Position numbers and translations under genes: made by a program. Below, piece after piece: positions 1 to 31,177 of a DNA stretch of 31,177 bases. The notes under the pieces are model-generated. The model was not told where the DNA came from and did not search any database. It saw only the letters and a list, made by a program, of their open reading frames with translations. Position 1 is the first letter of the stretch. Every line of letters begins with the position of its first letter. Source of the DNA: a virus; the IMG/VR virus record IMGVR_UViG_3300025141_000475, positions 1-31,177 of that record. The stretch is one strand, 5' to 3'.

Positions 1-143
1 CAATACTGCCTAAGATAGCAACTTCTTCTGAAGGTGTGTTTGAAACATATGTGCCACTCCATTTTACGAAGAAGGTTTCTATAGTAGCAGCACAGAATAC
101 ACCCACAGTTAGTGGAGTAATCTGGGGGATATCAGTCGTATAA
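1..143 (+). CDS. C-terminal end of an upstream gene (partial)
   Basis: An open frame enters from the window edge and is read from base 3. It gives about 46 residues ending in VIWGISVV and stops at TAA 141-143. That stop overlaps the ATG of the prohead protease gene (TAATG), so the two are probably translationally coupled. Its place just before a head protease suggests a virion or packaging protein. The visible tail is too short to identify, and the product is unknown. Confidence 0.6.
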   Translation, partial: ILPKIATSSEGVFETYVPLHFTKKVSIVAAQNTPTVSGVIWGISVV

Positions 144-1567
144 TGACTACTGCAACAGATACAAAATGGATTGAAGATTTATATCAGGATACAGAGATGC
201 AGTTTCTTGAGAAAGCAACTGATGGAAGAACTACGTTAAAAGATATAGATTTTGCTTTAGATGAATATAAGAGATTATATAAAGCAGGGATAGCTTCTCC
301 TGCTGAAGTATTAACATTATCCAGAGCCTATCCAGATGACAGAGTTTTTCGGAAAGCTCTAGCTAAAATGGGAATAAATGATGATGATTCTCTTGTAGTT
401 GGTGGCCCTGCTTCTATTGAATTAGTAGATAGGGAAGGACATTTAATTACTACTGATGCTTTAGGTAAAGCATTTACAAAATATATGTCTAACTTCAGAA
501 CTCGTAACGCCATGGTACTTCATTCAGACGTACAGGTAGGCTGGGCTTTACCAGCTTATATTAGTAAGGGTGGGCAGATATTTAAATCTGGTGTGGATGA
601 TAAAGGATTATATTTTATTACAGAGCTAAGAAATGATACGAAGATATCTAAGAAAGTAAGGGAGCAGATAGATGAAGGGAAGCTAAAGAGTTATAGTATA
701 GCTGGAAGTGCTACTAAGACTCAGACTATACAGAAGGGATTAATGGAAGTGATGCAAGTAGATGAATTGGAACTAGCCGAAGTAACTGTATGTGAAAAGG
801 GAGTTAACCAAGGAGCATCATTTGATATTTTAAAGGCTAAGAATTCTGCAACTTCTTCATGTATAGATGGAAGTTGTTTAGTGAAAAGTGACGGAAATTG
901 TAATTGTGGATGTAATTCACAAGGAGTGGAACTTATGTTTAAATCATGTGGTGATATAGATTTTACTAAATCGTTTTTAAAATATATGGATGGTAAGGGA
1001 GTTCCCCTACAGAAAATTGTAGGTGATACTGAATCAAAAGAATATGGAGAATCTTTTCCTACTCTAGTTAATACTCAGGGAAGGCAAGAGGAACACCATA
1101 GGTTATTAGACCAATATGGTTTTCCCGGTGAACTAGAACCAGAGTATGCTAGGTATACTCCTGTAATAGAGGAAGACCCCACACCTTTCGCACATAAACG
1201 TCCACCTTGGGTTGTTAATGAAGCAGGGCAGAATCTAGGGGAAAGGCATTATGATGATGCTTTAACTACTCCACAATTAGGTAAATATACTAAGAGAGGA
1301 GTAGTGGAAGGAGGAAACTCTGGAGAAACTCCTGTAGACCAACTTAATGAAACGGATGCTTTTAATAAAGTATTAGCTTCTACTGGACAGGAACAAACAC
1401 CTCCTGTACTTGAAATATCTATAACTAAATCAGACGAGTTCTTTAACTGGCTGAAGAAAGAGAATGTACATATCTATAAAGAATCATGTCCATGTGAATC
1501 ATGTTTCCATAAATCTAGTGACTATACAGGAAACAAGCAGAGAGCTAACAATTATTTTTTAGACTGA
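143..1567 (+). CDS. XkdF-like prohead protease
   Basis: This 474-residue protein has an XkdF-type (PBSX) domain at about residues 84-235. Visible landmarks are H127 in VLHSDV, GWALPAYISKGG at 133-144, and S185 in SYSIAGSA. These fit the His and Ser of herpesvirus-fold prohead proteases, which trim scaffold and capsid during head maturation. The assignment of catalytic residues is inferred. A cysteine cluster follows at 240-257 (C240, C245, C253, C255, C257), with another at 449-454. The C-terminal half (260-474) is low in recognisable motifs. The start overlaps the upstream stop. The gene ends on a -1 frameshift signal at 1555-1601, so a longer 518-residue form is predicted. Confidence 0.8.
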   Translation: MTTATDTKWIEDLYQDTEMQFLEKATDGRTTLKDIDFALDEYKRLYKAGIASPAEVLTLSRAYPDDRVFRKALAKMGINDDDSLVVGGPASIELVDREGHLITTDALGKAFTKYMSNFRTRNAMVLHSDVQVGWALPAYISKGGQIFKSGVDDKGLYFITELRNDTKISKKVREQIDEGKLKSYSIAGSATKTQTIQKGLMEVMQVDELELAEVTVCEKGVNQGASFDILKAKNSATSSCIDGSCLVKSDGNCNCGCNSQGVELMFKSCGDIDFTKSFLKYMDGKGVPLQKIVGDTESKEYGESFPTLVNTQGRQEEHHRLLDQYGFPGELEPEYARYTPVIEEDPTPFAHKRPPWVVNEAGQNLGERHYDDALTTPQLGKYTKRGVVEGGNSGETPVDQLNETDAFNKVLASTGQEQTPPVLEISITKSDEFFNWLKKENVHIYKESCPCESCFHKSSDYTGNKQRANNYFLD

Positions 1568-1601
1568 AAGCTGTAGACAATCCATTTGCAGTTGCTACAG
1601 C
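1555..1601 (+). promoter_or_regulatory. Programmed -1 frameshift signal
   Basis: The signal has three parts: slippery heptamer T_TTT_TTA (1555-1561), an 8-nt spacer (1562-1569), and a perfect 7-bp stem GCTGTAG (1570-1576)/CTACAGC (1595-1601) with an 18-nt loop. The order and spacing match known -1 frameshift sites; the same heptamer is used at HIV-1 gag-pol. Confidence 0.7.
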
Positions 1602-1698
1602 ACAGGCTAAGAAACAAGGTCATAGAGACTTCTCGGAAGGGAGTGCTGGAGAGAAGAAGCGTGACAAGATTGCAGAAGCAATAAAACGGAAGGAGTAA
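1555..1698 (+). CDS. -1 frameshift extension of the prohead protease
   Basis: The zero-frame codons TTT TTA sit in a perfect T_TTT_TTA heptamer at 1555-1561, two codons before the TGA at 1565-1567. The -1 frame is then open to TAA 1696-1698. It adds 45 residues with a phage-like tail (VDNPFAVATAQAKKQGHRD, then a KKRDKIAEAIKRKE end). This frame has no ATG, GTG or TTG with a ribosome site, so independent initiation is unlikely. The product would be 473 + 45 = 518 residues. A homopolymer sequencing error in T6 would give the same picture and must be excluded. Confidence 0.65.
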   Translation, partial: FFRLKAVDNPFAVATAQAKKQGHRDFSEGSAGEKKRDKIAEAIKRKE

Positions 1699-1708
1699 AG
1701 AAAAAGTT

Positions 1709-1861
1709 ATGTTTGGAAAATTAAGACCTCAAATATTTTTAGCTATTCTTGTGCTAGGTATTCTAGCTGCACTTGGAGCTATGCATGAACTTCCAGAAAT
1801 CGCCACCGGAACTATCGGAGGCATCATAGCTTTGGGCATGAAGGTATTAGAAAATGAGTGA
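1709..1861 (+). CDS. Small two-helix membrane protein (holin-like)
   Basis: A 50-residue protein starting MFGKLRPQIFLAILV and ending KVLENE. Residues 8-26 form one hydrophobic helix and 33-46 a second, Gly/Ile-rich one, so a small inner-membrane hairpin is expected. AAGGAG at about 1690-1695 lies some 13 nt upstream. The stop overlaps the start of the next gene. Its size and topology allow a holin role, but no motif proves it. Confidence 0.6.
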   Translation: MFGKLRPQIFLAILVLGILAALGAMHELPEIATGTIGGIIALGMKVLENE

Positions 1862-1991
1862 TGTATTTAATCCTTGCTTTGATTGTGATGAAGAAGGATG
1901 TGATAAGGATTGTGGATATATTTTACCACAACCAGATAGAACTTTGATGAATTTAGAGTGCAAGTGTACTTGTAAGTGTGCCTCATGTTAG
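1854..1991 (+). CDS. Cysteine-rich mini-protein A
   Basis: A 45-residue protein starting MSDVFNPCFDCDEEGCDKDC and ending LECKCTCKCASC. It has ten cysteines, with CxxC at 8-11 and a run of CxC at the end, as in metallothioneins or small zinc-binding proteins. It overlaps the membrane-protein gene upstream by 8 nt and the next cysteine-rich gene by 7 nt, which implies coupled translation. Its function is unknown; metal binding is inferred from cysteine spacing only. Confidence 0.6.
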   Translation: MSDVFNPCFDCDEEGCDKDCGYILPQPDRTLMNLECKCTCKCASC

Positions 1992-2155
1992 ATTGCGAAT
2001 GCATGGAAACAGGTGAATGTTCCTGCGAGGATTCGGAAGTAGCTTGCATGTGTGTATGTGAATGTATAGAATGTGAAGATTACAATTCCTACATCTGTGA
2101 ATGTGGTGGGAATTGCCAATGTAATAATGATTATATGGAGGAAATAAAATTATGA
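1985..2155 (+). CDS. Cysteine-rich mini-protein B
   Basis: A 56-residue acidic protein with repeated CxC pairs (MLDCECMETGECSC, later CMCVCECIEC, then CECGGNCQC). It has 14 cysteines, a density seen in metallothionein-like proteins. It overlaps mini-protein A upstream and the following gene downstream (ATGA at 2152-2155). The clusters echo those in the nearby prohead protease, which may point to a shared ligand. The function is not known. Confidence 0.6.
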   Translation: MLDCECMETGECSCEDSEVACMCVCECIECEDYNSYICECGGNCQCNNDYMEEIKL

Positions 2156-2385
2156 ATCCGATGAGTTTAATAACTTTAGCCATTACCTTTATGCAATTGA
2201 ACATGGGTCAAACGGCAGAAGGGAAGAAGATTATCAAGGAAGCAATGGATGTAGTACAACATCTTGGAAGTGCCTTAAAAGATAAGAAGATTACTATGGC
2301 AGAGAAGAAAGTTATAGTTAAAGAACTTAGAGAATTTACAAAGGTTGCTATAAAAGTAATAGATGATATAGTCATTCCTGAATAA
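2152..2385 (+). CDS. Small helical protein of unknown function
   Basis: A 77-residue protein with a mildly hydrophobic N-terminus (SLITLAITFMQL) followed by lysine-rich amphipathic helices (GKKIIKEAMDVVQHL and EKKVIVKELREFTKVA). A GGAGG-type site (TGGAGG, about 2136-2141) precedes the ATG, which overlaps the preceding stop. I recognise no family. Its place among tiny membrane genes after the head protease is the only functional hint. Confidence 0.6.
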   Translation: MNPMSLITLAITFMQLNMGQTAEGKKIIKEAMDVVQHLGSALKDKKITMAEKKVIVKELREFTKVAIKVIDDIVIPE

Positions 2386-2387
2386 TA

Positions 2388-2660
2388 ATGATATGGCGAA
2401 ACATAGTCGTAACTGTATACTTAATAATTTGCATATACGACTTTATGTTCGTGCCTATCTATTATGGGATTGCCAGAATGGGATTGGACTTAGCTGATTA
2501 TATGAGTCACCTTCATGAGATTGAAGACCCAATTGTCCAACTTGAATACTTAAAAAAATTGGTTTCGCAGCATGAACCTTTCACATTGAAGGGCGGTGGA
2601 TTGTTTCACTTATCATTTGGAGCGATAATAACTGGAAGCGTATTCGGAAATAAAGATTAG
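2388..2660 (+). CDS. Small membrane protein, holin-like
   Basis: This 90-residue protein has a strong membrane helix at 5-28 (IVVTVYLIICIYDFMFVPIYY). A weaker one lies near 72-86 (LFHLSFGAIITGSVFG), after a charged middle segment (LHEIEDPIVQLEYLKKLVSQ). The layout resembles small phage holin-type proteins that have an aromatic N-terminal helix and a Gly-rich second one. No clear ribosome site is seen; the start lies 2 nt after the upstream stop, so reinitiation is likely. The holin role is inference. Confidence 0.55.
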   Translation: MIWRNIVVTVYLIICIYDFMFVPIYYGIARMGLDLADYMSHLHEIEDPIVQLEYLKKLVSQHEPFTLKGGGLFHLSFGAIITGSVFGNKD

Positions 2661-2674
2661 AATGAGTAGAGAAC

Positions 2675-3145
2675 ATGGGAACTACGGTAGTAATAAGTGA
2701 AGGACATATAGGAGATATACCCAATCTTCATTTAGCTGATGACCAAGCACAATTAGTTTATGAAGCAGAGGAACAATGTGGCTTTTGGAATAACCTTGAA
2801 GTATTATCCTTGGATGAAGTAAAAGACCTTGTTAAAAGAATATCTATTTGGGCAGGGGCATTTGTTCCGAAGGTGATAACGGAAGGGCATACAGACTCAA
2901 CAATTGCCTATGCAACTTCTACATCAATTGTTTTGCCTTTCCCCTTTGCTAAAAGCCTCCCATATATTTGTCATGAAATGTCTCATGTGATAAACTATCA
3001 GAGTGTTATATATGCAGACCATCATGGAAAGAATTTTGCTTCTGTATATTTACAAGTGGTACGAGAATTTGCTCGTCCAAGAGATTATTTAGAATTAAAG
3101 AAAGCCTTTAATAAATTGGAAGTGGAATATATATGTCAAACATAA
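2675..3145 (+). CDS. Putative zinc metallopeptidase (HExxH...H)
   Basis: A 156-residue protein with HEMSH at residues 100-104 and a second histidine pair in DHHGKNF at 115-121. This is the HExxH...HG zincin pattern of the phage/actinobacterial TIGR04338 putative metallohydrolases. H100, H104 and H116 or H117 would bind zinc, and E101 would act as general base. The region before it (IVLPFPFAKSLPYIC) matches the strand and helix that normally precede the motif. There is no signal peptide, so it should act in the cytoplasm or the virion. The ribosome site is weak. The substrate is unknown. Confidence 0.65.
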   Translation: MGTTVVISEGHIGDIPNLHLADDQAQLVYEAEEQCGFWNNLEVLSLDEVKDLVKRISIWAGAFVPKVITEGHTDSTIAYATSTSIVLPFPFAKSLPYICHEMSHVINYQSVIYADHHGKNFASVYLQVVREFARPRDYLELKKAFNKLEVEYICQT

Positions 3146-3297
3146 TGCAATATCTTATGCAAATGTCTGATGAGTTTAGAGATTCATATAAAAGTATTGA
3201 AGAACAAATCCAAGATATTACAGAGTCTTTAAATTTATTACAACTAAAAATAAAAGAATTGGAAATGAGAGTTAACCCAAATCGAAATGATGATTGA
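3133..3297 (+). CDS. Small coiled-coil protein
   Basis: A 54-residue protein that starts inside the metallopeptidase gene (13-nt overlap). After MSNIMQYLMQ it is a single amphipathic helix with heptad spacing (SIEEQIQDITESLNLLQLKI), so a coiled-coil oligomer is likely. It ends VNPNRNDD. No family is recognised. Confidence 0.5.
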   Translation: MSNIMQYLMQMSDEFRDSYKSIEEQIQDITESLNLLQLKIKELEMRVNPNRNDD

Positions 3298-3317
3298 AAT
3301 TAGTATAATATATTGTG

Positions 3318-3470
3318 ATGAATATTATAAAAAAATGGATTTGTAAACTAAAAGGGCATAATACTTTTCCTCCTATAATAGAAGTATGGGAATCGAAGAA
3401 GGGTTTGCAACGAAGTTATTATTTATGTAGACGTTGTTTGGAAATTCTAGGAGAAAAACCTTATGTCTAG
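3318..3470 (+). CDS. Small putative zinc-binding protein
   Basis: This 50-residue protein carries C9 and H14 (CKLKGH) and C37-x2-C40 (LCRRC). The spacing suits a minimal zinc finger, often found in phage early proteins. A TATAAT at 3304-3309 lies close upstream but has no good -35. The stop overlaps the start of the next gene by 8 nt. The function is unknown. Confidence 0.55.
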   Translation: MNIIKKWICKLKGHNTFPPIIEVWESKKGLQRSYYLCRRCLEILGEKPYV

Positions 3471-3987
3471 TGATGATATCATTGATGATGATGCTTATAA
3501 CTATTTGGAAACTATAAAAGAATTACCCTTAACTAGAAATGAAGCATTATATTTAAGCGATAGTATAACCTTGTTATTGGAAATAACGCCTGAACAGGGG
3601 AAAGTACAAGTACCAGCTAGGCACTTACTACCACAAGGAAGTGTGACTGTATCCATTGAGTTAGTACAAGCGATTGGATTGGCAGTATTATTAACTACTC
3701 AAGATGAATGGGCAGTTGAAGAAGCTACAATAAAAACAACAGTAGCTGATTTATTTATACTAAGGGAATGTTGCCAATCTTATATTAAAGTAAACCAAGA
3801 ATATGTAGGCTTTAATTTACTAAGAAAAATATATGCTTTGATATTGGAGAAAGATTTACAAGAAAGAAATTTTATTGAAGATTTGACTAGGGATGTAGAT
3901 ACATCTCTAATACCTCATACTGATACATTACAGGAAATACAAGATAGGCGTAATAAATATTTAAAGAATAGGAAAGACAATGACTAA
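3463..3987 (+). CDS. Hypothetical protein, 174 aa
   Basis: A 174-residue, mostly helical acidic protein with an Asp-rich N-terminus (SSDDIIDDDAYNYL). AGGAG sits about 11 nt before the ATG. Hydrophobic stretches such as LVQAIGLAVLLTT are too short and mixed to be clear membrane segments. The C-terminus is charged (QDRRNKYLKNRKDND). It overlaps both neighbours, so it belongs to the same transcription unit. No family is recognised. Confidence 0.6.
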   Translation: MSSDDIIDDDAYNYLETIKELPLTRNEALYLSDSITLLLEITPEQGKVQVPARHLLPQGSVTVSIELVQAIGLAVLLTTQDEWAVEEATIKTTVADLFILRECCQSYIKVNQEYVGFNLLRKIYALILEKDLQERNFIEDLTRDVDTSLIPHTDTLQEIQDRRNKYLKNRKDND

Positions 3988-4306
3988 TTTTAAACAACCT
4001 AAAACTCTTAAAGAGTGCTTGGAACTACAATCACATTTTATAGGAATCCCTAAAATAACTAAAAGAAACTATCAGGAATTTTATAAGAGAGGAAAGACCT
4101 TACAGATTTTAGGTGTAGGTTTTTTGGAGAAGGGAAGGATGCCAACACTAAAGGAAGTGAAAGAGTATATAGATTTAGAAACTGATGCTCAAAAGTTAGA
4201 CCCAAAGAAATGGAGAAATGTATTGAAAGATATTCTAGATGATATGACTAATAAATTAGCAGAAGTAGAAAAAGAAGATGGAAGTATTCCTAGCTCTTCT
4301 AGTTAG
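3980..4306 (+). CDS. Hypothetical protein, 108 aa
   Basis: A lysine-rich helical protein starting MTNFKQPKTLKECLELQ and ending in a serine run (SIPSSSS). It overlaps the preceding gene by 8 nt and the following small membrane gene by 29 nt. No motif or family is recognised. Confidence 0.55.
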   Translation: MTNFKQPKTLKECLELQSHFIGIPKITKRNYQEFYKRGKTLQILGVGFLEKGRMPTLKEVKEYIDLETDAQKLDPKKWRNVLKDILDDMTNKLAEVEKEDGSIPSSSS

Positions 4307-4442
4307 TTCAGCTACTCTTATTTATCTTAACTGGAAGATATTACAAGAGACTATAACAATTAGAAAAGAGACTATCATTATCAGAAAAGAAAGTGTAAAG
4401 GTAAGGAAAGCATTGGGAGATGTTGATGAACCAGCAGTCTGA
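4278..4442 (+). CDS. Small membrane-anchored protein
   Basis: A 54-residue protein with an N-terminal membrane helix (MEVFLALLVSSATLIYLNW) followed by a repeated basic helix in which IRKET and IRKES recur. It starts inside the upstream gene in another frame, as small lysis or anchoring proteins often do. GAAGA-type purines precede the ATG. An inner-membrane spanin-like role is possible but unproven. Confidence 0.45.
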   Translation: MEVFLALLVSSATLIYLNWKILQETITIRKETIIIRKESVKVRKALGDVDEPAV

Positions 4443-4509
4443 AAATGAATTCCTAATATTTTTAATGTTGATTACTATGTTTTGGATGTTATTCAAATTT
4501 AGTCCTTGA
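4426..4509 (+). CDS. Tiny membrane peptide
   Basis: A 27-residue peptide (29 if the ATG at 4420 is used). GGGAG lies 6 nt before ATG 4426. After MNQQSENE it is a single hydrophobic helix (FLIFLMLITMFWMLF). Its TGA stop lies inside the -35 box of the next promoter. It could be a small regulatory or lysis peptide. Confidence 0.4.
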   Translation: MNQQSENEFLIFLMLITMFWMLFKFSP

Positions 4510-4534
4510 CAACCCAATCTCTATTTGTTATATT
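4506..4534 (+). promoter_or_regulatory. Promoter for the Mom-like genes
   Basis: TTGACA at 4506-4511, a 17-nt spacer, then TATATT at 4529-4534. It is the only strong promoter before the Mom-like pair and opens a leader of about 245 nt. Confidence 0.7.
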
Positions 4535-4540
4535 AGTTTG

Positions 4541-4785
4541 TGGCTAGGGAGAGTTTTAACTCGCAGTATGTTACAGGAAAGATATTATTCATACCGAAAT
4601 TAAAAATAACCAACTGTAGTTGAGAGTTTTTTTATAGATATGAATAATACAGATGAAAATTGTTTCCAAACTATACGAATAACTATCTGTACAGTTTCTT
4701 GAAAAGACAATGGAAATCAAAATCTTTTTATTTGTGCGAGACAAATAGTAATGTACTTTAATTTTCCCTAGTCACTAAAAAAGAT
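4541..4785 (+). other. Long untranslated leader before the Mom-like gene
   Basis: I see no convincing gene in this stretch. Small dyads are present: GAGTTTTAACTC, and CAAC TGTA GTTG at about 4611-4622, the latter followed by a run of T (near 4629-4635). That end could act as an attenuator. The leader reaches an ATG with only A-rich sequence (AAAAAAGAT) in place of a ribosome site. A long, poorly translated leader recalls the translational control of phage Mu mom; this is inference. Confidence 0.4.
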
Positions 4786-5394
4786 ATGGAACTAATAGTC
4801 AAACAAATTAGTAAAGAGGAAGCATCCTCGCTTCTTATTCCATATCATTACTTAACCAAGGAAAGCAAAGGGTTTCGTAGTGGATATAACTATGGTGCAT
4901 TTATTGATGGCAAACTTTTAGTAGTTTGTATATTTACTTGTCCTACAGTTCCTGAGTTAGTGAAAGGATGTTTTGGTCTTGGAAGGAAGGAACAGGAAGG
5001 AATCTTTGAATTAGGCAGACTAGTTAAACATCCTGATGCAAATGGTAATTTGATTCTTTCACAAGTAGTTGCTAGGGCAACGAAGGAATTAAGGAAGGCA
5101 ACAAAAGTTAAAGCAATACTTTCATATGCTGATTCAAGATATCATACAGGATATATTTATCAGGCATTGAATTTTAAATACTATGGTTTAACTAAACAGA
5201 AAACAGATTTTTGGTTTGAACAGGAAGATGGAAGCTACATCAAACATATAAGAGGGAAGGTTAAAGGAAGCAAAGGAGAGTGGAGACCAAGACCAAGGAA
5301 GCATAGATATTTAATAGTCTATGATAAAAACTTACAATGTCAATGGGAAGAGGAAATCTATCCTAAAGGAAACAATATTGAATATCAAGGATAA
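4786..5394 (+). CDS. Mom-like DNA modification protein, copy A
   Basis: A 202-residue protein of the Mom-like (GNAT-fold) type. Landmarks are YHYL at 20-23, ELGRLVKHP at 75-83, SYADSRYHTGYIYQALNFKYYG at 113-134 and RPRPRKHRY at 167-175. Phage Mu Mom converts adenine in DNA to N6-carbamoylmethyl-adenine, shielding phage DNA from restriction; a comparable role is inferred. No second start exists, because TAA 4759-4761 closes the frame upstream, and the ribosome site is very weak, so expression may be restrained. The gene overlaps copy B by 17 nt. The two copies share the motif order but are quite diverged. Confidence 0.7.
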   Translation: MELIVKQISKEEASSLLIPYHYLTKESKGFRSGYNYGAFIDGKLLVVCIFTCPTVPELVKGCFGLGRKEQEGIFELGRLVKHPDANGNLILSQVVARATKELRKATKVKAILSYADSRYHTGYIYQALNFKYYGLTKQKTDFWFEQEDGSYIKHIRGKVKGSKGEWRPRPRKHRYLIVYDKNLQCQWEEEIYPKGNNIEYQG

Positions 5395-6007
5395 CTATGT
5401 AATCAGACCTCTTGATTATAAGACTGCTATGGAACTGGTAGTAAAGAATCATTACTTACATAGGAAAGCACCATGCAGTCAGGCATTTGGATTATTCAAT
5501 AGGGAAGGGGAAGTGATAGGAACAGTAGTCTATGGAACTCCTGCAAGCAGACCATTACAGAAAGGAGTATGTGGAAGTGACGAATCAGACAATGTATTGG
5601 AACTGACTAGACTATGGGTACAAGATGGAACTCCAAAGAATGTGGAAAGTTTTCTGATAGGTAACACGCTACCTATGGTAGGAAAGGAAATAATAGTTTC
5701 CTATGCAGAAGTAGAGCAAGGGCATTTGGGAATTGTGTATCAGGCAACCAATTGGATTTATACTGGACTGTCAGATAAACATAGCAAGTGGTTTATAAAG
5801 GGAACTGAGGATAAGCATTGTAGACATATCTTTGATTCATATGGTGGAATCAATAAAGCTAAAGAGATACTAGGCGATAAGATGGTAAGAGGGGAGAGAC
5901 CAAGGAAACATAGGTATATATATTTCAACGCAGACAGAAGGCGAAAGAAAGAGTTATTAAATAAGTTACGCTATAAGATAAAACCTTATCCAAAAGACCC
6001 CACTTGA
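5378..6007 (+). CDS. Mom-like DNA modification protein, copy B
   Basis: A 209-residue Mom-like protein. KNHYLHRK (23-30), VYGTPASRPL (51-60), LELTRLW (74-80), SYAEVEQGHLGIVYQATNW (108-126) and RPRKHRY (174-180) follow the family order. I prefer the TTG start at 5378, because AAAGGA lies 7 nt upstream and the conserved region then begins at residue 7. An ATG at 5321 in the same frame would add 19 residues, but it lies deep inside copy A. Copy B keeps the canonical NHY and GTPASR features better than copy A. Its TGA stop is embedded in the next promoter. Confidence 0.7.
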   Translation: MNIKDNYVIRPLDYKTAMELVVKNHYLHRKAPCSQAFGLFNREGEVIGTVVYGTPASRPLQKGVCGSDESDNVLELTRLWVQDGTPKNVESFLIGNTLPMVGKEIIVSYAEVEQGHLGIVYQATNWIYTGLSDKHSKWFIKGTEDKHCRHIFDSYGGINKAKEILGDKMVRGERPRKHRYIYFNADRRRKKELLNKLRYKIKPYPKDPT

Positions 6008-6032
6008 CACGATTATTTTTTTCCTGTATGCT
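6004..6032 (+). promoter_or_regulatory. Promoter
   Basis: TTGACA 6004-6009, 17-nt spacer, TATGCT 6027-6032. The upstream TGA stop (6005-6007) lies within the -35 box. It would drive the small peptide and zinc-ribbon genes. Confidence 0.6.
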
Positions 6033-6058
6033 TAGATAATCAATAACAGGAGTGTGTG

Positions 6059-6121
6059 ATGACTATTATATCTCCATTGAAAGTTCTTTTCTGGTTAGCT
6101 ATTATAGGAATACTATTATAG
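6059..6121 (+). CDS. 20-residue membrane peptide
   Basis: ATG follows AGGAG by 5 nt and encodes MTIISPLKVL then FWLAIIGILL, a single membrane helix. The end lies in a perfect 14-bp tandem duplication (6101-6114 and 6115-6128) that supplies the stop. The well-placed promoter and ribosome site argue that the peptide is made. Its function is unknown. Confidence 0.45.
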   Translation: MTIISPLKVLFWLAIIGILL

Positions 6122-6148
6122 GAATACTAGTTTAGAACTATGAAAGGG

Positions 6149-6172
6149 ATGGGTGACTATTCAGTCACCCAT
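6149..6172 (+). terminator. Hairpin, terminator-like
   Basis: Perfect 10-bp stem ATGGGTGACT/AGTCACCCAT with loop ATTC. There is no long T-run after it, so it may instead stabilise a 3' end. Confidence 0.5.
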
Positions 6173-6198
6173 TCCAAATAAAAATTGTCGAGGATAAT

Positions 6199-6348
6199 AT
6201 GATTAAATGTTCTATATGTAATAATGATACATCTAATAAAGAAGTATGCTCAGAATGTGGGAATAAGATGAAAACTCTTATCATCAAAGCAAGGAAAAAA
6301 TGGATACAACTTAAATTCAATATGGAGAAAACATATGGGAACGGCTAA
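6199..6348 (+). CDS. Zinc-ribbon mini-protein
   Basis: A 49-residue protein with CSIC (4-7) and CSEC (17-20), a two-knuckle zinc ribbon, followed by a basic helix (KARKKWIQLKF). GAGG lies 6-7 nt before the ATG. It overlaps the next gene by 14 nt. A small nucleic-acid-binding regulator is likely but not proven. Confidence 0.6.
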   Translation: MIKCSICNNDTSNKEVCSECGNKMKTLIIKARKKWIQLKFNMEKTYGNG

Positions 6349-6517
6349 AGATATATTGATTGATAAGATGTATGAACTACAGGAAGAGAATGAACGACTA
6401 AAGAAAAGAATGGGAGAACTCTTTAAAGAGAGAGATGAACTCTATGACAAGTATGTCCATAAAATACCTCATCATTTTGATGAGAATATGCTTGCAGATG
6501 GTAATGGGAGAGGATAA
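6335..6517 (+). CDS. Small coiled-coil protein
   Basis: A 60-residue protein. Residues 8-42 form a charged helix with heptad repeats (MYELQEENERLKKRMGEL). The tail is flexible and His-rich (KIPHHFDENM). GGAG precedes the ATG. The function is unknown; oligomerisation is expected. Confidence 0.6.
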   Translation: MGTAKDILIDKMYELQEENERLKKRMGELFKERDELYDKYVHKIPHHFDENMLADGNGRG

Positions 6518-6519
6518 TA

Positions 6520-6714
6520 ATGAATAAAAATAGATGCGATAAATGTAATGGTTACTTAAATTATGAGGAAGATTTTGATGGGAGTTTTTTAGAGTGTATT
6601 AATTGTGGTAATAATATAAATTTAAATTTTAACAAGAGTATTACACAAGCAAAACTTAGTAAGAATTGGGGAGTTCAACCCCATACGAAAAAATTTAAGA
6701 ATGGTTATAGATAG
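6520..6714 (+). CDS. Com-like zinc-finger protein
   Basis: A 64-residue protein starting MNKNRCDKCNGYLNYEEDF, with CDKC at 6-9 and CINC at 26-29. Length, cysteine spacing and the RC..CN opening resemble Com of phage Mu, a zinc-finger protein that binds mom mRNA and switches on its translation. In Mu, com precedes mom; here the candidate lies 0.5 kb downstream of the Mom-like pair. The resemblance is from memory of the family and could be generic zinc-ribbon similarity. Confidence 0.55.
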   Translation: MNKNRCDKCNGYLNYEEDFDGSFLECINCGNNINLNFNKSITQAKLSKNWGVQPHTKKFKNGYR

Positions 6715-6717
6715 AAT

Positions 6718-6746
6718 TTGACAGACCTTATGGACTATGTTATAAT
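6718..6746 (+). promoter_or_regulatory. Promoter
   Basis: Perfect consensus TTGACA (6718-6723), 17-nt spacer, TATAAT (6741-6746), followed by AAGGAG and the ATG at 6779. Confidence 0.8.
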
Positions 6747-6778
6747 GGTTCATATAAATTAAATAAGGAGAGTGAAAC

Positions 6779-7087
6779 ATGAAGAGTAGAATTGTAAAGA
6801 AAGAAAGTATAGAATACCATGAAAAACTTTTTGATATGGATGTTTACAATATTGTAAAGCATGGCGATAGATATAAAGTTAATTGTGATATTAAAGTAGA
6901 ACTTGATTTAGATGCAGTTAGTGTAGAAGATATACAGAAATTAGTTAGATGCTTACAAGTTGATGTTCCAGTTGGATTAGAAGATATAATGATTCTGTCT
7001 GATTATGGAATAGATATGAGTACAATAGAGCATGAACAATTTCCTAATAATATCAATAACATTAATGAGGAAGGAGATTTAACATGA
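6779..7087 (+). CDS. Hypothetical protein, 102 aa
   Basis: An acidic protein starting MKSRIVKKESIEYHEK. It has an alternating pattern suggestive of a small alpha/beta fold (YKVNCDIKVELDLDAVS, then VEDIQKLVRCLQVD) and an Asn-rich tail. It follows a consensus promoter and AAGGAG, and overlaps the next gene at ATGA. No family is recognised. Confidence 0.65.
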   Translation: MKSRIVKKESIEYHEKLFDMDVYNIVKHGDRYKVNCDIKVELDLDAVSVEDIQKLVRCLQVDVPVGLEDIMILSDYGIDMSTIEHEQFPNNINNINEEGDLT

Positions 7088-7434
7088 GTCTAACAACAGA
7101 GAAAATAAGAAATATTAAAATAGGGAAACAGGCACATAGGCATAGTTTATATAAAGGAAAGGAAATCAGTAATAGAGTAACTCTCTATACCAAAGAGAAT
7201 AATGATTTCTTCAACTATACAACTGGCGAGCATGAAGAAAAGAAATGTTATGTTTGTCGTGAAGTTTTTGATGAACTGTATTGCTTTGACCAAAGAAATT
7301 CAGTAGAGTTGTTATGTTGTAGTGAAGAGTGCTATGAAACAATTAGTTTACAAAACTATTTAGATAGTGAAGAAAGAAGAATTAGGTTTGAGACTATAAG
7401 AAAACAATTAGATGATTTTATGGAAACATTATAA
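7084..7434 (+). CDS. Putative zinc-binding protein, 116 aa
   Basis: The central region has CYVC (about 55-58) and LLCCSEEC (about 76-83), the four-cysteine layout of a treble-clef or FCS-type finger. A C-terminal helix follows (EERRIRFETIRKQLDDF). It overlaps the upstream gene by 4 nt, so it should be co-translated. Its role is unknown; nucleic-acid or protein binding is the usual use of such fingers. Confidence 0.65.
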   Translation: MSLTTEKIRNIKIGKQAHRHSLYKGKEISNRVTLYTKENNDFFNYTTGEHEEKKCYVCREVFDELYCFDQRNSVELLCCSEECYETISLQNYLDSEERRIRFETIRKQLDDFMETL

Positions 7435-7459
7435 TAACTAGTATAAAAGGAGACAGAGT

Positions 7460-7774
7460 ATGATAAAAGATAAGAAAATAGAACCAGTTGATACAAAGGC
7501 AGTAGATTTTCTACAGAGTATTAGAGGACAGTTTATAATGGCACAAGCATTACATACTGCAATCAAGACTCTTGAAAAAGAACCATATCCTGAATCTTCT
7601 AATATTGAAGATATGAAATATATTAAAGAACATATCTTTAATTTTCCTGTAGAAATAGTGGATGCTCAAAATGATATTTGGAGTCACATTTCAAGTGAAT
7701 TTTATACTGTGGGAGAAGACGGCAAAAGAATTGTTGATGCAGACAAATTGCTATCTAAACAGGAAGAGAGTTGA
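7460..7774 (+). CDS. Hypothetical phage protein, 104 aa
   Basis: A mostly helical protein (SIRGQFIMAQALHTAIKTL). The pattern of a helical hairpin followed by an acidic C-terminus is common among small phage proteins, but I cannot name the family. AAAAGGAG lies upstream of the ATG. The TGA stop (7772-7774) lies inside the -35 box that starts the structured RNA. Confidence 0.65.
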   Translation: MIKDKKIEPVDTKAVDFLQSIRGQFIMAQALHTAIKTLEKEPYPESSNIEDMKYIKEHIFNFPVEIVDAQNDIWSHISSEFYTVGEDGKRIVDADKLLSKQEES

Positions 7775-7799
7775 CAAAGCCTCTCGACTATGTTATTAT
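7771..7799 (+). promoter_or_regulatory. Promoter of the structured RNA
   Basis: TTGACA 7771-7776, 17-nt spacer, TATTAT 7794-7799. Transcription would begin near 7806. Confidence 0.75.
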
Positions 7800-7805
7800 A
7801 GTAAA

Positions 7806-8698
7806 TGACGAAAAAACTGAATACATGAAACTCTGAAGTTAAATCAGGGATGCAATAGTAAAGGGTAAGCTATAGTAATGAGGGAATCCCATTGATGTTC
7901 ATTAATTAACTCCTTTTGAATTCTCACCATCATTATGTTTTGCATTCCTGTCAACAAAGAGAGAGATATCATTAAAAATTTTAAAATACTTATAATTTAA
8001 GATGGCGAAACTATCTCTCTCAAGTTGAATAACTATAGAGTGGAAGGACTAACTTACTCCAAAGCTAGAACATACCTCAATCAAAGTTAATTTCCTCTGC
8101 ATACCATGGTATGACATGTCATAACTTCTCTGCATAGGTCTACATTAAGCTAGTATGGTTTTAAGTATGAGAGTAGGTAGGAAGGTTTATGCGAACCATC
8201 CTATAGAAAAACCTTCTAAGCCTTGTGATGGTGGTAGGAAAGTTTGCCTAACCATATTTGCGAAAATCTTATTTCATTTGCGAAATCTGAACCAGTAGTA
8301 GATTAGGGTAGATATGATTGTATACATCTGTTGGCAAGGAGAGGTCTAGGCATAGACTAAACCAAGCTGATGTTTCCTAGCACTTGACGAAAATAAGCAT
8401 GGGTTGAAACGAAATTGTCCTTACACTCTATAGCTATATTTATACTTCAAGTGGTATAGCTAATGGGAGAACCAAGGGTGTAGCACCGAAATATATCCTA
8501 CGGCAACCATAGTAATTTATTGTTGTCTTACTATGGATAACACGAGTGGTAGGTTACCGAAAGTCTACACCTTCCCAAAGGACAGTTGGATTACTCAACT
8601 GAAGATTACAAGGTAGTAATGCGATTGGGTCACCAATCAGAGAGCCAGTAATCGTTTCCTTTTATAACAAGTGGTCTAATTTGACAGACCACTTTTTT
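7806..8698 (+). ncRNA. Giant structured non-coding RNA, GOLLD/ROOL-like candidate
   Basis: About 890 nt with no credible gene, framed by a promoter and an intrinsic terminator. Helices found by eye: 7845-7855/7940-7950 (11 bp, one G-U); 7959-7968/8012-8021 (10 bp perfect); a long-range helix 8033-8049/8417-8433 (16 of 17 paired); 8178-8203; 8228-8255; 8344-8357; a nested arm 8477-8483/8565-8571, 8497-8501/8549-8553 and 8507-8515/8528-8536; 8583-8601; 8604-8609/8648-8653; 8623-8638. GCGAAA and CCGAAA loop motifs recur. Adjacent palindromes at 8101-8112 and 8110-8123 could mediate RNA-RNA contact. Size and phage setting fit the GOLLD and ROOL families; family membership is untested. Confidence 0.7.
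8669..8698 (+). terminator. Intrinsic terminator of the structured RNA
   Basis: Perfect 9-bp stem AAGTGGTCT (8669-8677)/AGACCACTT (8686-8694) continuing into T6 (8693-8698). Its loop and 3' arm hold the -35 box of the next promoter. Confidence 0.85.
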
Positions 8699-8709
8699 AA
8701 TGTTATAAT
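8681..8709 (+). promoter_or_regulatory. Promoter overlapping the terminator
   Basis: TTGACA 8681-8686, 17-nt spacer, TATAAT 8704-8709. It drives the 8.75-10.2 kb operon. Confidence 0.85.
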
Positions 8710-8749
8710 TGTACGAGTTGGTATAAAATAAATAAGGAGAATGTGCGAC

Positions 8750-8926
8750 ATGAAGAAATATGAAATAGAATATGAAGTAATAGGTCATCACCACATAACT
8801 GTAGAAGTACCTGATGGTATGTCTACAGAAGATATAGAAGAAAACCATGAATGTGAAGAATATCATGGAGACCCAATAGAAGAATGTATTATTACATCAG
8901 TTAATGAAATAGAGGAGAGTGCATAA
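8750..8926 (+). CDS. Small acidic phage protein, 58 aa
   Basis: The protein starts MKKYEIEYEVIGHHHITVEV, a beta-rich opening. I chose the ATG at 8750 because AAGGAG is 10 nt upstream; the in-frame ATG at 8741 is too close to that site. It is one of several small proteins here with a Y-x-V-x strand followed by a V-E-V/A strand (compare 8926, 16443, 18163). The function is unknown. It overlaps the next gene at TAATG. Confidence 0.65.
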   Translation: MKKYEIEYEVIGHHHITVEVPDGMSTEDIEENHECEEYHGDPIEECIITSVNEIEESA

Positions 8927-9324
8927 TGCTAAACAAATATATAGTAACAGTACAGGAATTACATGAGAAAAGATATCTAGTCAGGAATGCCGTTGCACCA
9001 CAACAGGCACAAGAATGGGTAGAGATTCATATGGAGAATGACCTATCTGATTTACTAGAAGAAAATATTCAAGAAATGGATGATACTACTAGATTTATAA
9101 CAGATGGTAAAAATAATATAGCAGAGAATTTAAGAGATATTCATATAAAGAAAGTAGCTGATAAAGATTTACCATATCATTTAAAAACTGATAATGAAAA
9201 GCTACTCAATATGGGATGTACTTGTGGATATGATGAGAAAGAAACTTGGTATTGTAATGATGATGAGTGTAAGTGTGATGAGGAATTAGAATGTCCTGAT
9301 GATAAATGTAATTGTAATAGTTAA
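8926..9324 (+). CDS. Small phage protein with cysteine-rich tail, 132 aa
   Basis: The N-terminus (MLNKYIVTVQELHEKRYLVR) is similar in style to the preceding protein and continues with a helix (PQQAQEWVEIHME). The last 35 residues hold a cysteine cluster (MGCTCGYDEKETWYC, then CKCDEELECPDDKCNCNS) resembling the tiny cysteine-rich proteins near 1.9-2.1 kb. Metal binding by the tail is likely. The overall function is unknown. Confidence 0.65.
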   Translation: MLNKYIVTVQELHEKRYLVRNAVAPQQAQEWVEIHMENDLSDLLEENIQEMDDTTRFITDGKNNIAENLRDIHIKKVADKDLPYHLKTDNEKLLNMGCTCGYDEKETWYCNDDECKCDEELECPDDKCNCNS

Positions 9325-9345
9325 TAAAAAATAAGGAGATATAAA

Positions 9346-9735
9346 ATGAAACAGATTATTGGTGTTGAGACATTGAAGGAATCAATTGAATTGCTAACAG
9401 ATTATCGTAGATGGATTGGAGAAGAACAATCTAACAGGTTTACTAAGATGTTATTAAGAAAGGTAAATGAAAATATTGATATACTGGAAAGAACAATAGG
9501 TAAGCTAGAATCTAAGGAAGAAATCAAAACCTCTGATGAATGGGAGAAATCTGATTTACCTGAGATGAAAGGAACAAAAGTATTAGACCCTGATGGATGG
9601 GATAGACAGAATTTTGATTTCAGTTACTATCAGGAATTAATAACCAAAGATGAATATCTACATAGGGTTGGTGGTTCAACTTGTAGATGGGATGAAGATA
9701 AAGATTATAAACAAGATTTAACAATGGGAGATTAA
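9346..9735 (+). CDS. Conserved phage protein with DPDGWDR motif, 129 aa
   Basis: The N-terminal two-thirds are helical. The C-terminus has LDPDGWDRQNFDFSYYQE followed by GGSTCRW, a block I recognise as recurring in many phage and prophage small proteins of unknown function. AAGGAG precedes the ATG. It is co-directional with its neighbours in the operon from the promoter at 8681. Confidence 0.65.
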   Translation: MKQIIGVETLKESIELLTDYRRWIGEEQSNRFTKMLLRKVNENIDILERTIGKLESKEEIKTSDEWEKSDLPEMKGTKVLDPDGWDRQNFDFSYYQELITKDEYLHRVGGSTCRWDEDKDYKQDLTMGD

Positions 9736-9740
9736 TTATA

Positions 9741-9953
9741 ATGGATGATAAAATAAGGAAGGTAAGTAAAGGAACATGGAGAAAAAAATTTGGACACATT
9801 GTAGAATTAAAATGGGGAATCAAATATTATGATAAGCATGGTGTTATTGTAGAAGAATGGTATGATACTATAGAAGAAAGAGATACCATATTCCATACCA
9901 TTCATGACCCTGACAATGGAGTTGAATATATAGGAGAGGATAATAATGGCTAA
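9741..9953 (+). CDS. Hypothetical protein, 70 aa
   Basis: A small protein with a basic N-terminus (DKIRKVSKGTWRKKFG), a beta-rich centre (HIVELKWGIKYYDKHG) and an acidic tail. It lies 5 nt after the previous gene and overlaps the next by 8 nt. There is no strong ribosome site, so translational coupling is likely. The family is unknown. Confidence 0.6.
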   Translation: MDDKIRKVSKGTWRKKFGHIVELKWGIKYYDKHGVIVEEWYDTIEERDTIFHTIHDPDNGVEYIGEDNNG

Positions 9954-10188
9954 AGAATTTGGGGAAGCAGTAATAAAATATGAAAAGAGAAGATTAGTAG
10001 ACAGAGATGAACTACGAGATTTTATAAAGGGAGATAAAGAATTAGAGGAAACTCTATTTGATATCTTCAATGGAGATTATACTCTTGATGCATTCAGACA
10101 GGATTATGAAAACTGGTTAGTTTATAACAATGAATTAGAGAAACAGATAAATGAAATAAGAGAAGATGAAAATATAGTAACCAGTTAA
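9946..10188 (+). CDS. Hypothetical protein, 80 aa
   Basis: A charged, helical protein starting MAKEFGEAVIKYEKRRL. GAGAGGA lies upstream of the ATG, inside the preceding gene. It is the last gene before the next promoter (10193), so it ends this operon. No family is recognised. Confidence 0.6.
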   Translation: MAKEFGEAVIKYEKRRLVDRDELRDFIKGDKELEETLFDIFNGDYTLDAFRQDYENWLVYNNELEKQINEIREDENIVTS

Positions 10189-10192
10189 AAAT

Positions 10193-10245
10193 TTGACAAG
10201 TTATTATAATTGTGTTATTATATCTAGAGAGGTTGCAAAAACCTC
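10193..10245 (+). promoter_or_regulatory. Promoter with 5' leader hairpin
   Basis: TTGACA 10193-10198, 17-nt spacer, TATTAT 10216-10221. A perfect GAGGTT/AACCTC hairpin at 10229-10245 would lie at the 5' end of the mRNA and may protect it from decay. Confidence 0.75.
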
Positions 10246-10270
10246 ATAAATAAATAAGGAGAGTGACAAC

Positions 10271-10630
10271 ATGAACTATATAGAGTATATACAGATGACG
10301 AACAATGACGAATATTTGGAGTATATAGAGAAGAAAAATAAGGAGAGTAACAACATGAAGATAAGTAGAAGTCGAGCAACCGATTTGATTCATAACTCCA
10401 AAGGCAAAGTATTTGGTGTTAAGTTTGTAAAGAGAACTACAGGCGAAACAAGAAATATGTCAGCTAGATTAGGAGTACAAAAATATGTTACTGGCGAAGG
10501 ATTGAAGTTCAGTCCTAGCAGAAAAAATCTTGTAACAGTTTTTGATATGAATAAGAAAGGTTACAGAATGGTTAATCTAGAAGGATTAACAAATCTGAAT
10601 ATCAACAAGAATTCTTATGAAGTAGTATAA
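10271..10630 (+). CDS. SH3-fold phage protein with two possible starts
   Basis: From M29 onward the sequence (VFGVKFVKRTTGETRNMSAR, then FDMNKKGYRMVNLEGL) matches a widespread phage family predicted to have an SH3-like beta barrel. The 28 residues before it are not part of the family. Both ATG 10271 and the in-frame ATG 10355 are preceded by nearly identical ribosome-site segments (AATAAGGAGAGT, then RACAAC, then ATGAA; 22 of 23 bases equal). Either two forms of 119 and 91 residues are made, or the N-terminal extension is a recent duplication. The function of the family is unknown. Confidence 0.7.
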   Translation: MNYIEYIQMTNNDEYLEYIEKKNKESNNMKISRSRATDLIHNSKGKVFGVKFVKRTTGETRNMSARLGVQKYVTGEGLKFSPSRKNLVTVFDMNKKGYRMVNLEGLTNLNINKNSYEVV

Positions 10631-10633
10631 AAC

Positions 10634-10691
10634 TTGACAGGGATTCTTGTAGATGTTATAATGGTTAATATAAACTAAATGGCAAAAGCCA
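10634..10691 (+). promoter_or_regulatory. Promoter with leader hairpin
   Basis: TTGACA 10634-10639, 17-nt spacer, TATAAT 10657-10662. A TGGC AAAA GCCA hairpin at 10680-10691 immediately precedes AAGGAG. Confidence 0.8.
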
Positions 10692-10703
10692 AAGGAGAGA
10701 AAT

Positions 10704-11753
10704 ATGAGTGCAACATTATTTGGAGATAGATTTCTAGGTAGGCGAGAACCTGCTTGGCACAAATTGGGAGAAGTCTTTTCAGAAGATGAGAAGATGACTG
10801 CAACAGAAGGTATGCGTAGGGCAAACATTATGTTTGGTATAGACAAGCATAAACAGTTTGTTAAGCTACCAACAGGAGAATTTGTAGAGACTGGTAGTTA
10901 TGGTGTAGTTAGAGAACCAACACCTGATGATGACCAGTACAGGATACTAGGTACTGTAGGTAAAGAGTGGACTGCTCTTCAACCACAAGATTTGGGTAAG
11001 ATGTTAGACCCAATATCTGAGACCTTTCCTGTTGAAACTGTTGGTGCAATAGGCATGGGAGAAAAAATATTTTTGAGTTTAGATGCTAGTGAGTCTAAAA
11101 TTGCAGGAGAAGACCATCATTTGTATTGGTTAATTACTGATGCTAGAGATGGTACTGGCAGTTTGACCATTGCTTTTACTCCAGTTAGAGTAGTCTGTCA
11201 AAACACTCTGATAACTGGTTTGAGAAGTAGTAAGGTATCTGTTAACTTGAAACATAATAAAGCTATCAATTCTGATACTGAATTCTATTTGGATATCTTT
11301 AATCAGATGGGTAGAGTACAAGAAGGGATTGTTACTGCTATGGATAGTTTAACTAAGAATACTTTGGTTCAGGCTCAAGCAGACCAAATTATAACTAGTG
11401 CATATCCTAATGCAAGCAAACCTAACAGATTGAAATTATCTGATGGGATTACTGCTGATGATGTACCTGCAAAAGTATGGACAAGAATACTGGCAGATAG
11501 AGGAGTACAAGAAGATGAGTATGGAGAGAGGCAGAAAAGGATTGACAGAATTAAAGATAATGCTAATGAGAGATTAGAGGTCTTTAATCAAGAGCATTCC
11601 AAATATGCCATGACTCCATGGGCAGTATACAATGCAGTTGTAGAGACTGAGGATTACAGGAGAGGACATGAGAAATCAGGTACTCAACTGTTTGGTAGTA
11701 GAGCAGAGTCAAAAGCTAGAGCATTTAACAAGGCTCTCACTTTTGTGAAGTAA
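10704..11753 (+). CDS. DUF932 phage/plasmid-like protein (TIGR03299)
   Basis: The 349-residue length and the conserved blocks fit DUF932: PAWHKLGEVFSEDE near the N-terminus; YGVVREPTPDDDQYRILGTV; LSLDASESKIAGEDHHLYWL; and TPVRVVCQNTLI in the middle. Proteins of this family are common in phages and plasmids, and their biochemical role is not established. It has its own consensus promoter, a leader hairpin and a strong downstream hairpin, so it is a single-gene unit. Expression should be high. Confidence 0.85.
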   Translation: MSATLFGDRFLGRREPAWHKLGEVFSEDEKMTATEGMRRANIMFGIDKHKQFVKLPTGEFVETGSYGVVREPTPDDDQYRILGTVGKEWTALQPQDLGKMLDPISETFPVETVGAIGMGEKIFLSLDASESKIAGEDHHLYWLITDARDGTGSLTIAFTPVRVVCQNTLITGLRSSKVSVNLKHNKAINSDTEFYLDIFNQMGRVQEGIVTAMDSLTKNTLVQAQADQIITSAYPNASKPNRLKLSDGITADDVPAKVWTRILADRGVQEDEYGERQKRIDRIKDNANERLEVFNQEHSKYAMTPWAVYNAVVETEDYRRGHEKSGTQLFGSRAESKARAFNKALTFVK

Positions 11754-11765
11754 TTAAATATGATA

Positions 11766-11791
11766 TGGGATGGGATTAATTTCCCATCCCA
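11766..11791 (+). terminator. Terminator hairpin after the DUF932 gene
   Basis: 10-bp stem TGGGATGGGA/TCCCATCCCA with loop TTAATT. The same hairpin recurs at 19761-19788. No T-run follows. Confidence 0.65.
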
Positions 11792-11814
11792 ATATTATAA
11801 TAGTCAGTAAAAAA
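11792..11814 (+). promoter_or_regulatory. -35-less promoter-like element
   Basis: TATAAT at 11796-11801 lies in a block (ATATTATAATAG, then YCAGTAAAAAA) that is repeated at 14030-14052. No -35 is seen at either site. It is the only candidate start signal for the following gene and may need an activator. Confidence 0.45.
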
Positions 11815-11840
11815 TAATAAATAAATAAGGAGAGCGAAAC

Positions 11841-12689
11841 ATGGGTAAACAGAAAAATTGTTTGTTGGCATTCAGAATTCCTGCAACTGAAAAAGGATAT
11901 GAATTAGTTGAGCAGATGAGACAAGCATTAAATAAGGACTCATATAAAATGAGAACTTTGTATACTGGTAAACGACCAAAGGGTACACCTCAAGCTACCA
12001 CTCTTAAGAAAAATGCTGAGAGCATTAGAGTCTACATTGATTCAATGCTTGAAGATGGTACTAATCCACGCATCAATGACATATATGAGAATGGTATAAC
12101 TACTGGTAGAGCAAGAGAACAATTTGATAATGAAAAACTTATTAGTGATGTGAATAAAGAAGTAGACAGGATTATGAGGGAGAATTTTAGGTTGAATAAA
12201 GAACTTGATGAGCAAGCTAAGAAAATAGATGATAGTCCATCTTATAATAGCTTGAAAGTAGAAAGGGATGAGTTGAAGAAAGAAGTAGATAGCTTGCAGA
12301 TAAAATTAGCAAGGCGAGAATCCCACTATAATGCTATATATAATAGTAAAGTAAAAGAGTGGAATAAAACACTATCTGCTAAAGAGAATGAATTGAGGAC
12401 GGCACTTGGAGATATAATTAAATATAAGAAATTGTTAGAAGAAGAGTTAGAGGAGAAAACTAATGTACAAAATAGGTCTGTATCTAGGACTAGTGATGAC
12501 ATTGATTTGGATAGGTTTGTTGACGATACTTTTGATAAATGGGTAGCACAAAAACCTTGGTATCAGAGATGGTTATATAAACTAGGTTCAATAGCATGGA
12601 GAGATTTTGCTATGATGCTATTTGCGTTTTGGACAATTTCTATGATTGTGTTATTGATTCTAAAGGTAGAAGGTGTTTGGGTTTCCTGA
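11841..12689 (+). CDS. Coiled-coil, tail-anchored membrane protein
   Basis: A 282-residue protein. Residues 1-90 are basic and globular. Residues 95-215 form long charged coiled coils (EKLISDVNKEVDRIMREN, VERDELKKEVDSLQIKL). Residues about 256-276 form one membrane helix (FAMMLFAFWTISMIVLLIL), and only a few residues follow. This tail-anchored topology would place the coiled coil in the cytoplasm beneath the membrane. AAGGAG precedes the ATG. I do not recognise a family; a scaffold or host-membrane role is a guess. Confidence 0.65.
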   Translation: MGKQKNCLLAFRIPATEKGYELVEQMRQALNKDSYKMRTLYTGKRPKGTPQATTLKKNAESIRVYIDSMLEDGTNPRINDIYENGITTGRAREQFDNEKLISDVNKEVDRIMRENFRLNKELDEQAKKIDDSPSYNSLKVERDELKKEVDSLQIKLARRESHYNAIYNSKVKEWNKTLSAKENELRTALGDIIKYKKLLEEELEEKTNVQNRSVSRTSDDIDLDRFVDDTFDKWVAQKPWYQRWLYKLGSIAWRDFAMMLFAFWTISMIVLLILKVEGVWVS

Positions 12690-12697
12690 TTCAGGAT

Positions 12698-12772
12698 TTG
12701 ACATTTTTTATACTATGTGTTATAATTCTTATGTGGGGTAGAGAAATTCCGTCTTCAACATTTCTCTACTCC
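12698..12772 (+). promoter_or_regulatory. Promoter with long leader hairpin
   Basis: TTGACA 12698-12703, 17-nt spacer, TATAAT 12721-12726. A 13-bp stem (12735-12747/12760-12772, one G-U) starts at the expected transcript 5' end. Confidence 0.8.
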
Positions 12773-12800
12773 ATAATAAAACAAATAGGAGTTAGACAAC

Positions 12801-13106
12801 ATGGAGAACAAAATTTGGACACAAGACGAGATTAAGCAGTTATTAGTTGATAATGATTTAGCAGTATCTAAAGCAATAGTATCAATTTACAACTTGCAGA
12901 CAGAATCAGAGAAAAGTATTAAAGGTACTACTGATAATAATGGTGTAGGATTTAATGGGGTTGATGCAGAATTCTTATCAAGCCTAGCTGAATTTTTCAT
13001 CAAGTACAATAGGTTATCTGAAAAGCAGATAGCTTTTGGGCGAAAGAAAATAATGAAATATAGTAAGCAGTTAACAATGATAGCAAATAAGGAGATACAA
13101 ATATGA
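12801..13106 (+). CDS. Conserved phage protein, 101 aa
   Basis: It starts MENKIWTQDEIKQLL and contains GVGFNGVDAEFLSSLAEF followed by LSEKQIAFGRKKIMKYSKQL. This arrangement recurs in many phage and plasmid proteins of unknown function. AGGAG precedes the ATG, and a consensus promoter with a leader hairpin lies upstream. It heads an operon of small genes reaching to 13.9 kb. Its stop overlaps the next start. Confidence 0.7.
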   Translation: MENKIWTQDEIKQLLVDNDLAVSKAIVSIYNLQTESEKSIKGTTDNNGVGFNGVDAEFLSSLAEFFIKYNRLSEKQIAFGRKKIMKYSKQLTMIANKEIQI

Positions 13107-13312
13107 AAGATATTATGGTTTCAGTTTATGACATTGCATTTTATAAGTATGATGAAAATGGAGAAGAGGTTTTAAATGAAGATGGTACGATTAAACAATT
13201 CAGATTAAAAGATGGTATCAGATTTAAACCACTTGAATATTTATGTGAAGACATGACAGAAGAAATGTTAATAGAATATAAGGGGAGATGCAAATATGAT
13301 AGAACAATATAA
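13103..13312 (+). CDS. Hypothetical protein, 69 aa
   Basis: A small acidic protein starting MKDIMVSVYDIAFYKYDENG, beta-rich at the N-terminus, with AAGGAG 8 nt before the ATG. It overlaps both neighbours. No family is recognised. Confidence 0.6.
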   Translation: MKDIMVSVYDIAFYKYDENGEEVLNEDGTIKQFRLKDGIRFKPLEYLCEDMTEEMLIEYKGRCKYDRTI

Positions 13313-13430
13313 TGAGTTATTAAAGCAACTTGATGAAGGTCTTATTACACAAAAAGAATGTATTGAACACATGGTTGTTATAGCTATGTTACATGGGTGC
13401 AAGGAGAAAGAAAATGAAACAGTTAAATAA
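13296..13430 (+). CDS. Hypothetical protein, 44 aa
   Basis: MIEQYNELLKQLDEGLITQK begins a single helical protein. GGGGAG lies 8 nt before the ATG, within the upstream gene. The opening looks like the short-helix SHOCT-type or anti-regulator peptides in which a leucine helix is followed by an L-x-E/D-G-x-I-T segment. That comparison is tentative. Confidence 0.5.
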   Translation: MIEQYNELLKQLDEGLITQKECIEHMVVIAMLHGCKEKENETVK

Positions 13431-13614
13431 ATTGACGGCAGTAGAAATATTGAAAGATGATGGTGCAAGTTACTGGTTAAAGGATAACATAAGAATAGCA
13501 TTGGGTATCAATACTGGTATAACAGAAACTAAAAGAGATTTAGTAGACATGATAAATGATGCAGAAGTATTAGTAACAGTATTAGACAATGAATTAAAGG
13601 AGAGAATAGCATGA
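13414..13614 (+). CDS. Hypothetical protein, 66 aa
   Basis: Starts at ATG 13414, with AAGGAG 7 nt upstream. An in-frame ATG at 13393 lacks a ribosome site. The sequence (MKQLNKLTAVEILKDDGASY) is helical, ending in a leucine/valine helix. It overlaps both neighbours. The function is unknown. Confidence 0.6.
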   Translation: MKQLNKLTAVEILKDDGASYWLKDNIRIALGINTGITETKRDLVDMINDAEVLVTVLDNELKERIA

Positions 13615-13805
13615 TAGTTAATAGTTGGTTACGAGATGATGGTTGTATAGATTCCTGTACTTGCCAACAGGATGACCCTAATCATAAGTATCCTTGTAAA
13701 AAGTATTCAAAAACAGAAACTTTCTATACAGATACTCAAGGTAAATGGGACACTATAACATCTTGTAATAGATGTGGATTCTTAATAAAAAATGAGGGGG
13801 GATAA
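13611..13805 (+). CDS. Small cysteine-containing protein, 64 aa
   Basis: It has C12, C16 and C18 near the start (GCIDSCTC), C29, and CNRC at 52-55, a layout that can bind one zinc ion. It overlaps the previous gene at ATGA. Zinc binding is inferred; the family is unknown. Confidence 0.6.
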   Translation: MIVNSWLRDDGCIDSCTCQQDDPNHKYPCKKYSKTETFYTDTQGKWDTITSCNRCGFLIKNEGG

Positions 13806-13806
13806 C

Positions 13807-13935
13807 ATGAAAAAATATCGTAAGAAATATCTAATACCATTTACTAAATTTGAGTTTATAATGATGCTAACTAACATAGGCATTATAACAAGTATTTGGG
13901 TTTCATTTGTTTTAGGATACTGGCAATTAATTTAA
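13807..13935 (+). CDS. 42-residue membrane peptide
   Basis: A basic start (MKKYRKKYLIPFTKFEF) is followed by one membrane helix (IGIITSIWVSFVLGYW). GGGGGGA lies upstream of the ATG and the start is 1 nt after the previous stop. It is another of the many tiny membrane proteins in this genome. The function is unknown. Confidence 0.5.
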   Translation: MKKYRKKYLIPFTKFEFIMMLTNIGIITSIWVSFVLGYWQLI

Positions 13936-13973
13936 TGATTTAGTTAACATGAATTACATTAAGTATTATATAT

Positions 13974-14052
13974 ATTCTAGTCTGATTAACCTAGTTCTTT
14001 AAATAGCTAGATTTGATTGGACTAGAATCATATTATAATAGCCAGTAAAAAA
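13974..14052 (+). promoter_or_regulatory. Dyad plus -35-less promoter element
   Basis: An inverted repeat ATTCTAGTC (13974-13982)/GACTAGAAT (14020-14028) lies just before TATAAT 14034-14039. The -10 block matches the one at 11792-11814. The dyad could bind a regulator that replaces -35 contacts. Confidence 0.45.
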
Positions 14053-14070
14053 CAAGGGTAGGTAAATTTA

Positions 14071-14259
14071 ATGAGACAATATAATATTAGAATAGATAAG
14101 GTAGATGACATGGACATACCAATTTTAATAGATGGTATAAAACAGGTTGTTAAAGATAAAGATTTGTGGATAGATACTATACAAGTTAATAGAATAGATG
14201 ACATGGTAGTTAGTAAAAGTTGGAAAGAGGATATATGTGGGAAGTGTTATATAGGTTAA
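14071..14259 (+). CDS. Hypothetical protein, 62 aa
   Basis: MRQYNIRIDKVDDMDIPILI begins a small protein with an internal near-repeat, where I-x-x-I-x-V-x-x-I/V-D-D-M occurs twice. It ends CGKCYIG. The ribosome site is weak (GGGTAGG, about 10 nt upstream). It is the last gene before the repeat-bordered cassette array. The function is unknown. Confidence 0.5.
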   Translation: MRQYNIRIDKVDDMDIPILIDGIKQVVKDKDLWIDTIQVNRIDDMVVSKSWKEDICGKCYIG

Positions 14260-14333
14260 TACCTTATTACCTTATAGTACAATCATCTTTTATCAATGCC
14301 GAAAAATATTAGTAATATAATAGATGATATAAA

Positions 14334-14355
14334 ATTCATGAATTCCAAAGTTTAG
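14334..14355 (+). repeat. Border repeat, copy 1 (+)
   Basis: First of about 20 copies of a directional repeat (AATTCATGAAWTCC then AAAGTTTAGG). This one has TTTAGA at the end and faces a promoter at 14372. Confidence 0.85.
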
Positions 14356-14371
14356 AGAAAAATTATAGGGC

Positions 14372-14400
14372 TTGACAAAATAGAGATTATGTGGTATAGT
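14372..14400 (+). promoter_or_regulatory. Promoter facing border copy 2
   Basis: TTGACA 14372-14377, 17-nt spacer, TATAGT 14395-14400, with an extended TG (TGGTATAGT). Its transcript would run through copy 2; it may be a duplicated or relic promoter. Confidence 0.6.
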
Positions 14401-14421
14401 ATAAAATTCACATGAAGTTGA

Positions 14422-14444
14422 ATACATGAATTCCAAAGTTTAGG
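14422..14444 (+). repeat. Border repeat, copy 2 (+)
   Basis: ATACATGAATTCC then AAAGTTTAGG, ending 10 nt before the -35 box at 14455. Confidence 0.85.
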
Positions 14445-14454
14445 GAAAATTTAA

Positions 14455-14483
14455 TTGACTTTAAATCTTTTCAGCAGTATAAT
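14455..14483 (+). promoter_or_regulatory. Promoter
   Basis: TTGACT 14455-14460, 17-nt spacer, TATAAT 14478-14483. Drives the gene at 14513. Confidence 0.75.
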
Positions 14484-14512
14484 TAAACAAGTTTGAAATA
14501 AGGAGACAAATT

Positions 14513-15001
14513 ATGGGTGAACAACATGACAATATAGACGAAGATGGACGAAACCTCTCAGGAATGAGCAGGGATGAAGTATATAAAATATTAGATAAAA
14601 TGAATGTACCTTATGTAAAGGTAGATATATTCAAGGATAACCAAGAAAGGATGAAATCCCCTATAGGAACACTATGTGATACCTTTGAGTGCTTAGTGAA
14701 TAGCTTACTAGGAGATGCTACAATCATGGGAGATGATAATGCAGGAGTTCTTCTTAATTATTTTTATCAATGTATGAAAGAACAGATAATAATGTCTCAA
14801 TTAATACTGAAGAGTAGGAAGGGAGACGAAATGCCTGATGCTTTAAAAGATATGTTAGAAGGAAGGGAAGGAATGGGGAACTATGAAGGAAGAGGAAGGA
14901 AGACCCCTATCTCTAATGTATGGTTAGATGCTTTCAAGGAAGAGGAAGGAAAGGAAGAAGAGGAAGGAAGGGAAGAGGAAGGGAAGGAAAGCAACACTTA
15001 A
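14513..15001 (+). CDS. Hypothetical protein with low-complexity acidic tail, 162 aa
   Basis: AAGGAG lies 7-8 nt before the ATG. The N-terminal 110 residues look globular and helical (LLNYFYQCMKEQIIMSQLIL). From about residue 115 the codons become GGAAGG-type repeats, giving a Gly/Glu/Lys/Arg tail (EEEGKEEEEGREEEGKE). The same GGAAGG microsatellite occurs outside genes at 15.7 and 17.9 kb, so the tail has probably grown by repeat expansion. I recognise no family. This is the first one-gene cassette of the array. Confidence 0.6.
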   Translation: MGEQHDNIDEDGRNLSGMSRDEVYKILDKMNVPYVKVDIFKDNQERMKSPIGTLCDTFECLVNSLLGDATIMGDDNAGVLLNYFYQCMKEQIIMSQLILKSRKGDEMPDALKDMLEGREGMGNYEGRGRKTPISNVWLDAFKEEEGKEEEEGREEEGKESNT

Positions 15002-15007
15002 TATTGT

Positions 15008-15067
15008 GGATTAAAGCATTCCAATAGGCTTTCCTTATTTGTGCCTATGCAAGAGAGAATGCAATCC
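15008..15067 (+). other. Nested stem-loop in the 3' untranslated region
   Basis: Three stacked perfect helices: GGATT/AATCC (15008-15012/15063-15067), GCATTC/GAATGC (15016-15021/15057-15062) and ATAGGC/GCCTAT (15024-15029/15043-15048). They lie between the gene and its terminator. Confidence 0.65.
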
Positions 15068-15076
15068 AATCTCCTC

Positions 15077-15115
15077 GACCCCCTGAGTTTTTTCATGTTT
15101 CGCAGGGGGTCTTTT
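15077..15115 (+). terminator. Intrinsic terminator
   Basis: Perfect 9-bp stem GACCCCCTG/CAGGGGGTC followed by TTTT. It separates two cassettes. Confidence 0.85.
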
Positions 15116-15116
15116 A

Positions 15117-15139
15117 ATTCATGAATTCCAAAGTTTAGG
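15117..15139 (+). repeat. Border repeat, copy 3 (+)
   Basis: Full consensus copy directly after the terminator and 13 nt before TTGACA. Confidence 0.9.
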
Positions 15140-15152
15140 CGTTTTTTACCAC

Positions 15153-15181
15153 TTGACATTTTTTATAATATCCTGTATAAT
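15153..15181 (+). promoter_or_regulatory. Promoter
   Basis: TTGACA 15153-15158, 17-nt spacer, TATAAT 15176-15181. The core is identical to the promoter at 15862. Confidence 0.85.
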
Positions 15182-15188
15182 TTATTAC

Positions 15189-15270
15189 AGAGGTTGAGGT
15201 TTGGGGGTACTCCCCCTACTTGATATGAATTAAGGGATTCGACAGGGCGAACCGATAAACCAATACCTCT
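15189..15270 (+). promoter_or_regulatory. Three-way-junction leader RNA (riboswitch-like candidate)
   Basis: The leader folds by eye into a closed junction. P1 is AGAGGT (15189-15194)/ACCTCT (15265-15270), continued after a 3x3 internal loop by GGTTT (15198-15202)/AAACC (15257-15261). P2 is GGGGG/CCCCC (15203-15207/15212-15216) with loop TACT. P3 is GGATTCG (15235-15241)/CGAACC (15248-15253) with one bulged A. The ribosome site (15281-15286) lies 10 nt after P1. I cannot match it to a named riboswitch class. Confidence 0.6.
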
Positions 15271-15295
15271 ACTAAAAAATAAGGAGTATTATAAA

Positions 15296-15685
15296 ATGGA
15301 CAGAATAACAAAAAAGCAATTAGATATACAGGTTAACTACCTAAACAGTTTGACAGGAATAGAGCATACAATAGAATCGGCTTATGGTGGCTATAAATTA
15401 ACAAGAACTGTACATGATGTAATTGGTGGAGAGAATGTATTTCCGATAGGGTATGTTCCTAAAGCAGAATTATACAGAATGATATTAGCTTATGAAAACG
15501 GTTTTCTAATCGAGGATGCAAGGAAGGAAACTAAGTACAAAGCTTTAACAGATACTGTTAAAAATGAGCAATACATGAGAGAAAAATTGAGAGTGTTACA
15601 AAGGGAAAGAATGCAAAAAGAATTAGTTTATGGAAGAGCTATAGAAGAGATGAGAAGGAAGGAAGGGAAGGAAGTAACACCATAA
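15296..15685 (+). CDS. Conserved phage protein with YGGYKL motif, 129 aa
   Basis: MDRITKKQLDIQVNYLNSLT, then AYGGYKLTRTV, GGENVFPIGYVPKAELYRMI and AYENGFL. This order recurs in a common phage/plasmid family of unknown function. The C-terminus is a long basic helix ending in KEGKEVTP, where GGAAGG-type repeat sequence begins. AAGGAG precedes the ATG. It is controlled by a consensus promoter and a structured leader. Confidence 0.75.
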   Translation: MDRITKKQLDIQVNYLNSLTGIEHTIESAYGGYKLTRTVHDVIGGENVFPIGYVPKAELYRMILAYENGFLIEDARKETKYKALTDTVKNEQYMREKLRVLQRERMQKELVYGRAIEEMRRKEGKEVTP

Positions 15686-15767
15686 GGAAGGAAGGGAAGA
15701 GAGGGAAGGAAGGAAAGAGCTTCAAGGAAGGGAAGGAAGGGAACGCATATCCTCTATGCATGTTCCC
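15655..15767 (+). repeat. GGAAGG tract ending in a hairpin
   Basis: A purine tract built of AAGGAAGG and GGGAAGG units runs from the end of the gene into a hairpin: GGGAAC-GCATA (15739-15749)/TATGC-AT-GTTCCC (15755-15767). The flanking GGGAAG can extend the stem with CTTCCC (15769-15774). It probably acts as the terminator of the upstream cassette. Confidence 0.65.
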
Positions 15768-15786
15768 TCTTCCCAAATCACAAATA

Positions 15787-15796
15787 TGATATATCA
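15787..15796. repeat. TGATATATCA palindrome, copy 1
   Basis: First of nine intergenic copies of a 10-bp perfect palindrome (one has a G at the end). Confidence 0.7.
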
Positions 15797-15822
15797 CCCA
15801 CTAGGCTAATTCATGTATTGCA

Positions 15823-15846
15823 ATTCATGAATTCCAAAGTTTAAGG
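15823..15846 (+). repeat. Border repeat, copy 4 (+)
   Basis: Variant ending TTTAAGG. A partial second copy of its first half (AATTCATGTATTG) lies just upstream. Confidence 0.85.
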
Positions 15847-15861
15847 GGTTTTTTTGCCTAT

Positions 15862-15890
15862 TTGACATTTTTTATAATATCCTGTATAAT
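15862..15890 (+). promoter_or_regulatory. Promoter
   Basis: TTGACA 15862-15867, 17-nt spacer, TATAAT 15885-15890. Confidence 0.85.
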
Positions 15891-15937
15891 TTCTTTAATG
15901 GCATTGAAAATTTGCCTAAAAAATAAGGAGTTTATTT

Positions 15938-16036
15938 ATGGAATATGAGGATTTCGATTTAGTGTGTCCTGAGTGTGATGGGACAAATCTTAATGAAGAT
16001 AAGGATAGGTGTTGGGATTGCCAACCTGAGAGATAG
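15938..16036 (+). CDS. 32-residue zinc-ribbon peptide
   Basis: AAGGAG precedes ATG 15938. The peptide MEYEDFDLVCPECDGTNL continues to CWDCQPER, with CPEC and CWDC knuckles 13 residues apart. It is a minimal zinc ribbon and is the sole product close to a consensus promoter, so it is probably real although very short. The next gene follows 33 nt later on the same transcript. Confidence 0.6.
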   Translation: MEYEDFDLVCPECDGTNLNEDKDRCWDCQPER

Positions 16037-16069
16037 GAAAGGAAAATAAAAAAATAAGGAGTTTTACAT

Positions 16070-16351
16070 ATGACATCATTTACAGTTTACGATACACCTG
16101 AGAGAATTCAAGATTATAGAATATTAACTATGCGAAAGGGCTTAATTCTAGAAGTTAGATATAATGGCGGATTTAAATTAACCGCTAAAGCTCCAACATG
16201 TTATTCAATGGTTAAAAGGGAATTCGGTTTTAAAGGAAATAGGAATAAAGTTTTATATCAGTTTGAAAAATTATTGAGGAAATTAGGTTATTCAGCGGAT
16301 AATAATCTAATTCTTAATGATGATACTAAAACGGCTACCATAAAAAGGTAG
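16070..16351 (+). CDS. Hypothetical protein, 93 aa
   Basis: MTSFTVYDTPERIQDYRILT begins a basic alpha/beta protein with a lysine-rich second half (FGFKGNRNKVLYQFEKLLRK). AAGGAG precedes the ATG. Its last codons form the 3' arm of a hairpin that ends the transcript. No family is recognised. The basic charge would suit RNA or DNA binding. Confidence 0.6.
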   Translation: MTSFTVYDTPERIQDYRILTMRKGLILEVRYNGGFKLTAKAPTCYSMVKREFGFKGNRNKVLYQFEKLLRKLGYSADNNLILNDDTKTATIKR

Positions 16352-16374
16352 CTTTGTCAAGGGGGATTTCCCCC
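16334..16374 (+). terminator. Double hairpin at the end of the 16070 gene
   Basis: GCTACC/GGTAGC (16334-16339/16347-16352) followed by TTTGT, then GGGGG-ATTT-CCCCC (16361-16374). The second hairpin abuts a reverse border repeat. Confidence 0.65.
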
Positions 16375-16398
16375 CCTAAACTTTGGTTTTCAGTAATT
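16375..16398 (-). repeat. Border repeat, copy 5 (-)
   Basis: Reverse copy (CCTAAACTTTGG then TTTTCAGTAATT). Its TTTAGG end faces the G5/C5 hairpin. With copy 6 it forms a head-out inverted pair with 12-bp arms. Confidence 0.85.
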
Positions 16399-16401
16399 AA
16401 A

Positions 16402-16438
16402 ATTCATGAATTCCAAAGTTTAGGGATTATTAATCCCT
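16402..16438 (+). repeat. Border repeat, copy 6 (+), with hairpin
   Basis: Full consensus copy at 16402-16424 running into AGGGATT/AATCCCT (16422-16428/16432-16438), the terminator-like end of the minus-strand gene that follows. Confidence 0.85.
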
Positions 16439-16442
16439 GCAT

Positions 16443-16673
16443 TTAGATTTTAACTACCATGTCAACGCCTTCGGTCTCATCTAAGATTTCAGATGAAATC
16501 TCAAAAGACCAGTTGCCACTATTTGGGACAGAATCAAAAAGACTCTCAACCTGTCCGAAAACAGTTTCAAGCTGAGCCAATTTTTTTTCGGCTGAAGCTT
16601 GGTTTTTAGCCTCGATAACATCATAACCATCATTGCTAATTGTAGCTTTAATCTCATAAGTAAACTGCTTCAT
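16443..16673 (-). CDS. Small phage protein with EAx-helix pattern, 76 aa
   Basis: The sequence MKQFTYEIKATISNDGYDVI, then EAKNQASAEKKLAQLE, is a beta strand pair followed by an E-A-x-x-x-x-A helix, a pattern common in tiny phage proteins (compare 8750, 8926 and 18163). I chose the inner ATG at 16673 because GGAG lies 10-11 nt upstream; the ATG at 16688 overlaps that site. The cassette is bounded by inverted border repeats. A GTTCTAA/TTAGAAC dyad lies just upstream of the ribosome site and could regulate it. Confidence 0.65.
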   Translation of the reverse strand: MKQFTYEIKATISNDGYDVIEAKNQASAEKKLAQLETVFGQVESLFDSVPNSGNWSFEISSEILDETEGVDMVVKI

Positions 16674-16745
16674 ATTTCTTAACTCCATTTTGTTCTAATT
16701 TTAGAACACTTATTTATTTGGGATTTCGCCAACCCCATGTATATA

Positions 16746-16774
16746 AGTATATCAGATTTATATCAGTTTGTAAA
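16746..16774 (-). promoter_or_regulatory. Promoter (minus strand)
   Basis: TTTACA (16774-16769), 17-nt spacer, TATACT (16751-16746). Confidence 0.7.
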
Positions 16775-16778
16775 ATCT

Positions 16779-16802
16779 CCTAAACTTTGGATTTCCTGAA
16801 TT
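16779..16802 (-). repeat. Border repeat, copy 7 (-)
   Basis: Faces the minus-strand promoter at 16774, so it lies upstream of the 16443-16673 gene. Confidence 0.85.
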
Positions 16803-16805
16803 GAA

Positions 16806-16829
16806 ATACCTGAATTCCAAAGTTTAAGG
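16806..16829 (+). repeat. Border repeat, copy 8 (+)
   Basis: ATACCTGAATTCC then AAAGTTTAAGG. Back-to-back with copy 7; the pair drives divergent cassettes. Confidence 0.85.
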
Positions 16830-16841
16830 GTTTTTTTCAAT

Positions 16842-16871
16842 TTGACAAATTTTTAAAATAAATGTTATAAT
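16842..16871 (+). promoter_or_regulatory. Promoter of the Gp88-like gene
   Basis: TTGACA 16842-16847, 18-nt spacer, TATAAT 16866-16871. Confidence 0.75.
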
Positions 16872-16903
16872 AATTATATCACGTATTAAAAAAGGAGTTT
16901 TTT

Positions 16904-17617
16904 ATGAATCTATTAAAATTTAGTCCAGCGAATACAAAATTGCGAAAAATTGTTGAATGGTTTGTTGGTTTAAAATCTGACCAAATTTATTCATTTAGTT
17001 TACCGAGCGGTTTCAGTTGTCCGAGTGCATTGGACTGCTTTGCTAAAGTGCCGAGGCATGGCGGTAAATTAATTACTAAATCAGGTACATTGTATCGGTG
17101 TTATAGTGCAAGTGCTGAACTGGTTTTTAAGCAAACTAGAAACATGGTTTGGCATAATTTCGATATGTTGAAAAAATTAAATCATCCTATGGATATGGCA
17201 AATTTAATTATTGAGTCGTTACCGAGTGCGTGCAAAATTATGCGAATACATGCAAGTGGCGATTTCTTCAATTCTACGTATTTCAAGGCGTGGGTTATTG
17301 TGGCATATTTAAAGCCTAATATTCAATTTTATGCATATACTAAAAGCTTAAATTATTGGGTTGATAATATAAATATAATACCTAGCAATTTAAAATTGAT
17401 TGCCTCTAGGGGTGGACGTTTTGACAACTTAATAGATGAGCATAATCTGTTAAATGCTCAAGTTGTATATAGTGAAAAACATGCGGAAAAATTAAATTTA
17501 GTTATAGACTATAATGAAAAGCAAGCTATAACTTCAAACAAAAATTTTGCATTATTAATTCATGGTGTACAATCCAAAGAACAAAAAATTCGACAGCAAG
17601 AAATTGCTGTCGGATAA
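16904..17617 (+). CDS. Gp88-family phage protein
   Basis: This 237-residue protein fits the Gene product 88 family known from actinobacteriophages and other phages. Landmarks are GFSCPSALDC (36-45), YRCYSASAE (65-73), RIHASGDFFNSTYFKAW (114-130) and FYAYTKS (142-148). C39, C45 and C67 are possible metal or cofactor ligands. The family's biochemical function is not established. AAGGAG precedes the ATG. The last codons form a perfect hairpin, and a border repeat begins at the stop. Codon use is less strongly biased than in the operon genes, with more CGA and GCG, which may reflect separate acquisition. Confidence 0.75.
   Translation: MNLLKFSPANTKLRKIVEWFVGLKSDQIYSFSLPSGFSCPSALDCFAKVPRHGGKLITKSGTLYRCYSASAELVFKQTRNMVWHNFDMLKKLNHPMDMANLIIESLPSACKIMRIHASGDFFNSTYFKAWVIVAYLKPNIQFYAYTKSLNYWVDNINIIPSNLKLIASRGGRFDNLIDEHNLLNAQVVYSEKHAEKLNLVIDYNEKQAITSNKNFALLIHGVQSKEQKIRQQEIAVG
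17591..17612 (+). terminator. Hairpin in the end of the Gp88-like gene
   Basis: Perfect 9-bp stem CGACAGCAA/TTGCTGTCG with a GAAA tetraloop, just before the TAA. No T-run follows. Confidence 0.6.
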
Positions 17618-17639
17618 TTCATGAATTCCAAAGTTTAGG
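17617..17639 (+). repeat. Border repeat, copy 9 (+)
   Basis: Full consensus copy that abuts the preceding stop codon. Confidence 0.9.
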
Positions 17640-17661
17640 AGAAAAATAACTGTGGTATAAT
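17634..17661 (+). promoter_or_regulatory. Extended -10 promoter fused to the border repeat
   Basis: TGGTATAAT (TATAAT at 17656-17661). No TTGACA is present; the expected -35 position falls on the TTTAGG end of the repeat. Confidence 0.55.
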
Positions 17662-17693
17662 ATAATAAGTAATAAAAAATAAGAGGTGTAAAC

Positions 17694-17882
17694 ATGACTA
17701 TTGAAAAATCGAATCAGAATAACAAAGACTATATTGAAGACAGAAAATATTGGGAAGAAATTCAAGGTGGCGATTGGTTTTATCATGAGAGAATAGCACA
17801 AGAAAATTTAGCGGATGACCTATTAAATTATGGTTCTTATGATACTTGGGAACAAAACCTATTCAAGGAATTAGGGTACTAA
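17694..17882 (+). CDS. Hypothetical protein, 62 aa
   Basis: An acidic helical protein starting MTIEKSNQNNKDYIEDRKYW and ending NLFKELGY. AGAGGTG lies about 7 nt before the ATG. The stop codon is the first unit boundary of the GGAAGG minisatellite that follows. No family is recognised. Confidence 0.55.
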   Translation: MTIEKSNQNNKDYIEDRKYWEEIQGGDWFYHERIAQENLADDLLNYGSYDTWEQNLFKELGY

Positions 17883-18017
17883 GGAAGGAAGGAAGGGTAT
17901 ACTAAGGAAGGAAGGAAGGGTACTATTAGGAAGGAAGGGTAATGCGAGGAAGGAAGGAAGGGTAATACAAGGAAGGAAGGAAGGTTGATACAAGGAAGGA
18001 AGGAAGGTTGATACACC
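17879..18017. repeat. GGAAGG minisatellite
   Basis: About six units of 20-23 bp. Each has AAGGAAGGAAGG(AAGG) followed by a variable GGTATAC, GGTACTAT, GGTAATGCG, GGTAATAC or TTGATAC segment. The strand bias is extreme, with all purine cores on the plus strand. Confidence 0.85.
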
Positions 18018-18036
18018 TTGTATCAACTAACCTTCC
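18002..18036 (+). terminator. Hairpin closing the minisatellite
   Basis: GTTGATACA/TGTATCAAC (9 bp, loop CCT), extended by GGAAG against CTTCC after a TAA bulge. The last repeat unit supplies the 5' arm. Confidence 0.65.
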
Positions 18037-18041
18037 ATTAT

Positions 18042-18069
18042 TGATATATCATCTATTATTGATATATCA
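18042..18069. repeat. TGATATATCA palindromes, copies 2 and 3
   Basis: Two copies at 18042-18051 and 18060-18069, 18 bp apart, sharing the flank ATTATTGATATATCATCTAT. Confidence 0.75.
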
Positions 18070-18095
18070 TCTATGCAGGTGAATACATGATTTAC

Positions 18096-18115
18096 TTTTC
18101 ATGAATTCTAAAACT
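18096..18115 (+). repeat. Degenerate border repeat
   Basis: TTTTCATGAATTCTAAAACT lies just before full copy 10 and looks like a decayed copy. Confidence 0.5.
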
Positions 18116-18123
18116 GATGCAAA

Positions 18124-18160
18124 ATTCATGAATTCCAAAGTTTAGGGGTTTTGAACCCCT
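18124..18160 (+). repeat. Border repeat, copy 10 (+), with hairpin
   Basis: Full copy 18124-18146 followed by AGGGGTT/AACCCCT (18144-18160). It sits at the 3' end of a minus-strand gene. Confidence 0.85.
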
Positions 18161-18162
18161 AC

Positions 18163-18405
18163 CTAGAGCCAGTTCTCTAGGTAGTCATCTTCATGACTAA
18201 GTACCCAAGGGATATCGCCTGCCCAAATGGTTTCAAGAAACAATTCTTCTGTACCGTCATAATTTAAACCGTTATATTTTTTGACGGCTATGGCGATAGC
18301 TTGCTTGTCAGAACTAGCTTCAAAAGTGTCGAAATCCGAATCTGTGTTATCTGTCTCAATGATTGTCATCTGGTAAGAAACTGTGTATGTATTTTTAGTT
18401 GTCAT
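18163..18405 (-). CDS. Small phage protein with EAS-helix pattern, 80 aa
   Basis: MTTKNTYTVSYQMTIIETDN leads into FEASSDKQAIAIAVKKYNG. Two beta strands are followed by an E-A-S helix, the same pattern as the 16443 and 8926 genes. The rest is acidic and aromatic (WAGDIPWVLSHEDDYLENWL). AAGGAA precedes the ATG on the minus strand. It lies between inverted border repeats 10 and 11. The function is unknown. Confidence 0.65.
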   Translation of the reverse strand: MTTKNTYTVSYQMTIIETDNTDSDFDTFEASSDKQAIAIAVKKYNGLNYDGTEELFLETIWAGDIPWVLSHEDDYLENWL

Positions 18406-18440
18406 TGTTTTTATTTCCTTATATTTATATTTAATTTTTT

Positions 18441-18480
18441 CTATACTGTAAGTATAGCATATTTTATAACAGTTTGTAAA
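18441..18480 (-). promoter_or_regulatory. Promoter with dyad (minus strand)
   Basis: TTTACA (18480-18475), 18-nt spacer, extended -10 TGCTATACT (TATACT 18456-18451). A CTATACT/AGTATAG dyad (18441-18457) covers the -10 and start point. Confidence 0.65.
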
Positions 18481-18483
18481 AGC

Positions 18484-18507
18484 TCCTAAACTTTGGTTTT
18501 CAATAAT
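18484..18507 (-). repeat. Border repeat, copy 11 (-)
   Basis: Faces the minus-strand promoter of the 18163-18405 gene. Confidence 0.85.
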
Positions 18508-18510
18508 TCA

Positions 18511-18550
18511 AATACCTGAATTCCAAAGTTTAGGGGGGTTTTAATCCCCT
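18511..18550 (+). repeat. Border repeat, copy 12 (+), with hairpin
   Basis: Copy at 18511-18533 followed by GGGG-TTTTTAAT-CCCC (18534-18549), at the 3' end of the next minus-strand gene. Confidence 0.8.
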
Positions 18551-18565
18551 TGGTTTTTAATCCTC

Positions 18566-19123
18566 CTAGTTTTTAAACATTTTCTTTTTCCAATGTTTGC
18601 CATGATTACATTGAAACCAAGAATTTTCAGAATCAGTTTCAATCCATTCTCCATTAGTCAAAACAGATTCAATCAAATTGTCCCATTCTTCACCTTGAGC
18701 TTTTCCCCATGCAAAAGCATTTTGTGTCCACCCACAATTATTATTTACAGGATTATCACTAAATACTAAATCTTCTGTAATACAATAATACTGAATCCAT
18801 TTATTTAAGAAATTAACTACCGCTAATTTAGAAAAATATGGTTGTGAAAATTTATATTTTAAATAGTTTGCTAATTCTACTCCAAACATTATTTTTTCAC
18901 TTTCCATTTTATTCACATGCTTTTTAGTTATGTAATCATATTCATAATGTTTAAAATAACTTTCAGTCTGAAAATTAACAACTACCGCATTTATGTAATA
19001 ATTTATTGTATCTACATCACAAGGTGCAGTAGTTACAGTTGCCAAAGTTTCGTCAGTCCAATTTGTTCCGCCCCATGGCAAATCTTTTGTCATCTCTAAA
19101 GTATCTTGTATATAATTTAACAT
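18566..19123 (-). CDS. Hypothetical protein, 185 aa
   Basis: An aromatic-rich soluble protein starting MLNYIQDTLEMTKDLPWGGT. It contains QTESYFKHYEYDYITKKHV in the middle and ends FQCNHGKHWKKKMFKN. AGGAG precedes the ATG on the minus strand. It has its own promoter and lies between inverted border repeats 12 and 13, so it is a complete cassette. I recognise no family and see no membrane helix. Confidence 0.6.
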   Translation of the reverse strand: MLNYIQDTLEMTKDLPWGGTNWTDETLATVTTAPCDVDTINYYINAVVVNFQTESYFKHYEYDYITKKHVNKMESEKIMFGVELANYLKYKFSQPYFSKLAVVNFLNKWIQYYCITEDLVFSDNPVNNNCGWTQNAFAWGKAQGEEWDNLIESVLTNGEWIETDSENSWFQCNHGKHWKKKMFKN

Positions 19124-19166
19124 TTTTAATTAACTCCTATAATTTATTTATTAACTCTTATAAGAT

Positions 19167-19195
19167 ATTATAATATTACCCAAATGAAAAATCAA
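19167..19195 (-). promoter_or_regulatory. Promoter (minus strand)
   Basis: TTGATT (19195-19190), 17-nt spacer, TATAAT (19172-19167). Confidence 0.7.
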
Positions 19196-19199
19196 ACTC

Positions 19200-19223
19200 C
19201 CTAAACTTTGGATTTCCTGAATT
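19200..19223 (-). repeat. Border repeat, copy 13 (-)
   Basis: Faces the promoter of the 18566-19123 gene. Confidence 0.85.
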
Positions 19224-19230
19224 AGAATAG

Positions 19231-19250
19231 ATGCATTCCAAAGTTTAAGG
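19231..19250 (+). repeat. Border repeat, copy 14 (+)
   Basis: Slightly degenerate at the left end (ATGCATTCC then AAAGTTTAAGG). Back-to-back with copy 13. Confidence 0.8.
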
Positions 19251-19254
19251 GGGT

Positions 19255-19283
19255 TTTACAAATTCCATTTTATATGAGACAAT
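19255..19283 (+). promoter_or_regulatory. Weak promoter candidate
   Basis: TTTACA 19255-19260, 17-nt spacer, GACAAT 19278-19283. It is the only candidate between copy 14 and the next plus-strand gene. Confidence 0.4.
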
Positions 19284-19315
19284 TTAATTATCTTAAGTTT
19301 TAAGGAGTTAATTTT

Positions 19316-19546
19316 ATGAATTGTGATTTTTGCAAAAAATTTTCGGCTCTCACTTATTATGGCACTTGCCAAGCTTGTTGCGAAATTGGCAAAACTCAGC
19401 CGATTGGTAGAGCTGAAAAAGCCAATTACCAGTCAATTATGGGTGTACCTTTCAAAGGCACTACACCACCCAATTTGGTTTGGTCAGGTTCTTCGGTAAA
19501 TCCTGACAAAAAATTTGCCGATTTAGAAATCGACTACTTTGAGTAG
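19316..19546 (+). CDS. Zinc-binding small protein, 76 aa
   Basis: MNCDFCKKFSALTYYGTCQACCEIG gives CDFC at 3-6 and CQAC at 18-21, a zinc ribbon. A Gly/Pro/Ser-rich C-terminal half follows. AAGGAG lies upstream of the ATG. The stop codon is inside a terminator-like hairpin. It forms a plus-strand run with the next two small genes. The function is unknown. Confidence 0.65.
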   Translation: MNCDFCKKFSALTYYGTCQACCEIGKTQPIGRAEKANYQSIMGVPFKGTTPPNLVWSGSSVNPDKKFADLEIDYFE

Positions 19547-19554
19547 TCGGTTTC
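19526..19554 (+). terminator. Hairpin over the stop codon
   Basis: GAAA-T-CGACTAC/GTAGTCG-G-TTTC, 11 paired bases with one mismatch. The TAG stop is in the 3' arm. Confidence 0.6.
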
Positions 19555-19571
19555 TTGAATTTCAAAGTTTA
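19552..19571 (+). repeat. Degenerate border repeat, copy 15 (+)
   Basis: TTTCTTGAATTTCAAAGTTT. No promoter follows; the ribosome site of the next gene begins about 10 nt later. Confidence 0.65.
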
Positions 19572-19593
19572 TTAAAAAAAAGGAGTTATTAAA

Positions 19594-19755
19594 ATGACAA
19601 AAAAAATTACTGGTTGGGATTTGGTTCAAGCTCTTGAGCAGGAGCGAATTGGGAAACTTCTTAATAAAGAAGTTAGAAAAGCAAATATGAAAAAATATAA
19701 AACAGTTACTCTGTCGAAAATCAAATTGGCAGAGTGCGATTGGTTAAATCGCTAA
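19594..19755 (+). CDS. Hypothetical basic protein, 53 aa
   Basis: AAGGAG lies 8 nt before ATG 19594. The protein MTKKITGWDLVQALEQERIG then KLLNKEVRKANMKKYKTVTL is helical and basic. It is closed by the strong ATGGGATGGGA hairpin. A border repeat directly precedes its ribosome site. No family is recognised. Confidence 0.55.
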   Translation: MTKKITGWDLVQALEQERIGKLLNKEVRKANMKKYKTVTLSKIKLAECDWLNR

Positions 19756-19760
19756 ATGCT

Positions 19761-19788
19761 ATGGGATGGGATTAATTTCCCATCCCAT
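19761..19788 (+). terminator. Terminator hairpin, duplicate of 11766
   Basis: 11-bp stem ATGGGATGGGA/TCCCATCCCAT with loop TTAATT. About 27 bases are identical to the hairpin after the DUF932 gene 8 kb away. The 3' arm runs straight into border repeat copy 16. Confidence 0.7.
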
Positions 19789-19809
19789 TCATGAATTCCA
19801 AAGTTTAGG
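19787..19809 (+). repeat. Border repeat, copy 16 (+)
   Basis: Full consensus copy. It leads directly into an A-rich leader and AAGGAG without a visible promoter. Confidence 0.9.
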
Positions 19810-19837
19810 AAAAATAAAAAAAAGGAGTTAACAAAAT

Positions 19838-19951
19838 ATGAAAAACAATTCACGAAGTAATAAAAAAGGTAAATGGTCTGTGAGATTCATACCACAAAAA
19901 CAAATTAAAACTAATAATAAAAATTTCTTTAAACAAAGGAGGTGGGGTTAA
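19838..19951 (+). CDS. 37-residue basic peptide
   Basis: AAGGAG precedes ATG 19838. MKNNSRSNKKGKWSVRFIPQ continues to FFKQRRWG. It is highly basic with no acidic residue, so it is likely to bind nucleic acid if made. The stop codon lies in a GAGGT-GGG/CCC-A-ACCTC hairpin (19939-19962). Confidence 0.45.
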   Translation: MKNNSRSNKKGKWSVRFIPQKQIKTNNKNFFKQRRWG

Positions 19952-19962
19952 TTCCCAACCTC
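19939..19962 (+). terminator. Hairpin over the stop codon
   Basis: GAGGT (19939-19943)/ACCTC (19958-19962) plus an inner GGG/CCC. Confidence 0.5.
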
Positions 19963-19966
19963 GTAA

Positions 19967-20007
19967 TGATATATCATACACCCAAATCAGGGCTATATGA
20001 TATATCA
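19967..20007. repeat. TGATATATCA palindromes, copies 4 and 5
   Basis: Copies at 19967-19976 and 19998-20007, 31 bp apart, in the gap between convergent genes. Confidence 0.75.
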
Positions 20008-20012
20008 CCTGT

Positions 20013-20030
20013 AGGGGTTTTTACGCCCCT
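20013..20030 (-). terminator. Hairpin after the 20038 gene
   Basis: AGGGG-TTTTTACG-CCCCT. Same type as the hairpins attached to border repeats, but here next to TGATATATCA instead. Confidence 0.55.
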
Positions 20031-20037
20031 GTGAAGC

Positions 20038-20247
20038 TTAACGCTCCACTCGTAATATTGGTTGCATTCGACTAGATGCAAAATCCTTTTTATTTTTAAT
20101 TTTAGTTATGAATCGATTTAAAGATTTGGTATAATGTTTTCCTAATGTACCATCCTTTCTAGAACCTTGGGCATATTCTAAAATTTTATCTATTTCCCAA
20201 TTTGCCAAAACTGTGTATTCTCGGTCATAATATTCATGCATTTCCAT
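20038..20247 (-). CDS. Hypothetical protein, 69 aa
   Basis: MEMHEYYDREYTVLANWEID, then KILEYAQGSRKDGTLGKHYT and a basic helix. AAGGAG lies 9 nt before the ATG on the minus strand. The leader contains a GGAACACGAA segment shared with the 20421 gene. The -10 TATAAT is at 20297-20292, with no clear -35 apart from the repeat end. No family is recognised. Confidence 0.6.
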   Translation of the reverse strand: MEMHEYYDREYTVLANWEIDKILEYAQGSRKDGTLGKHYTKSLNRFITKIKNKKDFASSRMQPILRVER

Positions 20248-20291
20248 ATTTAAAAACTCCTTATTTATTCGTGTTCCTTTTATTCTATTAA

Positions 20292-20339
20292 ATTATAAAG
20301 CAAAAAGCAAACCAGCCTAAACTTTGGAATTCAGGAATT
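20292..20339 (-). repeat. Border repeat, copy 17 (-), with -10 box
   Basis: Copy at 20316-20339. Its TTTAGG end is 18 nt from TATAAT (20297-20292), so it occupies the -35 position, as at copy 9. Confidence 0.75.
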
Positions 20340-20343
20340 GACA

Positions 20344-20381
20344 ATATATGAAATCCAAAGTTTAAGGGGATTTTACTCCCC
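20344..20381 (+). repeat. Border repeat, copy 18 (+), with hairpin
   Basis: Copy at 20344-20367 (one end ATATATGAAATCC), followed by GGGGA/TCCCC (20366-20381). Confidence 0.8.
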
Positions 20382-20383
20382 AT

Positions 20384-20393
20384 TGATATATCA
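20384..20393. repeat. TGATATATCA palindrome, copy 6
   Basis: Perfect copy next to a border-repeat hairpin. Confidence 0.7.
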
Positions 20394-20420
20394 TCTGTGG
20401 GGGTTGTCAGCCCCTTGGGA

Positions 20421-20654
20421 TTAGTACCAATCCACATCCCAAAAATAATATCCATCAAATCCTCGAGGATTGTGTTTTCCTGTCTGAAGTAAGGATTTCC
20501 ATTGTTGAATCCTAACTTGCAAGAATTCCAAATCACTTTTGGCAGATAAAACATTTACGCCTTCAGTATTTTCTGCTTGGATATCCGAATCCAGCAGTCG
20601 GTCAAGCTGGGCGATAGCTTTGTTAATTATTGTATCTTCATGTTTGTGTTCCAT
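20421..20654 (-). CDS. Hypothetical protein, 77 aa
   Basis: It starts at the inner ATG 20654, with AAGGAG 9 nt upstream; an outer ATG at 20717 lies in the promoter. MEHKHEDTIINKAIAQLDRL is helical, and the C-terminus is aromatic (GFDGYYFWDVDWY). The cassette lies between inverted border repeats 18 and 19. The function is unknown. Confidence 0.6.
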   Translation of the reverse strand: MEHKHEDTIINKAIAQLDRLLDSDIQAENTEGVNVLSAKSDLEFLQVRIQQWKSLLQTGKHNPRGFDGYYFWDVDWY

Positions 20655-20688
20655 ATTTAAAAACTCCTTTTTATTTCGTGTTCCCTTT

Positions 20689-20717
20689 ATTATACAGATT
20701 GGTAAAACCAATTGCAA
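20689..20717 (-). promoter_or_regulatory. Promoter with operator-like dyad
   Basis: TTGCAA (20717-20712), 17-nt spacer, TATAAT (20694-20689). The spacer holds a perfect dyad ATTGGT-AAA-ACCAAT (20698-20712), a likely repressor site. Confidence 0.6.
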
Positions 20718-20721
20718 ATTC

Positions 20722-20745
20722 CCTAAACTTTGGATTTCATGAATT
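20722..20745 (-). repeat. Border repeat, copy 19 (-)
   Basis: CCTAAACTTTGG then ATTTCATGAATT, facing the promoter at 20717. Confidence 0.85.
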
Positions 20746-20770
20746 GCCTTGCAGACAATCGCCCTGTAGG

Positions 20771-20780
20771 TGATATATCA
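20771..20780. repeat. TGATATATCA palindrome, copy 7
   Basis: Perfect copy between a border repeat and a terminator hairpin. Confidence 0.7.
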
Positions 20781-20792
20781 TGCGTGAGATAA

Positions 20793-20826
20793 AGGTGACT
20801 AGACGGAGTTAAATATCTAGTCACCT
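20793..20826 (-). terminator. Terminator hairpin
   Basis: Perfect 11-bp stem AGGTGACTAGA/TCTAGTCACCT. It ends the minus-strand genes from 21.5 to 20.8 kb. Confidence 0.7.
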
Positions 20827-20841
20827 AAAAGGTAATGTTAA

Positions 20842-21033
20842 TTAAACGTCAAATGCTATGTGTTCACTAAGTATATCCATAGCTTTATTAACATCTACTT
20901 TATTTACTTCCCCTTCTTGTAAGAAAATGTAGTAATACATATCATTCAATATCTTACTTACAAATTTCAAATCTTCTATTTGTTCTTTTCCTGTATGCCT
21001 AATCCCACCAGTCTTGATATTGTAAACTTTCAT
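20842..21033 (-). CDS. Hypothetical protein, 63 aa
   Basis: MKVYNIKTGGIRHTGKEQIE then helical, ending HIAFDV. I use the ATG at 21033, with AAGGAG 7 nt upstream. An in-frame TTG at 21060 is less likely, although it too has a GGAG ahead of it. Co-transcribed with the 21079 gene. No family is recognised. Confidence 0.6.
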   Translation of the reverse strand: MKVYNIKTGGIRHTGKEQIEDLKFVSKILNDMYYYIFLQEGEVNKVDVNKAMDILSEHIAFDV

Positions 21034-21078
21034 TAATTGCTCCTTATTTATTTTTTTCAATTTTTTAACTCCTTATTA

Positions 21079-21333
21079 TTAATCATCATCAGAGAAGAGT
21101 ACTGTTGGTTCTGACCATAACCAATCGTTACTGTCTACGATAGAGAAACCAAAACTGTCCCACCTATTGTAAGTTAGTTTTTTAAGACTAACTTTAATTG
21201 AAAAATAATCTGTATCATCAAATGCATATTCTTCAATATGTCCTTGGTCATATCTCAACATATCTTCCAAACCAGTTTGTGTATTCTCATCATCAAAATA
21301 TTTCCCTGCTATTGTTGCCGTAATGTTTTCCAT
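21079..21333 (-). CDS. Hypothetical acidic protein, 84 aa
   Basis: MENITATIAGKYFDDENTQT begins a strongly acidic protein ending LFSDDD. AAGGAG precedes the ATG on the minus strand. Its high Asp/Glu and aromatic content could suit a DNA-mimic or anti-restriction protein, but that is speculation. It lies in the minus-strand run led by the 21493 gene. Confidence 0.6.
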   Translation of the reverse strand: MENITATIAGKYFDDENTQTGLEDMLRYDQGHIEEYAFDDTDYFSIKVSLKKLTYNRWDSFGFSIVDSNDWLWSEPTVLFSDDD

Positions 21334-21343
21334 GTTTAACTCC

Positions 21344-21493
21344 TTATATTTTTAATCGTTTGTTACGATTGCGTTTATTTTCTTGCTCATCTGATAACTT
21401 AGTGCTATGAAATTTTGTTACTCTATTTTTAAAAGGTGTAACTTTTTTGCCCTTTATCCTATTTTGTTTTCTGTCTCTATTTTCATATTTCAT
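21344..21493 (-). CDS. Basic peptide, 49 aa
   Basis: MKYENRDRKQNRIKGKKVTP ending NKRNRNKRLKI; over one third of the residues are Lys or Arg. AGGGGTG is the ribosome site and also one arm of an operator-like dyad. Nucleic-acid binding is likely. The stop is followed closely by the ribosome site of the 21079 gene. Confidence 0.55.
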   Translation of the reverse strand: MKYENRDRKQNRIKGKKVTPFKNRVTKFHSTKLSDEQENKRNRNKRLKI

Positions 21494-21500
21494 TTTTTTA

Positions 21501-21539
21501 TCACCCCTATATGAATCTATTATACATCATAAGGGGTGA
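21501..21539 (-). promoter_or_regulatory. Dyad enclosing the -10 box
   Basis: TCACCCCT (21501-21508)/AGGGGTGA (21532-21539), extendable to 13 pairs with one bulge, brackets TATAAT (21524-21519). It looks like an operator for the 21493 gene. Confidence 0.55.
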
Positions 21540-21551
21540 CATATTTAATTC

Positions 21552-21575
21552 TCTAAACTTTGGATTTCATGAATT
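21552..21575 (-). repeat. Border repeat, copy 20 (-)
   Basis: TCTAAACTTTGG then ATTTCATGAATT. Last copy of the array. Its far end overlaps the TAA of the next minus-strand gene. Confidence 0.85.
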
Positions 21576-21774
21576 ACCAAACCATCATAGATTTAGCATT
21601 ACACCCAAACTGTTTACACATCCTGACTGGATGGTCATCCTTTGTATATGCCTTTGGTTCAGGTGGTGAGTATTTTGGTGGGTCTGGCATTTTACAACCC
21701 CACTTCCTACACTCCCTGACTGGATGGTCATCCTTTGTACTTATTTTCTCAAGGTGGTCATATATTTTTGTCAT
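21574..21774 (-). CDS. Tandem KDDHPVR-repeat cysteine protein, 66 aa
   Basis: Two near-identical blocks, KDDHPVRECRKWGC and KDDHPVRMCKQFGC, are separated by a proline-rich linker (KMPDPPKYSPPEPKAY). Each block has one His and two Cys, so together they could bind a zinc ion. GGGAGGTG lies 6 nt before the ATG. The opposite-strand frame here is a shadow. No family is recognised. Confidence 0.65.
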   Translation of the reverse strand: MTKIYDHLEKISTKDDHPVRECRKWGCKMPDPPKYSPPEPKAYTKDDHPVRMCKQFGCNAKSMMVW

Positions 21775-21777
21775 GGG

Positions 21778-21939
21778 CTACACCTCCCATTCATGGGCAG
21801 CTACGCCCATGTACTCTAGTTTTAATATTTCCTGTTCTGTTTGTTCTTCAGCTACTGCTGATGGACAGAACATCTCAGGTGTACAGTCCCAATGTTTAAT
21901 CTCTGTACAAGATATTTGATTATCAATTACTTCTATCAT
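21778..21939 (-). CDS. Hypothetical protein, 53 aa
   Basis: MIEVIDNQISCTEIKHWDCT ending EYMGVAAHEWEV. GGGAG lies about 8 nt before the ATG. It has Cys/His residues (C11, H16, C19, C25). Its last codons include a CATGGGC/GCCCATG hairpin (21792-21811) next to the ribosome site of the downstream gene, which may couple the two. Confidence 0.55.
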   Translation of the reverse strand: MIEVIDNQISCTEIKHWDCTPEMFCPSAVAEEQTEQEILKLEYMGVAAHEWEV

Positions 21940-21954
21940 TATTAACACTCCCTA

Positions 21955-22113
21955 TTAATTAAGATTCATATTTTTGTAATCTACTTCTAGTCTCATCTTT
22001 CGTGCAGGATGTTGAGCTTTTCGTCTTGCTCTCCATTCAGCGAAATATTTCTGTCTCCATGCTTTCTTTTCACTCTCTGATAAGAACCCTTCAATTCCTG
22101 AATTTTGATTCAT
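21955..22113 (-). CDS. Small basic protein, 52 aa
   Basis: It starts at ATG 22113, with AAGGGAG 9 nt upstream; a frame-internal ATG at 22161 lies in the promoter. MNQNSGIEGFLSESEKKAWR then QKYFAEWRARRKAQHPARKM is a basic helix resembling short HMG-like or recombination-linked phage peptides. The family is not certain. Confidence 0.6.
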   Translation of the reverse strand: MNQNSGIEGFLSESEKKAWRQKYFAEWRARRKAQHPARKMRLEVDYKNMNLN

Positions 22114-22151
22114 GTATTCACGCTCCCTTTTTTTTATTTCCTTACTATTAT

Positions 22152-22180
22152 AGCATACCATATAAAATAGAAATTGTCAA
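22152..22180 (-). promoter_or_regulatory. Promoter (minus strand)
   Basis: TTGACA (22180-22175), 17-nt spacer, TATGCT (22157-22152). Confidence 0.7.
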
Positions 22181-22250
22181 ATAGCACATATGTTCTAATA
22201 TGAGAAACCTGAAACGAATTTCATGAGTTATTCTTCTCTTGACAAATAGA

Positions 22251-22353
22251 TGATATATCGCTGGGTGGGTTGAGGGTCAGCGATGGGAGAGTGCGACTGA
22301 GTGACGAAAAAATAACTGAGTCTATCACCAACCCTCGCTATAATGATATATCA
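22251..22353. other. Structured element between TGATATATC sites (copies 8 and 9)
   Basis: A variant TGATATATCG (22251-22260) and a perfect TGATATATCA (22344-22353) bracket a folded core. AGCGA-T-GGG pairs with CCC-TCGCT, and inside it GACT-G-AGT pairs with ACT-G-AGTC. GGGTTG/CAACCC is an alternative pairing. It could be a bidirectional terminator or a small RNA; no clear promoter reads into it. Confidence 0.5.
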
Positions 22354-22376
22354 CCCACATGACTATGGTCAAGTAT

Positions 22377-22604
22377 TTAGTTCACACTCTTCCAAAATCT
22401 TATGAATTGTTGGCGAGTAGTGATGGACAACTCCAACCAAACTCTATCCACAGTCTTGAGTAATGACTCCTCTGACAAGGCCATCTCCTCTGATACCTCT
22501 TGCACAGGTACACACTCGCCCAATATTCTATTTAGTATATGTTGTTCACTAGCTGATAGATTATCCAGTTCTATTGGTAATATCGGTTGATTTGTCCCAT
22601 TCAT
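22377..22604 (-). CDS. LuxR/GerE-like HTH protein, 75 aa
   Basis: The sequence LSASEQHILNRILGECVPVQ, then EVSEEMALSEESLLKTVDRV and LELSITTRQQF, follows the LuxR/GerE helix-turn-helix plan (LSxxE, G..xxEVA, S..TV.., L....R.Q). The protein is little more than this one DNA-binding domain, so it probably acts as a small regulator. AAGGA lies 7-8 nt before the ATG. It overlaps the upstream gene by 44 nt in another frame. Confidence 0.6.
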   Translation of the reverse strand: MNGTNQPILPIELDNLSASEQHILNRILGECVPVQEVSEEMALSEESLLKTVDRVWLELSITTRQQFIRFWKSVN

Positions 22605-22974
22605 TTACTGTCCTTCTTCTTCCGTCTGATTTAATAGTATGTACATTACCATTGGAGTATAGCCCACGGATAGTATTTCCATATGATAACCCTGCTCGTA
22701 CAAGCGGTTTATATACCGTGACCACCTTCTCATCATCCAAATCAAGCACATAGTGATAGCCTTCATAGCTGAACAATAGCCTGTCTGTATTAGCTTCATC
22801 ATGGTATTCTAATAACCTCCCATTTCTAATCACATTTTTGATTGTTTCGTTTGTTGGTCGTAGGTCATGCTTCCAGTACGCATGGTGTAGGAGCATCCAG
22901 TTATCGACCTCTACGGCTCTTTTAAGGAGCTTTTTGACTGTATTCATATGTATTAGTCTAATATCTATAATCAT
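22561..22974 (-). CDS. Hypothetical protein, 137 aa
   Basis: It starts at ATG 22974, with AGAGGTG 7-8 nt upstream, in preference to 23004. MIIDIRLIHMNTVKKLLKRA then LLHHAYWKHDLRPTNETIKN resembles an N-terminal helical pair. The middle is beta-rich (YHYVLDLDDEKVVTVYKPLV). The long overlap with the HTH gene suggests coupled production. No family is recognised. Confidence 0.55.
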   Translation of the reverse strand: MIIDIRLIHMNTVKKLLKRAVEVDNWMLLHHAYWKHDLRPTNETIKNVIRNGRLLEYHDEANTDRLLFSYEGYHYVLDLDDEKVVTVYKPLVRAGLSYGNTIRGLYSNGNVHTIKSDGRRRTVNEWDKSTDITNRTG

Positions 22975-23337
22975 GTTTAACACCTCTTTTATTTTATCCT
23001 TCACTATAAATTATAACACATGTGTCAAGTGCAGCTCTTTGAGGTGTTGTATTCTACATATAGAGCCGTTTCTATTTCAAAGGGTCTATTGGGTAGGTGG
23101 TGCTGCCCCCCGGTTCTACTAAAAAGGAATGGGACTCCTATCCTATGAACATCCCTATAATTATAGTAAAAAGTAAATTTTGAGAAACTCAGATAGGGAT
23201 ATAATATAAATTATATTTAAGCTTATTTCAAGAAGATTTAAGGGCAAGTAGAAGGGAAAATAGCCACATACATGATTGCTCCAATAATCATTATAGTTAT
23301 TTGGAACAATAATAAAAAGAAGGCTATTGAAAAAGGC
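22975..23337. other. 363-bp gap with a minus-strand promoter
   Basis: No convincing gene is seen. It holds an extended -10 (TGTTATAAT) near 23010 for the 22974 gene, an 8-bp inverted repeat AACACCTC/GAGGTGTT (22979-22986/23041-23048), and a promoter TTGAAA-17-TATATT at 23231-23203. AATAGCC/GGCTATT arms (23259-23265/23322-23328) follow the end of the next operon. A 230-nt leader could therefore precede the 22974 gene. Confidence 0.45.
23203..23231 (-). promoter_or_regulatory. Promoter candidate (minus strand)
   Basis: TTGAAA (23231-23226), 17-nt spacer, TATATT (23208-23203). Confidence 0.5.
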
Positions 23338-23568
23338 CTATGGGGCATGGCATTCACAAGAGCAACTTACTGCATCATATTTTTCTGCCACTTCTTTATA
23401 AAATTTTTCTTCTTCTGAATACATTTTATCGTAATCACGTTTTTTTACTAATTCACCCAACGACTTATAAGTTGAGTATCCAAGTACATCTGGAGTATTA
23501 GAATTCAGATATTTTGTAAAGGCACAGTCTGTGTGTCCTTCGTAGACACATATTAATGATTTAGGCAT
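23338..23568 (-). CDS. Small protein with Cys/His tail, 76 aa
   Basis: The ATG at 23568 has AAGGAGAG 6-7 nt upstream; the outer ATG at 23589 does not. MPKSLICVYEGHTDCAFTKY begins the protein and CSCECHAP ends it, so the tail is a likely metal site. It is the last gene of the long minus-strand operon. The function is unknown. Confidence 0.6.
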   Translation of the reverse strand: MPKSLICVYEGHTDCAFTKYLNSNTPDVLGYSTYKSLGELVKKRDYDKMYSEEEKFYKEVAEKYDAVSCSCECHAP

Positions 23569-23812
23569 TTGTATCTCTCCTTTTACCATAAGTGTCAGTT
23601 AAAGCATTTCTAATTTCTTTATCTGATTTTTGTTTTGTTAAACACTTAAGATGTGGTTTAGAAATTTTTCCCCTATATTTTAAATGGTCTTTAAGGTTAT
23701 TTTGTCCTGACTTACCTTTTCCCATATATCGATTTGATACAGGACAATATATTTCCTCATACGTTTTGTCATCTATATCTCTGATATCCTTGGCTCTTCT
23801 AGTTTTAGTCAA
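23561..23812 (-). CDS. Hypothetical basic protein, 83 aa
   Basis: TTG start at 23812, only 1 nt after the upstream stop, so reinitiation is likely. YCPVSNRYMGKGKSGQNNLK, then HLKCLTKQKSDK, suggests a degenerate zinc-finger or HNH-like C..H..C element, but the set is incomplete. Its end overlaps the next gene by 8 nt. No family is recognised. Confidence 0.5.
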   Translation of the reverse strand: MTKTRRAKDIRDIDDKTYEEIYCPVSNRYMGKGKSGQNNLKDHLKYRGKISKPHLKCLTKQKSDKEIRNALTDTYGKRRDTNA

Positions 23813-23813
23813 G

Positions 23814-23966
23814 TTATCCCCAAGCTATATCTTCTTCTGTTACAGAATCAAAAAATCTTGATTCCTTTTTTTGTTTTATTATCTTCTTTATTAAAATCGA
23901 AGAAACGGTAGCCGTTACAGCTATTGCTGAACCGACACCTACAGTTATCCATTTTTTCCTATCCAT
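23814..23966 (-). CDS. Single-span membrane protein, 50 aa
   Basis: MDRKKWITVGVGSAIAVTAT continues to VSSILIKKIIKQKK. One membrane helix (6-27) is followed by a basic stretch and an acidic end (SVTEEDIAWG). GAGAGGT lies 6 nt before the ATG. It sits inside the minus-strand operon. The function is unknown. Confidence 0.55.
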   Translation of the reverse strand: MDRKKWITVGVGSAIAVTATVSSILIKKIIKQKKESRFFDSVTEEDIAWG

Positions 23967-23984
23967 AGCCGACCTCTCTAGCTT

Positions 23985-24308
23985 TTAATGTGTAGGAGTA
24001 TACCTAGTCACGAAGACAGGTGTATGCTCTCCCACCCATGCTCCTATTACATTATACTCAAAATATTCAATTGCTTCTTCATAAAGTTGAGTTTCGTCAT
24101 AGGATTCATCATTATCTTCTGGAATATCAGCTCTTGCTTGTGAAAACTGTTTCATAAGTATCTCTATACACTTATCTCTGTCATAGGATGCAAGAGGAGC
24201 CTGTCCGAATCTGTGGCAAATTCCTAAAAAGGCCTCTTCAAAGCCATCGGCTAATAGGGCTTCCTCATTATATTCACTTACAAAATCTTGTATTTCTGAT
24301 TTATCCAT
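23985..24308 (-). CDS. Conserved phage protein, 107 aa
   Basis: It has FEEAFLGICHRFGQAPLASY, then YDRDKCIEILMKQF, and ends EYFEYNVIGAWVGEHTPVFV. This strongly conserved order is found in many phage proteins of unknown function. The ribosome site is poor (AAAAAAGAT), but the start overlaps the stop of the 24301 peptide, so coupling may supply translation. Confidence 0.75.
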   Translation of the reverse strand: MDKSEIQDFVSEYNEEALLADGFEEAFLGICHRFGQAPLASYDRDKCIEILMKQFSQARADIPEDNDESYDETQLYEEAIEYFEYNVIGAWVGEHTPVFVTRYTPTH

Positions 24309-24384
24309 ATCTTTTTTTACTGAATATTTTATTTAGTTTTGTTATTAAATTATTAAAAAGTAATTTCAATGTTATAAAAATCAT
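24301..24384 (-). CDS. 27-residue peptide
   Basis: MIFITLKLLFNNLITKLNKI then FSKKRYG. The ATG overlaps the upstream TGA (ATGA), GAGG lies 7-8 nt upstream, and the end overlaps the next gene. The chain of overlaps supports translation. It is an amphipathic or membrane-surface helix of unknown role. Confidence 0.4.
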   Translation of the reverse strand: MIFITLKLLFNNLITKLNKIFSKKRYG

Positions 24385-25052
24385 TTGGATACCTCGGCAA
24401 AAGGAAGTATCTTTCCTGTTATCTCAATAAAACTTCTACGGTAAACCCAAGATGGTTCTGAATCTTTGCATTCTTCACATTGAAGTAAGTACATAAACTT
24501 CACAGCAAACCCTCGGTCAGCCATTCTGTCTTTAGCTTGAACTATTAAAGCTTCATGACCGCCATGTTCATTTGAAAATTTGCCATAAGATTTATTTCTA
24601 GAGTCTATTAAAACCCTGTCTCCAATAGCACCTTTTTCTCTCTTCTTTCTCTTATCAGGTATTCTTCCATAAGTAGGTTTTTCTTTTACTAAAGGTTTTT
24701 TCAAAACTATCTCTCCTTTTTCTTCCAGTCTTTTTATATATATCCACATGCTTGAAGGAGCCATATTGACTTCCCTAGCTATTTCTTTATAAGGTACTTC
24801 TTTGTTAAGCATCTCTATAACCGTTTCTTTTCTTTCAGCAAGTGCCTGTTTAGTAAGTCTTGGTCTTCTAATATCCATATCTTTGTCATAGCATTGCATA
24901 CAATAACCATTGCCAAGCATCTCATTTCGTTGCCTTAGTACAGCTTCGGTATTCCCACATCTTCTCCAGTTTTTACAACTTCCGTAAGTGGCCTTTGGCA
25001 TTTTTACTTCTGAAATTTTATGGTGTTCTCCATTTACCCAAGTGGCTCCCAT
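24381..25052 (-). CDS. Zinc-ribbon/HTH regulator, 223 aa
   Basis: The N-terminal C26, C32, C51 and C54 (YGSCKNWRRCG, then YCMQCYD) form a likely zinc ribbon. Residues 79-115 (MLNKEVPYKEIAREVNMAPS, then SMWIYIKRLEEKG) are a clear helix-turn-helix of the AsnC/MarR-like tetrahelical type. The C-terminal third contains CEEC. AAAGGAG lies 7-8 nt before the ATG. It is probably a DNA-binding regulator of phage genes; the target is unknown. Confidence 0.65.
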   Translation of the reverse strand: MGATWVNGEHHKISEVKMPKATYGSCKNWRRCGNTEAVLRQRNEMLGNGYCMQCYDKDMDIRRPRLTKQALAERKETVIEMLNKEVPYKEIAREVNMAPSSMWIYIKRLEEKGEIVLKKPLVKEKPTYGRIPDKRKKREKGAIGDRVLIDSRNKSYGKFSNEHGGHEALIVQAKDRMADRGFAVKFMYLLQCEECKDSEPSWVYRRSFIEITGKILPFAEVSK

Positions 25053-25075
25053 GCTAACTCTCCTTTGTAAACATA

Positions 25076-25426
25076 TTATATATACCTTGACTCGTCAAAG
25101 TCAATATTCAGTATCTTTTCTATAGCCCATATAGTATAAGTACAGGTTAACTCGTCCCCTAATTTTAAATCTTTTAAAGTTATCAACTCTCGTATTTCAA
25201 CTGTATCTAAGTATCTTTTTCCTATATAACAGTTAGGTGTATCTGAGTGGTTGTAGAATCCCCCAAGAGGGGTTCTAATCCAACCATTCTCAAATTCTTT
25301 CTCACTAGTTTGTACATGAGTTATTCCAAGTATAGTATTTGCCGGAATTTCTTCCACAGCAAATAATCCCACACCCTCTATCTCTGACCTTCCTATGCTA
25401 AGTGTGTCTGGTAAGGGTCTATACAT
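25076..25426 (-). CDS. SET-domain protein
   Basis: This 116-residue protein is a compact SET domain. GVGLFA lies at 18-23, NHSDTPNC at 59-66 and GDELTCTYT at 90-98. These are the SAM-binding and pseudoknot motifs of SET-type protein lysine methyltransferases. No pre-SET or post-SET region is present, as in other short phage and bacterial SET proteins. The substrate is unknown; a host protein, a chromatin protein or a phage protein is possible. The catalytic tyrosine would be Y97. Its start overlaps the preceding gene in the operon. Confidence 0.8.
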   Translation of the reverse strand: MYRPLPDTLSIGRSEIEGVGLFAVEEIPANTILGITHVQTSEKEFENGWIRTPLGGFYNHSDTPNCYIGKRYLDTVEIRELITLKDLKLGDELTCTYTIWAIEKILNIDFDESRYI

Positions 25427-25724
25427 TTCTCTTTCTTTTTATACTATCTATTATTAATCCAACAAAAGTAACACCTACTCCAGCTAGTATTGTTATAATC
25501 CCTGTTTTTAGTATTACATTCATATCTTTTATAAAAGTCAACAAATTATCTACTGCTAAAAATATTCCTATAGCTAATGCTATAAGCATTCCTACTACAG
25601 ATACTAAACATCCGAACTTGGTAATAGCAGATACTTCAGGTTTTGGTTTTTTGTTATCCCCTGAATCTGGTGGTATTTTATATTGGGATTTGGCGTAAGC
25701 CCCCCAATCTTTATATGGTTTCAT
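25419..25724 (-). CDS. Two-span membrane protein, 101 aa
   Basis: A soluble Pro/Lys-rich N-terminus (SQYKIPPDSGDNKKPKPE) is followed by two membrane helices, about 39-58 (CLVSVVGMLIALAIGIFLAV) and 72-92 (LKTGIITILAGVGVTFVGLI), and a basic tail (DSIKRKRNV). GGGG/GAG purines precede the ATG, which abuts the previous stop. The function is unknown. Confidence 0.65.
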   Translation of the reverse strand: MKPYKDWGAYAKSQYKIPPDSGDNKKPKPEVSAITKFGCLVSVVGMLIALAIGIFLAVDNLLTFIKDMNVILKTGIITILAGVGVTFVGLIIDSIKRKRNV

Positions 25725-25924
25725 TATTTACTCCCCTTTTTAGTTTGTTCTTTTATAGCTTCTGTTAGTCTCTGTAATTGATGAGCTATAGTAAGAGATA
25801 AAGCCATATTTAATTTTTGCTCTGTTCCATATATGTCTAGACCAGTTTCGGAAATCTTACTTCCTATTAAAGTATGATAATTCATTACTAATTCCCACAT
25901 ATTATTCTTTGTATCAAACATCAT
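25724..25924 (-). CDS. Hypothetical protein, 66 aa
   Basis: A helical protein starting MMFDTKNNMWELVMNYHTLI and ending QRLTEAIKEQTKKGSK. It overlaps its upstream neighbour at ATGA and its downstream neighbour by one base. No family is recognised. Confidence 0.6.
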   Translation of the reverse strand: MMFDTKNNMWELVMNYHTLIGSKISETGLDIYGTEQKLNMALSLTIAHQLQRLTEAIKEQTKKGSK

Positions 25925-26259
25925 TTCTTTCTCCTTTTAAAAGGGTTTTTAGTTTTAGGTTTTTCTTCATCAGGAATATTCCATGAACCCCATTCTATGG
26001 GATTAGCTCCTCTAAAAAAAGGTAGAATATTTTTAATATGACCGATAGTACGGTTATCATTTGTTATGTGACACCAGTTTCCCCCATCAACAAACCATTC
26101 TTCATTATCATCTATTGTTATATAGAAAGGTTTCTTTCTGTCTACCAAACCGACAATCCGTCTTTCTACAGTAGCTTGTCTGGATTTAGTAGTAAACCAT
26201 TTTAGTTTAGGTGGTTCGCCATATGCTTCTTTATAAAGAGTTGAAAATCTTTTTACCAT
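25921..26259 (-). CDS. Hypothetical protein, 112 aa
   Basis: First gene of the minus-strand operon. I use ATG 26259, with GGGAG 8 nt upstream; a GTG at 26274 in the same frame overlaps that site. The sequence is beta-rich in the middle (KPFYITIDDNEEWFVDGGNW) and basic at the end (KTKNPFKRRKK). No family is recognised. Confidence 0.6.
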   Translation of the reverse strand: MVKRFSTLYKEAYGEPPKLKWFTTKSRQATVERRIVGLVDRKKPFYITIDDNEEWFVDGGNWCHITNDNRTIGHIKNILPFFRGANPIEWGSWNIPDEEKPKTKNPFKRRKK

Positions 26260-26297
26260 GTAGTTGTCTCCCACAATCTTTTTAATTTTGTAAATCC

Positions 26298-26326
26298 ATT
26301 ATAATTCATTTGGAAATGCCTGTCAA
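26298..26326 (-). promoter_or_regulatory. Main promoter of the minus-strand operon
   Basis: TTGACA (26326-26321), 17-nt spacer, TATAAT (26303-26298). Perfect consensus, divergent from the promoter at 26397. Confidence 0.85.
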
Positions 26327-26346
26327 GAGGGCATCTAGAAATAAGA

Positions 26347-26386
26347 TTAATGAATATCCCCCCCTAAGAAGGGGGATATTCATTAA
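26347..26386. terminator. Strong palindromic hairpin, left twin
   Basis: TTAATGAATATCCCCC pairs with GGGGGATATTCATTAA (16 bp) across a CTAAGAA-type loop. It lies between two divergent promoters, so it is not a simple terminator. Its twin is at 26793. Confidence 0.7.
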
Positions 26387-26396
26387 CTCTGCTCTT

Positions 26397-26425
26397 TTGA
26401 CAAAAAATAAAAATTAAAGTATACT
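26397..26425 (+). promoter_or_regulatory. Promoter of the HAD-like gene
   Basis: TTGACA 26397-26402, 17-nt spacer, TATACT 26420-26425. Confidence 0.8.
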
Positions 26426-26450
26426 TACAAAAAACATCGAGGAGTGCGAT

Positions 26451-26789
26451 ATGAAAAAAATTTATGTAGACGTTGACGATACATTAATCCTGTGGGGAAT
26501 AAACTTAAAAGTTAATCTTCCTTTAGTACAAAAATTACATGCCGGTATATTACAGAATGAATATGACGTAACTGTTTGGTCTGGTACTGGTACTAATTGG
26601 GCAAAAGATTGGAGTGAGAGATTATTTCCTGATTATAATCTTCCTTTTGGCAGCAAAGAAGATTTATATAGAAAAGTACATAAAAATACTTTTGCTATTG
26701 ATGATAGAAAACAAGAAGAGAGAACTTATCTTAAACGGTTTAAACAAGTCTTTTTGCCGGAAGAATTTATAAAATCTCCACTTATATAA
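26451..26789 (+). CDS. HAD-like hydrolase
   Basis: This 112-residue protein has DVDDT at residues 7-11 (motif I, nucleophile D7 and acid D9). TVWSGTG at about 44-50 is motif II, and FAIDDRKQE near 84-92 is the motif IV acidic pair. No cap domain is present, so it should act on a large or exposed phosphate such as a nucleic-acid end or protein. GAGGAG precedes the ATG. It is a one-gene unit with its own promoter, between twin hairpins. Confidence 0.75.
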   Translation: MKKIYVDVDDTLILWGINLKVNLPLVQKLHAGILQNEYDVTVWSGTGTNWAKDWSERLFPDYNLPFGSKEDLYRKVHKNTFAIDDRKQEERTYLKRFKQVFLPEEFIKSPLI

Positions 26790-26792
26790 ATA

Positions 26793-26831
26793 TCAATGGA
26801 TATACCCCCTAAGAAGGGGTATATCCATTGA
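26793..26831 (+). terminator. Strong palindromic hairpin, right twin
   Basis: TCAATGGATATACCCC/GGGGTATATCCATTGA, 16 perfect pairs with loop CTAAGAA. No T-run follows. Confidence 0.7.
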
Positions 26832-26855
26832 ATAAGAAAATCTTAATAAATTGTG

Positions 26856-26861
26856 TATAAT
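26856..26861 (+). promoter_or_regulatory. -10 box before the large gene
   Basis: TATAAT with no recognisable -35. It may be weak, activator-dependent or late. Confidence 0.4.
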
Positions 26862-26896
26862 AATATATATATTTCCAACTTCTTTAAAGGAATAGC

Positions 26897-29800
26897 ATGA
26901 CTTCCAAAAATATAAATAATTTAATAAAACATATACTTATAACAAAACAAGAAGATATAAGTATACCGACAGTTAACCAGCAGCAAACTGCTGACAACAC
27001 AATATCAGATTCTTTTTCTGGTGTCCCTAGTAAAACAGAACAAAAGGAACAAGAAAGAGAACAACTTCGTATGCAGTTTCCTTTACAGTTCCGAATGTAT
27101 TTAATAGATAAACAATATCTACCAAGAAAAGAACCTCCAACTAGTCCTTCAGAGTTAGAACCCCCTATTTATCCTATAAAAAGTACTGATGGAGGATTTT
27201 TTATAGATAAACGACAGCTACATAAATTTCATCCAGAACTCTTTGAAGATACACACGCTAAAACAGAAGATGGTGAGATGTCTTTTGGTGGGATAGTAAT
27301 GAATGAACAGGGAATGGTTCTTTTACGAAAACCTAAACCAGACGAAGATGGAAATCCTTTTAATAATCAGGAATGGAGTTTTGCTAAAGGTGGAGCTAAT
27401 GAAGGAGAAGAAGGAAAAGATGCAGCTTTACGAGAAGTATTTGAAGAAACAGGTCTTAAACCTAAGCTAGGTGATGAGATTGCTGGGCATTATCAATCTG
27501 GTTTTGGTAATAATAAATATTTTATAATGCACGTTGACGAAAATACTGAGAAAAAAGATTTTGGAGATGAGACATCTGAGCTAAAATGGGTGACTCCAGA
27601 TGAAGCTTTCGAGTTATTAAGACAGAATACAGATATAAAAGATATAGATGAGGATAGTTTATTTAAAGACGACAATAGAGACCTTACTTCTTCTGAAAGA
27701 GATATGAATGCTCTAGCTATGGCTACTCATCAACACGAGAAAAATACTATAAAGAAAAGAAAACAAGAAGCTTTTGGTAAGATAGGTTCAACGTCACGTC
27801 AATCTTTTAAAGATAAAGTTAACCGTGTAAAAGAACAAATGGGTAATATTGCTAAAGACTATGCTGAACATAGAACATTTCCTAAGAATTGGGATTCTCA
27901 ACCAGAATATATAGAGTTTGCTCGTTTATTAGTAAAAAATATACAGATGTCTATTAATCCTGACAAAAATGATTTCTTTGATGCAGAGATTAAAAATCTA
28001 CTAGGTACACTGTTTGAAGAAATAGATAAGAAAAATGGTGTTAAATTCATAAGTTCTTTGGATAATCAAGACGTGAGTTATACTGATGACAGTATAAGCA
28101 AGGGGATAAATAGATATATTAGTGGTACTAGACATGCTAAAGATTCCTTTGTCCCAAGTTTATCAGGACTACATTGGGCATTTACTAGAGGTATGTCTGA
28201 GAGACATGCAGGTTTACCTCCTGACGATGATAGTGGATGGATGAATGCTGGAGGAGAACCTTTTGCAGGGAGTAGTGTTAATAATGGTTTAGCACAGATT
28301 TTAATGCCTAATTTAATGGCTGATGTCGTAGCTGACTTCCAAGGAAGACCTAATAATTATATGTATGGTTATTTTCTTTCCGAGGAGATTAATACAAGAG
28401 GTGATTTAACTCACAGAACAGATTCACAACGACAAGAGCTTATAGAGGCTTATGAAAAGTATGACGATAATTTGACGGACGGTAAAGGAACTTTTTCATG
28501 GGGAGAGTCTTATAATTTTGCCGATGGTAATACACTTTCTAATAAATATTTAGATGGTGATGGTAATGTCCAAACACGAGATGTAGATTCTTGGGACTTT
28601 GTATACCATAGAGCTGCTGCAAATCAGAGAGTTAGAGATAAAATTAAATTGGGAGTAGACCCTACCAGTAGACCAGATACGAATATTGCTGATTATGGAG
28701 AAATTAGAGAAAAAGAATATCACCCTCGTCTTAAACATTTAAAACATCAGAACGCCTTTTTAGGACAATTAGGTGAATCTTACAGAAAGTCTGGAGATAC
28801 TGAGACTAGACAACAGGCTTTAGAAGAGTATCTTAGTTCTAAACATGGTGACGGTAAAGCCCATTTTGATTCTTTAGATGAATCTGAACAGAATATAGCA
28901 TTCGGTAGAGCTATGATGAGAGATTATTATCAAAATTTACGCAATATAAATGGGGATATATGGGACGTAGCTTTTCCAAATGATAGTTATATAGGTGTCT
29001 GGCGTAAATTTAGTGGCGCAAGAGAGGTTGTAGGAGACTATGGATTAGATGGAGCTTCTATACAGGCCTATACAGGTAAAAGAAGAATGGGAGCTGACGA
29101 AACTGAAGATGATAAGGGAATGATTCAAAATTTTTTGGGCTGGGACGAGGGATTGAGTGAAGATGGGGAAGGTTTTTCCGTCCATGCTCATTCTTCTACA
29201 ATTACTGGTGGTGCAATATCTCCTATACAACTGAAGGACAATGGTGCTGGTTGGGGGCAGGATAAATATGCAATGCTTTCAAAAGTTAATAAAAATGATT
29301 TAATGATGTTCGCTGCTTTATTTAAAGGAGTCGATATACATGACAAGGAAAGAGAAACTATATTTTTAAATAATGCTACAGAAGTTTCTAAATTATATCT
29401 TCATGCAGATATTACCAGCGACACTCCTGATAGGTATTATAAAAAGGGGAGTTCCAATTGGGTAGATAACCTTTTCCCTATGGGACAATATCCTACAGCA
29501 AGTGAAAGCACTAGAGAAGCTGTTAAAAATAAGGCACTTAAAGGATATACTACTGATTGGGAGAATCATACAAATAAGGTGGCGAGAAAAAATGCTTTGG
29601 GAGATATACAACAAGGTATTACTGAGTCTAAAACAGATTTTTCTGAGGTTTTAGTACCTATGACTAATAAAGATAATACTTTAATAAATAGTGAAAATGG
29701 GGGTAAGTTAGGTTCTAATAAAGGTGGAGGTATGAAGGACAAAGAAGGAAATCATTTTTATGTTAAAACTGAAGATGAAAATAGGAATATCGCAGAAGTG

Positions 29801-30688
29801 ATATCTAATAATATTTACAAGTTGGCTGGAATTAATGTTCCTGAAACAGACCTAATTAATTATTCAGGAGGAAAAGCAACACGTTCTAAATGGTTGCCTG
29901 ATACTATAACAGAGCCATCTAGTTCAACTACTCCAGAGAAATTTTTAAATAATCCAGATATTAAAAAAGGAATATTCATAGATATGATTTTAGCTAATCA
30001 TGATGTAACTGGAACAATGCATGATAATTTAGTTGAATCTGACGGTAAGATGTATAGATTAGACCAAGGAGGAACTCTACAGTATAGAGCCAAAAGCCCA
30101 GCCCCAAAAATTGGGTGGTATGATTGGGCTGGTGATTATATATATGAGCTTGGTACTATGATGGATGATGAGCAACAAGAGAAGATTTATGGAGACCAGA
30201 CTTCTGAAAAACATAGAAAAGCTATAGGAAATGCTTCTAATCTATATAAACAGATGACTGATGCAGATTATAAGTCAGCAGCTGATACTGTTTTGAATCT
30301 AACGAATTCTAAGTTAGATTCTATAGTAGATGAGTCTGCTTTAGAGTCTCCTGAACAAAAACGAGAGTTAAAAGATACCTTAAAACGAAGAAGGGATTCA
30401 GTTCTTAAATGGATAGTTGACAATAAACCAGATGCTGTAGACCAGACTTCTCTAAAATCTTTACAAAGTAAGTATAATATATTGAAAACAGAATTGCTTA
30501 AGTCTGTAAAAGAAGAAAAGGATTTTTTGCATATTTATATTAATCCTAAAGAGATTGAATATACTAGAGGTAGAAATCACGGAAAAATTAGGCATCATAA
30601 AAAAATGGATGAGTTATATAAAGAAGGAATTGAAGAGTCAGCAGAAGGTATGCGAAAAAATTTGTTTGAGAAAGGAGACAAAAAATGA
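26897..30688 (+). CDS. Nudix + ADP-ribosyltransferase-like + kinase-like protein, 1263 aa
   Basis: Residues about 127-255 are a Nudix domain. The box at 165-187 fits GX5EX7REUXEEXGU exactly, with R179, E180, E183 and E184. Residues about 695-840 fit an R-S-E ADP-ribosyltransferase: R703 in VWRKFSG, HSSTI at 765-769, and E818-x-E820 in KERETIFL. Residues about 915-1090 look like a HipA/PI-kinase-type fold: K957 in FYVKTED, E967, NHDVTGTMHDN (1034-1044) and RLDQGGTLQYRA (1054-1065). The regions between are unassigned, and the C-terminus is basic. AAAGGA precedes the ATG. It resembles a multi-enzyme effector; packaging in the virion, as for T4 Alt, is a hypothesis. Confidence 0.7.
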   Translation: MTSKNINNLIKHILITKQEDISIPTVNQQQTADNTISDSFSGVPSKTEQKEQEREQLRMQFPLQFRMYLIDKQYLPRKEPPTSPSELEPPIYPIKSTDGGFFIDKRQLHKFHPELFEDTHAKTEDGEMSFGGIVMNEQGMVLLRKPKPDEDGNPFNNQEWSFAKGGANEGEEGKDAALREVFEETGLKPKLGDEIAGHYQSGFGNNKYFIMHVDENTEKKDFGDETSELKWVTPDEAFELLRQNTDIKDIDEDSLFKDDNRDLTSSERDMNALAMATHQHEKNTIKKRKQEAFGKIGSTSRQSFKDKVNRVKEQMGNIAKDYAEHRTFPKNWDSQPEYIEFARLLVKNIQMSINPDKNDFFDAEIKNLLGTLFEEIDKKNGVKFISSLDNQDVSYTDDSISKGINRYISGTRHAKDSFVPSLSGLHWAFTRGMSERHAGLPPDDDSGWMNAGGEPFAGSSVNNGLAQILMPNLMADVVADFQGRPNNYMYGYFLSEEINTRGDLTHRTDSQRQELIEAYEKYDDNLTDGKGTFSWGESYNFADGNTLSNKYLDGDGNVQTRDVDSWDFVYHRAAANQRVRDKIKLGVDPTSRPDTNIADYGEIREKEYHPRLKHLKHQNAFLGQLGESYRKSGDTETRQQALEEYLSSKHGDGKAHFDSLDESEQNIAFGRAMMRDYYQNLRNINGDIWDVAFPNDSYIGVWRKFSGAREVVGDYGLDGASIQAYTGKRRMGADETEDDKGMIQNFLGWDEGLSEDGEGFSVHAHSSTITGGAISPIQLKDNGAGWGQDKYAMLSKVNKNDLMMFAALFKGVDIHDKERETIFLNNATEVSKLYLHADITSDTPDRYYKKGSSNWVDNLFPMGQYPTASESTREAVKNKALKGYTTDWENHTNKVARKNALGDIQQGITESKTDFSEVLVPMTNKDNTLINSENGGKLGSNKGGGMKDKEGNHFYVKTEDENRNIAEVISNNIYKLAGINVPETDLINYSGGKATRSKWLPDTITEPSSSTTPEKFLNNPDIKKGIFIDMILANHDVTGTMHDNLVESDGKMYRLDQGGTLQYRAKSPAPKIGWYDWAGDYIYELGTMMDDEQQEKIYGDQTSEKHRKAIGNASNLYKQMTDADYKSAADTVLNLTNSKLDSIVDESALESPEQKRELKDTLKRRRDSVLKWIVDNKPDAVDQTSLKSLQSKYNILKTELLKSVKEEKDFLHIYINPKEIEYTRGRNHGKIRHHKKMDELYKEGIEESAEGMRKNLFEKGDKK

Positions 30689-31177
30689 ATGGGTGGAAAA
30701 AATTTCTTTTAACTTTTACTAGGAAGACTATTGGGTCTATAGCTTTGACAACAGGTTTAATTGGAGTACCAATTTCCATTCTGTATTTGTTACTTATAAA
30801 TCCTGTATCTCTACTCTCCCCAATATTTCCTATAGTGGGTAGTCCTTTTAGATTAGAATTTTATATATCACAATCAATGGTTCAAAATTCTTTAGCTATA
30901 TTTGCTTCCCAAGCAATACTTACTACAAGTATTTCATCTGTGTTATTACTGATGGGAGTAGGTTTGCTTGCACCAGAACTATGGAAAGGACTTAAAGCAT
31001 TTGGAAGATGCGTAAAAGCTTCTCCAATGGCTATTGTACGGTCACCCATGAATACTTATAACAAAGTTACAGTATGGCGTAATTGGGTATTAGCTAAAGT
31101 AACTTATTTAAATGAAGAATCAGCTAAATGGAAGATGACGTTCAATATTATGAAAGCTCCATATTCTTTCTTGAGAA
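30685..31177 (+). CDS. Membrane protein (partial at window end)
   Basis: The ATG overlaps the stop of the large gene (ATGA) and has AAAGGAG 8 nt upstream, so the two are coupled. The 164 visible residues start MNGWKKFLLTFTRKTIGSIA. They have at least two membrane helices, about 16-39 (SIALTTGLIGVPISILYLLL) and 75-98 (AILTTSISSVLLLMGVGLLA). A basic segment rich in Trp follows (VWRNWVLAK). It could anchor or deliver the upstream enzyme. No family is recognised. Confidence 0.6.
   Translation, partial: MNGWKKFLLTFTRKTIGSIALTTGLIGVPISILYLLLINPVSLLSPIFPIVGSPFRLEFYISQSMVQNSLAIFASQAILTTSISSVLLLMGVGLLAPELWKGLKAFGRCVKASPMAIVRSPMNTYNKVTVWRNWVLAKVTYLNEESAKWKMTFNIMKAPYSFLR

Follow-up and report, generated by a model that had tools for sequence, protein, structure and literature searches.

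The locus analyzed here raises the question of whether a long interval without a gene, in a virus record whose + strand genes are close-packed, encodes a giant structured RNA and, if so, to which class of such RNAs it belongs. The record, IMGVR_UViG_3300025141_000475, is a linear IMG/VR virus sequence of 31,177 bases, and was considered over its whole length (hereafter, the window). The cages formed by the GOLLD and ROOL RNAs exceed the ribosome in size. They are RNA-only assemblies, held together by A-minor contacts, self-kissing loops and kissing loops (PMC12286853), and the original prediction for this locus likened it to the same class in length and phage context, with the caution that it might be divergent or new. 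The evidence presented below suggests that positions 7806-8698 probably constitute a phage gene that stands alone and specifies a giant non-coding RNA of ~890 nt, structured and active during infection. The existence of a discrete non-coding transcript appears very likely, its being a structured and functional giant RNA appears likely, and its assembly into a homo-oligomer or cage is plausible at a low probability.

Boundaries and coding capacity of the transcription unit

The dedicated promoter and terminator anticipated for this RNA are both present on the + strand. The promoter (7771-7799) is of the sigma-70 type, with a TTGACA -35 box (7771-7776), a 17-nt spacer and a TATTAT -10 box (7794-7799) that is extended by a TG ahead of it (TGtTATTAT), for 11 of 12 matches, and its -35 box shares bases with the stop codon at the end of the upstream CDS (7460-7774). 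With nine occurrences in the window, where 0.07 would be expected, the pattern TTGACA-N17-TATNAT constitutes a genuine promoter type of this virus genome. At the other end, an intrinsic terminator (8669-8698) combines a 9-bp stem (8669-8677/8686-8694, pair probability 0.97) with an 8-nt loop and a T tract; four terminator-like sites are seen between positions 6000 and 10000, against 1.2 expected, and the stem at 8669-8694 is the longest of them. With the start placed ~7 nt past the -10 box and the end in the T tract (~8697-8698), the putative transcript spans 7806-8698 of the + strand. The end at 8709 claimed originally was too distal, as this position belongs to the promoter of the next gene (TTGACA-N17-TATAAT, 8681-8709; CDS 8741-8926), which lies outside the RNA, and the transcript is expected to end near 8697. 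The -35 box of this second promoter (8681) falls within the terminator of the RNA, in its loop and 3' arm, an arrangement of sequence elements by which the next gene would be transcribed separately from the RNA. A leader of the downstream gene was rejected on account of the terminator and the separate promoter. Judged from its sequence, 7771-8698 is hence a credible self-contained, ORF-less transcription unit, independent and longer than 500 nt, as for giant structured phage non-coding RNAs.

The claim that some 890 nt are free of genes holds up as well. No ORF of at least 60 aa is present in 7775-8629, which at 855 nt is the longest interval of its kind in the record, and the largest sense-strand ORF inside the RNA region encodes 47 aa. 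The GC skew of the region (0.08) falls below that of all 18 sense genes tested (0.13-0.47), as expected if its bases are balanced by pairing. Furthermore, phage DNA very rarely contains so long a gap. Among 106 viral loci (1.06 Mb), just two ORF-less stretches of at least 600 nt were found (617 and 612 nt), the shorter of which holds short reading frames. Stretches of at least 650 nt were otherwise seen mainly in loci holding ROOL or ICP1-type RNAs, at record ends and in other phage records, including one in phage K. These observations bear on the idea that the interval is a decayed gene or a spacer that lies by chance between a promoter and a terminator and yields no functional RNA. Such an origin would be compatible with the occurrence of the sequence in one population only and with the modest helix statistics described below, but it is improbable in view of the rarity of the gap, the presence of a non-random repeated motif and the tight packing of the locus, where the promoter and the upstream stop codon share bases, as do the terminator and the next promoter.

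Predicted secondary structure

The predicted fold of the 7806-8698 RNA comprises a succession of domains on the + strand. The 5' domain (7845-7950) is closed by an 11-bp helix (7845-7855/7940-7950, pair probability 0.96) and is directly followed by a second arm (7951-8028), whose helices 7951-7955/8024-8028 and 7959-7968/8012-8021 have pair probabilities of 0.96 and 0.99. An inverted repeat was also detected in this arm, whose helices enclose a 43-nt A/U-rich loop that might act as an unstructured linker. The central domain (8029-8437) is closed by a long-range helix (8029-8049/8417-8437) with 19 of 21 positions paired at a mean pair probability of ~0.9. This helix had been described as a 17-nt pair, and is therefore larger than claimed, but a helix of equal strength with a span of at least 100 nt arises in 6 of 200 dinucleotide shuffles (p ~0.03), so that it exceeds chance only modestly. 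In the 3' domain, pair probabilities delineate a first arm (8464-8577; helices 8464-8468/8573-8577, 8476-8483/8565-8572, 8497-8501/8549-8553 and 8507-8515/8528-8536) with an internal loop that carries ACCGAAA on each strand (8485-8491 and 8556-8562). The nested three-helix arm near the 3' end was also recovered, at 8578-8661, with helices 8578-8582/8657-8661, 8583-8588/8596-8601, 8604-8609/8648-8653 and 8623-8628/8633-8638.

The individual helices named in the original prediction thus exist, but the overall helix content is not beyond chance. The folding-energy z-score of the RNA region is -3.4 on the + strand and -3.0 on the - strand, and values as low or lower were obtained for 8 of the 34 other 860-nt windows taken from this genome. 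Among known RNAs used as yardsticks, four ROOL matches range from -1.1 to -3.6 and the ICP1 RNA scores -2.6. On the basis of these genome-wide and ROOL controls, the folding z-score says nothing for or against a giant RNA, and it was dropped as evidence. Strand-balanced composition, the repeated CGAAA motif and the rarity of the gap provide better evidence than folding strength.

Repeated motif, palindromes and loop complementarity

The pentamer CGAAA is found eight times on the + strand of the RNA region (7809, 8006, 8261, 8281, 8388, 8410, 8487 and 8558; span 7809-8562), against 0.48 copies expected, and is mostly predicted to be unpaired; none of 1000 shuffles contained any 5-mer so over-represented. 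An iteron or origin was rejected on account of the irregular spacing of the copies. A short motif that recurs eight times, mostly unpaired, could also be taken to indicate a long transcript, poorly structured or processed, that acts by base pairing as an antisense or sponge RNA, with CGAAA as its seed or as a protein-binding site, in place of a single integrated 3D fold. Folding no better than that of coding windows would fit such a transcript, and non-coding regulatory RNAs that carry antisense complementarity have been described in P1, P4 and PLE elements (PMC7567579). Perfect complementarity to the rest of the 31-kb record does not exceed 13 nt, however (a figure that covers the virus record and not the host), and the irregularly spaced copies have differing flanks, unlike a sponge array. 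An antisense or sponge function is accordingly considered rather unlikely.

Positions 8100-8123 of the + strand hold a pair of perfect 14-nt palindromes that overlap each other, CAUACCAUGGUAUG and UAUGACAUGUCAUA. In a shuffle test, at least two palindromes of 14 nt or more were present in 4 of 1000 sequences, a frequency to be read with the feature having been chosen after it was seen. Folded on itself, each palindrome can give a hairpin of 5 bp whose CAUG loop is self-complementary, and these loops are a candidate self-kissing contact. In the nested 3' arm, all seven bases of the loop GAUUACU (8589-8595) are complementary to AGUAAUC (8647-8653), and six of them also to AGUAAU (8615-8620). These elements may form a pseudoknot, pair in an alternative way or make a kiss between molecules.

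Relationship to GOLLD, ROOL and the ICP1 RNA

Membership in the GOLLD/ROOL class, as originally proposed, is not supported by covariance model searches. Across the 4227 Rfam families, searched at gathering and permissive thresholds, nothing scored above gathering, and the best E-value (1.2) belonged to a chance-level snoRNA match. No Rfam match was obtained for a group II intron, a tmRNA or OLE/HEARO/raiA, and these candidates were rejected on that ground. The ROOL model (RF03087) gave no match to the RNA region up to E = 10, whereas the same search recovered four known or expected ROOL loci, in pMP118, LP65, phiEF24C and, below cut-off, A511, with E-values of 1e-19 to 1e-62. The GOLLD model (RF02032), which covers the conserved 3' region, likewise had no match up to E = 10, but the exclusion of GOLLD is weaker than that of ROOL because no record tried gave a positive control. 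Phage K (NC_005880) and ICP1 (NC_015157), both cited in papers for GOLLD/ROOL-like RNAs, match neither of the two Rfam models.

The comparison with GOLLD and ROOL reveals likenesses of build. Like GOLLD, the RNA described here exceeds 800 nt, is phage-borne and multi-domain, and has a distinct 3' domain, while its palindromic loops could self-kiss as in the GOLLD bridges B8/B9. In its length, its phage context and its separable 3' domain, the RNA would also fit GOLLD (PMC12286853), in an extremely diverged form past the reach of the 416-position Rfam model, and the GOLLD search that weighs against it is the one that lacked a positive control. That search nonetheless produced no match under permissive filters. 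Moreover, no tRNA gene is found anywhere in the 31-kb window, which extends the original observation that none is adjacent, and a tRNA neither neighbours nor lies inside the RNA, tRNA adjacency being common in GOLLD, if not obligatory. A diverged GOLLD therefore appears very improbable. With ROOL, the RNA shares a large size and a phage origin, and its A/U-rich region could be an internal linker, but it is ~890 nt long, against 574 ROOL model positions, and the model is unmatched.

A third point of comparison is the ORF-less RNA of the vibriophage ICP1, a transcript of ~800 nt that lies away from tRNA, is the most abundant of the phage and was set beside GOLLD and ROOL by its authors (PMC7567579). 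This RNA (NC_015157, 80.1-81.1 kb; L118:5098-6108) has diverged mosaic relatives in other Vibrio and Shewanella phages, and a family of ICP1-type RNAs was assembled around it in the present analysis (L134-L144). The family has no match in Rfam, and four sequences of its block 125-333 show compensatory changes on both sides of 22 of the 45 predicted pairs. Several members sit near tRNAs. The ICP1-type RNAs look like an unregistered family of giant phage RNAs. The RNA described here resembles the ICP1 RNA in its ~800-900 nt, its lack of ORFs, its origin in marine phages and its not being GOLLD or ROOL, and resembles that of ICP1 itself in the absence of neighbouring tRNAs and in a TTGACA promoter that follows the intrinsic terminator within ~50 nt. 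The two conserved blocks of the ICP1 type are, however, unmatched in sequence and in covariance: with filters off, the best scores of the RNA against blocks 125-333 (R2) and 540-669 (R1) are 2.9 and 6.2 bits, compared with 120-240 for family members, and CGAAA occurs twice in the ICP1 RNA and eight times here. A GAGCCAG sequence common to both RNAs, near the 3' end of that of ICP1, was dropped as a probable chance match.

At the level of homology detectable by these sequence searches, the RNA is hence outside the GOLLD, ROOL and ICP1 types. What remains of the original prediction after the Rfam, ROOL and GOLLD searches is its caution about a new class, and the RNA most likely represents an independent or extremely diverged class that works in a similar way.

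Distribution

So far, the RNA is known from a single virus population. The sole other copy found, in IMGVR_UViG_3300025131_004004, is 100% identical and belongs to the same population, the 12,081 bases of that record running parallel to the start of the 31-kb record; as the two copies do not differ, they yield no covariation, and the fold is a predicted one. Neither the 50,697 phage records nor the 72,556 plasmid records searched with blastn returned anything beyond chance matches at E = 10. Viral and genome contigs were scanned using the DUF932 protein, the two flanking proteins and a Mom-like protein as baits, and stretches of the RNA were back-translated so that six degenerate DNA patterns could be scanned at once. 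All of these scans, and one with a gapped pattern, GCACCGAAA-N50-80-TACCGAAAG, recovered the RNA from the contigs only as the identical copy. Another 22 matches to the gapped pattern were unrelated to the RNA, and L012/L013 were regarded as chance matches. With a covariance model built on the 3' domain (R3), no match was seen in 0.94 Mb of loci or in 48 whole records. Relatives with a DUF932 protein 60-70% identical are syntenic with the record and are missing the whole accessory block (~4.3-10.3 kb) that carries the RNA; the block is therefore dispensable for the lineage.

Proposed mode of action and significance

In the proposed mechanism, the host RNA polymerase would make the RNA, which would then fold into a 5' arm, a linker-bearing arm, a central domain of ~400 nt and the nested arms of the 3' domain. 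Unpaired, A-rich CGAAA strands, as A-minor donors, and loop-loop contacts may tie these domains together, and the product would act as a structured RNA during infection. The CGAAA strands, the CAUG loops and the duplicated GAUUAC/GUAAU elements can be regarded as parts of the types used in GOLLD and ROOL cages. A bolder version, considered unlikely, is that of a new, sequence-unrelated class that forms an RNA-only homo-oligomer or cage through the CAUG loops, the GAUUACU/AGUAAUC pair and CGAAA A-minor strands, and that resembles GOLLD and ROOL by independent origin.

If giant ORF-less RNAs have arisen several times over in unrelated phages, as the RNA described here, the ICP1 type, GOLLD and ROOL would illustrate, the trait common to them would be a way of working and not a sequence family, and the real number of giant-RNA classes would exceed the content of Rfam. 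An orphan RNA with clean transcription boundaries is a handy object for asking whether cage formation recurs.

Other features of the record

The prohead protease of the record (143-1567) matches only haloarchaeal tailed viruses, at 28-31%, among 50,697 phage records, yet the promoters and ribosome-binding sites of the virus look bacterial. Two adjacent, overlapping genes (4786-5394 and 5321-6007) encode Mom-family DNA-modification paralogues that are ~24% identical, the second of which has hundreds of relatives in viral contigs. Elsewhere in the record, the promoters at 15153-15181 and 15862-15890 are identical across 29 nt (TTGACATTTTTTATAATATCCTGTATAAT), which suggests a duplicated expression cassette. 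Lastly, the perfect palindrome TGATATATCA is present in eight copies (15787, 18042, 18060, 19967, 19998, 20384, 20771 and 22344), against 0.10 expected, all of them within 15.8-22.4 kb and operator-like in appearance.
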